Of a stretch of 64,000 nucleotides of DNA, positions 1 through 64,000 are shown piece by piece. The stretch's first letter is position 1. Every line of letters begins with the position of its first letter. This stretch comes from Roseimicrobium sp. ORNL1 (lineage in GTDB: Bacteria > Verrucomicrobiota > Verrucomicrobiia > Verrucomicrobiales > Verrucomicrobiaceae): positions 1,612,001-1,676,000 of the forward strand of contig NZ_CP049143.1 of assembly GCF_011044495.1 (NCBI RefSeq). The letters are read 5' to 3'. Under the pieces are notes generated by a model. The model did not search any database. It was not told where the DNA came from and saw only the letters and a list, made by a program, of their open reading frames with translations. A program made the position numbers and the translations under genes.

Positions 1-411
1 GCGCTTGAGGAGCGAAGGACTGCGCAACGCACCGATGACCTTGGTTCATCTGCGGTACTTGTGTCTGACAAAGTCGCCTTCATCAATCCTGCGGAACTGA
101 CGGCCAAGGAACTCTTCCGGGAACTGGCCAAAGCCAAGTTGCGCGCGAAAGCTGCTACCGAGGCTACAGCAAGTGCTCCCGCGCCCCAGGGCACCTTTTA
201 CCTCAGCGTGCCCAATCCTGCTGTGGCCGGAGTGAAGCTGGCTGCGGACGGCTCCTTGGATACTGCCTACAAGGTGGGGCGTAAGACGGGCGAGTCGGAG
301 AAAGAAGACACCAAGGTGATTCCCATGACCATGAAGACTCTGCCTGAGTCTTCCCGGTTGTTGTTGGAGAAGCTGCCTGCCGTGGCCGAGCGACTGAAGG
401 TTACGCCTTGA
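1..411 (+). CDS. Hypothetical protein, probably C-terminal part
   Basis: The frame is already open at the first base and runs to TGA at 409-411, so this is probably the end of a gene that starts outside the window. A GTG at 61 could instead start a 116-residue protein. The visible part has a charged helical stretch (AKELFRELAKAKLRAKA), an Ala/Pro-rich linker and a short C-terminal segment. I see no known catalytic motif, signal peptide or membrane segment and do not recognise the family. About 200 bp separate it from the next gene. Confidence 0.45.
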   Translation, partial: ALEERRTAQRTDDLGSSAVLVSDKVAFINPAELTAKELFRELAKAKLRAKAATEATASAPAPQGTFYLSVPNPAVAGVKLAADGSLDTAYKVGRKTGESEKEDTKVIPMTMKTLPESSRLLLEKLPAVAERLKVTP

Positions 412-547
412 TCCGGGTGTGTCTTTGGGTGGCTGATAGCGAGATCGGAGAATAGAAAAATCAGCTCGGCCTCGTGGCATGCAATTGCCTCAGGACCATC
501 GCGCCTTGAGCATCGCCACGGGAAAAGCTGGAGTGGGGTTTTCTCAT

Positions 548-613
548 GGGATGTCACAGGAGATCCGGTGCTCACATGCATTCAGGACAGCCTGTAGTTT
601 CAGGCCTACCTCC
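548..613 (+). promoter_or_regulatory. Conserved leader with hairpin, copy 1
   Basis: The 66 bases before the ATG at 614 closely match those before the paralog at 1496. Shared blocks are ATGTCACA, CACATGCA and a hairpin GCCTG-TAGTTT-CAGGC at 590-605, ending 8 bases before the start codon. ATGTCACA lies 63 bases before the ATG here and 64 in the second copy. A cis-acting control element is inferred; no mechanism is shown. Confidence 0.4.
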
Positions 614-1285
614 ATGAAAATACAACGTGCCAGTATCCTTAGAAACATCCTCCACCCCATCCTTGCTCTGGGCCTGACCATGAGCGCGTTCGCCCTCGAC
701 GACCGTTTTGATGAACCCCACCCTCAGGACGACCCCAAGCCCAAACCGGAAGTCGACCGTCCTGACCTGGTGCCCCTGGGGATCAGCTTCACCTTCGACC
801 ACGCGGATGACGGAAAAGATGCGTGGCGCTACTGGGCTGCCAAAGTGACGCTGGCGAACTTCGGCCCGGCGGATGCTGGTTCGTTCAACGCCCACATCGG
901 CTTCAAAGTGCTCAGCACCACGGACCCTGTGAAATGGCCTGTAGGCTCGTGTCATTATGGGAACCAGGGCCCGATTTATCTGCAGAGCCTGAAGATGTTC
1001 GAGATCGTCGATGTGCCGTCCTACCAGTGGGGCAGCCCTGATTTTGCCATGCCGAAAGCCGTGACCTCCGCGGAAATTTTCCTCGTGGTGGACCGCTGGC
1101 GCTACCTCAATCCTGACTACGATTGGGAGAATGACTACGGCGCGGATTACACCGGCGCCGTCATGGAGGGCAACGAAGACAACAACGTGATCAGTTGCGC
1201 TGTGATGCATTTCGCAGAACTCCTGGATCCTACGACGACTGAACCCGTGGTGGTCAAGCCGACCCTGAAGCTGCGCGGCAAGTAA
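614..1285 (+). CDS. Secreted CARDB-like protein, paralog 1
   Basis: This 223-residue protein has a signal peptide at about residues 1-27 (MKIQRASILRNILHPILALG, ending near SAFA), which is why I place the start at 614 although the frame is open upstream. The rest resembles a single CARDB-type Ig-like domain: a PDLVPLGI start, a VTLANFGPADAG strand, then a VVDRW strand, an acidic loop and the closing EGNEDNN signature. CARDB domains are extracellular adhesion or structural modules. The next gene is its paralog, with the same signal peptide, leader and terminator type. The family assignment rests on motif pattern only. Confidence 0.6.
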   Translation: MKIQRASILRNILHPILALGLTMSAFALDDRFDEPHPQDDPKPKPEVDRPDLVPLGISFTFDHADDGKDAWRYWAAKVTLANFGPADAGSFNAHIGFKVLSTTDPVKWPVGSCHYGNQGPIYLQSLKMFEIVDVPSYQWGSPDFAMPKAVTSAEIFLVVDRWRYLNPDYDWENDYGADYTGAVMEGNEDNNVISCAVMHFAELLDPTTTEPVVVKPTLKLRGK

Positions 1286-1310
1286 TTGTCCCGACAATGG
1301 TATTTTGAAA

Positions 1311-1342
1311 ACGCGGGATGCGGCCGGCATCCCGCGTTTTTT
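1311..1342 (+). terminator. Rho-independent terminator
   Basis: A perfect 11-bp stem (ACGCGGGATGC with GCATCCCGCGT) closes a 5-base loop and is followed by a T run. It lies 25 bases after the stop of the first CARDB-like gene. The paralog has nearly the same stem after its own stop. Confidence 0.85.
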
Positions 1343-1428
1343 GTCGCATGGTGGGCATCGCGAGATGGGTCGTCATGGCAGGAATGGGATGCCGGGTGTC
1401 TGGACGCGCTGCACTTGGTTTGGACCAC

Positions 1429-1495
1429 GGAATGTCACAATCGAGGTGGCATTCACATGCACCCTGTACAGCCCTGTAGTTTCAGGCTCACATCC
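1429..1495 (+). promoter_or_regulatory. Conserved leader with hairpin, copy 2
   Basis: This second copy of the leader carries ATGTCACA, CACATGCA and the CCTG-TAGTTT-CAGG hairpin at 1473-1486, at the same distances from the ATG at 1496 as in copy 1. One extra C makes a bulge in the outer stem. The conservation includes non-coding bases, which suggests selection or recent duplication. Confidence 0.4.
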
Positions 1496-2116
1496 ATGAA
1501 AATCGACCGTGCCAGTATTCTGAAAAACATCATCCACCCCGCCATGGCTCTCGGCCTGACCATGAGCGCTTTCGCTGGAGGTAATGGACCCGTCATCACG
1601 ACCGGTCCCATCGAACGCTCTCCAGATATCAAACTCCTCCCGAGGCCTGACCTGGTGCCCCTGGGTTTCACCTCCACCCGCAAGGAGCAGTATGACACCC
1701 AGTGGCACCGCGCCTATTCCGCGACGGTGACTGTGGCGAACTTTGGCACGGCGAAGTCAGAGCACTTCGCCTGCATCTTCGGCTTCAAGGTGCTCGCGAC
1801 CAATGACCCTGTGAAGTATCCAGTCGGCTCCAAGGGGCTCTGCGGATTTGTCACCTTCACCGAGGGACTCGACGTCACGGAGATAAGAGATGAAAGCTCC
1901 ACCGTCTCCTTCAGCATTCCCAAGAGTGTCTCGAAGATTGAGATCTACCTGCTTGTGGACCGCTACCTGTGGGGCACTGACGACGACTGGGAAAATGACA
2001 GCGGCGCAGAACTGACGTGCAACATCGCCGAGTCCAATGAGCTGAACAACGTCTGGGGACCCAAGGTTTACAGCTTCATCCCCCTGCCCAACACGCCGCC
2101 TGTAGTCTCCTGGTAA
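1496..2116 (+). CDS. Secreted CARDB-like protein, paralog 2
   Basis: This 206-residue protein is a tandem paralog of the preceding gene. Its signal peptide (MKIDRASILKNIIHP, then ALGLTMSAFA) is nearly identical, while the mature part has diverged more. It keeps the PDLVPLG start, the VTVANFGTA strand, a VDRYLWG strand with acidic DDDWEND loop and the ESNELNN end typical of CARDB-like Ig folds. The start matches the paralog and the conserved leader. Each copy has its own terminator, so the two are probably transcribed separately. A secreted binding or structural role is inferred. Confidence 0.6.
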   Translation: MKIDRASILKNIIHPAMALGLTMSAFAGGNGPVITTGPIERSPDIKLLPRPDLVPLGFTSTRKEQYDTQWHRAYSATVTVANFGTAKSEHFACIFGFKVLATNDPVKYPVGSKGLCGFVTFTEGLDVTEIRDESSTVSFSIPKSVSKIEIYLLVDRYLWGTDDDWENDSGAELTCNIAESNELNNVWGPKVYSFIPLPNTPPVVSW

Positions 2117-2149
2117 TCTGGCCAGAGTACAAGCTTCTGAAGTTTTTCG

Positions 2150-2180
2150 CGCGGGGTGCAGAGATGCATCCCGCGTTTGT
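2150..2180 (+). terminator. Rho-independent terminator
   Basis: A stem GCGGGGTGC/GCATCCCGC with one G-T pair and a 6-base loop is followed by GTTTGTTT, 34 bases past the stop of the second CARDB-like gene. It is the counterpart of the terminator at 1311. Confidence 0.75.
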
Positions 2181-2245
2181 TTCGGGGCATCGGGCGCATA
2201 GCTGGAGCGCTGGGCCCATTGGACCTTTGTCTTATGGACTCACTC

Positions 2246-2275
2246 TAGACGTGTCAGGAAAGAGCCGCGCATACT
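2246..2275 (+). promoter_or_regulatory. Predicted sigma70-type promoter
   Basis: TAGACG, an 18-base spacer and CATACT end 24 bases before the ATG at 2299. The paralog at 3502 has TAGACA, an 18-base spacer and CATACT at exactly the same distance from its ATG. This shared geometry is the main evidence, since each box is only a moderate consensus match. Confidence 0.5.
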
Positions 2276-2298
2276 CGGGGCGCAACACCCTCAACGTT

Positions 2299-3252
2299 AT
2301 GTATTCATCTCTTCCTCGCACGTGCGCAGTGCTGGCAATTTTGCTGGCAGGTATGACGACTACTGTAGACGCTCAGGCTCCCGCCACAGCGCCCGCTCCG
2401 CAGTTGGACAAGGCGCAGCTCAAGACTCAATTGGATGCACGGCAGAAAAGAGCCGATCTGATGCTCGCTGAACTGAAGGCTTCCGACGCCCGCATCGAAG
2501 GAACGATCGACCGCGTCATCGAGACCTTGAAGATGGTGGGGGACTCCAAAGACTCACGCACCAAGGTGGCCCGCATCAAAGAAGACACCGTGAAGCGACT
2601 GGCGAAGAACCTCGAATTCTATCAGCGGAAGCGAGCCGATCTGATGGAACAGATGCGCCGCCCCACCTTGAATCTCACGATGGAGCAGAAGCAGAAGGCC
2701 ATCGCGAAAGTGGATTCCCGCATGGAGAAGCGCGTGCAGCAGATTCTGGCGCTCAACCAGTCCATGCCCACGCACCAGGACTACGACAAGTACAAGACCG
2801 TGGACAACGGCTGGTACGGTACCACCTTCGCGGTGAACGATGACTACAAACAGAATCAGCGTCTGATGACGTACACGGATTCCCAAAGGGGGAAGATTCT
2901 GGAGGGGTTGCAGAAGAGTGTGGGCCGACTCGAGCAGTACAACCGGACTCTGCAGGGCTGGCTCGCCAAGGCCACGGGCGATGAGCATCGCAAAACCCTG
3001 CAGGGAGAAATCGCACGGAACGAGGAGCTTCTGAAAGAGCGTCGCACTCAGATCGCCGACCTCGCCAAGCCGACCATCGACTTTACCCGTCCCATCAGTG
3101 GGAAAGAAGCGCAGGATATGGACGGAGCCTTGCGCAAGACCGTGGATTCTCTTCAGCGTGAGTTCACCACGTTGTTTCGCAATTACTCGACCTATCTTCA
3201 GGAACTCTCTGCGGTGAACACGGTGAAGGCTGCGGTGGATGCCGCCAAATAG
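2299..3252 (+). CDS. Periplasmic coiled-coil protein, paralog 1
   Basis: This 317-residue protein begins with a signal peptide (MYSSLPRTCAVLAILLAGMT, cleavage near VDAQA). The frame is open upstream, but the signal peptide and promoter fix the start at 2299. The mature protein is almost entirely charged helix with long heptad-like stretches (residues about 30-130 and 200-310). These are interrupted by a conserved central segment NGWYGTTFAVNDDYKQNQRL, which is also in the neighbouring paralog. I do not recognise a family. A structural envelope role is plausible but unproven. Confidence 0.65.
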   Translation: MYSSLPRTCAVLAILLAGMTTTVDAQAPATAPAPQLDKAQLKTQLDARQKRADLMLAELKASDARIEGTIDRVIETLKMVGDSKDSRTKVARIKEDTVKRLAKNLEFYQRKRADLMEQMRRPTLNLTMEQKQKAIAKVDSRMEKRVQQILALNQSMPTHQDYDKYKTVDNGWYGTTFAVNDDYKQNQRLMTYTDSQRGKILEGLQKSVGRLEQYNRTLQGWLAKATGDEHRKTLQGEIARNEELLKERRTQIADLAKPTIDFTRPISGKEAQDMDGALRKTVDSLQREFTTLFRNYSTYLQELSAVNTVKAAVDAAK

Positions 3253-3288
3253 CCAGGCGCACTGAGACTGGTGCTAGCGAGGTCTGCA

Positions 3289-3328
3289 AGGCCCTGCTCG
3301 AAACGGAGCGGGGCTTTTTTGTTTTTTT
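3289..3328 (+). terminator. Rho-independent terminator
   Basis: A 9-bp stem, GCCCTGCTC (3291-3299) with GAGCGGGGC (3306-3314) and one G-T pair, is followed by two T runs. It lies 38 bases after the stop at 3252. Confidence 0.85.
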
Positions 3329-3448
3329 CGAAGAGCGGTTTTAGTTTCAGTCCTCTCGATACAGGCTCGCAAGCGCGGGTAGGCAAATCCTTTGGATTAC
3401 AGTGATGTTTATGGAATTACATCTGCCCGGGCGAGGTGTTTTTACATA

Positions 3449-3478
3449 GACATTCAAAGAAAAGGCTGTGCATACTGC
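3449..3478 (+). promoter_or_regulatory. Predicted sigma70-type promoter
   Basis: TAGACA (five of six to TTGACA), an 18-base spacer and CATACT lie 24 bases before the ATG at 3502, matching the promoter of the upstream paralog in boxes, spacer and distance. Confidence 0.55.
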
Positions 3479-3501
3479 CCGGCAGTTAAGGAGACTTTCT
3501 T

Positions 3502-4443
3502 ATGCACCTATCCGTACTCCGTCCCTGTGCTGTTTTCTCCCTTCTGCTCGCTGGCCTGGCACCTGTCCTTGATGCACAAACGCCTGCGCCCCAATTGGAT
3601 AAGGCCCAACTGAAGGTCCAGCTCGCCGCACGCGAGAGGAGAGCGAATCTCCTTCGGGATGAACTCCGGGCGACGGATGCACGCATCGAAAGCACGATCG
3701 ATCAGCTGGTCGACTCCTTGAAGCTGGTGAGGGACTCCAAGGATTCCCGCACCCGGGTTGCGAGGATGAAGCAGGACTCCATGCAGCGGTTGAATAACAA
3801 CATCGCTCTCTACCAGCGGAGAAGGGCGGACATGCAGGAGCAGCTGCGGCGGCCCACCCTCAACCTGACGCTGGAGCAAAAGCAGAAGGCCATCGGGAAA
3901 ATCGACGCCCGCATCGAGCGTCGTGTGCAGCAGATCCTCTCCCTGAGCCAGGCCATGCCTGCGCACGAGGAGCACCCCCAGTTTGACGCGGTGAGCGACG
4001 GATGGTGGGGGACGACTTTTGTGCAGAATCAGGACTTCAAGCAGAACCGCCGCCTGACCTCGCACACCAACACCCAGAGACGGCAGGTCATGAACGGCAT
4101 GCAGGAGAGCATTGCCCGATTGGAACGCGAAAATCGCACGCTGAACGCCTCCCTGGCGCAGGCCACTACGGAAGGGCAACGGAGGATGCTGGCGGATGAG
4201 GTAGCGAGGAACGAAGCGCTCCTGAAAACGAGGCGGACCCAGCTTACGCAGGCTGCCCTTCCTTCAGATTCTTCAGGGCGTCCCGTCAGCCTGAGGGAGG
4301 CGCGGGATTTGGATACGGCCATTCGCACCACGGCAGACTCCCTTCGCCCTCAGGTGGATACCTTGTTCCAGCAGTATAATGCGCTTCTTCAGGAGGTATC
4401 CCGCGTGAATACTGCCAGGGCAGCCTTGGATGCGGCCCAGTAA
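3502..4443 (+). CDS. Periplasmic coiled-coil protein, paralog 2
   Basis: This 313-residue protein aligns over its full length with the gene at 2299, sharing APQLDKAQLK near the mature N-terminus, RRPTLNLTLEQKQKAIGKID in the middle and the GWWGTTFVQNQDFKQNRRL segment. The signal peptide is about residues 1-25 (ending LDAQTPA). A clear AAGGAG stands 8 bases before the ATG. Both copies are predicted to be long helical coiled coils in the periplasm. No enzymatic motif is visible. It lies just ahead of the ribosomal operon but has its own promoter. Confidence 0.65.
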   Translation: MHLSVLRPCAVFSLLLAGLAPVLDAQTPAPQLDKAQLKVQLAARERRANLLRDELRATDARIESTIDQLVDSLKLVRDSKDSRTRVARMKQDSMQRLNNNIALYQRRRADMQEQLRRPTLNLTLEQKQKAIGKIDARIERRVQQILSLSQAMPAHEEHPQFDAVSDGWWGTTFVQNQDFKQNRRLTSHTNTQRRQVMNGMQESIARLERENRTLNASLAQATTEGQRRMLADEVARNEALLKTRRTQLTQAALPSDSSGRPVSLREARDLDTAIRTTADSLRPQVDTLFQQYNALLQEVSRVNTARAALDAAQ

Positions 4444-4565
4444 GACAGAGCAAAGAAGGGCGTATTGTAGATGAAACAAAGGAGTAAACTGCGGCTGCGA
4501 CTGGGAAAATCCGGTCGCAGGGGCGAAAAATCGTCCCAAGAACGCGAAGAAAGTGCAAAAAGGAG

Positions 4566-4593
4566 TTGCACGGGTTCGACATCTCCGTAGTAT
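4566..4593 (+). promoter_or_regulatory. Strong promoter of the ribosomal operon
   Basis: TTGCAC (4566-4571), a 16-base spacer and TAGTAT (4588-4593) form the best sigma70-type match near the operon head. The GC-rich sequence just downstream (TCGCGCTCC) could act as a discriminator. This implies a 5' leader of about 155 bases before rpsL. Confidence 0.6.
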
Positions 4594-4613
4594 TCGCGCT
4601 CCCACAGCCTCGG

Positions 4614-4659
4614 CCCCGGTAACACGGGGTGGTTTTCAAGGCCCGCTTCGGCGGGTCTT
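4614..4659 (+). promoter_or_regulatory. Structured leader before rpsL
   Basis: Two hairpins follow the promoter. CCCCG (4614-4618) pairs with CGGGG (4625-4629). A 9-bp stem (4638-4646 with 4651-4659) closes a TTCG tetraloop. Autoregulatory leaders bound by a ribosomal protein are known for such operons; that role here is inferred. The second stem lacks a T run, so it is not a standard terminator. Confidence 0.4.
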
Positions 4660-4757
4660 CCTATCGGAAGCAGCCCCGGACAAGAAGCGCAACCCACAAG
4701 GGTGACGTGTCTTTCCGTGTCGTGACCGAACGAGCGAGAATCTTTGACACCGTCGAT

Positions 4758-5165
4758 ATGCCCACCATCAATCAACTCGTGCGACATGGCCGCAAGGATA
4801 AAGCGGTCAAATCCAAGTCCCCTGCACTGGCGAATTGCCCTCAGCGTCGTGGTGTATGTCTTCAGGTGATGACCAGAACGCCCAAGAAGCCGAACTCGGC
4901 TCTTCGTAAGGTCGCCAAAGTACGTCTCACGAACGGTTATGAAGTGATCGCGTACATCGGCGGTGAAGGTCACAATCTTCAGGAGCACTCCATCGTGCTG
5001 GTGCGCGGCGGACGTGTGAAGGACCTTCCGGGTGTGCGTTACCACATTGTTCGTGGCACGCTGGACTGCCTTGGCGTGGACAAGCGCCGTCGTGGCCGTT
5101 CGAAGTACGGTGCGAAGCGTCCGAAGCCCGGTGCTGCCGCTGCTCCTGCCAAAGGCAAGAAGTAA
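4758..5165 (+). CDS. rpsL: 30S ribosomal protein S12
   Basis: This 135-residue protein starts [12 protein letters not shown], the usual S12 beginning; an in-frame upstream extension to 4629 is not S12-like and falls in the leader. The decoding-site loop [11 protein letters not shown] is intact, with both lysines linked to streptomycin sensitivity, as is the [13 protein letters not shown] loop. The C-terminal tail is Lys/Ala/Pro-rich. There is no obvious Shine-Dalgarno before the ATG. It is the first gene of the merged str-S10-spc operon. Confidence 0.97.
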
Positions 5166-5207
5166 GCCCTGAAGTCCTGATAGCGAAACTTTTAACTGCC
5201 TCACAAC

Positions 5208-5681
5208 ATGTCCCGCAGGAAGCGCACTTACTCCAAGCACACCTACAAAGACGCCCGCTATGATAGCGAGCTCGTCGCCGGCCTCATCAGCAAGCTGATG
5301 GTCAGCGGTAAGAAGTCCCTTGCTGAGCGTCTGGTGTATGCCGCCATCGACCGCCTCAACGAAAACAGCGAAGCTGTTGACCCTCTTGAGCTGGTGACCC
5401 GCGCCATCGAGAATGTGAAGCCTCGCGTGGAAGTGAAGCCTCGTCGTGTGGGTGGTGCCACCTACCAGGTGCCTCTTGAAGTTGCTCCCAATCGCTCGCT
5501 GGGCATGGCCCTCCGCTGGATTGTTGGTTATGCCCGTGCCCGCAAGGGTGTGCCGATGCATGTCGCCCTCGCCAATGAGCTGAAGGACGCCTCGGTCAAC
5601 CAGGGTAGCGCCATCCGCAAGCGTGACGACGTGCACAAGGCCGCCCAGGCCAACCGCGCGTTCGCCCACTTCCGCTGGTAG
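5208..5681 (+). CDS. rpsG: 30S ribosomal protein S7
   Basis: This 157-residue S7 matches the common bacterial length. Its start MSRRKRTYSK, the NVKPRVEVKPRRVGGATYQV segment and the C-terminal DDVHKAAQANRAFAHFRW are characteristic. S7 organises the 3' domain of 16S rRNA and is the usual autoregulator of str operons. The rpsL-rpsG gap is 42 bases and fusA follows 57 bases later, with no terminator between. Confidence 0.97.
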   Translation: MSRRKRTYSKHTYKDARYDSELVAGLISKLMVSGKKSLAERLVYAAIDRLNENSEAVDPLELVTRAIENVKPRVEVKPRRVGGATYQVPLEVAPNRSLGMALRWIVGYARARKGVPMHVALANELKDASVNQGSAIRKRDDVHKAAQANRAFAHFRW

Positions 5682-5738
5682 TCGATTTTTCTCTGAGCTG
5701 TACGTCGCAAGTCCTCCTTACCCAATATTCCCCCTTCC

Positions 5739-7895
5739 ATGTCTGCCAACCTCAATTCCCCCAACCGCAGTTTCCCGCTGGAGCGTACGCGCAACATCGG
5801 CATCTGCGCGCACATTGATGCGGGAAAGACCACGCTGACTGAGCGTATTCTTTTCTACACGGGCATGATTCACAAGATTGGTGAAGTGCACGACGGCGCA
5901 GCCACCACGGACTGGATGGAACAGGAGCGCGAGCGCGGCATTACCATCACTTCCGCTGCTGTTACCACGAACTGGAAGCAGCTTCCTGAAAACGACATCT
6001 TCAAGCTCTTCACCGGCCAGGACATCCGTGTGAATATTATCGACACCCCCGGTCACGTGGACTTCACGGCCGAGGTGGAGCGCTCCCTGCGCGTGCTCGA
6101 CGGTGCCATCTTCGTGCTTTGCGGCGTGGCCGGCGTGCAGCCCCAGTCCGAGACGGTCTACCGTCAGGCTGAAAAGTACGGTGTGCCCCGCATCGCCTTC
6201 GTGAACAAGATGGACCGCACCGGAGCGAACTTCGCCCGTGTCGTGGAAGACGTCCGCACGAAGCTGGGTGCGAATGCCTGGCCGATTCTTATCCCGATTG
6301 GTGCCGAAGATCAGCTCAAGGGCCAGATCGACGTGGTGAACCAGAAGGCTGTCATCTACTCGGATGACGACAAGTGGGGTTCCACCTACCACACCCGTGA
6401 ACTTGAGGGTGACGAAATCGCCACCGCCAAGAAGGCGTACGACGAGCTCGTCGAAGAGCTCTGCAATGTGGACGACGAAATGGGCATGATGTTCCTTGAG
6501 GAAAAGCCCATCTCGAAAGAAGACGTCAAATCGGCTCTTCGCCGCGCTGTGATCAGCCTGAAGATCATCCCGATGGCGGGTGGCTCGGCTTTCAAGAACA
6601 AGGGTGTGCAGTATCTCGTGGACGCCGTGGTGGATTACCTCCCTGGTCCTCTCGACATTCCTGCCGCCAAGGGTCAGAGCCCCGACGACGCTGCAATCGT
6701 CATCGAAGCTCGCCCGGACGACAATGCCAAGTTTGTCTCCCTCGCGTTCAAGCTTTGGAGCGACAAGTTCGTCGGCAAGCTGGTGTTCTTCCGAGTCTAC
6801 TCCGGCTGCGTCCGCAAGGGCGATGTGGTTTACAATCCCCGCACCCGCAAGACCGAGCGCGTGGGCCGCTTGATTCAGATTCAGGCCAACCAGCACAAGG
6901 ACATCGACTGCTGTTACTCCGGCGATATCGCCGCCATGGTCGGCATCAAGAACGTCACCACGGGTGACACGCTCGCAGAAGATGATTACGACATCCTGCT
7001 TGAGCCCCCGTCCTTCCCCGAGCCTGTTATCTCCATGGCCGTGGAACCCAAGGCCAAGGGCGATCAGGAAAAGATGGCTCTCGCACTTCAGCGCCTCTCC
7101 GACGAAGATCCGACTTTCGTGGTCCGCACGGACGAAGAAACCGGCCAGACCATCATCGCAGGCATGGGCGAGCTTCACCTGGAAATCCTTCGCGACCGTA
7201 TGCTTCGCGAGTTCAAGGTGGACACCAACGCCGGCAAACCTCAGATCGCCTATCGCGAAACCCTTACCCTGGCAGCCGACGGCGAAGGAAAGCTGGTCAA
7301 GCAGTCCGGTGGTCGCGGTCAGTACGGCCACGTGATTCTCAAGGTGTACCCGAGCGAACGTGGCAAGGGTGTGACGGTCGAAAACAAGGTTGTCGGCGGC
7401 ACGATTCCCAAGGAATACATCAACGCTTGTAAATCCGGCGTTCTTGAAGCGGTGACCAACGGCATCATCGCCGGTTACGAAGTCATCGACATTCACATCG
7501 ACCTTCTCGATGGATCGAGCCACGACGTGGACTCCAACGAAAACGCGTTCAAGATGGCGGCTATCTTCGCCGTGAAGGACGCGCTCAAGAAGGCGAAGTG
7601 CATCATGCTTGAGCCCATCATGGCAGTGGAAGCCACCACTCCTGAAGAGTATCAAGGCGACATCATGGGTGACCTTAACCGTCGCCGCGGCAAGATCACC
7701 TCGATCGACAGCCGCAACAACATGAGCATCGTGAAGGCCGAAGTGCCGCTCTCCGAAATGTTCGGATACAGCACCACCATCCGCACCCTGTCCAGCGGAC
7801 GCGCCTCCTACTCCATGCAGCCCTCGCATTTCGAACAGGTGCCCCAGCAGATCGTGGATCAGATCGTGGAGCAGCGCGGCGGCAAGAAGTCCTAA
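5739..7895 (+). CDS. fusA: Elongation factor G
   Basis: This 718-residue translocase carries the GTPase motifs AHIDAGKTT (residues about 24-32), RGITI, DTPGH and NKMD, then the EF-G domain II, III (GMGELHLEI), IV and V blocks. It catalyses GTP-driven translocation on the ribosome. It sits in the canonical rpsL-rpsG-fusA order. The tuf gene that usually follows is missing, and rpsJ starts 35 bases later. Confidence 0.98.
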
Positions 7896-7930
7896 CCTGA
7901 GAATCATTTCACCCGAGCGGGATACACACC

Positions 7931-8239
7931 ATGCAAAGTCAACGCATCAGAATTCGCCTGCGGGCTTACGATTACCGTGTGCTGGACAAGTCCACTGCGG
8001 AAATCGTGGAGACAGCCAAGCGCACCGGCGCCAAAGTGGCGGGCCCCATTCCTCTGCCCACCCGCATTGAGAAGTTCAATGTGAACCGCTCGCCCCACGT
8101 GGACAAGAAGTCCTCCGAGCATTTCGAAATCCGCACGCACAAGCGCTTGCTTGACATCGTGGATCCCACGGCCCGCACCGTGGATGAGCTGAAGAAACTG
8201 AATCTGCCGTCCGGCGTGGACATCACCATCCGCATCTAA
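7931..8239 (+). CDS. rpsJ: 30S ribosomal protein S10
   Basis: This 102-residue protein has the S10 core [14 protein letters not shown], the [19 protein letters not shown] loop and the final [11 protein letters not shown] strand. It is a component of the 30S head and, in other bacteria, the NusB partner in antitermination. It normally opens the S10 operon. Here it directly follows fusA, so str and S10 are fused into one unit. Confidence 0.97.
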
Positions 8240-8264
8240 GCGGGCACCCAGGAAGACGACTCCC

Positions 8265-8906
8265 ATGAAAATTGGTTTGATTGGCAAAAAGCTGGGCATG
8301 ACCCAGGTGTACACGGACAAGGGCGAAGCGCTTCCGGTAACCGTCATTCAGGTGGCGGGCAACCAGGTGGTGCAGGTCAAGACCGTGGAGAAGGATGGCT
8401 ACAGCGCTGTTCAGCTTGGCTTCGACGACAAGAAGGAGAAGAGCGTGAACAAGCCTGAGGGCGGTCATTTCAAGAAGGCTGGTGCCTCTGCGAAGTACGT
8501 GCTCAAGGAATACCGCATCGATGGTGAGGCTCCTGCAGCCGGCACCGTGTTCGGTCCTGAAGTGTTCGAAGTTGGCGACGTCGTGGACGTCATCGGCACC
8601 ACCAAGGGCAAGGGCTTCCAGGGCGTTGTGAAGCGCTATGGCTTCCGCGGCCAGCCCATGACCCACGGTTCCATGATGCACCGTCGTACTGGTTCCATCG
8701 GTTGCCGTCTTACCCCCGGTCGCGTTTGGAAGAACCAGAAGATGCCCGGACACACCGGCACCACCAATCGTACCACGCAGAATCTGCAGATCGTGCAGAG
8801 CCGCACTGAAGAGGGCGTCATCCTTGTGAGGGGCTGCGTTCCTGGCCACAACAATTCCTACGTCTTCGTGCGTCCCGCCATCAAGAAGGTGGCCGCCAAG
8901 AACTAA
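8265..8906 (+). CDS. rplC: 50S ribosomal protein L3
   Basis: This 213-residue L3 starts MKIGLIGKKLGMTQVY. It has the central KGKGFQGVVKRYGFRGQP loop and the HRRTGSIG segment that reaches the peptidyl transferase centre. Length and order (after rpsJ, before rplD) are standard. The spacing to rpsJ is 25 bases. Confidence 0.97.
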   Translation: MKIGLIGKKLGMTQVYTDKGEALPVTVIQVAGNQVVQVKTVEKDGYSAVQLGFDDKKEKSVNKPEGGHFKKAGASAKYVLKEYRIDGEAPAAGTVFGPEVFEVGDVVDVIGTTKGKGFQGVVKRYGFRGQPMTHGSMMHRRTGSIGCRLTPGRVWKNQKMPGHTGTTNRTTQNLQIVQSRTEEGVILVRGCVPGHNNSYVFVRPAIKKVAAKN

Positions 8907-8928
8907 CTTTTGAGTCGAGCCCATCGTC

Positions 8929-9540
8929 ATGTCCGCAACTACTCTTACACTCGACGCCGCCAAGAAGGCCAGCATCAACCTGGTCGAGGATCCTGCCAAG
9001 GGCCTCCAGGCTCTGCACGAAACCGTCGTGGCCTATCGCGCCAACCGCCGCCAGGGCACTGCCAGCACCAAGACCCGCAATGAAGTCGCGGGCTCCGGCA
9101 AGAAGCTCTGGAATCAGAAGGGCACCGGCCGCGCTCGTATGGGCAGCGTCCGCTCTCCCATCTGGCGTGGGGGTGGTGTCGTCTGGGGCCCCCGTCCTCG
9201 CGACTATTCCAAGAAGATCCCGCAGAAGATCAAGTCGCTGGCTCTCCGCCGCGCCCTGACCTCCCGCATTGAAGACGGCGACGTCCTCACCACGGCGAAC
9301 TTCTCCATCCAGGACGGCAAGACCAAGAGCTTCATCAAGACGCTCAGCGGTCTGACCGACGCCAAGAAGGTGCTCGTGCTCGCCAGCGCCTTCGATGAAA
9401 CCACCTTCCTCAGCGGTCGCAATGTTGCCAACGTGCAGCTTCTGAACGCCGCCGACGTGAATGCTGAACACCTCCTCAACTTCGCGAAAATCGTCGTGGT
9501 GGGAGACGCACTTGAAATCCTTGCCAAGAGGACTGCCTAA
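8929..9540 (+). CDS. rplD: 50S ribosomal protein L4
   Basis: This 203-residue L4 contains the exit-tunnel loop KLWNQKGTGRARMGSVRSP and the GPRPRDYSKKIPQKIKSLA helix region. L4 lines the nascent-peptide tunnel; in some bacteria it also represses its own operon. Its TAA at 9538-9540 directly abuts the ATG of rplW, so the two are probably translationally coupled. Confidence 0.97.
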   Translation: MSATTLTLDAAKKASINLVEDPAKGLQALHETVVAYRANRRQGTASTKTRNEVAGSGKKLWNQKGTGRARMGSVRSPIWRGGGVVWGPRPRDYSKKIPQKIKSLALRRALTSRIEDGDVLTTANFSIQDGKTKSFIKTLSGLTDAKKVLVLASAFDETTFLSGRNVANVQLLNAADVNAEHLLNFAKIVVVGDALEILAKRTA

Positions 9541-9822
9541 ATGAAAGACCTTTCCTACGCCATCAAAACGATCCGCCTCAGTGAGAAGGCCACCCTTCTT
9601 GGTGAGAAGCTGAACGAGTACGTCTTCAAGGTCGATCCGCGCGCCAACAAGATCGAGATCAAGCAGGCCGTGGAGAAGCTCTTTGGCAAGAAGGTCGTCG
9701 ACGTTCGCACCATGAACTACTCCGGTAAGGAACGCCGTCGCGGCGCCCGTGCCGGTCAGACCTCCGACTGGAAGAAAGCTGTTGTCCGCCTCAAAGAAGG
9801 CGAAACCATCGAGCTCGCCTAG
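9541..9822 (+). CDS. rplW: 50S ribosomal protein L23
   Basis: This 93-residue L23 begins on the base after the rplD stop. The NKIEIKQAVEKLFGKKVVDV core and the basic RRRGARAGQTSDWKKAVV segment are typical. L23 sits at the tunnel exit and docks trigger factor and SRP. Confidence 0.96.
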   Translation: MKDLSYAIKTIRLSEKATLLGEKLNEYVFKVDPRANKIEIKQAVEKLFGKKVVDVRTMNYSGKERRRGARAGQTSDWKKAVVRLKEGETIELA

Positions 9823-9871
9823 TCGACTCCCGCCTCGTTCGTCCCTGTAGAAATTTTCCCCTTATCGCGTC

Positions 9872-10708
9872 ATGGCTCTTAAGACATTCAAGCCCAACAC
9901 GCCCTCGAACCGGTTCAAGCAGCTCCCTGCCTTCGAAGAAATTACGAAGCACACACCGGAGCGCAGCCTGACTGAGGCCCTGCGCAAGTCGGGTGGCCGC
10001 AACAACACGGGTCGCATCACCTGCCGTCACATCGGCGGTGGTCACAAGCGCCGCTATCGTCTCATCGACTTCAAGCGCTCCCGCCGTGATGAAGCTGCCA
10101 ACGTGGTCGGCATCGAGTACGATCCGAACCGCTCCGCCCGTATCGCGCTCATCCAGTTCCCGGATGGCCAGAAGAGCTACATCCTTGCTCCCGCCAATCT
10201 TGAAGTGGGTGCCAAGGTGACCGCCGGAGAGAAGGCCCAGCCTGAACTCGGCAACGCTCTGCCCCTGCGCAACATCCCGCTCGGTACGCAGATCCACAAC
10301 ATCGAGATCAACCCTGCCCAGGGTGGCAAGCTCGTCCGCGCCGCCGGCCAGGCCGCCATTCTCTCCAACCGCGAAGGTCGCTACGCGCTCATCCGCCTGC
10401 CCTCCGGTGAAATCCGCAAGATTCTCGCCGAGTGCTACGCCACGATTGGCCAGGTCGGCAACACCGACCACATGAACGTCATCAGCGGCAAGGCTGGACG
10501 TACCCGCTGGCTGGGCGTTCGCCCGACCGTGCGCGGCATGTGCATGAACCCCATCGACCACCCGAACGGTGGTGGTGAAGGCCGCTCCAAGTCCGGTGGT
10601 GGTCGCCAGCACCTCCTCAGCCCCTGGGGCCACGCCAAGGGCCAGAAGACCCGCAGCAAGAAGAAGCACTCGAACCGCCTCATCGTGCAGCGTCGCAACG
10701 CCAAGTAA
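9872..10708 (+). CDS. rplB: 50S ribosomal protein L2
   Basis: This 278-residue L2 has the [21 protein letters not shown] start region and the conserved [14 protein letters not shown] loop near the peptidyl transferase centre. At residue 232 the loop reads DHPN, where E. coli and most bacteria have DHPH (His229). The codon is AAC at 10565-10567. L2 joins the subunits and stabilises tRNA binding. The C-terminus [17 protein letters not shown] is canonical. Confidence 0.97.
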
Positions 10709-10744
10709 TCATTTTCGAACCTCTGACCCAGCTAGTTACCTGCC

Positions 10745-11023
10745 ATGGGACGCTCACTTAAAAAAGGACCTTTCATCAACCAGAAGCTGCTCTGGAAGAT
10801 TGACACTCAGAATGAAGCCGGCACCAAGCGGCCCATCAAGACCTGGGCTCGTGCTTCGATCATCCCGCCCGACTTCGTTGGCCACACCTTCCTGGTGCAC
10901 AACGGCAAGGACTTCATCAGCGTGTATGTGACCGAAAACATGGTCGGACATCGCCTCGGTGAATTCTCCCCGACCCGCACCTTCAAGGGCCACGGCGCTC
11001 ACACCGCCAAGGTCACCAAGTAA
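10745..11023 (+). CDS. rpsS: 30S ribosomal protein S19
   Basis: This 92-residue S19 starts [11 protein letters not shown] and contains the [17 protein letters not shown] and [19 protein letters not shown] blocks. It pairs with S13 in the 30S head. The next gene is not rplV as usual but a secreted coiled-coil protein. Confidence 0.97.
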
Positions 11024-11073
11024 GCAAAGCAGTTCGTTCGTCTTCGAGTCTCCTTATTTCTTTCTTCACCGCC

Positions 11074-11865
11074 ATGTCACTGTTCCGCAACATCGCCCGC
11101 CAAGGCACTGCCGCGCTTCTCGCGCTGGTGGCGCTCGGTGCTGGCCATGTGCAGGGGCAGCAGAACCTGGCGGTGGAACTGAAGGAGGCTCAGATGACCC
11201 TCACGGCGGCGCTGACTCGCGTCTCCGACCTCGACGCCCGCCTGACGAAGGCTCGCGAACAGGTGAATGCCCTGGCGGAAGCGCTTGCCTCCGCCAACGG
11301 TGAGTCCCAGCAGGGCCGCGAGGCCTATGAACGCATCCGCGTGCAGATGGAAGGTCTCGGCATGGCCGCGCTGGATGCCAGCAGCAGTGAAACCAATCAG
11401 CGCCTTCTCGCCGCGCTGAGCGACCTCCGCATCCTCGAAGGCCAGAACCGCGCCCTCGCAGACGCGCTCTACCAGCTCTCGTTGGCCAGCCTCGAGTATG
11501 CCAAGGCCTCCGGTCCTGTGCAGGGCCAGCCCAAGCTGAAGTTCGACGAAGGTCTCGCCGCTGCGGACAAGGCCCTGGCCAAGGTGCAGGCCGCCAAACA
11601 ACCCGTCGGAGATCTCGATCTCCAAAACGCCCGTGTCGTAAGCCTGAAGGAAGACACCGGTATTCTCATTCTCAATGTCGGATCGCGCCACGGGGTGCAT
11701 CCCGGCATGCCCTTTTCCATCTACCGTCAGGATAAGCCTGTGGCCCGCGTCCTTGTAGTCGATGTCCGCAATGGCATCAGCGGTGCCGTGTTGCAGGAAC
11801 TCGTCAGCAAGGATGAACCCGTCAAAGTAGGGGACACCGGTCGCGTCGAGCCCGTGAAGAGTTAA
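11074..11865 (+). CDS. Secreted coiled-coil protein within the S10 operon
   Basis: This 263-residue protein is inserted between rpsS and rplV on the same strand, with gaps of 50 and 18 bases and no terminator. It has a signal peptide (MSLFRNIARQGTAALLALVA, cleavage near VQGQQ) and a helical coiled-coil region at about residues 30-150. Its C-terminal beta-rich domain (LNVGSRHGVHPGMPFSIYRQ, then VARVLVVDVRNGISGA) resembles the small barrel modules of MreC or FlgT C-terminal domains. The family is not identified. An envelope role coupled to ribosome production is inferred from position alone. Confidence 0.75.
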   Translation: MSLFRNIARQGTAALLALVALGAGHVQGQQNLAVELKEAQMTLTAALTRVSDLDARLTKAREQVNALAEALASANGESQQGREAYERIRVQMEGLGMAALDASSSETNQRLLAALSDLRILEGQNRALADALYQLSLASLEYAKASGPVQGQPKLKFDEGLAAADKALAKVQAAKQPVGDLDLQNARVVSLKEDTGILILNVGSRHGVHPGMPFSIYRQDKPVARVLVVDVRNGISGAVLQELVSKDEPVKVGDTGRVEPVKS

Positions 11866-11883
11866 CTGGAAGCAAGTCAAGCC

Positions 11884-12282
11884 ATGGAAGTCAAATCCGT
11901 CACGAAATTCGCAAGAATCTCCGATCTCAAGGCCCGGGAAGTCGCCCGCGCCGTGCAGGGGATGCCCGTCTCGCAGGCCCTCAGCGTGCTCAACTTCACT
12001 CCGAAGAAGGCCGCCCTCTTGATCGGCAAGACCCTCCGCTCCGCCATCGCCAACGCGGAGAACAACCACGAGCTCGATGCGGATGATCTCTACATCAAGA
12101 GCGCCACGGCCACCAAGGGCCCGGTTCTCAAGCGCATCATGCCCCGCGCCCGTGGTTCCGCCGCCGGCATCAAGAAGCGCATGAGCCACCTCACCATCGT
12201 CCTGGCACAGAAGCCGGAAGAAAAAGAAGAAGCGAAACCCAAGCGCGCCGCCAAGACGAAGAAGGCCGCTGAGCAAGCCTAA
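11884..12282 (+). CDS. rplV: 50S ribosomal protein L22
   Basis: This 132-residue L22 keeps the AREVARAVQGMPVSQAL helix and the tunnel beta-hairpin (LKRIMPRARGSAAGIKKRMSH). A Lys/Glu/Ala-rich tail of about 20 residues (KEEAKPKRAAKTKKAAEQA) extends beyond the E. coli length of 110. The start gives the usual S10-operon partner of rpsC, 33 bases downstream. Confidence 0.96.
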   Translation: MEVKSVTKFARISDLKAREVARAVQGMPVSQALSVLNFTPKKAALLIGKTLRSAIANAENNHELDADDLYIKSATATKGPVLKRIMPRARGSAAGIKKRMSHLTIVLAQKPEEKEEAKPKRAAKTKKAAEQA

Positions 12283-12315
12283 TCAGCCGCCAGACACCCA
12301 ACCCTTTCAAATACT

Positions 12316-13134
12316 ATGGGCCAAAAAGTCAATCCAATCGGATTCCGTCTCGCCGTCAATAAAGACTGGCGCTCGAAGTGGTACGCCCCGGAGAAGGACT
12401 ATGCGGAGTTCCTGCATGCTGACCTTGCCATTCGCGACTACCTCAAGAAGAAGCTTTCCTCGGCGGCACTCGCCAAGATCGTCATCGAGCGCGCCTGGAA
12501 CCTGGTGCGCGTCACCCTGCACACCGCGCGTCCCGGTCTTGTGATCGGTCGCAAGGGCCAGGAAATCGAGGTGATGAGCAACGAGATCTCCAAGATGTGC
12601 GGCGGCAAGTCCGTGAAGATTGACATCCTTGAGATCAAGCAGCCTGAGATCGACGCCCAGCTTGTGGCTGAGAGCGTGGCGACCCAGCTTGAGCGCCGTA
12701 TTTCTTTCCGTCGTGCGATGAAGCGCGCCGTGCAGACCGCGATGGACATGGGTGCCGATGGCATTCGTATCCGCTGCGCCGGTCGTCTCGGTGGTGCGGA
12801 CATCGCCCGCGCCGAGCAGTATCGCCAGGGCAAGGTGCCTCTTCAGACCCTTCGTATCAACATCGACTACGGCTTCACCGAAGCCCGTACCGTGTATGGC
12901 ATCATCGGCGTGAAGTGCTGGCTCAACCGCAAGCCTGAAGTCGAAGGAGCTCCCGCTCCCGAGCGCCGCCAGGAGCGTCGCCCACGTCGTGAAGGCGACC
13001 GCGGCCCGCGTGGCGGTGGTGGTGGCGGCGGATATCGCGGTGGAGACCGTGGTGACCGCGGCGGAGATCGTGGTGGTGACCGTCAGGCCTCCGCGCCTGC
13101 CCCGGCTCCCGCCGAAGCGCCCGCTGCGCAGTAA
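12316..13134 (+). CDS. rpsC: 30S ribosomal protein S3 with RGG-like tail
   Basis: This 272-residue S3 has the MGQKVNPIGFRL start, a KH domain with the GRKGQEIEV loop, and the C-terminal domain with RCAGRLGGADIAR. From about residue 206 it carries an extra Arg/Gly/Asp-rich tail (GGYRGGDRGDRGGDRGG) ending in a Pro/Ala stretch. E. coli S3 is 233 residues. The tail could add RNA-binding capacity at the mRNA entry site; that is inference. Confidence 0.96.
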   Translation: MGQKVNPIGFRLAVNKDWRSKWYAPEKDYAEFLHADLAIRDYLKKKLSSAALAKIVIERAWNLVRVTLHTARPGLVIGRKGQEIEVMSNEISKMCGGKSVKIDILEIKQPEIDAQLVAESVATQLERRISFRRAMKRAVQTAMDMGADGIRIRCAGRLGGADIARAEQYRQGKVPLQTLRINIDYGFTEARTVYGIIGVKCWLNRKPEVEGAPAPERRQERRPRREGDRGPRGGGGGGGYRGGDRGDRGGDRGGDRQASAPAPAPAEAPAAQ

Positions 13135-13182
13135 GTTTTTTGAATCGCTTTTAACACTGGAAACAAAGGAAGGATCTGAGTC

Positions 13183-13605
13183 ATGGCAATGCTGCCCAGC
13201 AGAGTTAAGTATCGCAAGACCCAGCGCGGAAGCCGCGCGGGCAATGCCACCACGTGCAACAAGATCAGCTTCGGCGAGTTCGGCCTTCAGGCCCTGGACC
13301 GCCACTGGATCAAGAGCAATCAGATCGAAGCCTGCCGTGTGGCCATCACCCGCCACCTCAAGCGTAAAGGCAGCGTCTTCATCCGCATCTTCCCACACAA
13401 GCCCGTGACGGCCCGTCCCCCGGAAACCCGAATGGGTAAAGGTAAGGGCGCTCCCGAATTCTGGGTGGCGGTGGTGTACCCCGGCACGATGCTTTTCGAA
13501 ATCTCCGGTGTGAGCGAAAACCTTGCACGCGACGCCTGCCGTCTGGCCGCCAACAAGCTGGGTATCCGTACCCGCTTCGTGACCCGCCAGTCGATGATGC
13601 ACTAG
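13183..13605 (+). CDS. rplP: 50S ribosomal protein L16
   Basis: This 140-residue L16 starts [16 protein letters not shown] and has the conserved [20 protein letters not shown] segment, whose Arg is the hydroxylation site in E. coli. It helps build the A-site region of the 50S subunit. A good AAGGAAGGA element precedes the start. Confidence 0.97.
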
Positions 13606-13651
13606 TCATTCCCGAGCAACCAACCGAAATAGAACGCGCCAAACCAGCGAT

Positions 13652-13966
13652 ATGAAAGTCCAGGAACTCAGGGAACTGACCAACGAAGAAATCGCCGTCC
13701 GCCGCCGCGAGGCCAGGCAGGAACTGCTGCACCTCAGCGTACAGCAGGCCAGCGGACAGGTGGAAAACACCGGACGCTTCCGTCAGATCAAGCGCGGTAT
13801 CGCGCAGATGGAGACCATCCTTTCCGAGCGTCGCCTCAACATTGTGGTGACCAGCGGACCGAAGAAGGAGAAGAAGGCCAAGGTCGAAGCTCCCGCGGCT
13901 GACAAGCCCGCCGCAAAGAAGGCAGCCAAGAAGGCCGCGAAGAAAGCCGCCAAGAAGGCTGAATAA
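13652..13966 (+). CDS. rpmC: 50S ribosomal protein L29 with Lys/Ala tail
   Basis: The L29 core ([20 protein letters not shown], then [17 protein letters not shown]) covers about 65 residues. A tail of about 40 residues then ends in repeated AAKK units ([16 protein letters not shown]). The usual L29 is about 63 residues. Such basic tails recall histone H1-like sequences; whether this one binds RNA or DNA is unknown. Confidence 0.93.
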
Positions 13967-13989
13967 AGAATTCAACAGAGACACCAACG

Positions 13990-14274
13990 ATGAGCGAAAC
14001 GCAAACCAGTGCAGCCACCACCGAACCGCGACAGGCGGTGAAGAAGACCCGCGTGGGTGTGGTCGTGTCCGACAAGATGTCCAAGACCATCGTGGTCGAA
14101 GTGGAGCGTCGGGTGCCGCATGCCCTCTTCAAGAAGATTGTGCGCAAGACCTCCAAGTTCTATGCGCATGATGAAGAGGCCAAGGCCAAGATCGGCGACA
14201 AGGTGCGCATCGAAGAAACCCGCCCTCTGAGCAAGCTCAAGCGCTGGAAGCTCGTCGAAGTGCTCGCGCACTAA
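13990..14274 (+). CDS. rpsQ: 30S ribosomal protein S17
   Basis: This 94-residue S17 has an Ala/Thr/Gln-rich N-terminal extension of about 18 residues before the OB-fold core ([20 protein letters not shown], then [20 protein letters not shown]). It binds the 5' domain of 16S rRNA. It follows rpmC by 23 bases. Confidence 0.96.
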
Positions 14275-14322
14275 ATCAATTCACGAAACCCCAACTGAAC
14301 TACTCGAGGGAGGATCTGGCTT

Positions 14323-14691
14323 ATGTTGCAAATGGAGTCCGAAATCGCGATTGCCGACAATACCGGCGCTCGCATGGCTGAGATGATTGGTGTCATCGGC
14401 CGCAAGAACAAGCGTACCGCGGACATTGGTGATATCATCACCGCGCACGTGCGTGTTTCCACCCCCACCGCCCAGGTGAAGAAGGGTGAAGTGGTCCGCG
14501 CCGTGGTGGTGCGCACCGCTGCCCCCATCCGCCGTGCTGACGGTTCCGTCCTGCGCTTCGACAAGAACGCGATTGTCATCATCGACAAGGACAACAATCC
14601 CCGCGGCAGCCGCATCTTTGGCCCTGTGGCCCGTGAGCTGCGTGACCGCAACTTCATGAAGATCGTTTCTCTCGCCCCCGAAGTGCTATGA
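14323..14691 (+). CDS. rplN: 50S ribosomal protein L14
   Basis: This 122-residue L14 starts [17 protein letters not shown] and has the [14 protein letters not shown] and [13 protein letters not shown] blocks. A strong GGGAGGA precedes the ATG. Its TGA overlaps the ATG of rplX by four bases (ATGA), so translation of the pair is likely coupled. Confidence 0.97.
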
Positions 14692-14930
14692 GCCGTACCA
14701 AGAACCACGTAAAGAAGGGTGACCTCGTCGAGGTGACCTCCGGAGAACACCAGGGCAAGCAGGGCCACGTCCTGCAGGTCCTCCCGCAGAAGGGCTACGT
14801 GCTCGTGGAAGGCGTGCGCATGATCAAGAAGTCTGTGCGCCCCTCTCAAGACAAGCCCCAGGGCGGCTTCGCCGAGCGCGAAGGCACCATTCACATTTCT
14901 AATGTGAAACTTGTTGAATCCAAGAAATAA
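14688..14930 (+). CDS. rplX: 50S ribosomal protein L24
   Basis: This short L24 (80 residues, against 104 in E. coli) contains the KOW motif ([20 protein letters not shown]) and the [16 protein letters not shown] segment, and ends soon after. It is an assembly initiator for the 50S subunit. It overlaps rplN by four bases. A 75-base gap with a GC-rich hairpin separates it from rplE. Confidence 0.95.
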
Positions 14931-15005
14931 CCAGCCATCTTGACAGCCCGTTTTTCGCGGCCCCCCGATGGGGCTGCGGGGTTAGAAACCAAGGGACTCT
15001 GATAC

Positions 15006-15584
15006 ATGCAACCGGAACTGCTTACTCAATATAAAGAACAGGTCGTCGACCAACTGCGCAAAACACTGGAGCTTGAAAACGTTCACCAGGTGCCTCGCCT
15101 GGAAAAGATTGTGTTGAACTGCTCCGTGGGCAAGGAACCCGACCGCAAGCAGGCCATTGAAGACGCGGTGAAGGAAATCAGCATCACCGGTCAGAAGCCC
15201 GTCATTACCCTCAGCAAGAAGGCCATCGCCAACTTCAAGCTTCGTGAAGGTGAAGCCATCGGCGTGAAGGTCACCCTGCGTGGCCGCCGCATGTATGACT
15301 TCATGATGCGTCTGGTGAAGACCGCCATCCCGCGCATTCGCGACTTCCGTGGCGTCACCCCCCGTGCCTTTGACGGCCGTGGCAACTACACCCTCGGTGT
15401 GGCTGAGCAGAGCATCTTCCCCGAAATCGAGCTGGACAAGATCAAGCGCTCCCTCGGTTTCGACGTGACCTTCGTCACTTCCACGAACAACGATGACCAC
15501 GCTCGCGAGATGCTTCGCGCTCTGGGCATGCCGTTCCGCACCCGCACGCAGCAGCCGAAGAAGGAAGAAGCTGCCTCCGCCTAA
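15006..15584 (+). CDS. rplE: 50S ribosomal protein L5
   Basis: This 192-residue L5 has the [29 protein letters not shown] and [17 protein letters not shown] blocks, plus a short charged C-terminal tail. L5 binds 5S rRNA and contacts P-site tRNA. The next gene is rpsH, 30 bases away. The usual rpsN (S14) is not between them. Confidence 0.97.
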
Positions 15585-15614
15585 GCCGCAAAAAGTATAG
15601 ACTGAGGATTATCC

Positions 15615-16016
15615 ATGAGTGTTGTCACTGACCCAATCGCCGACTTCCTGTCGCGAATCAAGAACGCCAGCCGCGCGGCCAAGACCGAGGCATTGGCGCC
15701 TTTCTCCCGCATCAAGGCTGAGATCGCCCGTATTCTCCAGGAAGAAGGTTACGTCTGGTCCTATGAAGTCGTCACCCCGGAAGGCGGCAAGCCCACCATC
15801 AAGGTGAAGCTCAAGTATCAGGGCCGTACACCCGCTATCACGGATGTGAAGCGCGTGAGCAAGCCTGGTCTGCGTCAGTACGTTGGCTCCGATGAGGTGC
15901 CCAAGGTGCTTGGTGGACTTGGAATTTCCATTCTCTCCACGCCGAAGGGCGTGATGACCGGCGCCAAGGCGCGTCGTGCGAAAGTCGGCGGCGAACTGCT
16001 CGCTCAAATTTGGTAA
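15615..16016 (+). CDS. rpsH: 30S ribosomal protein S8
   Basis: This 133-residue S8 starts VVTDPIADFLSRIKNA and ends with the typical ISILSTPKGVMTGAKARRAK segment. S8 is the translational repressor of spc operons in E. coli; no such site was identified here. An ATTGAGGATT-like purine-rich stretch precedes the ATG. Confidence 0.97.
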   Translation: MSVVTDPIADFLSRIKNASRAAKTEALAPFSRIKAEIARILQEEGYVWSYEVVTPEGGKPTIKVKLKYQGRTPAITDVKRVSKPGLRQYVGSDEVPKVLGGLGISILSTPKGVMTGAKARRAKVGGELLAQIW

Positions 16017-16030
16017 GGAGGACCTGAATC

Positions 16031-16567
16031 ATGTCACGCGTAGGTAAACAACCCATCCAGCTCCCGGACAAGGTCACCGTGAAGGTGACGGACTCCAACG
16101 TCCATGTGGAAGGTCCCAAGGGCAAACTCGACTACACCCTTCCCGAAGGTGTGAAGGTCTCCCAAGAAGGAACGAACATCGTGGTGAAGCGCGAGAGCGA
16201 AGACCGCAAGGTCCGCGCCATGCACGGCACCGTGCAGCGCCTCATCAGCAACATGGTCCAGGGCGTGAGCGCAGGCTTCCGCAAGGATCTTGAAATCCAC
16301 GGCGTGGGTTTCCGTGCTGCGGTGAAGGGCACCAACTTGGACCTCAGCCTTGGCTACTCCCATCCACTGCTTCACCCGATTCCGAAGACCCTCAAGGTCG
16401 CGGTCGCTGAGAACACAAAGATCAGCGTCGAAGGCATCGACAAGCAGCTCGTCGGTCAGTTCGCGGCAGATGTCCGCAACTACTACCCGCCGGAACCCTA
16501 TAAGGGCAAGGGCGTGCGCTACGTCGGCGAATACGTCCGTCGTAAGGAAGGCAAGAGCGTGAAGTAA
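16031..16567 (+). CDS. rplF: 50S ribosomal protein L6
   Basis: This 178-residue L6 starts MSRVGKQPIQLPDKVTV and has the two-domain L6 pattern, ending with the conserved YKGKGVRYVGEYVRRKEGK. TAAGGAGGACC just after the rpsH stop is a near-perfect Shine-Dalgarno. Confidence 0.97.
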   Translation: MSRVGKQPIQLPDKVTVKVTDSNVHVEGPKGKLDYTLPEGVKVSQEGTNIVVKRESEDRKVRAMHGTVQRLISNMVQGVSAGFRKDLEIHGVGFRAAVKGTNLDLSLGYSHPLLHPIPKTLKVAVAENTKISVEGIDKQLVGQFAADVRNYYPPEPYKGKGVRYVGEYVRRKEGKSVK

Positions 16568-16589
16568 CGAATTTTTCCAGGCAATCATC

Positions 16590-16946
16590 ATGGCTACGAT
16601 CAATCGCAAAGCTAACCGGCGCCGCATTCATGCGCGTATCCGGAAGAACCTCAACGGTACGGCGGAACGTCCCCGTCTGGCGGTTCATTTCTCCAACAAG
16701 CGCGTATACGCCCAAATCATCAATGATGAAGAAGGCAAGACGCTTGTGTCTGCCTGCACGACCGAGAAGGCCCTCGCTGCATCGCTGGCGAACATCGCCA
16801 ACGCCACCAAGGTGGGTGAGGCGATCGCCGAGCGCGCTCTCCAGGCCAACATCAACCAGGTCGTCTTTGACCGTGGTGGTCATGTCTTCCATGGCAAGGT
16901 GAAAGCCCTCGCCGATGCCGCCCGCGCCAAGGGTCTCCAGTTCTAA
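16590..16946 (+). CDS. rplR: 50S ribosomal protein L18
   Basis: This 118-residue L18 has the basic N-terminus ([19 protein letters not shown]), the [18 protein letters not shown] strand region and the closing [18 protein letters not shown]. It binds 5S rRNA. Length and place between rplF and rpsE are standard. Confidence 0.97.
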
Positions 16947-16968
16947 TTATCCGACACCGATTTTCATT

Positions 16969-17502
16969 ATGGCCTTTAATAACAGCAGAAGAGACAACCG
17001 GGGCTCAGACGACGGCGAGAAGAGCGATATGCTCGAGAAGGTCGTCTTCATCAACCGATGCGCCAAGGTCGTGAAGGGCGGTCGCCGCTTCAGCTTCAGC
17101 GCCCTCGTCGTTGCCGGTGACCAGAAGGGTCGCGTCGGCTTCGGCTTCGGCAAGGCGAACGAAGTGTCGGACGCCATCAAGAAGGCCAGCGAATCCTCCC
17201 GCAAGGATCTCCAGACCGTGAACCTCCTCAATGCCACCATCCCTCACGAGGTGACTGGTGAGCATGGTGGTGGCCGCGTGCTCCTCAAGCCTGCATCCCC
17301 TGGTACCGGCATCATCGCTGGTGGTGGTGTGCGCGCCGTGTGCGAAGCCGCCGGTGTGAAGGACGTGCTGGCCAAGTCCCTTGGTTCCAGCAACCACGCC
17401 AACGTGGTGAAGGCCACGCTGGCCGCTCTCTCCGCCCTGCGCATGCCGGACGAAATCCTCAAGATGCGCGGCAAGAAGGTCGCTTCCAAGCAGGCCATCT
17501 AA
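16969..17502 (+). CDS. rpsE: 30S ribosomal protein S5
   Basis: This 177-residue S5 is taken from the ATG at 16969. An open extension back to 16915 overlaps rplR and is not S5-like. It has the [20 protein letters not shown] dsRNA-binding region, [13 protein letters not shown] and the C-terminal domain with [20 protein letters not shown]. The charged N-terminus ([17 protein letters not shown]) is somewhat long. rplO follows directly, with no rpmD (L30) between. Confidence 0.97.
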
Positions 17503-17537
17503 GCCCCGCAACCCAACCCTTTTTCCAGTAGACTATC

Positions 17538-17987
17538 ATGAGACTTCACGACCTTAAACCCACCCAGGGCGCCCGCCATCGTCGCAAGCGCGTTGGCTGC
17601 GGTGAAAGCTCCGGCCACGGCAAGACCTCCGGCCGTGGCAACAAGGGCCAGAAGGCACGCTCCGGCGGCGCCATTCGCCCAGGCTTCGAAGGTGGCCAGA
17701 TGCCCCTTTATCGTCGCCTTCCCAAGAAGGGCTTCAGCAACGCCATGTTCCGCAACGTGACCGCGGTGGTGAACATCGCTGACCTCAACGAGCGCTTCGA
17801 AGATGGCGCCGTGGTCAACGAAGCGAGCCTGCGTCAGGCTGGCCTGGTGAAGGGCAGCTACGACGTGGTGAAGGTGCTCGGTGCCGGCGAGCTCACACGC
17901 AAGCTCACGGTGGAGGTGGCCAGCGTCAGCGCCTCAGCAAAGGAAAAGATCGAAAAGGCAGGCGGCTCAGTCACGCTGAAGGCATGA
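17538..17987 (+). CDS. rplO: 50S ribosomal protein L15
   Basis: This 149-residue L15 has the long basic Gly-rich N-terminus ([20 protein letters not shown]), then [11 protein letters not shown] and [17 protein letters not shown]. It is a late-assembly 50S protein and precedes secY, as in most spc operons. Confidence 0.97.
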
Positions 17988-18032
17988 CCTGTCGGCGTTT
18001 CCGCCACACTTTTTCCATTTTGATGTTTGCGG

Positions 18033-18057
18033 GCGGCTCAGTTTGGTACTGAGTCGC
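18033..18057 (+). promoter_or_regulatory. Hairpin before secY
   Basis: GCGGCTCAG (18033-18041) and CTGAGTCGC (18049-18057) form a 9-bp stem with one G-T pair and a 7-base loop, 28 bases before the secY ATG. No T run follows, so it is more likely a processing or attenuation structure than a terminator. Confidence 0.35.
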
Positions 18058-18084
18058 TTGCCATTTCAAGACACGACTCCCTCC

Positions 18085-19590
18085 ATGATTTCCGCCTTTG
18101 TAAACATCTTCAAGATACCGGATCTGCGCCAGAGGATCCTGTTCACCCTGGCCATGATTGTCATCGTGCGCATCGGGTACGCCATCACTCTTCCCGGCGT
18201 GAACCCGCATGTGCTCCAGGCGTGGGTGGATCTTACGGCCAAGGAAGCTACCAACAACCCCTTCGCCGCGGCAGCAGCCCTGGTGAACGTGTTCAGCGGT
18301 GGTGGTCTGCAGCGTTGCGCGATTTTCGCCCTGGGGATCATGCCCTACATCAGCGCGAGCATCATGATGCAGCTTCTCACGGCCGTGGTGCCGAGCATGA
18401 GCAAGCTGTCCCGTGAAGACGGCGGACGGCAGAAAATCAATCAGTGGACGCGCTATGCGACCGTGGGCCTCTGCCTTCTGCAGGGCTACATGCTGGCGGT
18501 GTCCTTGAAGAATCCGGGCCAGAACATCTTCCTCAGCGGCCTGGACAAGGCCATGCAGGCGGTTGGCAGCCCGCTGGTGCCTGATCACAACTGGATGTTT
18601 GTGGTCACCGCGGTGCTCACCATGACGGCGGGCAGCATGTTCATCATGTGGATGGGTGAGCAGATCACCGAGCGCGGCATCGGCAACGGTGTCTCCCTCC
18701 TTATTTGTATCAACATCGTGTCCGACCTTCCCGGCGCCCTCGTGCGTGTGTGGAAGACTTTCATCGCGAATGAGCAGGCGACCACCATGGACGCCATGAA
18801 GCTCCTGGCCATGCTCGTGCTGCTGGTGGCGGTCATCGCCGGCATCATCGCCCTGACTCAGGCACAGCGCCGCATTGCCATTCAGTACGCCAAGCGCGTG
18901 GTGGGCCGCAAGGTCTACGGCGGGCAGACGCAGTACATGCCGCTGAAGGTGAACTACGCGGGCGTCATGCCCATCATCTTCGCCCAGGCCATCCTTCTCT
19001 TCCCGGCTCAGATCATCGGCTTCATGTTCCCCCACCAGGCGGCCGTGCAGCAGTGGGCCGAGTGGCTCGCCTACGGCTGGCCGAACCTCATCATCTCCAC
19101 CACGCTGATCTTCTTCTTCAGCTACTTCTGGGTGGCGACGATGTTCCAGCCGAACCAGATCGCGGAAGACCTTAAGAAGAGCGGTGGTTACATCCCCGGA
19201 CAGCGCCCTGGCAAGCCCACGGCAGACTTCCTGGACTTCACCATGAGCCGCCTGACCTTCGCGGGTGCCCTCTTCCTGACCCTCATCTACCTGCTTCCGC
19301 TCCTCGTGCAGCGCGGCATGAAGATTGACCAGACCGTGGCCCAGTTCTTCGGTGGTACCAGCATCCTGATTCTCGTGGGTGTGGTGCTCGACGTGATGCG
19401 CCAGGTGGAAACTCATCTTCTGCAGCGCCACTACGACGGCTTCCTGCGCAAGGGCAAGATTCGCGGTCGCTTCGAGCGTCAGACGGGTGGTGGCATTGCT
19501 GCCAATCCCAAGCTGGTGGTCATGCTCTGGACCGTTATTGCCATCATCGCGCTGGTCGGCGTGTCGTTTGCGGTGTTCCACGGCAAGTAA
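18085..19590 (+). CDS. secY: Protein translocase subunit SecY
   Basis: This 501-residue membrane protein is the channel of the Sec translocon. I chose the ATG at 18085 because MISAFVNIFKIPDLRQRILF is a standard SecY start; the in-frame TTG at 18043 adds residues unlike SecY and lies within the hairpin. Conserved features include FSGGGLQRCAIFALGIMPYI, the ITERGIGNGVSL segment and FFGGTSILILVGVVLD, with about ten hydrophobic segments. The charged C-terminal end is followed by one last hydrophobic stretch (VVMLWTVIAIIALVGVSFAV), which is longer than usual. Confidence 0.96.
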   Translation: MISAFVNIFKIPDLRQRILFTLAMIVIVRIGYAITLPGVNPHVLQAWVDLTAKEATNNPFAAAAALVNVFSGGGLQRCAIFALGIMPYISASIMMQLLTAVVPSMSKLSREDGGRQKINQWTRYATVGLCLLQGYMLAVSLKNPGQNIFLSGLDKAMQAVGSPLVPDHNWMFVVTAVLTMTAGSMFIMWMGEQITERGIGNGVSLLICINIVSDLPGALVRVWKTFIANEQATTMDAMKLLAMLVLLVAVIAGIIALTQAQRRIAIQYAKRVVGRKVYGGQTQYMPLKVNYAGVMPIIFAQAILLFPAQIIGFMFPHQAAVQQWAEWLAYGWPNLIISTTLIFFFSYFWVATMFQPNQIAEDLKKSGGYIPGQRPGKPTADFLDFTMSRLTFAGALFLTLIYLLPLLVQRGMKIDQTVAQFFGGTSILILVGVVLDVMRQVETHLLQRHYDGFLRKGKIRGRFERQTGGGIAANPKLVVMLWTVIAIIALVGVSFAVFHGK

Positions 19591-19609
19591 GATGGTTTCA
19601 TCATTTGAA

Positions 19610-19651
19610 GTGCCTGCGCGTCAATTGATTGATGCGCAGGCACGTTTGTTT
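19610..19651 (+). terminator. Terminator of the ribosomal operon
   Basis: A 10-bp perfect stem (GTGCCTGCGC with GCGCAGGCAC) with a 14-base loop is followed by GTTTGTTT, 20 bases past the secY stop. map and hisA downstream would therefore need their own promoter or readthrough. Confidence 0.8.
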
Positions 19652-19682
19652 GACCTTTGAGCGATTTGGGCTGACTTAAGTT

Positions 19683-20507
19683 ATGGCATTTGGTTTTGAC
19701 AGGATTCCCATCCGGAGTGGTAAAGCGCTCGACGGGATGCGGCGCGCATGCGGACTGGCCCGCGATGTTTTGCTGAAGGCAGCATCCATCGTGCAGCCTG
19801 GAGTGACCACGGCGGAGATTGATCGTCTGGTCGCTGCTGAAATCAAAGCGGCCGGAGCAGTCAGTGCCTTCCTGAACTATCAGGTCGGCAACAAGCGTTT
19901 CCCCGGCTACGCCTGCATCGGCGTGAATGAAGTCGTGGTGCATGGCATCGGCAATGACCGTCCGATTCAGCCGGGTGATATCGTGAAAATCGACGTGGGT
20001 CTGCACAAGGATGGCTGGGTGGGAGACAACGCCCTGACCGTGCCGGTGCACCCCATTGCCCCTGATGTGCAGAAGCTGCTCTCCGCCACGGAGGATTCGC
20101 TGCAGGTGGCCCTCGACTGGGCGCGTGATGGCATGATGCTGGGCGACCTCTGCAATTCTGTGGAAGCTTACGTGCGACGCTTCGGATTCACTGTGGTGCG
20201 CGACTACGTGGGCCATGGCGTGGGCCGCAAGCTTCACGAAGAGCCCCAGGTACCCAACTACGGTGTGAAGGGCGCCAAGCCCCGCTTGCGTGCCGGCATG
20301 ACGCTGGCCGTGGAGCCAATGATCAATCTTGGCACGGAAGAGACCGTGACGCTCGACGACGAGTGGACCGTGGTGACCGCCGACCGCAAGGCCAGCGCCC
20401 ACTATGAGCACGTGGTCCTCGTGACCACCGGTGAGCCTGAAGTGCTGACCTGGCGCGAGCGCATCAATCCGCCGCTCACGCAGCCGCTGAACCACACAGT
20501 CGCCTGA
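19683..20507 (+). CDS. map: Methionine aminopeptidase, type I
   Basis: This 274-residue enzyme removes the initiator Met from new proteins. All five metal ligands are visible: Asp in VKIDVGL, Asp in GWVGDNAL, His in YVGHGVGRKLHEEP, Glu in TLAVEPMIN and Glu in SAHYEHVVLV. It lacks the long N-terminal zinc-finger extension of some type I enzymes. It follows secY, a common position, but after a terminator. Confidence 0.95.
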   Translation: MAFGFDRIPIRSGKALDGMRRACGLARDVLLKAASIVQPGVTTAEIDRLVAAEIKAAGAVSAFLNYQVGNKRFPGYACIGVNEVVVHGIGNDRPIQPGDIVKIDVGLHKDGWVGDNALTVPVHPIAPDVQKLLSATEDSLQVALDWARDGMMLGDLCNSVEAYVRRFGFTVVRDYVGHGVGRKLHEEPQVPNYGVKGAKPRLRAGMTLAVEPMINLGTEETVTLDDEWTVVTADRKASAHYEHVVLVTTGEPEVLTWRERINPPLTQPLNHTVA

Positions 20508-20530
20508 CAAAGGGTGACCGGTGCATTGCC

Positions 20531-21295
20531 ATGACACGTTTCCGTCCCTGCATTGACCTTCACGACGGCAAGGTAAAGCAGATCGTGGGCTCAACCTTGA
20601 AGGATGCCGGGGAAGGCCCGCGCGAGAATTTCGTGAGTGAGAAGCCTGCATCCTGGTATGCGGAACTCTACAAGAAGGACGGGCTCGTCGGCGGCCACGT
20701 CATCATGCTGGGGAAGGGGAATGAGGAAGCGGCGCTCGGCGCACTTCAGGCCTTTCCCGGTGGCCTGCATATCGGTGGCGGGATTCGTCCGGACAATGCG
20801 AAGAAGTTCTTGGATGCCGGTGCCAGCCATGTGATCATCACGAGCTATGCGTTTGATGCGCAGGCGCGCTTCCGCGAAGACCGCGTGCGCGAGATGGTGG
20901 AGACTGTGGGCCGCGAACGCCTTGTACTCGACCTGAGTTGCCGAGCTACCACGGATGGCTGGGTGGTCGCGATGAACCGGTGGCAGACCATGACGGATCT
21001 GGTTGTGGACGCAGATGCGTTCAAACGCCTGTCACCCTATTGCGATGAGTTTTTGATTCACGCCGTAGATGTGGAAGGCAAGTGCGAAGGCATTGATGAA
21101 GCCCTGGTGAAATGCCTTGGTGTCTGGTGCGACAAGCCGGTGACGTATGCCGGTGGCGCGAGGAGCGTGAAGGACCTGGAACGAACGCAAGAGCTGAGCG
21201 CTGGCAAAGTGGACGTTACGATCGGCAGCGCGCTGGATATCTTCGGTGGGAAGGGCGCGAGGTACGAGGAGTGTGCGGCGTTTAATCGGCGGTAG
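20531..21295 (+). CDS. hisA: HIS6-type ProFAR isomerase (HisA)
   Basis: This 254-residue TIM-barrel protein catalyses the ProFAR to PRFAR isomerisation in histidine synthesis. It matches the eukaryote/yeast HIS6 type rather than standard bacterial HisA: it starts TRFRPCIDLHDGKVKQIVG and has HIGGGIRPDNAKKFLDAGA, LVLDLSCR, and TYAGGARSVKDLE near the end. It lies 23 bases after map. No other his genes are in the window. The function is inferred from the family. Confidence 0.85.
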   Translation: MTRFRPCIDLHDGKVKQIVGSTLKDAGEGPRENFVSEKPASWYAELYKKDGLVGGHVIMLGKGNEEAALGALQAFPGGLHIGGGIRPDNAKKFLDAGASHVIITSYAFDAQARFREDRVREMVETVGRERLVLDLSCRATTDGWVVAMNRWQTMTDLVVDADAFKRLSPYCDEFLIHAVDVEGKCEGIDEALVKCLGVWCDKPVTYAGGARSVKDLERTQELSAGKVDVTIGSALDIFGGKGARYEECAAFNRR

Positions 21296-21315
21296 AAGCG
21301 AAGCCATTGCCTCGC

Positions 21316-21612
21316 CTATGGGTCCTGAATGAAAGGTCTGTCGGGAAGTTTTTTCCCACACCAAGGGCAAAAGGAGATGAAGCTTCGCACATCACCTATT
21401 CTCCAACAGGGATCCTCACCTCGGAAGAGTTCGAAGGTGATGCGATTTGCGCCTCGTTCTCCGGACTCCTCTACGGCAACAAACATCCCTGCACAGCAGT
21501 AACGGCTCAGTCTGCTTTGTCGCCGCAGGATGTCCGCCGGAATGACGTGGTGCAGCCAATGCCGGCATTTCGGGCACTGTCGTATGTGCATGGTTGCCCT
21601 TGCGTCGGGCAT
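21316..21612 (-). CDS. Small zinc-ribbon-like protein
   Basis: This 98-residue protein has a CPKC pair near the N-terminus (MHIRQCPKCRHWLH), a YCCAGMF motif and a final FCPWCGKKLP, so four to six Cys could bind zinc. The CC-x2-F and CPWCGKKLP pattern recalls DUF6980-like small proteins. I chose the ATG at 21612 because GAGGAG stands 9 bases upstream; the frame is open further, with a GTG at 21765 that would overlap the macro-domain gene. The function is unknown. It converges on hisA. Confidence 0.5.
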   Translation of the reverse strand: MPDARATMHIRQCPKCRHWLHHVIPADILRRQSRLSRYCCAGMFVAVEESGERGANRITFELFRGEDPCWRIGDVRSFISFCPWCGKKLPDRPFIQDP

Positions 21613-21742
21613 GGCATCTTTCTCCTCGACAGGACATTCATCGGAGAAAAACTTCAGCGCGATGGCAGCCTCAAGGTGGTAACGTGAAACCAACCACTCC
21701 CGCTGTGCGCGACAAATGGGCAGACCTTCGGCCCCGTCAGCA

Positions 21743-22231
21743 TCATGGATGGGAATGGTCTTCACTCCTGGTGGAAAGGTTTGGCGGCGGCTGATAGTAA
21801 ACCACGGTAGTATCTGTGTCACCAAGCTCCTCCCGGATGATCTGAAGGATGGTCTTCCAGTCACCGCCCGCCAAGCCTGCACCAATCTGAGGCAGTCCGA
21901 TTCTGGCATTGGGAAAGTCAGCGGCCACTTTTGTCAGGCATGACCGGATGGCATCGTAATCGGCTTTCTGACCAGAACCTTGCCAGTGGTGTTGCGTGTA
22001 GGCGTTTACGATCGTGAGGTCATTCACCTTTGCGGATGAATAGGTGCCCAGCTTGTTCCGGTCGCCTTTTGGTGTCCTGCAGTCGGACCTATAGGCTGCA
22101 GGGAATGTGGCTTTGATCTGCTTTGCGATGCCCGCACCCATGGTGCAGAAGCAATTGCAGCCGTGAACCACAACATCGAATTCCCCAGCAAGGGCCATTT
22201 GGATCAAGTCACCGTGGGCTTCGCGAATCAT
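21743..22231 (-). CDS. Macro-domain protein
   Basis: This 162-residue single macro domain carries the ADP-ribose-binding signature (VVHGCNCFCTMGAGIAKQI) and a second loop GLPQIGAGLAGGDW. Related proteins bind ADP-ribose or remove it from proteins or nucleic acids; some are phage- or toxin-associated. No DarT-like or ART toxin gene is visible beside it. Neighbours are small unknown genes on the same strand. An ADP-ribose hydrolase role is plausible but untested. Confidence 0.85.
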   Translation of the reverse strand: MIREAHGDLIQMALAGEFDVVVHGCNCFCTMGAGIAKQIKATFPAAYRSDCRTPKGDRNKLGTYSSAKVNDLTIVNAYTQHHWQGSGQKADYDAIRSCLTKVAADFPNARIGLPQIGAGLAGGDWKTILQIIREELGDTDTTVVYYQPPPNLSTRSEDHSHP

Positions 22232-22254
22232 GGAAGGAACAGGTTAGAGAAGGA

Positions 22255-22911
22255 CTACGTACTCGGCGCCTCCATTTGGAAGGATGACAGGCACCGTGAA
22301 ATGATTGGATCATCGTGGTGCGATCCCGCGGATATCACCAACACCCAGTACACATTGCCATTCGCATAGGCGACGCGGGTCCAGAAGCGAATTTTTCCAG
22401 CGTCTCGTTCGAGGGCGAGGGCGAATCCGGCTGTGGAACCCAGTTGCATTGGCTCTTCATGGATCACCGTGAACCCTTGCTGGGTGAAGTACATCTTCAG
22501 GGCAGTAATCTTTTCGGCGTCTGGTATGTTCTCCTGGCCAGGTGGAAGTTTACTGAAGGAAAGGAAGATAGAAATCTCCTTGAATGGAACGCCGTGGACC
22601 AGGCTCGTGCGAAGCACGCTGACGCCGTCCAGGGTATCGGTCTGCTCCTGCGTTTTTGTCTCTCCCGGAAATTCAACAGAGGCTGCTCTATCAAGGGTCA
22701 TCAATCGTTGCCAGCTGGGTGGGGGCGGCTGTTCCGTAAGCCGGAAAGTGCCATAGAGAATCATGAGAGGGCCGCAGACTTTCAGAATCGTCAGCGAGCG
22801 CTTTTGGGCCTCAGTCCTTGCTGGAGTACGACGAATGGCGACGAAGCAGGCGAAAATGCCGCCCAAAATCGTAATCAAGGCGTCAACGTGCTGAGCGATG
22901 AATTGGAGCAT
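22255..22911 (-). CDS. Membrane-anchored hypothetical protein
   Basis: I take the ATG at 22911 (MLQFIAQHVDALITIL); the frame is open further upstream but that part is not convincing. The 218-residue product has two N-terminal hydrophobic segments (about residues 8-25 and 38-55), then a soluble domain that alternates strands and helices and ends with YWVLVISAGSHHDDPIISRC. I do not recognise the family. The soluble domain looks extracytoplasmic. Confidence 0.5.
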   Translation of the reverse strand: MLQFIAQHVDALITILGGIFACFVAIRRTPARTEAQKRSLTILKVCGPLMILYGTFRLTEQPPPPSWQRLMTLDRAASVEFPGETKTQEQTDTLDGVSVLRTSLVHGVPFKEISIFLSFSKLPPGQENIPDAEKITALKMYFTQQGFTVIHEEPMQLGSTAGFALALERDAGKIRFWTRVAYANGNVYWVLVISAGSHHDDPIISRCLSSFQMEAPST

Positions 22912-22942
22912 GTATTGAAGGTGAGCGTGGAGGCGAAACTTT

Positions 22943-23464
22943 TCAGCCGCGAGGTTCTTGACGCTTGATGGAGTCGTTGAGTGGCCGGGGCAGGGGAGCC
23001 AAGTCCGGAGCGACAAAGGATGCTTTCGCCTCGGGCGACATGATGCGATCTCGTGAGTAGAACAGCAATAGAGCGCGCTTGCCGCTCAATTGCGTCTGGG
23101 CATCGAAGAAGGCATCTGCACTATCCGCCGGACCGAACTGACAGAGCGTTGTGTGAACCAGATGCAGCCATGCCTGGGTCATGGTCTCGTGATAGCCGCC
23201 GGTCGGGGTGTCCTTGATACCCTTGGCTGCGTTGTAGGCACGGATGCCTGTTTGCAGGCGACTCAGCGTCTCTTCAAAGGAGAAACGCTGGAGATAGAGA
23301 TAGGCCACTTTCAGGTGCGCCCGATGGTTCCAGAGCTCGATGGGCAGGGTGTGGTCCTCGAAGCGCTGGAGATGTTCGTCGTCGTTCACGTGGGTGTCAT
23401 GGTTGGTGACGTCCCGATGAAACTCCAAGCGCCCAGCGACTGGCAAGCACCAATTCTCACACAC
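22943..23464 (-). CDS. Hypothetical protein
   Basis: The start is uncertain. A GTG at 23464 overlaps the end of the ACT-domain gene by 8 bases, and a TTG at 23482 lies just upstream. The protein (about 173 residues) is mostly helical, with the segment LPIELWNHRAHLKVAYLYLQ, a GYHETMTQAWLHLVHTTL stretch and many His and Trp residues. Families with a W-x-H-x2-H-L helix are known from genome surveys without a defined role. No signal peptide is seen. Confidence 0.5.
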   Translation of the reverse strand: MCENWCLPVAGRLEFHRDVTNHDTHVNDDEHLQRFEDHTLPIELWNHRAHLKVAYLYLQRFSFEETLSRLQTGIRAYNAAKGIKDTPTGGYHETMTQAWLHLVHTTLCQFGPADSADAFFDAQTQLSGKRALLLFYSRDRIMSPEAKASFVAPDLAPLPRPLNDSIKRQEPRG

Positions 23465-23864
23465 CTCTTCCCTCTCCCACAATCACATCGCGCAGAATCT
23501 CTGCGGCCTTCGCATTGTCTGAAGCGACGAGGCTGGCGTAGGTCTGGCCGGATTCGCGGCGCAGGATGTGCATGGAGCGCAGGTCGAGGCCAGCATCACG
23601 CAGGCGGATGGCGACGGCGGCGAGGGCACCGGGTTTGTCATCCAGACGCACAAGCAGGGTGTCCTGGGTGATGGCGCGGAAGCCTTCGTCTACCAGAGCG
23701 CGGAGAGCTTCATCATAACGATCTACGGAGAGCGTGACGATGCCCTGGCTTTCGGCACCTTCGATGTCGATCTCCTCAATGTTCACGCCACGCTCGGCTA
23801 GGCACATGGTCAGACGTGCGGCGATGCCGATCTCATTGGGGACAAAAACCGTGAGCTGTTTCAT
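23457..23864 (-). CDS. Tandem ACT-domain protein
   Basis: This 135-residue protein consists of two ACT domains: KQLTVFVPNEIGIAARLT at the start and LLVRLDDKPGALAAVAIRL from about residue 70. ACT domains bind amino acids as allosteric sensors. Its gene lies 32 bases downstream of histidine decarboxylase on the same strand, so it may sense histidine or another amino acid for that enzyme; that link is inference. I start at the ATG at 23864, because the longer open frame runs into the decarboxylase gene. Confidence 0.8.
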   Translation of the reverse strand: MKQLTVFVPNEIGIAARLTMCLAERGVNIEEIDIEGAESQGIVTLSVDRYDEALRALVDEGFRAITQDTLLVRLDDKPGALAAVAIRLRDAGLDLRSMHILRRESGQTYASLVASDNAKAAEILRDVIVGEGRGV

Positions 23865-23896
23865 GGTGTGATGCGACGGCGGTGGGAGGAGAAGAA

Positions 23897-25066
23897 TCAG
23901 GTGAGCGGCTTGCCTGCCAGGGTGGCGGTGAAATCGGACACAAAGGCATCGATACATTCCTTCGTGACGTGAGGCATGGTGATGAGGTGGCCGATGTCCT
24001 TCTTTGGCGCGATGATCCACTTCTGCATGAGGGAGGCCGGAGGACGGGGAAAGACCACGGTCACGGAGTTGGTATTCCGCCAAGCGGCGATGCCTGCCTC
24101 GTTGAGTTTGTTCACGGCGTACTCCGCATTCTCCAGGCAACCTTGTACCAGTTTCCTGAGTCCAGCATCACCGAGCACGCGGAGGCGATACCAGAGCATG
24201 AGCGGCGTGAAAGCACTGCGTGAGCCGGCGATGGTGGTATCCAGCGCACCCACGTACTCGATGGAGCGGGCGATGCGGTCCACGTTCTTCTTCCTCGCGA
24301 GGGCCACGCCGCAGGGAAGGGGAGAGCCGAGGAACTTGTGACCGCTGATGGCGATGCTGTCTGCGCCGTCGGCGAAGTCCCATGCTTGCGGCGCATCCAC
24401 GAAGGGTAGAATCATGCCGCTCAGGGCGGCGTCCGCATGGATGTAGACATTGGGAATCGCGAGGTCATCGAGCACGCCGCGGATCTTGGCAAGGTCATCC
24501 ACCGCGCCCTTCATGGTGGTGCCGATGTTGGCGAAGATGATGGGCGGGACATCGCGGTGGATGCGCAGGGTTTCGTGCAGGTCATCATAGTCCAGTTCAC
24601 CATTGGGCTGGCTCTTCAGCATGATATTGCGGGTGTGCTGGAGCCGCAGGATCTTCGCGACGCTGTAGTGCGTGTCTTCGCTGAAATAGCAGATGCCTTC
24701 CGGATAGAGCTCGCGGGCGACATAGAGGCCGTACATGTTGCCTTCCGTGCCGCCGTTGTTCACGTAGCCCCACCATTCGTTTTCCGGAGCGCGGGTGTAG
24801 CGGGCGAAGTCAGCGAGTACTTCGCGCTCGAAGTCCTGGGTGTTCAGCCGGTAGTTGGTGGCGTTGAATGGATCGCCGACATTGTTCGCGCTGAACTCGA
24901 GGAAGCGGAAGAGCTCCGAGTAGTCGAAATTCTGGTTGCAGGGGTAGCCGATGTTCCCGGGCTTCAGGTCGGAGAGCCGTGCGTAAAGCTCGTCCAACCG
25001 TTCCCGTTCGGCGGGGGGCAGGACCGGGGGACCGAGTGCGGAGGAACCCGATTTCATGGCGTGCAT
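23897..25066 (-). CDS. hdc: Histidine decarboxylase, PLP-dependent
   Basis: This 389-residue protein closely follows the gram-negative histidine decarboxylase pattern (Morganella type): NIGYP near residue 39, WGYVNNGGTEGNMYG, FSEDTHYSVAKI, IGTTMKGAVDD, HADAALSGMILPFVD and the PLP-binding SGHKFLGSPLPCG with Lys at about residue 244. It would convert histidine to histamine and CO2. Related group II decarboxylases may use other substrates, so histidine is likely but not certain. The downstream ACT protein may regulate it. An ATG at 25057 is an alternative start. Confidence 0.85.
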   Translation of the reverse strand: MHAMKSGSSALGPPVLPPAERERLDELYARLSDLKPGNIGYPCNQNFDYSELFRFLEFSANNVGDPFNATNYRLNTQDFEREVLADFARYTRAPENEWWGYVNNGGTEGNMYGLYVARELYPEGICYFSEDTHYSVAKILRLQHTRNIMLKSQPNGELDYDDLHETLRIHRDVPPIIFANIGTTMKGAVDDLAKIRGVLDDLAIPNVYIHADAALSGMILPFVDAPQAWDFADGADSIAISGHKFLGSPLPCGVALARKKNVDRIARSIEYVGALDTTIAGSRSAFTPLMLWYRLRVLGDAGLRKLVQGCLENAEYAVNKLNEAGIAAWRNTNSVTVVFPRPPASLMQKWIIAPKKDIGHLITMPHVTKECIDAFVSDFTATLAGKPLT

Positions 25067-25188
25067 GTCATTACAGACAATGCCCGGATGAAATTGCTGA
25101 GGGAGAGTTGTTTAGAACACCGGGGTAAGATGCTCGCAAGCAATCCATGCAGGTTCTGCACATCAGAAACGGCTCATGGGCTTCTTTG

Positions 25189-25242
25189 GGCGGGTAGGAA
25201 AACCCGCCGGACGCTGTCCGGTCAGGAGACCCGACTTCCTAG
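25189..25242. repeat. 54-bp interspersed repeat, copy 1
   Basis: This copy is 51 of 54 bases identical to the one at 50435-50488. It contains a GGCGGGT/ACCCGCC hairpin, a CCGGAC/GTCCGG hairpin and a GGTC/GACC hairpin, and TAGGAA near the start complements TTCCTA near the end. It starts just beyond the stop (25264) of the minus-strand cytochrome c gene. The other copy sits at the same side of DsbD. Confidence 0.8.
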
Positions 25243-25263
25243 AGCACGCAGCACGTCCACCCG

Positions 25264-27672
25264 TTACTTCTGCGTCACGGTTCCCTGCGCCTCAGGCAGG
25301 TCTTGCGAGGCTGACACCACGGCGATGTCCTGCAGCAGCTTCTGCACGCTGAACTGGTTCTTTTCAAACGACTGGCGCAGGCCTTCCAGGGTCTCAGGGC
25401 CATAGGCGAGGTAGGGCTGCTTCACCATGTGGTTGAAAAGGTGCCGGATGAACGCGAGGTGGCCGGAGGGATTGGTGACAGCATATTCCGCGATGTCCTT
25501 CGGGCCGGTGAGCTTGAGCGTCTCGCCGTCGTGTGTTTCCAGTTCGCTCACGGCATCGACCGGCTTGTTGTTGTCCTGCGTGCGGAAGCGGCCAATGGCG
25601 TCGTAGTTCTCCAGGCTGAAGCCGAGAGGATTGATAGTGCCATGGCAGCCCATGCAGGCGCCGGACTTGGTAAGCTCCGTCACCTTCTCGCGCATGGTGA
25701 ACTTCGGATTGAAGTGCGCGTCTTCGAACTTCACCGTGTCCGGCGGCGGCTTGATGTCCATGCCCACGATGTTCCGCGTGATGAAGACGCCGCGGTGAAT
25801 GGGTGAGGACTGGTTCGTGTATGCGAAAGAGGAGAGCAGATACGGATGCGTGAGCACGCCGGTGCGCTGTTTGTTGTCGAAGGCCACGCGCTGAAACTCA
25901 GAGCCGACGGGCTTCTCCTTGCCGCCATAGAATTTTGCCAGGCGATCATTGAGCATCAGGTAGTCGGCCTGCAGCAGTTCACGATAGTCGGAGCGTTCAT
26001 TCCAGATCACCTGATCGATGAACATCCACAACGACGAGCGCAGATCCGCCACGACGGCAGGGCTGAAGTCGGGGAAGGCCTTCGAGTCCTTGGAGATCAT
26101 CTCCGCGCGTTCGAGCTCCAGCCACTGATAGAAGAATCCGTGCAGCTTGGCCTTGGTACGGAGGTCGACGACCATCCGTGTGGCCTGCGAGCGAATCTCC
26201 TCCTTCTTACGCAGTTTGCCTTGGGCGGCGGCATCGAGCAGGCGCTTGTCGGGAATGGAATCCCAGAGATCCAAGGCCAGCTTCGTGGCGATCTGGTAGT
26301 CCAGCTTGTCCTGGGGAACGTCCAGGCCGGGATATAGGAAGACGGGTGACTTCAGCGCGAGCATCACCACGCGTTTCACGCCCATCTCGGGTGTCGGTGC
26401 CTTGGTGAATTGTCCATCGATGAAGATCTGCTGCTCCTCCGGTGTGAGCGGGCGGCGGTACGCGGTCTCGGCGAAGCGCTTGGCGAAGTCCTTGAGCTTG
26501 TCGGTGCGATCCGGAGCGCCGGCCTTGGTGCCCGCGAGGCGGTCGAGACGTTTTTCCACATACTCTGCCAGCTCAATCGCGGCATCGGTGGTGGCCTGCT
26601 CCCAGTCCTTCGACATGCCGGTGCCGCGTTCGTAGCCATCGCTGCGATCATCGGCCGGGAAGTTGGTCGATGACACAAAGACTTCACCGCCGCGCTGGGG
26701 AATCAGGAAGCGGCTGGGGATGGTCTCCTGCACGCCGTGCGGCGGTTTCCACTGCAGGGAGATGGAGGCGGTCTTGTCCTTAAACTTGAAGAATTCGATG
26801 CTGATGGGGTAGATGCGACCGCCGATCAGAACGATGGATTTCTTCTCCTCACGCACTTCCGGCCCGGGGGTGACCCAGGCATCGATGAGGCTGCGATCAA
26901 AATCATTGATGTTGAGCCGCACGCCATTCTCCGTTTTCAGGATGAACTCGTAGCTGCCGGTTTCTTCCACCACGAGGGAGCCTTCCCAGCGAATGGAGAA
27001 TTCGTCCGACACCGCTTTGCCCGGCGCGGGGCTGTCGGCGCCGAAGTTGAGTGCCACCTGCGAGTCCAGGCGCTCCATGCGGAACTTTGGCCGTTCACGG
27101 TCTTCCTTGATGATGGGCTCCAGCTTCTTCTGTCCGGGACGTGGGGGACCGTGCAGCGGGGGCAGTGGTGGCTCGACTTCGAAGCCGCTGTAGCGCCCTT
27201 TCAGTCCGCGCTCATTGGGCAGACGCTCGAGCGGTTGGCGGAAGCGCGCCATGATGTCCGCCACGGAGGTGCGGTACTGGGCATTCGTCAGGTGCGCGAG
27301 ATCGCGCAGAGGCGCGGGGGCATTGCGGGCACGTGCCTCGGCCGAGTAGAAGGCGTGGTAGATGTACTCCGCGACATTCTTCGCGTCCGGGCCGACACAG
27401 GTGCCTTCCTTGCCCTCGGGCATGGTGCGCTCGATGCGCTTGGTCAGGGATTCCAGCGAGCGTTCGCCGTGAAGTGGGTCGTCATATTTGCCGGCCACGC
27501 CTTCGCCACTCTTGCCGTGGCACTCCAGGCAGGTATTCCGGTAGATGACGGCGCCGGGATGATTCTGGTCAGGAGCGACGGGGGCTCCATGCAGCGCCGC
27601 GGCCGTGGGGAACAAGCCCATCAGCACAAGTGATTGGAAAAGAGGGGCGCGGCGTGTGGTGGGAGCAGGCAT
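25264..27672 (-). CDS. PA14-containing DUF1592-family cytochrome c protein
   Basis: This 802-residue secreted protein has an N-terminal signal and a heme motif CLECH (residues 48-52). Next come a DUF1587-like block (LTNAQYRTSVADIM), a PA14-like beta domain at about residues 215-330 (LVVEETGSYEFILKTENGVR), DUF1595 (FAETAYRRPLTPEE), DUF1592, DUF1588 with a second heme-type CMGCH, and a C-terminal DUF1585 block. Such proteins are abundant in Planctomycetes and Verrucomicrobia. Their substrate is unknown; PA14 suggests glycan binding. It may be co-transcribed with the two upstream oxidoreductase genes. Confidence 0.9.
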   Translation of the reverse strand: MPAPTTRRAPLFQSLVLMGLFPTAAALHGAPVAPDQNHPGAVIYRNTCLECHGKSGEGVAGKYDDPLHGERSLESLTKRIERTMPEGKEGTCVGPDAKNVAEYIYHAFYSAEARARNAPAPLRDLAHLTNAQYRTSVADIMARFRQPLERLPNERGLKGRYSGFEVEPPLPPLHGPPRPGQKKLEPIIKEDRERPKFRMERLDSQVALNFGADSPAPGKAVSDEFSIRWEGSLVVEETGSYEFILKTENGVRLNINDFDRSLIDAWVTPGPEVREEKKSIVLIGGRIYPISIEFFKFKDKTASISLQWKPPHGVQETIPSRFLIPQRGGEVFVSSTNFPADDRSDGYERGTGMSKDWEQATTDAAIELAEYVEKRLDRLAGTKAGAPDRTDKLKDFAKRFAETAYRRPLTPEEQQIFIDGQFTKAPTPEMGVKRVVMLALKSPVFLYPGLDVPQDKLDYQIATKLALDLWDSIPDKRLLDAAAQGKLRKKEEIRSQATRMVVDLRTKAKLHGFFYQWLELERAEMISKDSKAFPDFSPAVVADLRSSLWMFIDQVIWNERSDYRELLQADYLMLNDRLAKFYGGKEKPVGSEFQRVAFDNKQRTGVLTHPYLLSSFAYTNQSSPIHRGVFITRNIVGMDIKPPPDTVKFEDAHFNPKFTMREKVTELTKSGACMGCHGTINPLGFSLENYDAIGRFRTQDNNKPVDAVSELETHDGETLKLTGPKDIAEYAVTNPSGHLAFIRHLFNHMVKQPYLAYGPETLEGLRQSFEKNQFSVQKLLQDIAVVSASQDLPEAQGTVTQK

Positions 27673-27807
27673 CTTCAGGGGACAAAGGAGTACGCCCTTT
27701 CAAGCAGGACTCTTGCCGCTGGGAACGCTGTGGGGGTAATTGGCGTTTTGGAAAAACCACCCCCCGGGCGACGCCCTATCCGGAGGTGTGGTTCGTCGGA
27801 TTCAATG

Positions 27808-27835
27808 GCCGCAAAAGAACGCAAAAAACGCAAAG
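27808..27835. repeat. Short CGCAAA-type direct repeat
   Basis: The sequence GCCGCAAAAGAAC-GCAAAAAAC-GCAAAG has three imperfect GCAAA(A)A(G)AAC units in the 222-base gap between two minus-strand genes. From memory, similar GCAAAGAAC tracts recur in many bacterial genomes. Only one copy occurs here. The rest of the gap shows no gene. Confidence 0.4.
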
Positions 27836-27894
27836 GGATGAGGCCGGAAGGGCGGTGGTGACTGTGCGGAGAAGAACGAAGCGATTGGGCAGGC

Positions 27895-29544
27895 TCAGGG
27901 TTTCCTCGCGGGAGCGGGCTCGCCCTTCCACTCAATTACCTGTCCACGCTCCAGCAGGCGTGCCTGAAGTTTTGGTACGTCAATGGACTGCACGTCGGCA
28001 TTGGCGCGGATGGCGTGGGCGGCGGCGACGCCGGAGGACTCACCGAGCACGCAGAACACGGGCTCCATGCGCGCGGAGGCGTAGGCGATGAAGCTGGCGG
28101 AGAAGCAGGTGGGCACGAGGAGGTTGGTGCACTCGGAAGCCTTGGGCACGATGCTGCGGTACGGAACGGGGTAGGGATGCCCGGTGCCCTTGGCGCCGCC
28201 GATGAACATGTTACCTTCGGTGGCTACGCCGAGTTCCTCGGTCTCCGGATGGAGGGCCACGTAGCGGCGTACGGGATAGATATCCACGCCGTAGAGCGCG
28301 AGGCCGACGCCGTCCTTTTCATCGGTCTTGTTCAGCACGTCGGCGTGGGTGAGGATGTAGTCGCTCTGCATGCGGCGGGAGATGCGCACGTAGAGCTGGT
28401 GAGGCCAGCCTTCCGTATCGGGATGCATGGTTTTGTTCAGGCCAAGCTCGGAGGTCTCTTTGCGGAACCATTCGGGCACGCGTGTGTCCGTGCTCAGGAA
28501 GTGATGCAGGCCGCGTAGGTAGTCTACGTGCTGGCGCCACACCTTGGCCTTGGTGGCCCAGTCGCCATCCTGGTAGAAGCGGCTGAGTCCCAGCGGAGCC
28601 ATGGTCACGAGGGACTGGCGCTGGTAGTTGTACTCTCCTGAATTGAGCCATCCGGGAAAGATGCCGCTGAGTTGTTTCTTGAGCTTCGCCTGGTCATCTC
28701 CAGCTTGCTTCACGAGATACTCCACGTAGCGGCCCACGAGTTCGTATTGTGCGGGGTTGTAGTCATCGGGAACCGCGAGGGCAGCGCGTTTCTCGGGATC
28801 GGATGTGACGTAGAAACGGAAGTTGTAGGCTTGGGTGTAGTCATCGCCGGCGTGGCGGGGCTTGCCGTGATCCTTGTCCACCAGAGGCAGCACGCCGCTC
28901 GAGGGATCTCCTGGTGTGATGAAAGGTGATATAGGTGTCCAGTTCGTGGGTGGGCCCACACCAGCGACGGATTCGTTGAACTTGTCCTGCGGTTCGCGAC
29001 CGGAGGTGTAGTTCACCTTGGCGGCGGGAAGGAGATCGCCTTCGTAACTTGCGTCGATAAAGACTTTGGCGGTGACCACGGTGTCGGAGTCATCGACGGC
29101 ATTGGGAAGAGGAATACCCCACTTGTCCGGCGGTGCGTTATCGAGATGAATCTTCGTGATGCGCGTGCCTTCCTTGTCTGCGCTGCGGAGGCGATGCTCA
29201 AAGATGACAGGGATGCCTTCGTCCTTGAGCCATTGGGTGAAGGACTCGCGGATCTGGGGTGGAGAGTTTCCTGCTTTGAAGACCTTGGTGGTGGTGAGTC
29301 CACCCACGGCGCTTGGGTCGGGGCAGTCCTGCATGGGCTTGATGCCGGCGCCGAGGATGCCGCCCAACCAACGGCTGGGCTCGATGAGTACGACGGAGAG
29401 ACCTTCCTGTTTGGCGGCGACGGCGGCGGTGATGCCTGCGGGTGTGGCACCGTAGACGCAGACGTCAGCGGTGTGGGAGGTGGGCCGGGCGTGGAGGGAC
29501 GACCATGCCAACGAGAGGATGGTGGCGAGGAGGAGGCGTTTCAT
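27895..29544 (-). CDS. Secreted FAD-dependent oxidoreductase
   Basis: This 549-residue protein has a signal peptide (MKRLLLATILSLAWSSLHAR) followed at once by a dinucleotide-binding fold (TADVCVYGATPAGITAAVAA) of the FAD_oxidored (PF12831) type, with VVLIEPSRWLGGIL. VFIDASYEGDLLPAA is a further family motif. These extracytoplasmic proteins in Verrucomicrobia and Planctomycetes are often near glycan-degradation genes; the substrate is unknown. The next upstream gene is a paralog of similar length. Confidence 0.88.
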   Translation of the reverse strand: MKRLLLATILSLAWSSLHARPTSHTADVCVYGATPAGITAAVAAKQEGLSVVLIEPSRWLGGILGAGIKPMQDCPDPSAVGGLTTTKVFKAGNSPPQIRESFTQWLKDEGIPVIFEHRLRSADKEGTRITKIHLDNAPPDKWGIPLPNAVDDSDTVVTAKVFIDASYEGDLLPAAKVNYTSGREPQDKFNESVAGVGPPTNWTPISPFITPGDPSSGVLPLVDKDHGKPRHAGDDYTQAYNFRFYVTSDPEKRAALAVPDDYNPAQYELVGRYVEYLVKQAGDDQAKLKKQLSGIFPGWLNSGEYNYQRQSLVTMAPLGLSRFYQDGDWATKAKVWRQHVDYLRGLHHFLSTDTRVPEWFRKETSELGLNKTMHPDTEGWPHQLYVRISRRMQSDYILTHADVLNKTDEKDGVGLALYGVDIYPVRRYVALHPETEELGVATEGNMFIGGAKGTGHPYPVPYRSIVPKASECTNLLVPTCFSASFIAYASARMEPVFCVLGESSGVAAAHAIRANADVQSIDVPKLQARLLERGQVIEWKGEPAPARKP

Positions 29545-29564
29545 GCGGGAAGGAGGGACGTGAG

Positions 29565-29628
29565 GCGGCTTCGCCGCGGTGGAACGCCCAGCAGGCTGGG
29601 ACTTTGGAAAGCGGCAGCAGGCTGCCGC
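29565..29628. repeat. Three tandem hairpins
   Basis: Three perfect stems lie in 64 bases: GCGGC-TTC-GCCGC (29565-29577), CCCAGC-AG-GCTGGG (29587-29600) and GCGGCAGC-AG-GCTGCCGC (29611-29628). The last two share the centre CAGCAGGCTG. They fill the 119-base gap between two oxidoreductase genes and resemble a REP-like element. No second copy was found here. Confidence 0.5.
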
Positions 29629-29663
29629 AGTCCAGGGATGCTGCGCATCGGAGCTTCAGATGA

Positions 29664-31283
29664 CTACGGGAGATCGAGGGCTTGTTTTTGGGCGAGGAGG
29701 CGTTCGCGGAGTTTGGAGTATTCCAGTTTTTGCACGGGCTCGCCACTCTTTCCAACCATGGCGGCGGCGATGCCGGCGCTTTGGCCGATGGTCATCCAGC
29801 AGGGCTCGACGCGCACGGAGCTGTAGGCCACGTGGGTGGAGGAGAGGGCCACGGGGACGAGGAGGTTGGAGCATTCCCCGGTCTTCGGAGTGATGGAGCG
29901 GTAGGGGATTTGGTAGGCATAGCCGCGCTTCGTGTCGGGCACACGAACGGGGAAGATGGTGCCTTCGTTGATGACTTCGCCATTGCCGCGGGCCACGCGC
30001 TGGCAGTCGTGGGAGTCGATGGGGAACGAGGCGAGGGCGATGGAATCTTCCTTTGTCGGGTTCTTCAAGACATCGTCCTGGGTGAGGACATGCGCACCGC
30101 GCATGCGACGACCTTCGCGCACGTAGAGCTGCGGGGACCAGTGGCCATATTCGGCGAACTCATCTTTGCACAGGCCGTAGGCGGCGAGCTGGTCGCGCAG
30201 GTTCTGCGGGACCGCGGGGTCGGTAGTGAGGAATTGGTAGAGTTCCAGGATGTACTGCTTGTGCTCCTCCCAGATGCGGGCGCGCCCTGCTTCATCGGCC
30301 TCGGACCATCCGTTGCAACCGCCCACGAGGCCCATGGAGAATTGTTTTCCGATGCCGTTGTTGGCATCCACCTTGTCACCGGGGAGCGGGTAGAGATCCC
30401 AGAGCAGGATGGGCTTCTTCTCCTGGGCAAAATAACGGCGTACAACTTCGAAGCGTGCAGGGTCATACTTCGCCGGCGCGGGGAAGGGTACACGATTCTC
30501 AGCCTTCGTGGTCAGGCAGAGGCGGAAGCTGTAGACCATCACATTCTTGTCGCCCTCTTCTTCGGCACCGGCGTCGTTGGCGGTGAGGAGTGGTAGCAGC
30601 TTGCCGTTGGCATCCAGGCCGGAGATGGCCATGGGCTTCTTGGGGTACTGCTTGCCTGCATAGGTTTCGTTGAACTCCTTGCGGCCTTCGCGGCCGATGA
30701 CCCAGGTCACGCCGGAGGCGGCCATGAGATCGCCTTCATAGGTGGCATCGACAAATGCCTTCGCGGAAAAGGTATCGCCGTCCTTGGTGGTGAAGCTGGT
30801 GAGCTTGTCGCCGTCCTTCTTGGCGGAAGTGAGCACCTTCTTGCTCAGCACGCTGACCTTGGCTTCGTCCAGCATGGCTTTCTGGACGCGGGTGGCAACA
30901 TGAGGCTCGTAGGTCCAGGGCTTGTGGTCGTCCTTTACGGAGACATCGTAGGGCAGCTGCACGCCACGGCTTTTGTAGTCTGCCTCCATGCGGAGATGGA
31001 ACTCCTCAAACACCCCTTTGAGATGCGTGCGGAACATCTGGTTGGAATCGCTGAAGCATAGACTACCGGTATTTACGCCGCCGATGTGGGCACTGGGCTC
31101 CACGAGGATGACGGAGGCACCTTCACGCGCCGCGCCGATGGCGGCGCAGAATCCCGCAGGCGTAGCACCGTAGACAATCACATCCGCCGTGTGCGTTTCT
31201 GCCCGGAGGGCAGGCGAGATGAGGATGGCCGCGAGAGCGCAGGTGATGGAACGGAAAAATCGATGGCGGGTCAGTGAGAGCAT
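29664..31283 (-). CDS. Secreted FAD-dependent oxidoreductase (paralog)
   Basis: This 539-residue paralog of the downstream gene has a signal peptide (MLSLTRHRFFRSITCALAAI, cleavage near ALRAE); I use the ATG at 31283, as the upstream extension lacks signal character. The nucleotide-binding start TADVIVYGATPAGFCAA, VILVEPSAHIGGVNTG and AFVDATYEGDLMAASGVTW match FAD_oxidored proteins. It is probably co-transcribed with the downstream oxidoreductase, though three hairpins lie between them. The substrate is unknown. Confidence 0.88.
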   Translation of the reverse strand: MLSLTRHRFFRSITCALAAILISPALRAETHTADVIVYGATPAGFCAAIGAAREGASVILVEPSAHIGGVNTGSLCFSDSNQMFRTHLKGVFEEFHLRMEADYKSRGVQLPYDVSVKDDHKPWTYEPHVATRVQKAMLDEAKVSVLSKKVLTSAKKDGDKLTSFTTKDGDTFSAKAFVDATYEGDLMAASGVTWVIGREGRKEFNETYAGKQYPKKPMAISGLDANGKLLPLLTANDAGAEEEGDKNVMVYSFRLCLTTKAENRVPFPAPAKYDPARFEVVRRYFAQEKKPILLWDLYPLPGDKVDANNGIGKQFSMGLVGGCNGWSEADEAGRARIWEEHKQYILELYQFLTTDPAVPQNLRDQLAAYGLCKDEFAEYGHWSPQLYVREGRRMRGAHVLTQDDVLKNPTKEDSIALASFPIDSHDCQRVARGNGEVINEGTIFPVRVPDTKRGYAYQIPYRSITPKTGECSNLLVPVALSSTHVAYSSVRVEPCWMTIGQSAGIAAAMVGKSGEPVQKLEYSKLRERLLAQKQALDLP

Positions 31284-31394
31284 GGTGGAGGGAAGGAGTC
31301 TGCGTACGTCGGCCAAAACGGGCCGGCGGAGACAAGAGTGCCGGGAGGCACAATTTTGGACACGGCGAGGATTCCGCCCCGTGTCCCGCAGGAG

Positions 31395-32537
31395 CTAGCG
31401 CTTCCCGCCCCAACGCGTCACCGCGCCAATCAAGGCACCTGCGACCACGCCTGCCGCCGTCACTGCGACCACCGTCTTCATGCTGGCAGGCGCATTGCCG
31501 TTGGAGTGCTGGGTGGATTGTTCGAGGAGGGCCTCCTCCCGTGCAGACAGGGGTTGTCCCGGGCGCCAGACCACGGAGGGTGCTTCCTGATCCTTGCGAC
31601 CGGCGACAGGCAGGCCGCTCTGGGCGCGAGCTTCCTCTGTCACTGGTTCGGCATCGGGCTCAGGGACGATCTTTTCCGCCATCACCTTGGTATAGTTGTG
31701 GGTAAATTCCGCACCGAAGAGCAGGATGCACGAGGAGTAGTACACCCAGAGCAACAGCAGCACCACGGACCCCGCCGCGCCAAAGCTGGATATGGTGCTC
31801 TCACGACCGAGGTAAAAGGCGAGACCGAGCTTGCCCGCTTCGAAAAGCACTGCGGTTACCACTGCGCCTAGCAACACGTGGCGCCAGGCGATCACCACAT
31901 CCGGAAGCGCCTTGAAGATCATGGCGAACAAGGTGGTCACGATGGTGAAGGAGAGAATGAAGTTCGCCCAGGTCCACACATGCGCTGGAACGCCGAAGCG
32001 CCCCTGCAGATAGGTATTCAGGCTGGCCACCGCGGCGCTGAGGAAGAGGGAGGTGAGCAGGAGGAATCCGATCACCAGCACCATGGCGAAGCTCAGGAGG
32101 CGATTGTGGATGAAGTCACGCACCACATTTGAGGTCTTGAGCTGCACCTCCCAGATGGTGTTGAGCGCATCCTTGAGTTGGGCGAACACACCGGAGGCGC
32201 CAATCATCAGGGCCGCGAGACCCATGGCGAGCGCGATGCCTCCGCGCAGGGGTTGGTTGGCGCTCTTTACCAGTGCCTGCACGGCCGTGGCTGCCGGAGC
32301 ACCAATGTAGTTCTCCAACTGCGACTCAAGCTGTCCCTTGGCGGCATCGGGCCCGTAAAACACCCCCACGATGTACACCGCTACGATCAAGAGCGGAGCA
32401 ATGGAGAAAATAGAGTAGTACGAGAGGGCGGCGCTGAGCCGGAACACGCCATGTTCCGCGAAGCCCTCTACACTGCGACGGAGGATGACGAAAAAGCGGC
32501 TGGCAGTAAGAGCCTTCAATCGTGTGGCCGCTCGCAT
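31395..32537 (-). CDS. YihY/BrkB-family membrane protein
   Basis: This 380-residue protein has the family signature near the start (FRLSAALSYYSIFSIAPLLI), six hydrophobic segments, and the SSFGAAGSVVLLLLWVYYSS and FGAEFTHNYTK motifs. It then adds a charged, proline-rich tail of about 90 residues ending in another hydrophobic stretch (VVAVTAAGVVAGALIGAV). The family is often misnamed ribonuclease BN; its function is not settled. The extra C-terminal segment is longer than in most members. Confidence 0.9.
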   Translation of the reverse strand: MRAATRLKALTASRFFVILRRSVEGFAEHGVFRLSAALSYYSIFSIAPLLIVAVYIVGVFYGPDAAKGQLESQLENYIGAPAATAVQALVKSANQPLRGGIALAMGLAALMIGASGVFAQLKDALNTIWEVQLKTSNVVRDFIHNRLLSFAMVLVIGFLLLTSLFLSAAVASLNTYLQGRFGVPAHVWTWANFILSFTIVTTLFAMIFKALPDVVIAWRHVLLGAVVTAVLFEAGKLGLAFYLGRESTISSFGAAGSVVLLLLWVYYSSCILLFGAEFTHNYTKVMAEKIVPEPDAEPVTEEARAQSGLPVAGRKDQEAPSVVWRPGQPLSAREEALLEQSTQHSNGNAPASMKTVVAVTAAGVVAGALIGAVTRWGGKR

Positions 32538-32565
32538 ATCCCATCCCCATCGTGCGAGATTCGGG

Positions 32566-32931
32566 TTAATTCAAGGGGCGCTGGAAGAGCTTGGTCAGGT
32601 TTCGCGGGGCTTCGTGGTTGAGATCGCGGGGGAGATTGTCCTGCAACGTGCTGAGCCATTTGGGAGAGAGCTCGTCGAGGATCGCACCATTCACCTCCGG
32701 GGGCGCGGCGAAGGCCCACCTCTCGGGTTGGTAGGTCTTCAGAAGGCGGGCCATGTGACACGCGGCCTGCTTCGCGAAGCCATCGCGGGAAAGGCCGGCG
32801 ACGGGAGTAGCTTCATCGTGGTCTGCGATGGCAATCGCATTCACCAAGCGGAGGCGTTCGTTGCCACCTTCGGAAGAGAAGACTTTGAGGGTCCGGCGGT
32901 CAGCCACCAGGATGAATTGGGGAGGGTTCAT
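32566..32931 (-). CDS. Host-attachment-like (baeRF-type) protein
   Basis: This 121-residue protein resembles the family named 'protein required for attachment to host cells' (PF10116), related to eRF1 domain 1. It has an early LVADRRTLKVFSS strand, ARLLKTYQPERWAFAAPPEV in the middle and LPRDLNHEAPRNLTKLF at the end. Members are usually 130-150 residues, so this is short. The role is unclear. It lies 28 bases upstream of the YihY gene. Confidence 0.65.
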   Translation of the reverse strand: MNPPQFILVADRRTLKVFSSEGGNERLRLVNAIAIADHDEATPVAGLSRDGFAKQAACHMARLLKTYQPERWAFAAPPEVNGAILDELSPKWLSTLQDNLPRDLNHEAPRNLTKLFQRPLN

Positions 32932-33017
32932 GCATTTTACACATCGCGATGAAACTCATGCGCGGATGGGTAAGGCACGGACTTCGCCGCACTGTCGTGG
33001 TGGCTGACCGCTGTGAA

Positions 33018-33302
33018 TCAGCGGCGCAGAATGAGCGTGTCGCTGGTGTTGGCCACGACCGTCCAGCCTTCTTTGGCCTGCTGGTCCACCACGGACTGGA
33101 GGATTTCCGGGGCGGTCCTGTGTTCGGGACCAGTCAGTCGGGCGAGGTCAATGGCGCGGTACTCTCCTGCAGGGTCAGTGGCGGCGAACTGGGTGAGTAC
33201 GGCGGTGGACTGCTCACCTTGGGTCTCCTGCTGCGCCAAGGATACCAAGGTCATGAACGCTAACGCGGCGCACACAGCAATGGTTGAGGGATTTGCTTTC
33301 AT
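33018..33302 (-). CDS. Small secreted protein, DUF4177-like end
   Basis: This 94-residue protein has a signal peptide (MKANPSTIAVCAALAFMTLV, cleavage near LAQQ). The C-terminus VVDQQAKEGWTVVANTSDTLILRR resembles DUF4177-type small domains, where a helix ends in EGW and two strands end in ILKR. It is 87 bases upstream of the next minus-strand gene and diverges from the exonuclease gene. The function is unknown. Confidence 0.6.
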   Translation of the reverse strand: MKANPSTIAVCAALAFMTLVSLAQQETQGEQSTAVLTQFAATDPAGEYRAIDLARLTGPEHRTAPEILQSVVDQQAKEGWTVVANTSDTLILRR

Positions 33303-33448
33303 GGTTGAGGGTGGGGTGGGTTTTTAGTTACAGGAAGGAATCGTTGCCCGCACTTGCAGTGGATCTGTGGGTGGCAACTCGCACATTTTTTTGCCCTGGT
33401 GATGCGAATTGCTCGGGCAGGATGCGGCAGCCCCACCTTTGTTTTTCG

Positions 33449-33967
33449 ATGAGCTATATCATGGTCGACATTGAATCGGACGGTCCCATTCCCGGGGACT
33501 ACTCCATGATCTGTTTTGGAGCGGTGTTGGTGGAGCCGGATCTAGCCACCACGTACTATGGGCGGTTGAAGCCGATTTCAGAAAAGTGGATCCCCGAGGC
33601 TTTGGCCGTGAGTGGATTCACTCGCGAGGAGGTGTGCGCCTTTCCTGGGCCGGCGCACACCATGAGTGAGTTCGCGGTGTGGCTGAAGGAGCACTCCCAA
33701 GGTCAGCCGATGTTCATCTCGGATAACAACGGCTTCGACTGGCAGTTCATCAATTGGTACTTCCACCACTTCACAGGAAGCAATCCCTTCGGCTTTTCGT
33801 CCTCGAACCTCGGTTCCTTGTACAAGGGATTGGTGAAGGATACTTTTCAGAACTTCAAACACCTGCGGCGTACCCGGCACACGCATCACCCGGTGGAGGA
33901 CGCCCGCGGAAATGCCGAGGCGTTGCTGACCATGAAGCAGGAGATGGGGTTGAAGATCAGGCTGTAG
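33449..33967 (+). CDS. DEDDh 3'-5' exonuclease domain protein
   Basis: This 172-residue protein starts MSYIMVDIESDGPIPGDYSM and contains the DEDDh pattern: Asp and Glu in VDIESDG, an Asp in FISDNNGFDW, and His/Asp in THHPVEDARGNAEAL. It is the DnaQ/RNase T fold without other domains. The frame is open back to 33284, but only the 33449 ATG gives a proper fold start. The substrate, single-stranded DNA or RNA, cannot be told. It stands alone, diverging from the small secreted protein. Confidence 0.8.
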   Translation: MSYIMVDIESDGPIPGDYSMICFGAVLVEPDLATTYYGRLKPISEKWIPEALAVSGFTREEVCAFPGPAHTMSEFAVWLKEHSQGQPMFISDNNGFDWQFINWYFHHFTGSNPFGFSSSNLGSLYKGLVKDTFQNFKHLRRTRHTHHPVEDARGNAEALLTMKQEMGLKIRL

Positions 33968-34066
33968 GCGAGGATCTGGAGCGACGGGACGGCGGGTGGC
34001 CGGCGGAAATGCAATACCTGCATTTTTCTTGAGTCTTTGGCTCACTTGTCGCGTTAGACTCCATGC

Positions 34067-36691
34067 ATGGCGGGTGCATTCTGGACGATTCAGGCACACC
34101 TGGCGGGGCTTAGCCTCGCGGCCTTCGCATCTTTGGCTGTCATCGACTCCCTCCCAGCGCAGGAGCTGGACGTGGCGCGGGTGTTCGACGAGCGGAACAT
34201 CGAGCCCATGCGGGAACTCTACCAGCAGGGGGACTATGAGCGGGTGGCGGAGATTTCCCGAATGTTCATCGAGCGCGGCCAGCCCTCCCCGGAGTGGTGG
34301 ATTTTCCGGCTGCAGGCGTGCCATGAACTGGGGCGGGTGGATGACCTGGTGAAGGCCAGCGAGGAGGCGATGCAGAAGCATCCCAAGGAACTGCCTGTGC
34401 TCATCACCTGTCATGAGGTCCTCTCGGCCTGGGGCAGAAAGGATGAAGCCGCGAAGGTGCTGCAACAGATCAATACGGTAGCCAAGGGGAAGCCCGCCAG
34501 CCAGCGCACGGCACGGGATACGGTGGCGCTCGGTCGCGCGGCGCTGGCGGCTGGGGCGGACCCGCAGAAGGTCATCCAGCAGTTCCTGGATCCGGCCAAG
34601 AAAAAGGATGCCAAGCTGAAGGACACCTATCTTACGCTGGGGGAGCTGGCACTGGCCAAGTCTGACTTCGCGCGCGCGGCCAATGAATTCCGCGAGGGAC
34701 TCAAGCATCACGATGCTGACCCGGACCTGCGCTACGGACTGGCGAAGGCCTTCCAGTCCAGCGACCGGAAGCGCAGCATGGAGCTGGTGGAGCAGATTCT
34801 GGAGAGCAATCCCCATCACCCGGGGGCTCATCTGCTGAAGGCGGAGCACCACATCAATGCGGAGGAATATGATGAGGCGCGACTCGCGCTCGAGCCGGCG
34901 ATTGAAGTGAATCCCCAGCACCCCGAGGCGTGGGGACTGCGGGCGGTGCTCTCAATTCTGCAGGACAACAAACCGAAGGACGCGGAAGACGCTCACCGGG
35001 AGGGACTGAAGCTCTGGGCGCAGAATCCGGCGGTCGATATCATCATCGGACGATCGCTGTCGCGCGGCTACCGGTTCCGGGAGGCGGCGGAGCACCTGCG
35101 TACTGCACTGAAGCTGGATGCCAGCTCACTCCCCGCAAAGCTGTATCTCTGCCAGGCGCTCTTCCGACTTGGGAATGAGGAGGAGGCGTGGAAGCTCGCC
35201 AAAGAAGTGCGGGATGCGGATGGCTACAATGTGCAGGCGTACAACATCGGTCTGCTCGAAGCGGAGATGAAGGGGTTCAAGGTTCGCGAGACCCCGGACT
35301 TTGTGCTGAAGCTGCCGGAGAAGGATGACGCGGTGTATGGCGATCGCGCGCTGGCCCTGCTGAAGGATGCCAAGGAGGTGCTGTGCGCGAAGTACGGCCT
35401 CACGCTGGATCATCCCGTGCTGGTGGAGTTTTTCCCCTCGCAGCAGGACTTCGCGATCCGCACGTTTGGAAATCTCGGTGGGCAGGGCATTCTCGGGGCA
35501 TGCTTTGGTTCCGTGGTGACGATGAACAGTCCGCAGGGCCTCGCGTCGAACCGCAGCAACTGGGAAGGCACGCTGTGGCATGAGTTCTGCCACGTGGTCA
35601 CTCTGACCGTGACGCACAACCGCATGCCGCGGTGGCTGAGTGAAGGCATCTCCGTGCATGAGGAGGCGAAGAAGGATCCCTCCTGGGGCATGCGCATGAC
35701 GGCGACGTATCGACGCATGACGCTGGATGAGGAAACGCTCACGCCCATGAGCAAGATGAGCCGTGCCTTCCTGAGCCCGAAGAGCAGTGAGCACGTCATG
35801 TTCGCGTATTATGAGTCGTCGCAGGCGGTAGACTGGCTGCTGAAGACTTATGGGGAGAAGAAATTCCAGGCGCTGCTGAAGGACCTCGCGGAAGGGCGGC
35901 GCATCAATGAAGCGCTGGCGAGGAACTGCGCTCCCGTGGAGAAGCTGGATGAGGAGTTCGCGAAGCACATGCGGGACCTTGCGGAAGCCTTCGCGCCGAA
36001 GGGCGACTGGGAAAAGCCCGAGCGTGCAGAGGTGGACCCACGGAGCGAAGCTGCCGTGGCGGAGTACCTTCGTGAGAACCCGGACAATCTCTGGGCGCTG
36101 GAGCAGCGCACGCGACGCCTGATTGCTGGTGAGAAATGGACAGAAGCACTGGACCTGGCGAAGCGGCTCATTGAGCTCGCTCCGGAGAACGTGGGCAACA
36201 ACAGCGGCTATGACTTCGCCGCGAAAGCGTATCGCGGACTGAAGCAGCCGGAAGGTGAAGCAGCCATGCTGCGTGAGTGGGCAAAGCGCGATGGCAGTGC
36301 GGATCCTGCCTTCCTGCGCCTGGTGGAACTTGATGCCGAGGCTCAGAACTGGAACGGCGTGCGGGAGAATGTGCAGAAGCTGCTGAGCATTCAACCCTTC
36401 CTGAAGCAGCCGTATGAACAGATGGCTCGCGCCTCGGAAGCCACCGGTCACCCGGAGGATGCCGTGTGGGCTCTGCAGAAGCTGATGTTCCTCGGGCCGG
36501 ATCATCCAGTGGAGGTGAATTTCGCCCTCGCGCGGCTGCTGCGCGAGAAGGATGCTCCGGCGTCAAAGCGTCATCTGCTCGATGCACTCGCGGAGGCACC
36601 GCGTTTCCGTGATGGACACAAGCTACTGCTTGAGCTGCAATCGACCAAGCCTGCTGAAAAACCGTCGACCGTGACACCTTCGGCTCCATGA
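34067..36691 (+). CDS. TPR protein with HExxH peptidase-like domain
   Basis: This 874-residue secreted protein has a signal peptide (cleavage near LPAQE), then TPR-like helical repeats at about residues 40-410. A gluzincin peptidase-MA-like domain follows, with HEFCH at about residue 504 (GTLWHEFCHVVTL) and the third ligand in PRWLSEGISVHEE. More TPR-like repeats run to the end. A zinc peptidase acting outside the cytoplasm is likely, though activity is unproven. Its stop overlaps the next ATG by four bases (ATGA), so it opens the MoxR-VWA cluster. Confidence 0.85.
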   Translation: MAGAFWTIQAHLAGLSLAAFASLAVIDSLPAQELDVARVFDERNIEPMRELYQQGDYERVAEISRMFIERGQPSPEWWIFRLQACHELGRVDDLVKASEEAMQKHPKELPVLITCHEVLSAWGRKDEAAKVLQQINTVAKGKPASQRTARDTVALGRAALAAGADPQKVIQQFLDPAKKKDAKLKDTYLTLGELALAKSDFARAANEFREGLKHHDADPDLRYGLAKAFQSSDRKRSMELVEQILESNPHHPGAHLLKAEHHINAEEYDEARLALEPAIEVNPQHPEAWGLRAVLSILQDNKPKDAEDAHREGLKLWAQNPAVDIIIGRSLSRGYRFREAAEHLRTALKLDASSLPAKLYLCQALFRLGNEEEAWKLAKEVRDADGYNVQAYNIGLLEAEMKGFKVRETPDFVLKLPEKDDAVYGDRALALLKDAKEVLCAKYGLTLDHPVLVEFFPSQQDFAIRTFGNLGGQGILGACFGSVVTMNSPQGLASNRSNWEGTLWHEFCHVVTLTVTHNRMPRWLSEGISVHEEAKKDPSWGMRMTATYRRMTLDEETLTPMSKMSRAFLSPKSSEHVMFAYYESSQAVDWLLKTYGEKKFQALLKDLAEGRRINEALARNCAPVEKLDEEFAKHMRDLAEAFAPKGDWEKPERAEVDPRSEAAVAEYLRENPDNLWALEQRTRRLIAGEKWTEALDLAKRLIELAPENVGNNSGYDFAAKAYRGLKQPEGEAAMLREWAKRDGSADPAFLRLVELDAEAQNWNGVRENVQKLLSIQPFLKQPYEQMARASEATGHPEDAVWALQKLMFLGPDHPVEVNFALARLLREKDAPASKRHLLDALAEAPRFRDGHKLLLELQSTKPAEKPSTVTPSAP

Positions 36692-37608
36692 AACGCAACC
36701 GCTTCACCCTGCTCTGCGCCTCGATGGTGACCGTGTTCACGGCCACCCTTTTGTATGCGCAGTCACCGGCTCCTGCGCCGGTTCCGGCGGGAGGTGGTGC
36801 GCAGCCGAAAAACTTTGGGTCCAAGGACACGGAGACGCCCGAGGATCCACGCGATTGGGGGCGCAATGGCGAGCGTCTGGATTTCCCCACGTGGAAGGTC
36901 AATCAAGAGCTGCCCAACGATGTCTTCACCTTCGCACGGCTGCGATACAACTCCTACGGTCGCGGCTATGGACGGCGGCGGGGCGGCAACTGGTTGACGG
37001 ACTACCCGGATTCTGATCTGAACTTTTCCTATCGTCTGCAGCAACTCACCTCCCTGCAGGTGAATCCCAAGGGCGCGGTGGTGGATATCGAGGCGGACCA
37101 GCTCAAGCACTATCCCTTTGTCTACATGCTCGAGCCGGGAGGCATCAGCCTTAGTGAAGCGGAGGCGAAGACGCTCCGGGATTATCTCCTGAACGGCGGG
37201 TTCATTATGGTGGACGACTTCTGGGGCTACGATGAGTGGGACACGTTTTACACGGCCCTGAAACAGATCTTCCCAGATCGCGAACCGAAGGAGCTGCCGC
37301 TGGAGCATGAGATCTTCCATATCGTTTTTGATCTCAAGGTGAAGCCGCAGATCCCCAGTGTGGGTGCGGCCATGGCGGGGCGGAGCCGGGGCATCACCTA
37401 TGAATGGGGCAAGCCCGGTTCCGAGGAAGTGCACTACAAGGGTGTCTTCGATGACAAGGGGCGCATGATGATGATGATCTGCCACAACACCGACCTGGGA
37501 GACGGTTGGGAGGAGGAGGGGACGGACCCATGGTACTTCCGTGAGTTCTCCGAGAAGTATGCCTATCCGCTGGGCATTAATATCATTTTTTATTCGATGA
37601 CGCACTAG
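36688..37608 (+). CDS. DUF4159 domain protein
   Basis: This 306-residue protein has a signal peptide (MKRNRFTLLCASMVTVFTAT, cleavage near YAQSP), a Pro/Ala/Gly-rich linker, then a DUF4159 domain: FTFARLRYNSYGRG, YPDSDLNFSYRLQQLT, MLEPGGISLSEAEAKTLRDY, GGFIMVDDFWG and the final YPLGINIIFYSMTH. DUF4159 has a GATase-like fold and is often next to MoxR/DUF58/BatA genes. The ATGA overlap with the peptidase gene implies coupled translation. Confidence 0.85.
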   Translation: MKRNRFTLLCASMVTVFTATLLYAQSPAPAPVPAGGGAQPKNFGSKDTETPEDPRDWGRNGERLDFPTWKVNQELPNDVFTFARLRYNSYGRGYGRRRGGNWLTDYPDSDLNFSYRLQQLTSLQVNPKGAVVDIEADQLKHYPFVYMLEPGGISLSEAEAKTLRDYLLNGGFIMVDDFWGYDEWDTFYTALKQIFPDREPKELPLEHEIFHIVFDLKVKPQIPSVGAAMAGRSRGITYEWGKPGSEEVHYKGVFDDKGRMMMMICHNTDLGDGWEEEGTDPWYFREFSEKYAYPLGINIIFYSMTH

Positions 37609-37620
37609 GGAGCAAAGCTC

Positions 37621-38166
37621 ATGACGATCCGACGCAGACTATGGATGGTAGCAGGGAGCCTCGTGGCTGCGGCGGGGTTGTGCTTTTTGCTTTGGCCTCC
37701 GTCGGCAGAGAGCGCGTTGTTGGGTTTCCTTGAGAAGGAGTATCCAAAGGCAAAAGAGGTGGTCATTTATTCCCTCGATCCTCATACTGCATCCGAACCC
37801 AGTGACGCAAAGGCGCCACAGGCTGAGCAACTCTGGGGATGCTCCGTGTTGGGAAAGGCGACCCTGGTGGATGCTGCTGAGCGAGGCGAAGCCAAGGTAG
37901 GGATGATAGAGGCGGTGAAAAGCGGGACCCAAGACTATTCCATGGCTTGCTTCGATCCTCGCCACGCATTCCGCATCACGACACAGGATGAGAAAGTGGT
38001 CACCATCGTCCTCTGTTACGATTGTGGAGCGGTGAAGTTTACTGGCATTCGGAGCCGTGGCTTGGGATGTCAAATAGGCAGCGGAGGGTGGGAGCGCCTC
38101 ACCACCCTCCAGGAGAAACACAAGCTGCCACGGGACATCCCCGACAACCAAGCATCCAATTTCTGA
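37621..38166 (+). CDS. Hypothetical membrane-anchored protein
   Basis: This 181-residue protein starts MTIRRRLWMVAGSLVAAAGL, one hydrophobic N-terminal segment that acts as signal or anchor. The rest is small alpha/beta with two Cys in VLCYDCGAVKF and another in SMACF. I do not recognise the family. It lies 12 bases after the DUF4159 gene and 14 before moxR, so it is likely in the same transcript. Confidence 0.65.
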   Translation: MTIRRRLWMVAGSLVAAAGLCFLLWPPSAESALLGFLEKEYPKAKEVVIYSLDPHTASEPSDAKAPQAEQLWGCSVLGKATLVDAAERGEAKVGMIEAVKSGTQDYSMACFDPRHAFRITTQDEKVVTIVLCYDCGAVKFTGIRSRGLGCQIGSGGWERLTTLQEKHKLPRDIPDNQASNF

Positions 38167-38180
38167 TTTCATTTCCGACC

Positions 38181-39227
38181 ATGTCTGCCACACCACCCAA
38201 ACTCCCCGTCGCCGTGCCAGACACGGATAGCGAAGCTGACGCGTATGTGCTCGAGCGAGATACCGTGGAGCTGCTGCACACGGCGCACGAGCGGATCCTC
38301 AAGGAAGTATCCAAAGTGATCGTGGGGCAGAAGGAGGTGGTGGAGCAGATGTTGATTGCACTGCTGGCCGGTGGACACGGCCTCATCACTGGAGCGCCGG
38401 GCCTGGCGAAGACGCTGCTGATCAAATCGCTGGCGCAGGTGTTCAGCTTGAGTTTTCAACGCATCCAGTTCACGCCGGACCTCATGCCCTCCGACATCAC
38501 GGGCACGGAAATTCTCGAAGATACGGGCGATGGTGGGCGCGACCTCGTGTTTCACAAAGGACCGATCTTTGCGAACATGATCCTGGCGGATGAAATCAAC
38601 CGCACGCCGCCCAAGACGCAGGCCGCGCTGCTGGAGGCGATGCAGGAACATCAGGTGACCACTGCTGGCCAGACATTCACGCTGGAGGAGCCCTTCTTTG
38701 TGCTGGCCACACAGAACCCAATTGAAATGGAAGGTACCTATCCGCTGCCTGAAGCGCAGCTCGATCGCTTCATGCTCAATGTGGTGATCGACTACCTCGA
38801 TGAGAACGATGAGGTTGCGGTGGTGATGCAGACGACTTCAAAGAAATCCGAGACCATCCAACCGCTGTTCTCAGGGGAGGACCTCATGCGTTGTCATGAT
38901 GTGGTGCGTCGTGTGCCGGTGGCGGATGAAGTGGCGCGCTATGCCGTGCGCCTTGCTTCTGCTACCCGTCCGCATCGCGCTGGCGCACCCGACTTTGTGA
39001 ATGAATGGGTGAACTGGGGCGCCGGCACACGCGCGAGCCAGTATCTCGTGCTGGGTGGCAAGACCCGGGCGCTACTGCAGGGCCGTGCGCATGTAACCTT
39101 CGATGACATCAAAGCCATGGCGCGTCCCGTGATGCGACATCGCATTCAGCTTAACTACCGTGCCGAGGCGGAGGGGATGACGGTGGACAAGCTGATCGCG
39201 AAGGTAGTGGAGGCGGTGAAGCAGTAA
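38181..39227 (+). CDS. MoxR-family AAA+ ATPase
   Basis: This 348-residue ATPase has Walker A in [19 protein letters not shown] (about residue 70), Walker B in [15 protein letters not shown], the [10 protein letters not shown] loop, sensor 1 in [10 protein letters not shown] and [10 protein letters not shown]. MoxR ATPases act as chaperones, often with VWA proteins; the DUF58, BatA and VWA genes downstream fit this. The start is the ATG at 38181. The stop TAA lies inside the first unit of the heptamer repeat that begins at 39220. Confidence 0.95.
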
Positions 39228-39365
39228 GCAGTAAGCAGTAAGCAGTAAGCAGTAAGCAGTAAGCAGTAAGCAGTAAGCAGTAAGCAGTAAGCAGTAAGCA
39301 GTAAGCAGTAAGCAGTAAGCAGTAAGCAGTAAGCAGTAAGCAGTAAGCAGTAAGCAGTAAGCAGT
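39220..39365. repeat. AGCAGTA heptamer tandem repeat, about 20.9 copies
   Basis: The 146 bases at 39220-39365 are a perfect run of AGCAGTA, with no base change between units. The run starts within the last codons of moxR (the stop TAA is in the first unit) and ends 82 bases before the DUF58 start. The minus strand has no stop in any frame across it, because CTGCTTA lacks stop triplets in all phases. Confidence 0.98.
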
Positions 39366-39406
39366 CTTTTGACTCGTGATGAGTAGCCCGCTTTCCAAAA
39401 TCAAGA

Positions 39407-39432
39407 ACTGAATACTGATCACTGAATACTGA
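39407..39432. repeat. Duplicated 12-mer before the DUF58 gene
   Basis: ACTGAATACTGA occurs twice, separated by TC, 42 bases after the heptamer tract and 15 bases before the DUF58 start codon. A third partial unit (ACACT) follows. Confidence 0.6.
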
Positions 39433-39446
39433 ACACTAGATGCCTT

Positions 39447-40385
39447 ATGTCGGCCTCCACCCCAAAAACCACCGGTCCCGACCTCGCGGCGCTCATGCGC
39501 ATCCGGTCGCTGGAGTTGCGGGCGCGATTGGTGATGGAGGGGTTCTCCAAGGGGATGCATCGCAGTTTGCAGCACGGATTTTCCGCGGAGTTCAGCGAGT
39601 ACCGGCAGTATGTGAACGGAGATGATCCGCGCTTCATTGACTGGAAGGTGATGGCGCGGAGTGACCGGTGTTATGTGAAGAAGTTCGAGGAGGAGACGAA
39701 TTTGCGCTGCCAGCTTCTGATGGATGTGAGTGCCTCCATGGCGTATGGATCGAAGGGATACAGCAAGCTCGACTATGCTGCGACACTTGCGGCAACGCTC
39801 GCGCTCTTCCTGAGAGAGCAGGGGGATGCCGCGGGCATCACGCTCTTTGATGAAAGGGTGCTGGAGCATCTACCGGCGCAGGGGCGCGCGGGGCAGTGGC
39901 ATGCGTTGCTGCTCCATTTGCAGAAGGCGCATACGACCTCGCGAGGCACCGGCACTCGGTTCCCTCTTCGTGCCTTGGGAGAAATGATCCGCAGGCGTGC
40001 GTTGCTGGTGATGTTCTCGGATTTCCTCACGCCGCTGGATGAGCTGGAGCGCGAGCTTGGCCTGCTCACCGCCATGCAGCATGACGTGGTGATTTTTCAG
40101 GTGATGGATCCCGCCGAGCTGGAGTTTCCCTTTGAGGAGTCGGCTGCTTTTGCCGACAGCGAATCAGGGAAAAAGCTTTTGCTGGAGCCTTCCATGGTGC
40201 GGAAGAACTACCTCGCGAAGTTGCAGGCCCATCTCGAGCGGCTTCGCAAGCTCTGTGACCGGCATGGTGTGGAGTACCGACTCATTCGCACGGATCGGCC
40301 CCTGGAGGAGGATCTCTTCGATTTCCTCAGCGCACGCCGCAATCTTACCGGGCGCCATCGCGCCAGGCCGAGGCACGCCGCATGA
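39447..40385 (+). CDS. DUF58 domain protein
   Basis: This 312-residue protein has the DUF58 signatures: GFSKGMHRSLQHGFSAEF, YRQYVNGDDPRFIDWKVMAR and KKFEEETNLRCQLLMDVSAS, followed by a VWA-like part (SFLTPLDELE region). The MIDAS-type DVSASM is present. DUF58 proteins are partners of MoxR ATPases. Its TGA overlaps the next ATG by four bases. Confidence 0.92.
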   Translation: MSASTPKTTGPDLAALMRIRSLELRARLVMEGFSKGMHRSLQHGFSAEFSEYRQYVNGDDPRFIDWKVMARSDRCYVKKFEEETNLRCQLLMDVSASMAYGSKGYSKLDYAATLAATLALFLREQGDAAGITLFDERVLEHLPAQGRAGQWHALLLHLQKAHTTSRGTGTRFPLRALGEMIRRRALLVMFSDFLTPLDELERELGLLTAMQHDVVIFQVMDPAELEFPFEESAAFADSESGKKLLLEPSMVRKNYLAKLQAHLERLRKLCDRHGVEYRLIRTDRPLEEDLFDFLSARRNLTGRHRARPRHAA

Positions 40386-42514
40386 ACTTCCTCTTCCCAT
40401 TCTTTGCGCTGGCGGCGGCGGCGGTGGCCATCCCGATCCTGCTGCATTTCCGCAGGCAACCGCCGCAGAAGGTGGTGCCCTTCAGTTCGCTGATGTTCCT
40501 GGAGCAGACTCCGGTGCCGCCGAAAACGAAACGGAAGCTGGAGGACTGGCTATTACTCGCGCTGCGCTGCCTCGCCTTGATTCTGCTGGCGCTCATGTTC
40601 AGCCGCCCGTTCCTGCGTTCGAAGCAGACCACGCCTGCGGAAGGTGGCGTGAGCTGGTGCATCCTGGTGGATGCGAGTGCCTCCATGCGGCGCGAGGGTG
40701 TCTGGGAGCAGGTGGAGGAGAAGTATGGCGCTGCCCTGGAAAAGGTGGGCGAAGCGGACTCGCTGGTGGTGGCGGTGTTCGATGAGAGTCCACGGCTGCT
40801 GCTGGATCATGAGACGTGGGAACACACGCCGGTGGGCACACGGCGCATTGCTGCATCCTCGGTCATGCAGGACGTGGAGCCCTCGTGGGGCGGTACGAAC
40901 TTGGGTGGAGCGCTGGTGTTCGCCGCACAGCAACTCACTGCGGAAGGCAGCGGGAAAACGGGTGAGAGACGCATCGTTCTGATTTCAGACATGCAGGAGG
41001 GCGCGGCGCTGGAAGCATTGCAATCCTCCTCCTGGCCCGAGCACGTGATGGTGTCTGTCGATGTGGTTGATGCAGCATGGAAAAACAATTTCACGCTGTC
41101 TGCGGCACCCGCCGTGGTTGAGGAAGCTGCAGCGTCCCTGGATGCGGCGCCTGCCCAGACCAATCGGGAAAATACTGACTCGGTGCGTGTACGCGTCACC
41201 AGCAGCCGGGACAACGAAGTGGAAAAGTTCTCCCTGCAATGGGCGACTGGTGGCGAGGTGGTGGAGGCCACGGTGCCATCCGGTGGCAGCCGCATCCTGA
41301 GCGCGCCGGTGCGGACGAATGCGGGTGCTGATGGACAACTGAACCTCCGTGGTGACGCAGAGCCGCTCGACAATCACCTGTTCGTGGCCAAGCCCATCGC
41401 GCGGCCCGCACGGGTGGTGTGCGTGGGCCATGATTTGTCGCGCGAAGAGACGGCGTCGCCGTTGTTCTATCTCTCTCGCGCGCTGAAGCCGACTGCGGCA
41501 TTCATCCCGGAGTTGGTGATTGTGAACCCGACAGAATTGCGAGGGGTGAACTTGCAGGATGCTGACCTGGTCATGCTCTTTGGTGAGGCTCCTGCGGCGG
41601 CGCGGGACATTCTGCAGACTTGGGTGAAGGCCGGTGGCGCGCTGTTGAGTGTGGCTACCGTGGGAAACAATGGTGAGACGTTGCGTGCATTGGGCGCAGC
41701 ACCAGAGTTGAAGTTCAAGGAGGTGGAGGACGATGCCCTGCTGGAGAATCTGGACTTCGCGCACCCTCTGCTGCGGACGTTTGCGGAGTCGGGTGTGCGG
41801 GATTTCACGCGCATCCGGTTTTGGAAGCACCGGGCCATGGAGGGCATGAATGGCATGCAGAAGGCCACGGTGATTGCGAAGTTCGACGATGGCTCTCCCG
41901 CGTGGATGGAGTGGCCGCTGGAGAAGGGGCGCGTGCTGGCGATGAGTGCCGGGTGGCAGCCTTCCGACAGCCAGCTTGCAGTGGCATCAAAGTTCGTGCC
42001 CCTGCTCTACTCCGTGCTCGACTGGGCTCAGGGCACTGCGGGCAATTCGCCAACGCTCACCGTGGGCGATGCCATTGCCGCTCAATCGGGCTGGCGTGGA
42101 GCCGTGCCGGTAAAGAGACCCGATGGCAAGACGGTGACCTGGAAAGTGGATGAGCAGAAGACCTATACTGCGACGGATGTGCCGGGCATCTATGTGATTG
42201 GCGAAGGGGACACCGCGCGGTCGGTGGCGGTGAATCTCGCGCCGAATGAAGGACGTTTCGCGCCGATGGATGTGCAGCGACTGGCCGATGCCGGTGTGAA
42301 GTTGAAGAGCGCTGGCCCTGTGTCGTCCGGTGCGGCCAAGGATGCTGATGCGGCAGCCGCGGAACGGCGCGTGGAAGACTCCGAGCACGAACAACGTCAA
42401 AAGGGCTGGAAAATCCTTCTGCTGGCGGCCCTGCTCGTGCTGCTTCTGGAAACGTGGCTTGCAGGCAGACGGAGCAAGGGAAGCCAGAGTCAACCCACCA
42501 CCCAGGCCGCATGA
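40382..42514 (+). CDS. BatA-type membrane protein with VWA domain
   Basis: This 710-residue protein starts with the BatA N-terminal double-TM region (MNFLFPFFALAAAAVAIPIL; second segment near residue 60, ALILLALMFSRPF). A VWA domain follows (WCILVDASASMRREG, MIDAS), then a GATase-like middle part (DLVMLFGEAPAAARD). A final TM (ILLLAALLVLLLETWLAG) ends in a short basic tail. The family is linked to MoxR operons and envelope stress. It overlaps DUF58 by four bases. Confidence 0.9.
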   Translation: MNFLFPFFALAAAAVAIPILLHFRRQPPQKVVPFSSLMFLEQTPVPPKTKRKLEDWLLLALRCLALILLALMFSRPFLRSKQTTPAEGGVSWCILVDASASMRREGVWEQVEEKYGAALEKVGEADSLVVAVFDESPRLLLDHETWEHTPVGTRRIAASSVMQDVEPSWGGTNLGGALVFAAQQLTAEGSGKTGERRIVLISDMQEGAALEALQSSSWPEHVMVSVDVVDAAWKNNFTLSAAPAVVEEAAASLDAAPAQTNRENTDSVRVRVTSSRDNEVEKFSLQWATGGEVVEATVPSGGSRILSAPVRTNAGADGQLNLRGDAEPLDNHLFVAKPIARPARVVCVGHDLSREETASPLFYLSRALKPTAAFIPELVIVNPTELRGVNLQDADLVMLFGEAPAAARDILQTWVKAGGALLSVATVGNNGETLRALGAAPELKFKEVEDDALLENLDFAHPLLRTFAESGVRDFTRIRFWKHRAMEGMNGMQKATVIAKFDDGSPAWMEWPLEKGRVLAMSAGWQPSDSQLAVASKFVPLLYSVLDWAQGTAGNSPTLTVGDAIAAQSGWRGAVPVKRPDGKTVTWKVDEQKTYTATDVPGIYVIGEGDTARSVAVNLAPNEGRFAPMDVQRLADAGVKLKSAGPVSSGAAKDADAAAAERRVEDSEHEQRQKGWKILLLAALLVLLLETWLAGRRSKGSQSQPTTQAA

Positions 42515-42656
42515 CATGAGCCGAATCCGTCCATTTCCATGTTCTGCCATCGCCTTTCCGGGCGTGCTCCGATTGAGCGTGAACATCCTCCTTCAAAAGC
42601 GTATTCTTTCCTGAGTCCGCCTCGCCACGCACGAAACTGTCAGCCGCTTGAATCCC

Positions 42657-45600
42657 ATGAAGCCGCCTACGCCTTCTGTCCTGGTCGCGCTGGAGCGTCG
42701 CCTGGAGCCGCTCATCGAGATGGAGCGTCTCATCTTCCGTCGCAAGCTGCTGGCCGCAGGGTTTGGCGTGGCAGCGGTGGTGGCCCTGCTGCTGTGGTGG
42801 CGAGCTGGTGCTGCAGGACTCAGCCGCTGGGACCTGGTGCTTTTCGCGGTTGGCGCGTATCTGGTCGTGTGGTTTGGCTCAAGCTGGTGGTCGCGTGCCC
42901 GCAGGGTGGACCAGCGTGAAATCGCCCAGCGGTTGGAGTCGGCACATCCCGACATGCAGGCCGTGCTCCTCACGGCTATGGATCAGCACGGTGAGGGCGG
43001 CAGGCTGACGTATCTCCAGCAGCGGGTGGTTGCGGATGCTGTGCGACACTCAACCTCGCACGACTGGCAGCGGCAACTCTTTGGCAACAAGCCACGCGTG
43101 TGGGATCTTGTTTCCAGCGGTGCGCTTACCGTCTTCGCATTGCTGGTGGCGCTGACGTTTCCCAGGCTCGCGGGCAAAGACAATGTGCAGCACGCACCTC
43201 TAGCGTCCAAGGACAAGGTGGAGAAGCAGGCGGAGGCTCCCACCATCAATGTCGAGGTGCGTCCCGGTGATACGGAAGTGGAGCGCAACACACGGCTGGT
43301 GGTGGATGCGAAATTCACGGGCGGCACGCCGGCGCATGCGGTCATCGTGCTGAGTGAGGATGAGGAAGGCAAGCAGGAGCGCGCTCGTGTAAACATGAAT
43401 GCCACCGTGGAGAACAACGCCTACGGCGGTGTCGTCAAGAGCGTGGAGCGCGATGGCTTCTACCGCGTGGAATATGAGGGAGGAGTCTCGAAGGTATTTC
43501 GCGTGACCACGTATGTGCACCCTGAGCTGGTGCGCTCGGATGCCATCATCACGCCACCCTCCTATTCCGGACAGCCGGCGAAGGAGGTCAAGAACACGCT
43601 GAATGTCTCCGCGCTGGAGGGATCCGAGATTCGCTTCCGCATGACCGTGAACAAACCCGTGGCTGTGGCGGAACTGTTTGGGGAGGACAAGACGAGCATC
43701 CCACTCGCGCCTACCAAGGAGGATCCGCTGGTGCTGGAGGGCGTCATGAAGCCGGAGGAGTCGCAGAAGTACCGCCTGCATCTCGTGGACGCCCAGGAGC
43801 GTAGCAACAAGCAGCCACCGTGGATCAAGGTCAATATCCTCAAGGACAATCCACCCAAGGTGGACCTGGTTTTCCCGAAGCGGGACCTTGCCGTATCGCC
43901 GCTTCAGGAGCTGCCGCTGGAAGCGAAGGTGTGGGATGACATCGGCGTGGAGAAGGCGGGCGTGGTCTTCATGCTGGGAGATTCCACGAAGGAGGTGCCG
44001 CTGAGCGAAGGCAAGCTCGATGGCAAGAAGTCGCATGAAGTGAAAACGATGCTCGCGCTGGAGGAGCTGGAAGCAAAGCCCCGCCAGATGGTGAGCTACT
44101 ACGTCTGGGCGGAGGACCATCATCCGCAAGGCGGCGTGCGCCGCACCATGAGCGACATGTTCTTTGCCGAGGTACGTCATTTTGAAGACATCTTCCGCGA
44201 AGCGGACGCTCCGCCCGGAGCTGGTCAGGGACAGCCAAGTGTGGCAGACAAGCTGGCCCAGCTTCAGAAGCAGGTGGTGAATGCCACGTGGCGCCTGGTG
44301 CGTGATGCCGGTGGCGGGAAGAAGTATGAGAAGATGGAGGGGGATGTAGGTACTGTGAAGGAGGGGCAGGACACCGCCGCTCAGCAGACGGAGGAGGCCC
44401 TCGGTGAGGTGGAGGATGCTGAGGTTCGTCAAGCGTTGGAGGATGCCCTGGATGCGATGAAGCGCGCCTCCGGCACGCTGGATGAAGGCATCAAGAAAAA
44501 GGAGACGAACTCGCTGACGGTTGCACTCACTCCTGAACGCGAGGCTCTGGAACATCTGGGCCGTGCGCAGAGCCGTGAGCACCACGTGATGCGTGCGCAG
44601 AACCAGCAGCAGGGCGGACAGAGCCAGCAGAATCAGAACCAGATCATGCAGCTCGAGCTGACGCAGAAGGAGAAGATGTACGAGGAGGCGAGCGAGGCGA
44701 AAGAAGAAGAGACTGCGGAGCAGCAGGAGAACCTGCAAGTGCTGAACCGGCTCAAGGAACTGGCCCGCCGTCAGGAGGCGCTCGCGGAGAAGATCAAGGA
44801 TCTGGAAGAGCAGATGGCCAAGGCCAAGACCGAGGAGGAGAAGGCGGAACTCCAGCAGCAGCTCAAGAGATTGCAGGAGGAACAGGAGCAGGTTCTCCGC
44901 GATTTGGATGAGCTGCAGGAACGCATGGAGAAGCCGGAGAACCAGCAGAACATGGCTCAGGAGCGTGAGAAGCTGGACAAGGCCCGCGAGCAGGCGCGAG
45001 AGGCGGCGGAGAAACTTGCCCAGGAGGAAACCAGCGCCGCCGCGAACTCCGCCACCCGCGCACAGGAGAATCTTGAGCAGGTGCGTGATGAATTTCGTCA
45101 GCGCACCGCGAAGCGTTTCGCGGAGGAAATGCGCCAGCTCAAGCAGCAGGCCGCGCAACTCGATGAAGGGCAGAAGCAGCTTGCCGAAGCCCTCCATCCC
45201 GAAGATTCACCGAAGCAGGAGCAGCAGCCGAAACCGGGTGAAAAGGGAGACACCACAGCAGAGCTGAAGAAGAACCTGGAGAGAAACCAACTGCGTCGGC
45301 AGGCGGAGGCGCAGGGTGAGGCACTCGATAAGATACTCGAGAACATGCAGCAACTCAGCGAGCAGGCAGAAGGCTCGGAGCCGTTGCTGGCAAGCTCCCT
45401 GCATGACGCCGTGCGCAAGGCGCACTCGGATGGCATCAAGGATGCCCTGGACGAAACCAGGCTGAACCTGCAGTACTCGCCAACGGATGCGGAGAGCAGC
45501 GAGCGCAAGGCAGCCCAAGGCATCGAAGAACTGAAGAAGGGTGTGGACCGTGCTGCCGAGAGCGTGCTCGGCAGCGAGACCGAAGCCCTGCGCATGGCGC

Positions 45601-46877
45601 GCAATGAATTGGATCGCCTGCTCAACGACGTGGAAAAGGATCAGGCGGAAAGGCAGCAGGGCGGTCCAGGTCAGGAAGCCAAGAACGAAGGACAGCAAAC
45701 GGCTCAAGGCAAGAAAGGCGAGGGTGAACAAGCCCAACCCGGGAAGAACGCGCAAGATGCAGAACGCCGCATGGCCGCAGCTGATGGTGATCCTTCCAAG
45801 GAACAGAATGAGAAGGGTCAGCAGGCTTCCGCTTCCGGCCAGCAGGGTAAGGAAGGTCAGCAAGGCAAGCAACCAGGCAAGGGCACAGAGCCGGGCAAGG
45901 AAGGTGAGCGCGGCAAGGAGCCTGGAGCACTTGCGGGGAACAGTTCTGAGAAGACACAGCAGCAGGGGCAAGGGCAAGGACAAGGACAGGAAAAGGGACA
46001 GCAACAAGGTGCTGGCCAAGGGGAGCAACAAGGCCAGCAGCAGGCGGGCATGCAGCCGGGTCAGGGACAAGGCCAGGGACAACAGCGTGGTGAAGGGCAG
46101 GGCGAAAGCCAACAGGCCGCCAATGGTCAGCAGCAAGGTCAAGGCAGGCAGCCTGGTCAGCAGCCGGGAGAACAAGGCCAAGGCCAGGGCGAAGGCCAAG
46201 GTGGCCAGCAACCCGGACAGGGACAGCGTGCGGGTATGATGGCTGGTGATACACCGGGTCAGGGACAGGGTCAGCAACAGCAGCAAGGTCAACAACCCGG
46301 GCAGGGACAGCGTCCCGGTGGACAGCAAGGCATGGCGCAGGGTGGGCAGGGCCAAGGTCAAGCACAGGGTCAGGGAGAGCAAGGCCGGCAGCCGGGTGAA
46401 GGTGGGCAGCGTCAGGGAGGTCAGCTTGCGCAGGGTGGCAATCGCGCAGGCGGTGCGCAGCGTAGCGGTGGAGGCGAAGGTGGACCGGGAGGAGATGGCG
46501 GATGGTTCTTCGATGGTGCGGCTGAGGCCGACAACGACAGCCCCCTTACCGGATCCAATGCTGGCGAGTGGTCCGACCGTCTGCGTCGCGTTGAGGAATC
46601 GCTGGATAACCCCGAACTCAAAAATCAAGCAGCAGGTGTCATCGAGAATGCACGGCAGATTCGCCTCGACAACCGTCGCAATGACACGCCGCCGCAAAGT
46701 GATGTGGTGCAGCTGAAGGTGGTGCAGCCGCTGGCGGAATTGCGTGATCGCGTTTCTGAAGAGTTGGCGAAACGCGAGGCGGCCAATCCTCTTGCACCGC
46801 TGGATCGGGATCCGGTTCCGCATCGTTATCGCGAACAGGTGCGTCGTTATTATTCGGAACTGGGAGGGGGCAAGTGA
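42657..46877 (+). CDS. Giant DUF4175-like protein with Gln/Gly-rich segment
   Basis: This 1406-residue protein has three N-terminal hydrophobic segments (about residues 31-46, 58-75, 140-155) and periplasmic Ig-like DUF4175-type domains to about residue 530. A Glu/Gln-rich coiled coil spans about 660-1000 and a Gln/Gly low-complexity segment about 1000-1281. A conserved-looking C-terminal domain ends in VPHRYREQVRRYYSELG. I use ATG 42657; a TTG lies three codons upstream. The Gln/Gly segment is unusually long. It sits between BatA and the VWA gene. A large envelope scaffold is a reasonable guess. Confidence 0.85.
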   Translation: MKPPTPSVLVALERRLEPLIEMERLIFRRKLLAAGFGVAAVVALLLWWRAGAAGLSRWDLVLFAVGAYLVVWFGSSWWSRARRVDQREIAQRLESAHPDMQAVLLTAMDQHGEGGRLTYLQQRVVADAVRHSTSHDWQRQLFGNKPRVWDLVSSGALTVFALLVALTFPRLAGKDNVQHAPLASKDKVEKQAEAPTINVEVRPGDTEVERNTRLVVDAKFTGGTPAHAVIVLSEDEEGKQERARVNMNATVENNAYGGVVKSVERDGFYRVEYEGGVSKVFRVTTYVHPELVRSDAIITPPSYSGQPAKEVKNTLNVSALEGSEIRFRMTVNKPVAVAELFGEDKTSIPLAPTKEDPLVLEGVMKPEESQKYRLHLVDAQERSNKQPPWIKVNILKDNPPKVDLVFPKRDLAVSPLQELPLEAKVWDDIGVEKAGVVFMLGDSTKEVPLSEGKLDGKKSHEVKTMLALEELEAKPRQMVSYYVWAEDHHPQGGVRRTMSDMFFAEVRHFEDIFREADAPPGAGQGQPSVADKLAQLQKQVVNATWRLVRDAGGGKKYEKMEGDVGTVKEGQDTAAQQTEEALGEVEDAEVRQALEDALDAMKRASGTLDEGIKKKETNSLTVALTPEREALEHLGRAQSREHHVMRAQNQQQGGQSQQNQNQIMQLELTQKEKMYEEASEAKEEETAEQQENLQVLNRLKELARRQEALAEKIKDLEEQMAKAKTEEEKAELQQQLKRLQEEQEQVLRDLDELQERMEKPENQQNMAQEREKLDKAREQAREAAEKLAQEETSAAANSATRAQENLEQVRDEFRQRTAKRFAEEMRQLKQQAAQLDEGQKQLAEALHPEDSPKQEQQPKPGEKGDTTAELKKNLERNQLRRQAEAQGEALDKILENMQQLSEQAEGSEPLLASSLHDAVRKAHSDGIKDALDETRLNLQYSPTDAESSERKAAQGIEELKKGVDRAAESVLGSETEALRMARNELDRLLNDVEKDQAERQQGGPGQEAKNEGQQTAQGKKGEGEQAQPGKNAQDAERRMAAADGDPSKEQNEKGQQASASGQQGKEGQQGKQPGKGTEPGKEGERGKEPGALAGNSSEKTQQQGQGQGQGQEKGQQQGAGQGEQQGQQQAGMQPGQGQGQGQQRGEGQGESQQAANGQQQGQGRQPGQQPGEQGQGQGEGQGGQQPGQGQRAGMMAGDTPGQGQGQQQQQGQQPGQGQRPGGQQGMAQGGQGQGQAQGQGEQGRQPGEGGQRQGGQLAQGGNRAGGAQRSGGGEGGPGGDGGWFFDGAAEADNDSPLTGSNAGEWSDRLRRVEESLDNPELKNQAAGVIENARQIRLDNRRNDTPPQSDVVQLKVVQPLAELRDRVSEELAKREAANPLAPLDRDPVPHRYREQVRRYYSELGGGK
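45658..46500 (+). repeat. Degenerate Gln/Gly-coding repeat
   Basis: About 840 bases inside the giant gene code for imperfect GQGQ, QQG and PGQ units, with many CAGGG and CAAGG stretches. Codons vary (CAA/CAG, GGT/GGC), so the repetition is stronger at protein than DNA level. The minus strand also has an open frame here, an artefact of composition. Confidence 0.75.
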
Positions 46878-46934
46878 GGGGCGGCATGCAGGAGACGAAG
46901 AAGAAGCTCGTGAACCAGGGAGGTTGTGGGACCC

Positions 46935-49313
46935 ATGGCTGAGGAATGGTTTTGGCAGAGCGCGAATGGTTCATGGCCCCGCATCGCCGTCGCGTTGAGC
47001 GTGGTGGGTCTGGCGGTGCTGTGGATCAGCTATCGTGGCATGACCGGCCGCACGTGGCGTCGCGAGGCCGCGATCCTGTGCAAGGTGCTCGTGTTTGCCC
47101 TGCTGCTACTCATGCTGCTGGAGCCCATGGCGATGACCCGTGTGCCCAAGCCGGGGCAGAATGATGTGCTCATCCTGGCCGATGATTCCGCCAGTCTCGC
47201 ACTCGTCGACAGCGCCACGGGCAAGCCTGCGGGTGATCCCGTGAAGTCTGCGCTGCATCGCGATGCCGCGTGGATAAAGGACGTCGAGAAGACCTTCCGC
47301 GTGCACACCTACTCGTTCGATGATCGCCTGCATGAGCGCACGCAATTGGACGACTTGAAGCTTCAGGGCATGCGTTCCGCGCTGGCGGACAGTCTTCACA
47401 ATTTGCAGCAGCGTTATCAGCGGCAGCCCGTCGCCGCGGTGCTCTTGCTCACCGATGGCAATGCCACCGATGCCGCGAAGCTGGAGGAGATGATGGCAAC
47501 GTCCAAGCCCACCGCACCCATCTTCCCCGTGGTGACCGGAGTGCGTGAAGTGAAGAGTGATCTGGCGTTGAAGCAGGTGGATGTTACGCAGACGCCGTTT
47601 GAAGATTCACCGGTGGCGCTCACCGCGAAGATTGCCGCCGTGGGGCTGGGCGGCACGGGTATCTCCCTCGTGATTCAGGATGAAGCCGGCAAGGTGGTGA
47701 AGACGGAGAAGCACAAGCTGGCGGATACCCAGACGGAGCACACCTTCCAAACGCGTTTCCGTCCGGAGAAGATGGGCATTTCCTTCTTCAAGGTATCCGT
47801 AGTGAAGGATCAGGCCGTAGCGCATCTGGCGGATGCGGCCAAGCTGAAGGAGACATCCGCAGAGGCGACCATGGAGAATAACCAACGCTTCCTCGCAATT
47901 GACCGACGCAATGGTCCCTATCGCGTGTTGTATGTGAGTGGGCGTCCGAACTGGGAGTACAAGTTCCTGCGTCGTTCGCTGGAACCAGACAATGAGGTGA
48001 AACTTGCGGCTCTCATCCGCATGGCCAAGCGTGAGCCGAAGTTTCAGTGGCGCGGCAGGGAAGGGGAGACAAGCAATCCGCTTTTCCGTGGATTCAAGTC
48101 GAACGAACCGGAGGAAGCGCAGCGCTATGACCAGCCGGTGCTGAAGCGTCTCAATGTGATGGACGCCTCAGAACTGGCCGATGGCTTCCCGAAGACGCCG
48201 GAGGAGTTGTTTGGAAAATTTCGCGCGGTGGTGCTGGATGATGTGGAGGCGGATTTCTTCACGCGTGAGCAGTTGGATTTGCTGGAGCGCTTTGTGAGCG
48301 TGCGCGGTGGATCGCTGGTGATGCTGGGCGGGCAGGAGAGTTTCCGCCTCGGAGGTTATGAGCACACGCCGGTGGGACGCATGCTTCCCGTGTATCTGGA
48401 TCGTGCGGGCCAGGTGGCTCCGGCAGAGGAGGCGCGTTTCACTCTGACACGCGAAGGCTGGCTGGAACCGTGGATGCGACTGCGCAATACGGAGCCGGAG
48501 GAGGAGTCTCGCATGGCGACGATGCCGGCGTTCTATTCGGTGAATCAGAGCACGGCGATCAAACCCGGCGCCTCCATCCTGGCCGCGGTGACGGATGCAC
48601 AACGCAAGTCACACCCCGCATGGGTGGTGCAGCGGTATGGCAATGGACGCGTCGCAGCCGTGACGGTCGGTGACATCTGGCGCTGGGGTCTGAACGATCC
48701 AGCATCGCAGGCGGACATGGCAAAGTCATGGAGACAACTTTTCCGGTGGCTGGTGGTCGATGTGCCAGATCGCGTGGAGATTCAACTCAACATCACCCCA
48801 TCCGGTTCTCATGAACTCGTGAAGCCGCAGGTGCGCGTGCGTGACCTCGCGTTCCGTCCCCAGGACGATGCCACCGTGGGCATTGAGATTCAGGAGCCGG
48901 ATGGTGGTTGCATTGCCCAAGGTGCGGAACCCGCGGTGACGGAGGCAGGACTTTTTGAGATGTCCACCCATGCAGGCGCGCAGGGCGTGTATCGGGTCAA
49001 GGCAACGGTGAAGGACAGTGCCGGCGCCGTGATCGGTGAGAGCGCTTCCGGATGGGCGCTGAATCCAGCAGCAGAAGAGTTTGCGTCGCTCCTTCCCAAT
49101 CGTCCGCTTTTGGAACGCCTCGCTGCCTGGAGTGGCGGGCGTGTGATTGCGGTCGATGAACTTGGTTCCTGGGCCGATGGCTTGTCCGAGATCAAGATGC
49201 CCGTCATGGAAACTCGTACCGAGCCGCTCTGGCATCGCTGGTGGGTGCTCGCCCTGCTGGTCGCGCTGCTGGGTACCGAATGGTGGCTGAGAAGGAGGCA
49301 GGGATGGAGATGA
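46935..49313 (+). CDS. VWA/GATase-like membrane protein
   Basis: This 792-residue protein starts MAEEWFWQSANGSWP (the GTG at 46926 is less likely) and has two early TM segments (about residues 18-35, 50-70). A VWA-like domain follows (DVLILADDSASLALVD; then AVLLLTDGNATDA), with a GATase1-like domain (PYRVLYVSGRPNWEYKFLRR, then GSLVMLGGQESFRLGG) and a C-terminal TM (WWVLALLVALLGTEWWLRR). It fits the MoxR/BatA cluster. Its stop overlaps the next gene. Confidence 0.88.
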   Translation: MAEEWFWQSANGSWPRIAVALSVVGLAVLWISYRGMTGRTWRREAAILCKVLVFALLLLMLLEPMAMTRVPKPGQNDVLILADDSASLALVDSATGKPAGDPVKSALHRDAAWIKDVEKTFRVHTYSFDDRLHERTQLDDLKLQGMRSALADSLHNLQQRYQRQPVAAVLLLTDGNATDAAKLEEMMATSKPTAPIFPVVTGVREVKSDLALKQVDVTQTPFEDSPVALTAKIAAVGLGGTGISLVIQDEAGKVVKTEKHKLADTQTEHTFQTRFRPEKMGISFFKVSVVKDQAVAHLADAAKLKETSAEATMENNQRFLAIDRRNGPYRVLYVSGRPNWEYKFLRRSLEPDNEVKLAALIRMAKREPKFQWRGREGETSNPLFRGFKSNEPEEAQRYDQPVLKRLNVMDASELADGFPKTPEELFGKFRAVVLDDVEADFFTREQLDLLERFVSVRGGSLVMLGGQESFRLGGYEHTPVGRMLPVYLDRAGQVAPAEEARFTLTREGWLEPWMRLRNTEPEEESRMATMPAFYSVNQSTAIKPGASILAAVTDAQRKSHPAWVVQRYGNGRVAAVTVGDIWRWGLNDPASQADMAKSWRQLFRWLVVDVPDRVEIQLNITPSGSHELVKPQVRVRDLAFRPQDDATVGIEIQEPDGGCIAQGAEPAVTEAGLFEMSTHAGAQGVYRVKATVKDSAGAVIGESASGWALNPAAEEFASLLPNRPLLERLAAWSGGRVIAVDELGSWADGLSEIKMPVMETRTEPLWHRWWVLALLVALLGTEWWLRRRQGWR

Positions 49314-50383
49314 GGAAATACAGGGACAAGGGAAAAGGGATAGGGGACCAGGGAGGCCTCCTTGGAGCTTGGCTCTTGAGCGCGTGGCTGCTTGTAGGAA
49401 TAGTTTTGCCGCTTGGTGCGCAGCAAAAGGTGGAACCGCAGCCGGAGGCGCGGGATTTGCGCGTGCTGATTGTGATGGGGGCGGAAGGGACGGAGGAGTA
49501 CGGGAAGCGGTATCGCGAAGAGGTGCAGATGTGGGAGGAGATGTGCAGGAAGGCGGGAGTGGAGTTGCAGACGATCGGCGTGAGCCCCCAGCAAGAGCAG
49601 GAGCAAAAGCAGAAGGAAAATGAGAAGACGGATGCTGTACTCTTGCAGGAGGCGCTGAAGACTCTTTCTGCGAAACCGGCGCAGCCACTTTGGGTGGTGT
49701 TGATTGGGCATGGCACGTTTGATGGGCGTGACGCGCGCTTCAATCTTCGCGGGCCAGACATCATGGCGCCTGAACTCGCGGGATGGATGAAGCCCTTCAC
49801 CGGACCTGTGGCGTGCATCCAGACGGCGTCGGCGAGTTCGCCGTTCCTCAAGGCGCTGGCGGGTCCCAATCGCGTGCTCATCAGCGCCACGAAGAGTGCG
49901 GACGAAGTCTTCTACACGCGATTCGGCCAGTTCTTTGTGAAGGCCATCAGCGGCTCCGATGAAGCAGATCTGGATCGTGATCAGCAGGTGTCCTTGCTGG
50001 AGGCGTTCCTGTGGTCATCGAAGCAGGTGGATCGGTTCTTTGAGACAGAGCAGCGTCTTGCCACCGAGCATGCATTGCTTGAAGACAACGGCGATGGCAT
50101 CGGGACCCGGGCGCAGGCGTTTCAGGGGGTACGTCTCGCGGAGGCGCCTCCGGAAGGCAAGACGCCGGAAGGATTGCTGGCACGTCAGTGGTCTCTCTTG
50201 CTCAGCGATGCGGATGCGCAGCTCACCGAAGCCCAACGCACGAAACGCGATGCCCTGGAGCGCGAGATGGAGGCGCTGAAAGCGAAGCGCAAGGAACTGG
50301 GTGACGACGCCTACTACTCCAAGCTGGAGGCGCTGCTGCTGGAGATTTCGCGGATCTACGACGCTACGGAGAAGGATACGTAG
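49304..50383 (+). CDS. C13/caspase-like protein, probably inactive
   Basis: This 359-residue protein begins with a hydrophobic signal or anchor (about residues 20-40, ending LGAQQK). It then has an alpha/beta domain with LIGHGTFDG at about residue 135, the His loop of caspase/legumain folds, and a C-terminal helical part. Where legumain has its catalytic Cys (ACESG), this protein reads IQTASASSPF, so Cys is replaced by Ala. An AC four residues upstream may not compensate. I start at 49304 because AAGGAGG stands five bases before it. The function is unknown; a binding role is inferred. Confidence 0.7.
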   Translation: MEMRKYRDKGKGIGDQGGLLGAWLLSAWLLVGIVLPLGAQQKVEPQPEARDLRVLIVMGAEGTEEYGKRYREEVQMWEEMCRKAGVELQTIGVSPQQEQEQKQKENEKTDAVLLQEALKTLSAKPAQPLWVVLIGHGTFDGRDARFNLRGPDIMAPELAGWMKPFTGPVACIQTASASSPFLKALAGPNRVLISATKSADEVFYTRFGQFFVKAISGSDEADLDRDQQVSLLEAFLWSSKQVDRFFETEQRLATEHALLEDNGDGIGTRAQAFQGVRLAEAPPEGKTPEGLLARQWSLLLSDADAQLTEAQRTKRDALEREMEALKAKRKELGDDAYYSKLEALLLEISRIYDATEKDT

Positions 50384-50434
50384 GCAGCATTTCAGCGTGG
50401 CTCATGCGATCCACGGCTTCGAAAGCCAAAGATC

Positions 50435-50488
50435 GGCGGGTAGGAAAACCCGCCGGCCGATGTCCGGTCTGGAGACCCGACTTCCTAG
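50435..50488. repeat. 54-bp interspersed repeat, copy 2
   Basis: This copy differs from the one at 25189-25242 at three positions. The GGTCTGGAGACC hairpin is longer here, while one pair of the CCGG stem is lost. It lies 4 bases past the stop of the minus-strand DsbD gene, so in the same orientation and place as copy 1. Confidence 0.8.
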
Positions 50489-50492
50489 GGAC

Positions 50493-52418
50493 TCACTTCG
50501 CTACTTGTGCTGTGGTGCCTTTGATGGCCTTGGGCGCATGTTCCAGCTTTGCCAGCGCTTCCCTCACCAATGAAGGTGTGAACGGCACATCCGGATCGAT
50601 GATGATGGGCTCCTTTTGGCCAGGGACGTACAGGAGGTTTACAGGAATGGCCGTCTTGTTGAGGAGCGCGAGTGCGTCTTCAATCCGGACATCTGTGGTG
50701 GTCCAGTCGGCGCGCAACAAGGTCACGCCATACTTGCGGAAGTCTGACTGCAAGGCCTGGTTCTTATACACCCATTTATTCGCTTGGCAGGTGGCGCACC
50801 AGCGGGCGGTGAAGTCCACGAAGACAGGCACGTTCTTCGCACGGAGTTCATCCACCAGTTCGGGGGACCACTCCTTCCACGAGCCATCCTTGGGCCGCGG
50901 ATAGGCCATCCAGAATCCGAAGGCAAAGACGAGCGCGGTGAAGATGATGGCCTTCACCCGTGTCTTGGTGGGCTTGTCCGGGGTGAACCACCTTCCATAG
51001 ATCCAGCAGGCAGCGGCAATGAAGACAAGGCCGATGAGCAGGTCACGCTGGCCGTACTCGCTGATCAGGCCCATGAGCGACCACGTGAAGTACGCGGCAG
51101 CCGCGAGCATGAGGAAGGCCATCGCCTGCTTGAAGCTCTCCATCCAGGCACCGGGGCGGGGGAGCAGGCGGAGAAGCTTCGGGAAGAAGGCTAGTACCAG
51201 AAATGGAAACGCGAGACCGAGGGCGATCACCGTGAAGAACAACATCGATGGCCAGAAGCTGAGTCCGAGCGCGAAGGTCAGTGCTCCTGCGAGGAAGGGC
51301 GCGGCACATGGCGTGGCCACCAAGGTGGCGAGCAGGCCGGTGAAGAAGGAGCCCTGCAGGCCGGACTTGCCCGTGAGCTCCATGCCCACACCAGTGGCGG
51401 AGGTGCCCACTTCGAAGAGGCCAGCCATGTTCAGACCGAAAATGAAGATGATCAGCACCACGATGAAGGAGAACCAGGGCGACTGGAGCTGGAATCCCCA
51501 CGCGAGCTGCTCACCCCATGAGCGGAGCAGTTGCAGGACACCCACCAGCGCCCAGAAGGAAACGAGGATGCCCGCTGTGTAGGCCAGGCCGTGGAGCATC
51601 ACGCGGCGCGGATGCTCCAAACTCTGCTGCACCACACTGGTCACCTTGATGCCCAGCACGGGGAAGACGCAGGGCATGATGTTCAGGATCAAACCGCCGA
51701 GGAAGGCGAGCATGAGCTGTTTGAAGATATTCACCGGCTGCGCCGAACCTTGGGAGGGCGTTGCGGATGCGGAGGCAGCGGGAGTGCCAGTGTCGGCGCC
51801 GGTACCTTTGGTGGCGCCAGCGGTAGGAGAGGTGTTGGATTCGGCACCTGTATTCCCCTCGAGGCCTTTGAACACATCCGCCGCAGCGGCATTGACCACA
51901 GCGGTCTGTGCCACGGAAATTTCGAGCGAGAATGGCAGCTTTATGGGATTGCAGCTCTTGGGATCGCAGACCAGCGCATCCACGATGCCTTCCAGCTTCA
52001 CTTGATCACCGACCTTGAGATCGGCGGGAGCGGTGAGCTTGACCGGCAGATATACCGTGTCTGAGTATCCCAGGGACTTTGACCCGCCGGTGCCCTCTGT
52101 TTCGTGAGGCGCGGGCCAGGGAAGATCTTCTGCTGTCCATCCGTCCGGGAGTTTCCATTGGATGACCGTTGGCTTGCCGGTGCCGTCCTCGGGCAAGACC
52201 TTCCCATAGGTGTGGAAGGTGGGCTCATGCACCAGTTTCGCCGCCACGCGGAAGCTGCTGCCCGGTGCGATGCTGCTCTGCTCGGAGATGAGCTCTGCCG
52301 TCACCGGTTTGCTCTTGATTAGGGCGAGGCCGGGAATATCCGGACTTTGGGCCTGGAGTCCTGCCGGAAGCAGAGAGACGAGCAGCAGGAGAAGGAGACT
52401 CGGGAGGAAACGCGTCAT
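50493..52418 (-). CDS. dsbD: Thiol:disulfide interchange protein DsbD
   Basis: This 641-residue protein has a signal peptide (MTRFLPSLLLLLLVSLLPAG) and an N-terminal DsbD-alpha-like domain (IVDALVCDPKSCNP). A low-complexity Thr/Ser/Ala linker at about residues 200-230 precedes the eight-TM DsbD domain (GLILNIMPCVFPVLG; LLATLVATPCAAPFLAG). The C-terminal thioredoxin domain has WCATC (Cys541, Cys544). It carries electrons from the cytoplasm to periplasmic thiol proteins. The start follows the signal peptide. It lies 75 bases after the CDGSH gene. Confidence 0.93.
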   Translation of the reverse strand: MTRFLPSLLLLLLVSLLPAGLQAQSPDIPGLALIKSKPVTAELISEQSSIAPGSSFRVAAKLVHEPTFHTYGKVLPEDGTGKPTVIQWKLPDGWTAEDLPWPAPHETEGTGGSKSLGYSDTVYLPVKLTAPADLKVGDQVKLEGIVDALVCDPKSCNPIKLPFSLEISVAQTAVVNAAAADVFKGLEGNTGAESNTSPTAGATKGTGADTGTPAASASATPSQGSAQPVNIFKQLMLAFLGGLILNIMPCVFPVLGIKVTSVVQQSLEHPRRVMLHGLAYTAGILVSFWALVGVLQLLRSWGEQLAWGFQLQSPWFSFIVVLIIFIFGLNMAGLFEVGTSATGVGMELTGKSGLQGSFFTGLLATLVATPCAAPFLAGALTFALGLSFWPSMLFFTVIALGLAFPFLVLAFFPKLLRLLPRPGAWMESFKQAMAFLMLAAAAYFTWSLMGLISEYGQRDLLIGLVFIAAACWIYGRWFTPDKPTKTRVKAIIFTALVFAFGFWMAYPRPKDGSWKEWSPELVDELRAKNVPVFVDFTARWCATCQANKWVYKNQALQSDFRKYGVTLLRADWTTTDVRIEDALALLNKTAIPVNLLYVPGQKEPIIIDPDVPFTPSLVREALAKLEHAPKAIKGTTAQVAK

Positions 52419-52492
52419 GACGGAAACTCTACGTGGAGTGGGGAGGGTGTTGATGAAGCGAGATGAAATGAAATGGAAATGCCAGCCCGGCT

Positions 52493-52753
52493 TCAAGATT
52501 GCTTGGGAGGCAATTCATTGTGCGAACCATCGCAATACGGTGGATTCTTTGTGTGCTTGCAGTTGCACAGCCACACACGGCGCTTTTCCGCCAGAGTGAA
52601 TTTGAAAGGTGCGATGCCAGTGCCTTTGTGCGAGCCGTCACACAGCGGCTGGTGACCCGACAGCCCACAGCGGCACCACCAGTGCACTCCGGCTTCCAGC
52701 TCCAGGGTCACGGGCATGCGTGAGGATGTTTGTGGTGTTGGCACGGGATTCAT
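52493..52753 (-). CDS. Dual CDGSH iron-sulfur protein
   Basis: This 86-residue protein holds two CDGSH motifs: CRCGLSGHQPLCDGSH and CNCKHTKNPPYCDGSH, each with three Cys and one His for a 2Fe-2S cluster. No membrane anchor is present. Similar two-motif proteins occur in bacteria and in the mitochondrial MiNT type. It lies between pyrD and dsbD on the same strand, a redox-related neighbourhood; that it partners with either is inferred. The ATG at 52753 is the longest start; a shorter one at MPVTLELEAG is possible. Confidence 0.9.
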   Translation of the reverse strand: MNPVPTPQTSSRMPVTLELEAGVHWWCRCGLSGHQPLCDGSHKGTGIAPFKFTLAEKRRVWLCNCKHTKNPPYCDGSHNELPPKQS

Positions 52754-52820
52754 CTCATCTCCATCACTCCCAATGGGTTCGATTGGTGCGCGCCTGTGGA
52801 TGTCTTGGATTCAATTCACC

Positions 52821-53870
52821 TCACACGGTGTTTGGGATGCCCGCCACCTCGGCAATCAGCTTGGGTCCGCGGTACACAAGTCCGCTGTACACCTGCACGA
52901 GGGCAGCCCCGGCTTGCAGTTTCGCCTCGGCATCCATTTCTCCCATGATGCCGCCGACTCCGATGATGGGCGGCGGCGGCGTACCTTTGGCCTCGCTTTT
53001 GAGCGCGAGAGCCAGCGTGGCGATGATGGCCGTGGACTGGCGCAGGAGAGGCTTCCCACTCAGGCCGCCAGCTTCCTTCCACAGCTTGTTCTTTTTCACA
53101 CCTTCGCGTTCGATGGTGGTGTTCGTGGCGATCACGCCATCCATGCCAAGTTCCACGAAGACCTTCGCGAGCACCTCGATCTGTTCCTCGCCGAGATCGG
53201 GTGCGATTTTCACGAGGAGGGGGCGATGCACTCCATGCACGCCCTCGAGTCTGCCTTGCTCTTCCTTGAGCGAGCCCAGCAGTCTGCGGATGGGTTCCTC
53301 GGCTTGCAAGTCGCGGAGGCCCTTGGTGTTGGGCGAGGAAATGTTCACCGTAATGTAGTCCGCGACCTGGTAGGCCTTGCGGAGACAGGTGAGGTAGTCA
53401 TCCACCGCGTTCTCCAGGGGTGTGTCGAAGTTCTTGCCAATGTTCACCCCCACGATGCCGGTGCTGGTGCGGCGCTCCAGGCGATAAACGGCCTCGTCGA
53501 TGCCAGGATTGTTGAAGCCCATGCGGTTGATGATGCCCTCCTGCTCAATGAGGCGGAACAGGCGCGGGGTGGGATTCCCCGGTTGTGGGCGCGGGGTCAG
53601 GGTGCCGACCTCCACGTGGCCAAAGCCCAGGGCGCTCCACGCATCCACAGCGGAGGCGGACTTGTCCATGCCGGCGGCGAGCCCTACGCAGTTCGGGAAC
53701 TTCAGGCCCATCACCGTGCGGGCCTTGGAGGGATTTGGCTCGGGGTCGGGCAGCATGCCCAGCAGGTGGCCGGCGCGGAGGAGCTTCACTGTCCATTCGT
53801 GGGCCGTCTCCGCATCCAGTTGGAACAAGAGAGGGCGGAGAAGGGGATAGAGACGGTGGATGAGGGGCAT
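52821..53870 (-). CDS. pyrD: Dihydroorotate dehydrogenase, quinone type
   Basis: This 349-residue class 2 enzyme oxidises dihydroorotate to orotate using a membrane quinone. It has the helical N-terminus (LIHRLYPLLRPLLFQLDAE), CVGLAAGMDKSASAVDA, TPRPQPGNPTPRLFR, INRMGFNNPG, VNISSPNTKGLRDLQ with the catalytic Ser, and IGVGGIMGEMDAEAKLQAGA. The ATG at 53870 fits the E. coli start; an upstream ATG at 53882 is also possible. A GGGGC/GCCCC palindrome covers the start codon. Confidence 0.95.
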   Translation of the reverse strand: MPLIHRLYPLLRPLLFQLDAETAHEWTVKLLRAGHLLGMLPDPEPNPSKARTVMGLKFPNCVGLAAGMDKSASAVDAWSALGFGHVEVGTLTPRPQPGNPTPRLFRLIEQEGIINRMGFNNPGIDEAVYRLERRTSTGIVGVNIGKNFDTPLENAVDDYLTCLRKAYQVADYITVNISSPNTKGLRDLQAEEPIRRLLGSLKEEQGRLEGVHGVHRPLLVKIAPDLGEEQIEVLAKVFVELGMDGVIATNTTIEREGVKKNKLWKEAGGLSGKPLLRQSTAIIATLALALKSEAKGTPPPPIIGVGGIMGEMDAEAKLQAGAALVQVYSGLVYRGPKLIAEVAGIPNTV

Positions 53871-54120
53871 GTGCCCCTTCAATTAGCGCTTGCCCAACCA
53901 AGGGGCAAGACCGGGTTTCTGCGGGATTATTTCGCCGGAGGTCGTCTATTCACTTAAGAACGGAATCCTGGGACATTTCCATTGCGCATGGCCACGGTAT
54001 TGAGCATCCCTTTTCCTTCAGGAAATACGAGGTGACGTAACTCCTGAGCGGGCCAGTAGAGGCGTGGCCGAATCCTCACGGACTGTGGACCATTTTGGCT
54101 ATTCTGTGCGTACCTTTCTC

Positions 54121-56703
54121 ATGATATTTCAGGCTTCCTTCCGGCGCTTCTGCCAGCACCTCGCCATGGGCATATGTTGCCTGGCGCCCATGGTTCTCGG
54201 AGCGGCCACGACGAAGGACTTTCGGCCACTTCATATCAACTGCGGCGGAGGCAATGTCACCGACAAGAAGAACGGCATCACCTGGATCTCAGACAAGGAA
54301 TACATCGTCAGGGGGAAGAAGTACCGCTTCAACACCAGGCCGGAAGCAAAGAACATCGAAGGGGCGCCACCTGCGGATGTTTATGAGTCCGTACGTCGGG
54401 CAAATGTGACCTACCAATTCCGCAAGCTGAAGGACGGCATGTACAAGCTGCGCCTGCACTTCATGGACGGCAAGAAGCAGGCGAAGCGCAGCATGGACTT
54501 CTATGTGGATGGCGCGCATCTCTTGCAGAATCTCAGTGTGCGCGAAGCCGCTGGTGGCGCGAACCGCGCGTATGTCTTCGAAGCGATTGTGGAGGTGAAG
54601 GGTGGCAAGGGGATGGAGATTCGCGGGACGCGCGGGCATGGGGATGATGTCTTTATCAGCGCGTTGGAGATTCTGCCCGCGCCGGCCGGAAGTGTGGCCA
54701 CGCGGTCGGCGGATACGTCACCGCATGCGCCCGCGGACATGGCGAAGAAGCTTCGCGAGTTCGCCGGGGGGCATGTGCGGCTGGTGTGGTCGCGCACCGA
54801 GGTGGAGGAGGATTTCTACCTTGCCCTGAACGACAGCCAGCTCGTGGGCTATGACACGGAGGATGGCAAAGGAGAGCGGGTCATCCTTCAAGGCCCCGGC
54901 AGCTATGCGCTACCCACCCTGACTCCAGACGGCAAGAGTGTGGTCTTCACGGAATCGAAGCAGCACAAGTGCTTCGTGGTCGGTTTCGACGGCACTGGGA
55001 TGCGCGAGATTGCGCCAGGCTATGCCTCAGACGTTTGGCAGGATCCGGCAACCGGGCGCACCTGGGTATATGTGCGCACCGGCTGGCGCGATCCGAAGTC
55101 GCTCATCGTGCGCTATGATTTGAACGATCCCTCCCAGCACGAGGAAGTGTGGTCGAAGTCCGCCACGGGGCAGCCGCAGATCTCGTACTTCCAGCTTTCG
55201 GGAGATGGACGCCTGGCAGCGGATGGTTTCCCCTGGCCGCAGTGCGGTGTGGCGGACCTGAAGAGCGGCGACTTCAGCATCACCGCGAAGGGTTGCTGGC
55301 CCGGCGTGGCGCCAGATGACAGCCATCGCTCCTTTGTCTTCACCGGACAGCACACGTCGATTCAATTCTTTGATGAGCCGGGAGGCAATGCGCGCCTGGT
55401 GAATCTCGCCACGGTGCCGGGGTGGATTGGGCGAAAGCTCTACCATCCTCGCTGGACCAATGATGTGCGCTTCATCACTGCGACCGCGCCACAGTGGATG
55501 CCGGAGACGGAACTGTATCTCGGGCAGTTCGACTCGAACTTCACACGCATCAACAACTGGTTCCGCATCACGTACAACAGCACCTCGGACTTCTTCGGCG
55601 ATGCGTGGTTTGAGAATGCGAGCATGCACAGGCCGCAGCCGCAGCCGGGAACGCTGCAGCCCACGCCTCCTCCCGCACCGGTGGTGACAGCGGTGCCTGC
55701 GTCCACAGGGGCTCAGGTGCCGGGTCTCATCTTCCTTTGGGAGAATGAACGGGCGAAGAACGCCATCCTCGATGAAAAAGGGAATGTCGTCCGCCGCTGG
55801 ACGGCGAGGTATGAGGGGGAGACGCGACCGAATCGCTTCTTCGGCGCGGACCTCCGCAAGGGCGCACTGGTGCCGGACGAAGATGCTGCAGGCGTGATCG
55901 CAAACGCGATCAAAAAGACAGGGCAGTTTGCACTCAGCTTGGACGTCTCAAATTTCCTGGCAGCACCGAAGGAGCGCTCCATCGTTGCGTTCCTTGGGTC
56001 TGCGGATGGAAAGTCCGGTCTCATTGTGGATCATGATGAGCAGGGATTTGGCGTGCGCATGAACATCGACTCCAGCACTCCGACGCGGCTGTCACTCGGA
56101 CAGGGCCGGGAGGGTGAGCATCACCAACTGGTGGTCGCCTATGCGGACGGGAAGATCACCGGCTATGACAATGGCGCGGAAAAGGGTGCTGCGAAGGTGG
56201 CCGGCAACGTGAGCCAGTGGAATCCTGGTGTGCTGCTTTTTGGTCGCGCGCCGGGTGGTGCTTCAGCGTGGACTGGCTCGCTGGAGAATGCGCGCGTTTA
56301 TGATCGCGGGCTCACGCTGGCCGAAGTGCAGGCGAGGTATGGTCAGGCTGCAGACACGTGGAAGACCCGCCAGCCGGCGCAACGCGTGGTAGTGGAAGCG
56401 GAGCTGCTTCAGGCATCCCAGCCGGATGATCCAGTCACCATCGCTCCGTACATGCGCAGCCTCGGCGAGAACGTGTACCGCGTGACGAAGGTGGTTTCCG
56501 GAGAGTTGGACGCGAAGGAGATTGTCGCACTGCAGTGGGTCATCCTCGGTGGGAAGGTGCTTCCCTCTGCGGAGCGCGAAGAAGGCAAAACTTATACCCT
56601 GGTGCTGGAGTCGGCGGATGTGCATCCGCAGCTTGCAGGTGAACATCGCTCCACAGACATCTTTGAGCCGGAGATGCCGGTGTTTTATGATGTGGGAAGC
56701 TGA
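54121..56703 (+). CDS. Secreted malectin/propeller/LamG-like protein
   Basis: This 860-residue protein has a signal peptide (MIFQASFRRFCQHLAMGICC, cleavage near LGAA). A malectin-type domain follows (LHINCGGGNVTDKKNGITW, YRFNTRPEAKN) to about residue 190. A WD40/TolB-like propeller region comes next (YALPTLTPDGKSVVFTES) at about residues 220-480, then a LamG/concanavalin-like domain (NARVYDRGLTLAEVQARYG) at about 540-740. I take the start at the signal peptide; the frame is open to 54064. The role is probably glycan binding; no catalytic motif is seen. The 250-base gap upstream, shared with pyrD, shows no gene. Confidence 0.75.
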   Translation: MIFQASFRRFCQHLAMGICCLAPMVLGAATTKDFRPLHINCGGGNVTDKKNGITWISDKEYIVRGKKYRFNTRPEAKNIEGAPPADVYESVRRANVTYQFRKLKDGMYKLRLHFMDGKKQAKRSMDFYVDGAHLLQNLSVREAAGGANRAYVFEAIVEVKGGKGMEIRGTRGHGDDVFISALEILPAPAGSVATRSADTSPHAPADMAKKLREFAGGHVRLVWSRTEVEEDFYLALNDSQLVGYDTEDGKGERVILQGPGSYALPTLTPDGKSVVFTESKQHKCFVVGFDGTGMREIAPGYASDVWQDPATGRTWVYVRTGWRDPKSLIVRYDLNDPSQHEEVWSKSATGQPQISYFQLSGDGRLAADGFPWPQCGVADLKSGDFSITAKGCWPGVAPDDSHRSFVFTGQHTSIQFFDEPGGNARLVNLATVPGWIGRKLYHPRWTNDVRFITATAPQWMPETELYLGQFDSNFTRINNWFRITYNSTSDFFGDAWFENASMHRPQPQPGTLQPTPPPAPVVTAVPASTGAQVPGLIFLWENERAKNAILDEKGNVVRRWTARYEGETRPNRFFGADLRKGALVPDEDAAGVIANAIKKTGQFALSLDVSNFLAAPKERSIVAFLGSADGKSGLIVDHDEQGFGVRMNIDSSTPTRLSLGQGREGEHHQLVVAYADGKITGYDNGAEKGAAKVAGNVSQWNPGVLLFGRAPGGASAWTGSLENARVYDRGLTLAEVQARYGQAADTWKTRQPAQRVVVEAELLQASQPDDPVTIAPYMRSLGENVYRVTKVVSGELDAKEIVALQWVILGGKVLPSAEREEGKTYTLVLESADVHPQLAGEHRSTDIFEPEMPVFYDVGS

Positions 56704-57275
56704 CGCTGCCAAGTAGCTGACGGCGGAAAGTCTCCGGGCACGAAGGAATACCCCACGGCGTCATGTGGTGTCCCGTGGATGACGAGGCGGTTTCGCAGGA
56801 TGCCTTCGCGAGTCGCCCCGGCTTTCTCTGCGACACGCTGACTGGGGAGATTACCGACAGCCGCGACAATCTCTACCCGCTGCAGTCCAAGGTCACGAAA
56901 TGCAAACTCTGCCAGCAGACGCGTCGCGCGGGTGGCATAGCCTTTTCTCGTCTGGCTGGTGCGGATCCAGTATCCCAGATTGGCCAGGGGATGGGCATCG
57001 TGCAGGCTGTTGATGCCACCGCTGCCGATCTGCTCGCCGCTGATGGTTCTGATGACGAATTCAAACTGCCTGTCTGCATCCCATTGGGCGATGGCAAAGG
57101 AGGCCCAAGCCTGGGTTTCGGAAAGCTCGTATCCGGGGTGGCACCAGGGCATCCAGGGATGGATTTCGGCCACCGACTCCAGGGCTCCGGCAAAGACGTC
57201 TGCCGCGTCCTCCACGCGGTAGCGGTGGAGGGTGATGATACCATCCGTGAGGGTGTCGCGCCGTGAAGTGCTCAT
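56685..57275 (-). CDS. GNAT acetyltransferase
   Basis: This 196-residue protein is a RimJ/RimL-type GNAT domain: TDGIITLHRYRVEDAADVF at the start, NLGYWIRTSQTRKGYATRAT (acetyl-CoA P-loop) and VAAVGNLPSQRVAEKAGATR. It overlaps the end of the convergent malectin gene by 19 bases. The ATG at 57275 is chosen over the longer frame, which has no GNAT content. Confidence 0.88.
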   Translation of the reverse strand: MSTSRRDTLTDGIITLHRYRVEDAADVFAGALESVAEIHPWMPWCHPGYELSETQAWASFAIAQWDADRQFEFVIRTISGEQIGSGGINSLHDAHPLANLGYWIRTSQTRKGYATRATRLLAEFAFRDLGLQRVEIVAAVGNLPSQRVAEKAGATREGILRNRLVIHGTPHDAVGYSFVPGDFPPSATWQRQLPTS

Positions 57276-57401
57276 GTTGCTACCAGCATGGAGAAAAGCG
57301 CGCCGGTGAACTCGTGTCAATGCTGGTTGACGATTGCAGCGGTTCTTTGACATTGTGCCTGCGCGTCACGTTTGGAATTCCAGACCTTCCCCCTTCCTTT
57401 T

Positions 57402-59255
57402 ATGCGTCGTCTGCCTTTGCCCCTTCTTTCCACTGCGTCTGCCGTTTCCTGGATGGCCTGTACCATCCTCGGCTCCAGCGTCTCCGCCCAGGTGCCGGTG
57501 CCGATTCCAGGTCAGGCGCTCAAGGAGGTGGTGAAGATAATCCCGCTCGGCCTGCTGCCTGCCTCGACTGCCACGACACCGGGAGAGCCGGAACCGATTG
57601 AGGGCGGATTCACTATCATGGTGATGCCGGACACGCAGTATTACTCGCAGAAATATCCGGACACCTTCCACAAGCAGACGCAGTGGATCGCGGATACCGC
57701 GGCGAAGTACAATACCATCTTCGTAGCGCACCTGGGCGACATCACCGAGACCGCTGCGGATGCGGAGTGGGAAGTGGCGAAGGCAGCCTTCGCGCGGTTG
57801 GACGGAAAACTGGCCTACCTGCCGACGCCAGGGAACCATGACTACGGCGGCCGTCTGCAGGTGCAGACGCATCGCTCGCCTTATACAAACTTCTTCCCCG
57901 TGGCCAGCTTCCAGAAGATGGCGACCTTCGGCGGCACGTATGACAAAGAGCCGCAGAAGAGTGACAATCAATACCATCGCTTCACCGCAGGTGGTCGAAA
58001 GTGGATGGTGATCGCGCTGGAGTATGCGCCGCGCACGGATGTGCTGCGCTGGGCTGGTGACGTGTGCAGCGCGAATCCTGACCACACCGTCTTCATCACC
58101 ACGCACGCGTATCTTGATCCGCGCACAAACCGCCGTTTCCCCGGAGCGGAGGCAGAGGCGAAGAAGGAAAAGAAGAAGGATGATGAAGGCGCGAGCGCGG
58201 CTTCAACACCCGCTAAAGCACGCCCCGACCTGAATCAGGGCGAGGACATGTGGCAGAAGCTGGTGTCCAAGCATGGCAACATCGCTATGGTGCTCTGCGG
58301 TCACGCATCTTACACCGCTCATGTCACCAGCACCGGCGAGGCTGGCAACACGGTTCATGAAGTGGTGGTGGACTACCAGCGGGATGTGAATGGCGGCGAT
58401 GGATGGATGCGCCTGCTGCAATTCCTGCCAGATGGCAAGACGGTGCGCACACGCGACTATTCACCGACATTGAATCTGAGCTGCACCATGCCGGATCGCT
58501 GTTATGACATGGTGTTTGAGTTGCCCAAGGCACCGTCGGGATCTGCTGTTTCGGTATTGGCAGGGACGACGCTTCAGCTTGCGGCTGCTGCTCCGGTGGC
58601 GCCGGCTTCTGGCAAAGACAAAGATAAGGATAAGCCGAAGGCCAGTGCCAATCCGGTGATGGACCCCATCAAGGATGTGCCCGGCCTGCCCCGCGTGTTG
58701 CTCATTGGAGACTCGATTTCGATCGGCTACACCATGCCGGTGAGGAAGCTGCTGGAGGGCAAGGCGAATGTGCATCGCATTCCGACGAATGGTGGACCGA
58801 CCAAGAACGGCATCGCGAACATCGACAAGTGGCTCGACAATGGGAAGTGGGATGTGATCCACTTCAACTGGGGCATCCATGACCTGAAGTACATGCCGGA
58901 CGGCAAGCGTCAGGTGGAGCCCGAGGACTATGAGAAGAACCTCCGTGCGTTGGTGAAGAAGATGAAGGCCAAAGGGACGAAGCTCATCTGGGCGACCACC
59001 ACACCGATCCCCGATGGTGAACTCAATCCACCGCGCCGCTTTGGTCAGGTGAAGGAGTACAATGAGATCGCCGCGCGTGTGATGAAGGATGAAGGCGTGG
59101 CGGTGGATGATCTCAATGCCTGGATCACACCGGACCTCGCGAAGCTGCAGAATCCCAAAGACGTGCACTACAGTGCCGCAGGCTCTGACAAGCTCGGTGA
59201 GAAGGTGGCGGAGGAAATTGAAGCAGCGCTCTCGGGAAAACAGAAGCGGTCGTAA
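57402..59255 (+). CDS. Metallophosphoesterase-SGNH hydrolase fusion
   Basis: This 617-residue secreted protein (signal peptide ending SVSAQ) has a calcineurin-like metallophosphoesterase first: MPDTQYYS at about 76, HLGDITE, GNHDYGG at about 145, FITTHAY, LCGHAS at about 300. After a Lys-rich linker an SGNH domain follows: LLIGDSISIGY at about 435, FNWGIHDLK, and DVHYSAAG at about 586. The first Asp-x-His is Asp-x-Gln. Such fusions may remove phosphate and acyl groups from an envelope or glycan substrate; this is inference. Confidence 0.88.
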   Translation: MRRLPLPLLSTASAVSWMACTILGSSVSAQVPVPIPGQALKEVVKIIPLGLLPASTATTPGEPEPIEGGFTIMVMPDTQYYSQKYPDTFHKQTQWIADTAAKYNTIFVAHLGDITETAADAEWEVAKAAFARLDGKLAYLPTPGNHDYGGRLQVQTHRSPYTNFFPVASFQKMATFGGTYDKEPQKSDNQYHRFTAGGRKWMVIALEYAPRTDVLRWAGDVCSANPDHTVFITTHAYLDPRTNRRFPGAEAEAKKEKKKDDEGASAASTPAKARPDLNQGEDMWQKLVSKHGNIAMVLCGHASYTAHVTSTGEAGNTVHEVVVDYQRDVNGGDGWMRLLQFLPDGKTVRTRDYSPTLNLSCTMPDRCYDMVFELPKAPSGSAVSVLAGTTLQLAAAAPVAPASGKDKDKDKPKASANPVMDPIKDVPGLPRVLLIGDSISIGYTMPVRKLLEGKANVHRIPTNGGPTKNGIANIDKWLDNGKWDVIHFNWGIHDLKYMPDGKRQVEPEDYEKNLRALVKKMKAKGTKLIWATTTPIPDGELNPPRRFGQVKEYNEIAARVMKDEGVAVDDLNAWITPDLAKLQNPKDVHYSAAGSDKLGEKVAEEIEAALSGKQKRS

Positions 59256-59266
59256 TTTTCAGGGGA

Positions 59267-59773
59267 ATGAACTTTCAGCCTGTCAGCCTCGCGAAGGAGG
59301 GGAATATCGAATATTCCTTGCGTCGGTGGGCGAGGGGCGAACGTCCATATCTCTCCATAGTCCACATCGCGTTCTCGGGAGATTATCGTGATGGTTCCTC
59401 AGGTGCGCCGGATGCCCACTACATCGCCGGCGTCGCGGGCATCCTGAAAGCTGTTTGGCGTCCCGCAGCCATGATCCTGGATCTGCGAGAACTGAGGTAT
59501 GAATGGGGCGATGAGATGATTATTGTCCTAAAGTCCCCCTCCGATGTGCATGCCATTTTGGTGGGACCCAAGTGTGAGCCCGCAATCTCAAGCCTGTGCT
59601 GTGGAATTGCGTCAGGGAAAAGCGTATTGGAGCGACCGCATTTCTTCCGGGAGTTTGAGCCGGCCATCGAGTTCGTGAAGGAAGCGTTGGTGGAAGATTG
59701 GAACTCGAAATTGGAACGGTATAAAGGAATGCTATCTGAAGAGGATCGCATCACGGTTGAGGATCTTTGCTAG
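59267..59773 (+). CDS. Hypothetical protein
   Basis: This 168-residue protein lies 11 bases after the fusion gene and 25 before the sulfatase. It has no signal peptide. It alternates strands and helices, with LSIVHIAFSGDYRDGSSGAP, an AAMILDLRELRYEWGDEMII strand region and a charged C-terminal helix. I do not recognise the family. Base composition is slightly lower in GC than its neighbours, which may mean a later arrival. Confidence 0.5.
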   Translation: MNFQPVSLAKEGNIEYSLRRWARGERPYLSIVHIAFSGDYRDGSSGAPDAHYIAGVAGILKAVWRPAAMILDLRELRYEWGDEMIIVLKSPSDVHAILVGPKCEPAISSLCCGIASGKSVLERPHFFREFEPAIEFVKEALVEDWNSKLERYKGMLSEEDRITVEDLC

Positions 59774-59798
59774 GGAACGCTCACTGCTTCATTGCCGC

Positions 59799-61175
59799 AT
59801 GACCTTCATTCGCATCGTCCTTCTCTGGTTGTGTGTGTGGACCGGAGCGTTCGCTGCCGCGCCACCGAACATCATCTTCATCATGGCGGATGACCTTGGG
59901 TGGAGGGATGTCGGTTGCTATGGGAACACCTTCGTCGAGACGCCGCATCTCGATCGACTGGCTAAGGAGGGCATGCGGTTCACGAAGGCACTGCAGCAGA
60001 CGGTCTGCTCACCTACGAGGGTGGCCGTGCTCACGGGGATGCATCCCGTGCGCACAGGCATCACGGACTATCTTGGACCGGAAGCGGGTGCGTTGTTTTT
60101 GGATCCCAAGGTGGATACCGTCAATGAGCGGTTGAAGGAGGTGGGCTATCGCAGTGGGCTCGTCGGGAAGTGGCACCTCACTGGTAACTACGAAGCGGCG
60201 AAGGGATCGCCGGACAAGCATGGTTGGGACGAGGTGATTGCCTCGGAGAACAACTACATTGGAGGCGGGAGTTATTTTCACCCCTACAAGCACATCGATG
60301 GATTACCCGCGCGACTCGGGCAAGGGGAGTATCTCACGGACCGCCTGAACCTGGAGGCGTGTGAGTTCATCACGCGCAACAAGGAGAAGCCATTTTTCCT
60401 GTACCTCGCGCATTATGCGGTGCACACGAAACTTGCCGCGAAGCCGGAACTACTGGCGAAGTATCAGAAGAAACTCGCTGCGCTGCCACCCGAAGAGGTG
60501 GCGAAGGTTGGCACAAAGCCCGCGCTCGCCGCCATGATGGAGAGTGTGGATGAGGGTGTGGGGATGATTCGCGAGGCATTGACTAAGCTGGGGCTGGAGA
60601 AGAACACGCTCATCATTTTCACCAGTGACAATGGTGGTGAAGCGGTGCGCGGCACCAAGGACGGCAAACTCGCGCCCGCAGCCACTAGTGTGGCGCCGCT
60701 GCGAGCAGGGAAATCTCACCTCTATGAGGGCGGGTTGCGCGTGCCGTTGATTGTTTCCTGGCCGGGAGTGACGCCATCGGGCTCGGTGTGTGAAGTGCCG
60801 GTGAATGGGCTGGATTGGTTTCCCACGCTGTTGGACGTCGCGGGAGTGAAACCGAAGGACACGCAACCTATGGATGGCGTGGGCATCATAGGTCTGCTGC
60901 GTAATTCCAAGGAGAAGCGCGAGGGTGCCATGTACTGGCACTATCCGCTGGCGAAGCCACACTTTCTCGGCGGACGCAGTGCCGGTGCGATGCGGGATGG
61001 ATCGTGGAAGCTCATTGAGTTCTTCGACACGGGTGAACTCGAACTCTACAACCTCGCCACAGACGAAGGAGAGCAGAAGAACCTCGCGAAGGAGATGCCG
61101 GAGAAACTCGCGGCCATGCATGAGCAAATGAAAGCATGGCGCGCGAGCACGGGAGCCGAAGTGCAGGCGCGTTGA
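59799..61175 (+). CDS. Sulfatase
   Basis: This 458-residue secreted sulfatase has a signal peptide (residues about 1-20) and metal ligands in IIFIMADDLGW. The formylglycine Cys is in VCSPTRVAV (Cys70, C-S-P-T-R) and a second region has FTSDNGGE. A formylglycine-generating enzyme would be needed for activity and is not in this window. The substrate is likely a sulfated glycan or ester, as in other verrucomicrobial sulfatases. The ATG at 59799 gives the correct signal peptide. Confidence 0.93.
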   Translation: MTFIRIVLLWLCVWTGAFAAAPPNIIFIMADDLGWRDVGCYGNTFVETPHLDRLAKEGMRFTKALQQTVCSPTRVAVLTGMHPVRTGITDYLGPEAGALFLDPKVDTVNERLKEVGYRSGLVGKWHLTGNYEAAKGSPDKHGWDEVIASENNYIGGGSYFHPYKHIDGLPARLGQGEYLTDRLNLEACEFITRNKEKPFFLYLAHYAVHTKLAAKPELLAKYQKKLAALPPEEVAKVGTKPALAAMMESVDEGVGMIREALTKLGLEKNTLIIFTSDNGGEAVRGTKDGKLAPAATSVAPLRAGKSHLYEGGLRVPLIVSWPGVTPSGSVCEVPVNGLDWFPTLLDVAGVKPKDTQPMDGVGIIGLLRNSKEKREGAMYWHYPLAKPHFLGGRSAGAMRDGSWKLIEFFDTGELELYNLATDEGEQKNLAKEMPEKLAAMHEQMKAWRASTGAEVQAR

Positions 61176-61187
61176 GCAAGCCCGTGT

Positions 61188-61319
61188 TTACGGAATGCTC
61201 GGCGCGTGACGCCACGCGAAGGTGAGTCCGGCGAGGATGAACTTCATCGCTTGTGATGATGAAGGTCGTGGCTTTGATTCAGCTTCGGGATGGTCTGATG
61301 GGGTCTTGGTCGTTTTCAT
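61188..61319 (-). CDS. Possible 43-residue small protein
   Basis: A short frame in the 178-base gap between sulfatase and HAD genes codes for a basic peptide (starts MKTTKTPSDHPEAESKP, ends FAWRHAPSIP). Codon use is similar to local genes but there is no clear Shine-Dalgarno. It may be spurious. Confidence 0.2.
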   Translation of the reverse strand: MKTTKTPSDHPEAESKPRPSSSQAMKFILAGLTFAWRHAPSIP

Positions 61320-61353
61320 ACTTGGGGGGAATGGATGGAGGTGAATGATGGAC

Positions 61354-62187
61354 TCAGCCCGCGAGCGCGGCCTGCTGCATAGCGACGAGCGGCATCTCGC
61401 GGAGTGTGAGCCAGTCGGTGCGGATCTTGTCCCAGTCCTGAAGGGCCAGGCCGTGGGCGGTGAAGAGGTCGCGAATCTGCGCAGAGTTCCAGCCGAGAAG
61501 ATCCTCAAGGATGGGCACGAGCACGCTGAAGGCGCTGTCGCTTAGAACGGTGCGCTTCGCGATGCGGCCGATGCTGATGGATTCCGAAACGGCGATGGTG
61601 TGGCCATCGCGGCTGTTCACATGCTGCATCACATAGAGGTCAGAGCTTCCGTCGCCCATGTAGATGGTGCGGTCGGAGGGTGTCTGCATCTGGCGCTCCA
61701 GTTCCTGTAGCACGGCGACCTTGCCGTATCCGGCGGGCACGCGGGTCACGGTGGAGATTTCGCCGGTCTTCTCGTCGTACTCGAGTTCCGTTCCGTAGAT
61801 GCGATCCGGTGGGACCAGCCCTTCGAGCGCGGAGCGGACCACATCGGCAGGGGCGGCCGAGATGACGAAGAACTCAAACTGCACGCCGGGCAGTCCGGCC
61901 GCCAAAGTCTGGGTGAAGAGATCCACGTTCTGCTTCAGGCGCACGCGCTTGCCGGCTTCGATAAGGTGCTCGCGCCGCACTTCGCGGAATTGCGGGTCAT
62001 GGCGGAGCAGGTAGCTCAGTTCTGCGCCCTGCTGCACGAGATGGGAGCCAGCCAGTCCGGCCACTTTTTGTGTAAAATCCTTCATGCCCAGCAGCTCGCT
62101 GAGCACCAGGCCGGAGTCATTAAAACTCAGGGTCTGGTCAAAGTCGCTCGCCACGAGATACGTGGGGTTGAGGTCTGAGGTTTTCAT
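61354..62187 (-). CDS. HAD-family phosphatase
   Basis: This 277-residue protein has motif [11 protein letters not shown] at about residue 14, motif II near [12 protein letters not shown] and motif [13 protein letters not shown], typical of HAD-IB (SerB-like) phosphatases. The ATG at 62187 is preferred; the longer frame back to 62412 covers the intergenic and divergent-gene region. The substrate is unknown. It diverges from the GntR/LacI regulator, which may control it. Confidence 0.85.
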
Positions 62188-62307
62188 GAGACAAGGATCG
62201 CATAGCTGATATATCTGGCAATTCACCAAAGGAGGGCGGTGAGCCGTAAATGAAGTGAAATGCATTGGTAGTGAGTGAAAAGCGGCGGCGCTACACTGGG
62301 TTGAAAT

Positions 62308-62336
62308 TGCGTTGCTAATTGCAAAATCTGTTATAT
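62308..62336 (+). promoter_or_regulatory. Promoter of the GntR/LacI-type gene
   Basis: TTGCGT (62308-62313), a 17-base spacer and TTATAT (62331-62336) lie 10 bases before the GTG at 62347. Expected transcription would start about 4 bases before the start codon, so the mRNA may be nearly leaderless. Confidence 0.5.
62312..62324. promoter_or_regulatory. Possible operator TTGC-N5-GCAA
   Basis: An inverted repeat TTGC-TAATT-GCAA overlaps the promoter spacer. Its place suggests autoregulation by the downstream DNA-binding protein. It is only a 4-bp half-site, so it is a candidate only. Confidence 0.25.
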
Positions 62337-62346
62337 CATTTGCCTC

Positions 62347-63468
62347 GTGCCTGCCGCGCTTCCCCTCTCTGCTCCCACCAAGCACCGGCAGGTTTTTGAC
62401 ACGCTGAGGCATGAGATTCTGACGGGCAAATACCAGCCGGGTCAGCGTCTGCCCAGCGAGGCGGAACTGGTGAAGCGTTTTGGCGCCTCTCGCATCACGG
62501 TGGGGCGTGCGGTGCGGGAGTTGCAGCAGAGGCAGCTGGTGGACCGCAAGGCGGGCTCAGGGACCTATGTGCGTGGCGAGCCCGGGCAGGGATTGTCGTT
62601 TGGGCTGCTCATTCCGGACTTTGGTCGCACGGAGATTTTTGAGCCCATCTGCCACGGCATGGCGGATGCACCCCAGGCTTCCAACCATGTGCTGATTTGG
62701 GGGCAGGGGACTGGGATGGTGGCAGCCGGTGAAGTGAGCCGGCAGGCCCGGGCGCTGCAGCTTTGCCAGCAGTATGTGTCGCGACGCGTAGCAGGCGTGT
62801 TCTTTGCGCCATTGGAGCGGCTTTCGCCGGGAGATGATACTAATGCGCGCATCATGGCTGCCTTTGATCAGGCGAGCATTCCCGTGGTGTTGATTGACCG
62901 CGACCATCTGCCGTATCCACACCGCAGCCGGCATGACCTGGTGGGCATCGACAACCGGCGTGCAGGTTTCCGCATAACAGCGCATCTGCTCGGGTTGGGA
63001 GCGAAGCGTGTTGCTTTCGTCAGCTATCCCAACTCACCCTCTACCATCGGCGAACGTCTGGCGGGGTACCGGGAAGCGTTGCTTGTGCAGGGTGTGGCGC
63101 CGGATTCTGCGCTCGTGCGTGAACTGGAGGGAGATTCCGTGGAAGCCGCCACAGAGGTTGCGAAGTCGTTGGACGTGGATGCCATCGTCTGTGGCAATGA
63201 TCGTACCGCAGGCCGCTTGATGCAGGGACTGGCCGCCTGTGGCAAACGTGTGCCGATCGATGTGCGGCTCGCGGGAATTGATGACGTGGGCTATGCCACA
63301 CTGCTGCCCGTGCCTCTCACTACGATGCACCAGCCGTGTCGTGAGATAGGCATGGCCGCGATGACTGCCATGCTGGAGCGTACCACGCGGCCGGACATGC
63401 CGGTGCGCGACATCCTCCTGGAGTGCCCGCTGGTGGTGCGGGATTCGTGCGGAGCGAAGTTGTCGTAA
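62347..63468 (+). CDS. GntR/LacI-type transcription regulator
   Basis: This 373-residue protein starts at a GTG. A GntR winged helix (residues about 12-75: [20 protein letters not shown], then [15 protein letters not shown]) is followed by a periplasmic-binding-protein-like sensor domain ([54 protein letters not shown]). This is the AraR layout, which usually binds a sugar. Targets are unknown; divergence from the HAD gene suggests local control. Confidence 0.9.
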
Positions 63469-63489
63469 GCGACTGAGCGGGTGTACCAA

Positions 63490-63942
63490 CTACTGAGATT
63501 GATCGACATGCCGATTCCAAGCGTCCCAGTCGAAAGTCCGGCCCCGAGCATCTTCAAAACCCATTTCCCACGGCTGCCGATGCACCTTGACCCGCGTCGG
63601 TTTGACAAGCGGTCCATGCGCCCGATCCCAGATGGGTGTCTGTTCACGTCCGAATACCACCCGCTCTACGCTGCTTGGAATCACCGTTTCGAAGTTTATC
63701 TCGGGAGAGAGGCTATTCCGCGAGCCAAGCTCCATTGTCACTCTAAGCTCATCGTTGCTATGTTCGCTCGCAATCCTCTTAATTCCTCCCATGCTTTGGT
63801 TGATACGGCCTTCGAGGTGGAGGATGGCTTTCCCCCTTGCTGTCTTGCTGGTCACCAAAATCGGATGAATGTCCCGCAATTCTACGTCCATCCGTGGTTT
63901 GGTGCACGAGGAAAGCCCGCGCCAAGAGCCATCAATAAACAT
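63490..63942 (-). CDS. Hypothetical protein
   Basis: This 150-residue protein has strand-rich content such as DELRVTMELGSRNSLSPEIN and SSVERVVFGREQTPIWDR. There is no signal peptide and I do not recognise the family. GC content is visibly lower than elsewhere in the window. The start at 63942 is uncertain. It converges on the regulator with a 21-base gap, and no terminator is seen. Confidence 0.5.
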   Translation of the reverse strand: MFIDGSWRGLSSCTKPRMDVELRDIHPILVTSKTARGKAILHLEGRINQSMGGIKRIASEHSNDELRVTMELGSRNSLSPEINFETVIPSSVERVVFGREQTPIWDRAHGPLVKPTRVKVHRQPWEMGFEDARGRTFDWDAWNRHVDQSQ

Positions 63943-64000
63943 AGGGAGAAGTAACCTCCGTAATTTCTTTGGTGCTTTGATGCCATGCTCGTGCGCTCCG

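Follow-up and report, generated by a model that had tools for sequence, protein, structure and literature searches.

Ribosomal operons are known to contain non-ribosomal genes, secY and rpoA among others. It is unusual, however, for ribosomal genes to be accompanied by a gene for an envelope-type, predicted exported protein that adjoins rplV in much of a phylum. We found no such case in the open-access literature, nor a paper on the gene or on its genomic position. The nearest described proteins by fold and profile are the flagellar H-ring protein FlgT, which is defined by its N-terminal and middle domains, MreC, and the type IV pilus secretin-associated protein TsaP.

Passages of a TraDIS study on the essential genome of Verrucomicrobium spinosum, a tractable species amenable to targeted mutagenesis, count mreC as essential (PMC12283558). 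A lineage-restricted protein is also described from the same superphylum: passages of PMC3444138 present the PVC signature protein CT421.2 as a hypothetical protein of about 53 to over 80 aa, a size unlike that of the protein analyzed here. Neither the passages of PMC3444138 nor those of PMC4960237, PMC2474590 and PMC5945754 mention the gene. In A. muciniphila the gene numbers given in passages of PMC7671984 (rpsJ gene344, rplP gene335) allow for a single additional gene in the interval from rpsJ to rplP, which would be AMUC_RS01705. Neither this identifier nor the old locus tags that were tried led to a paper on the gene in the open-access literature.

Position of the gene in the S10 operon

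The window, i.e. the whole stretch of 64,000 nucleotides that was analyzed, stems from Roseimicrobium sp. ORNL1, whose genome comprises 7.96 Mb on one contig. At 11074..11865 on the + strand it contains an open reading frame of 263 aa (ATG at 11074, stop codon included) for a protein with a predicted export signal, coiled coil and FlgT_C-like barrel. The upstream neighbor is rpsS, encoding ribosomal protein S19 (10745..11023, + strand; Pfam Ribosomal_S19, 121.6 bits), and the downstream neighbor is rplV, encoding ribosomal protein L22 (11884..12282, + strand; Pfam Ribosomal_L22, 126.3 bits). The gaps on the + strand amount to 50 bp (11024..11073) and 18 bp (11866..11883), respectively, which bears out the earlier note, where the frame had been placed between rpsS and rplV on the same strand with short gaps. 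The 50-bp gap contains neither a + strand terminator-like nor a promoter-like site. A scan of positions 7700-12400 yielded no sigma-70-like site and no terminator-like site on the + strand; the six terminator-like sites detected there are all located on the - strand and correspond to chance level (shuffle mean 5.6). Since + strand terminator-like and sigma-70-like sites are absent from the scanned region, a shared rpsS–ORF–rplV transcript is likely, and the frame is probably co-transcribed with both neighbors. In the source genome the protein itself gives a single match and the family profile three, two of which are distant paralogs.

In a relative of the same genus the protein is 91% identical. 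Matches were found in 55 of 57 relatives, and the two relatives without a match are assemblies of 75% and 87% completeness. The DNA of the best match was read in all 55 genomes of the order, and every time the gene immediately precedes rplV, in the same orientation. It is preceded by rpsS in 54 genomes; the remaining contig starts too near to the gene to tell. Absence from close relatives, which together with low expression had been named as the mark of a chance insertion, is therefore not what we observe. Both a chance insertion and an annotation artefact are rejected on the basis of the matches in these relatives, the fixed place before rplV and a dN/dS of 0.05-0.14.

Counting paralogs, a profile of 35 members has matches in 144 of the 188 class genomes and in 147 of the 240 phylum genomes. 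Because of these paralogs, the 5' side of rplV was read directly in 232 distinct genomes. The family is found directly upstream of rplV in 163 of them and is absent there in 69, proportions that are not rates for the phylum since the sample was mostly picked; presence at the same place in other Verrucomicrobiota, proposed earlier as a check, is thereby confirmed. By kinship, the family occupies this position in 66/66 genomes of the order, 43/66 of the rest of the class and 54/100 of the rest of the phylum, and 54 of the 86 family groups include one or more genomes that have it there. Class genomes were chosen partly for having or lacking a match and 40 phylum-level genomes for a profile match. 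A further 117 phylum genomes, 45 with a profile match somewhere, were searched for rplV, and the 60 with returned loci were read. In one search 30 of 76 rplV matches were read as DNA, in another 30 of 37. Among the unread matches of the 76-match search, 14 adjoin a family match by coordinates; for the unread rplV matches of G241, G270, G296, G340, G346 and G356 the listed family match lies elsewhere. Left out of the count were repeat loci of counted genomes, four loci on contigs equal in length to contigs already in the set, the secondary-match loci L060-L063, the locus L200 and the paralog loci L154-L169. In place of five rpsS loci, the rplV loci of the respective genomes were used, and L219, although passing the family search at E 5e-4, was counted as lacking the gene. 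The protein, which is predicted to be exported, has long belonged to the S10 operon in this phylum and is tied to rplV, and it is strongly supported that its position is conserved more deeply than had been proposed.

Some members of the phylum have an S10 operon that is interrupted between rpsS and rplV. The two ends of the operon were located in 13 genomes, and in all 13 the protein lies directly before rplV, without rpsS. The split-operon loci are L175, L188, L195, L196 and L198 with L201-L203, L205-L209 and L211-L215. In eighteen further genomes the protein likewise precedes rplV, and the 447-876 bases ahead of the match contain no rpsS; L040 and L230 are too close to a contig end and were not counted among them. 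These cases may stem from one or a few splits. It is rplV with which the family remains linked. In another 16 genomes (ten of f58, two of f63, two of f64, one of f74 and one of f68, the borderline locus L219) rplV is preceded by neither the protein nor rpsS.

The absences were placed on a FastTree phylogeny of L2, S19, L22 and S3 with 166 rows, five loci without rplV in reach being assigned to no group. The states long, short and none require at least 10 changes, as opposed to 34 in shuffles, and the state none alone requires 8, or at least 6 by starred branches. Rows in this state include a clade of 16, three rows of f12 and two of f19, the latter from genomes of 0.9 Mb. Several of these rows are nested among gene-bearing genomes, so repeated loss fits. 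FastTree is prone to joining long branches, support at the deepest branches is weak, and no root was inferred, so that gain and loss were judged by nesting only. The gene is missing from 53 contiguous rpsS-rplV junctions, and the intergenic space is at most 46 bp in 33 of these, so that a clean absence is possible. The 69 genomes without the gene beside rplV imply that it is not needed everywhere. A tblastn search with 12 relatives gave no convincing gene remnant in the wide-gap absentees L131, L132, L133 and L192, the best match (E 0.012) being on the wrong strand. The rpsS–rplV stretch of L133 (552 bp) carries a 127-aa ORF on the + strand without a family match. The gene is absent from L131 and L132, both 0.9-Mb genomes of f19, but retained in L102, a 2.5-Mb genome from that genus, a pattern that suggests a loss on genome reduction.

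Predicted structure and selection

A signal peptide, a coiled coil and an MreC/FlgT-like barrel had been read from the letters by the earlier note, and prediction supports all three through the AlphaFold2 model, the fold comparison and the N-terminal hydrophobic segment. The signal peptide was assigned by eye to residues 1-28 (11074..11157, + strand), with probable cleavage after V26-Q27-G28 and before Q29. The structure prediction that had been asked for gives helices between residues 29 and 174, followed by a six-stranded barrel. In detail, AlphaFold2 places a long helix at residues 29-94 (11158..11355), predicted to form a coiled coil and weakly matching coiled-coil proteins, further helices at residues 104-144 (11383..11505) and 151-174 (11524..11595), and the C-terminal barrel at residues 186-258 (11629..11847), all on the + strand. 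The mean pLDDT of the model is 87.3 and its pTM 0.45; owing to the latter, the placement of the coil relative to the barrel is not fixed.

By a simple criterion, 103 of 110 family members possess an N-terminal hydrophobic segment, compared with 30 of 110 for residues 71 to the end, which served as control. One of the seven misses, L007, is explained by start-codon choice, its near twin L008 having the segment. A lipobox-like motif occurs in five members, and inspection by eye suggests a membrane anchor in some members at phylum level. One clade, with eight genomes from f13, f17 and f47, encodes a short form of 108-124 aa consisting of signal peptide and barrel only, and the model of one such protein has the same six strands as the window protein. 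The barrel is thus the part that is always kept across the family. Within 106 sequences G203 is invariant, and G207, G211, R218, R232, G253 and D254 reach a conservation of 90% or more. The window protein combines the traits of the rplV-linked family: the export segment, the barrel with G-x3-G-x3-G, two conserved arginines and a location directly 5' of rplV on the same strand. Long variants, in which additional sequence separates the N-terminus from the coil, are encoded at L117:2383-4056 (558 aa; additional sequence charged and proline-rich) and L109:2046-3122 (359 aa).

Searches of Pfam, NCBIfam and PDB sequences gave weak matches only. With the model, Foldseek retrieved the flagellar LPHT ring (E 5.4e-5), FlgT (E 5.8e-5) and MreC (E 5e-4). 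In VIA-align comparisons the barrel reached Z scores of 11.7 with the LPHT ring (8z5n) and 11.2 with FlgT (3w1e), with an rmsd of 1.8-2.0 over 73-76 residues. The N-terminal barrels of F1-ATPase, which are hardly related in function, score Z about 10, and the barrel is a common small fold. For the short-form barrel, the LPHT ring has a Z score of 10.4 and the F1-ATPase barrels, with up to 10.5, are tied or leading. The family profile run against the PDB matched MreC (E 2.6e-4), then TsaP (E 0.0012, each matched piece being weak alone) and many coiled coils.

In nine pairs dN/dS amounts to 0.05-0.14, and the gene is under purifying selection. The barrel has a lower dN than the coil in 9/9 pairs and a lower dN/dS in 6/9. 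Measured against 19 ribosomal genes, the window gene has a codon adaptation of 0.628; the ribosomal genes have a mean of 0.681 (s.d. 0.045), and 22 other window genes, selected with a simple score and comprising at least two apparent translation genes, have a mean of 0.574 (s.d. 0.077), with 7 of the 22 reaching 0.628. Outside the operon, two paralogs have values of 0.59 and 0.70, and an MreB-like ORF near mreC has 0.67. Since the window gene lies between both classes and two genes outside the operon score higher, codon usage argues neither for nor against high expression, and synthesis at ribosomal-protein levels, as put forward in the earlier note, is a conjecture.

As regards INDEPENDENCE from MreC, the operon protein and MreC each occur without the other. 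MreC of the source genome is a separate PF04085 match with 109.6 bits at C1:3246773, far from the S10 operon. An ORF near this mreC reads like MreB by eye; the window ORF instead sits between rpsS and rplV. Across the class, 162 of 188 genomes have a PF04085 match. The genomes without MreC that are listed belong to genus g12 in 20/20 cases, with six further misses outside this list, and the operon protein is kept in 17/17 g12 genomes read. The reverse is seen in f12 and part of f19: MreC is present in the listed f12 genomes and in the two f19 genomes of 0.9 Mb, and the operon protein is missing from those that were read, three of f12 and two of f19. The operon protein is therefore not MreC, and we reject both that it is MreC in disguise and that it is an obligate partner of MreC.

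Possible functions of the operon protein

Bacteria must somehow keep envelope growth in step with their ribosome content, a problem for which a single gene here offers a test, and the operon protein is a promising candidate for tying envelope building to ribosome building. Judging from position and predicted fold, the best explanation, to which we give an even chance, is a periplasmic adaptor whose supply scales with ribosomes. The product would be exported through Sec and, in some members, anchored by its N-terminal segment or a lipobox. In the periplasm its helices may oligomerize and give reach, and the C-terminal FlgT_C-like barrel may dock on an envelope partner as an adaptor or scaffold. 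Transcription together with rpsS and rplV would let the protein supply rise and fall with the ribosome supply, and the envelope part thus supplied could keep pace with growth. In this sense we infer a link between ribosome synthesis and envelope growth. A more far-reaching version, possible but clearly tentative, is an envelope-assembly factor that has been hard-wired in the S10 operon since early phylum history, such that one transcript meters envelope and ribosomes. If true, cell-surface growth would have a built-in coupling to translation capacity without a regulator.

The gene might also be an expression hitch-hiker, an abundant structural envelope protein that gains a strong constitutive promoter by position and has no functional tie to ribosomes. 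Strong expression would follow from the same strand, the short gaps and the lack of a + strand terminator-like site, and the weak coiled-coil matches of the family profile include lipoprotein Lpp (E 0.03 and above); codon usage, however, is not exceptional, and the linkage to rplV outlasts the operon split, though a split from one ancestor would give the same picture. On balance this appears rather unlikely. An accessory of a secretin or pilus machine like TsaP, or a cell-shape scaffold like MreC, is an unlikely reading: the profile matches to MreC and TsaP and the Foldseek matches to FlgT and MreC speak for it, but the source genome has a separate MreC, genus g12 keeps the operon protein without MreC, f12 and the 0.9-Mb f19 genomes, as far as read, show the reverse, and LysM is not matched by the window protein. 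A periplasmic Sec export factor, co-expressed with ribosomes and secY to let export capacity track translation, would agree with a predicted exported, helical and adaptor-like protein and with the 515-aa ORF at 18043-19590, which follows rplO, has the place and size of secY and which we take to be secY. We regard it as distinctly improbable, as the linkage is to rplV and no known Sec partner is among the matches listed from profile and fold searches.

Two further explanations are highly improbable. The gene could be a translation monitor, in which stalling or release of ribosomes by the nascent exported chain sets translation of the downstream rplV. An exported frame 18 bp 5' of rplV with conserved adjacency would suit this role, but the conserved part is the folded barrel, the last residues vary without a common arrest-like end (by eye), and rplV occurs without the gene in 69 of 232 genomes. 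An arrest peptide is likewise unlikely in view of the varying C-terminal residues. To the same small degree, the gene could be a frozen neutral passenger, inserted once and kept because excision would be polar. The 8 tree changes needed for its absence are compatible with repeated harmless loss; however, the low dN/dS and residues that are nearly invariant over the phylum already disfavor this explanation, and many lineages keep the gene even though the 33 narrow junctions indicate that a clean absence is possible.

Comparison with known systems

Paralogs elsewhere in the same genomes resemble the operon protein in combining a coiled coil with a barrel, but differ in genome site, tandem arrangement and weaker scores. 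At L154:4141-6084, corresponding to G000:C1:6873140-6875083, they form a tandem pair of 364 and 265 aa, matched by the family profile with E 3e-13 and 3e-9, the first of which opens with a segment resembling a membrane anchor. Similar tandem pairs are present in L155, L156 and L167.

With FlgT (PF16538; 3w1e) and the LPHT ring (8z5n) the window protein has the C-terminal barrel fold in common. In contrast to FlgT, it has a long helical part and a site in a ribosomal operon, and Pfam FlgT_C scores 15.9 bits, below the gathering score of 27. FlgT_C matches 30 of 106 family members at E up to 1 (best E 6e-5). No other FlgT domain was detected in the window protein, FlgT_C and KELK being the only matches at E up to 1. 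MreC is built alike, with a membrane or export segment at the N-terminus followed by a coiled coil and a barrel, and is linked by the distant profile match; however, the true MreC is encoded elsewhere in the source genome, and PF04085 does not match the window protein at E up to 1. Among 106 members PF04085 weakly matches six, with a best E of 0.0018. TsaP (3jc8) is weakly matched by the profile in its C-terminal part. Unlike TsaP, the window protein has ribosomal genes as neighbors and no LysM match at E up to 1, and for the 106 members LysM is not among the 25 listed of 277 families. Consequently, the window protein is not filed under FlgT, MreC or TsaP.
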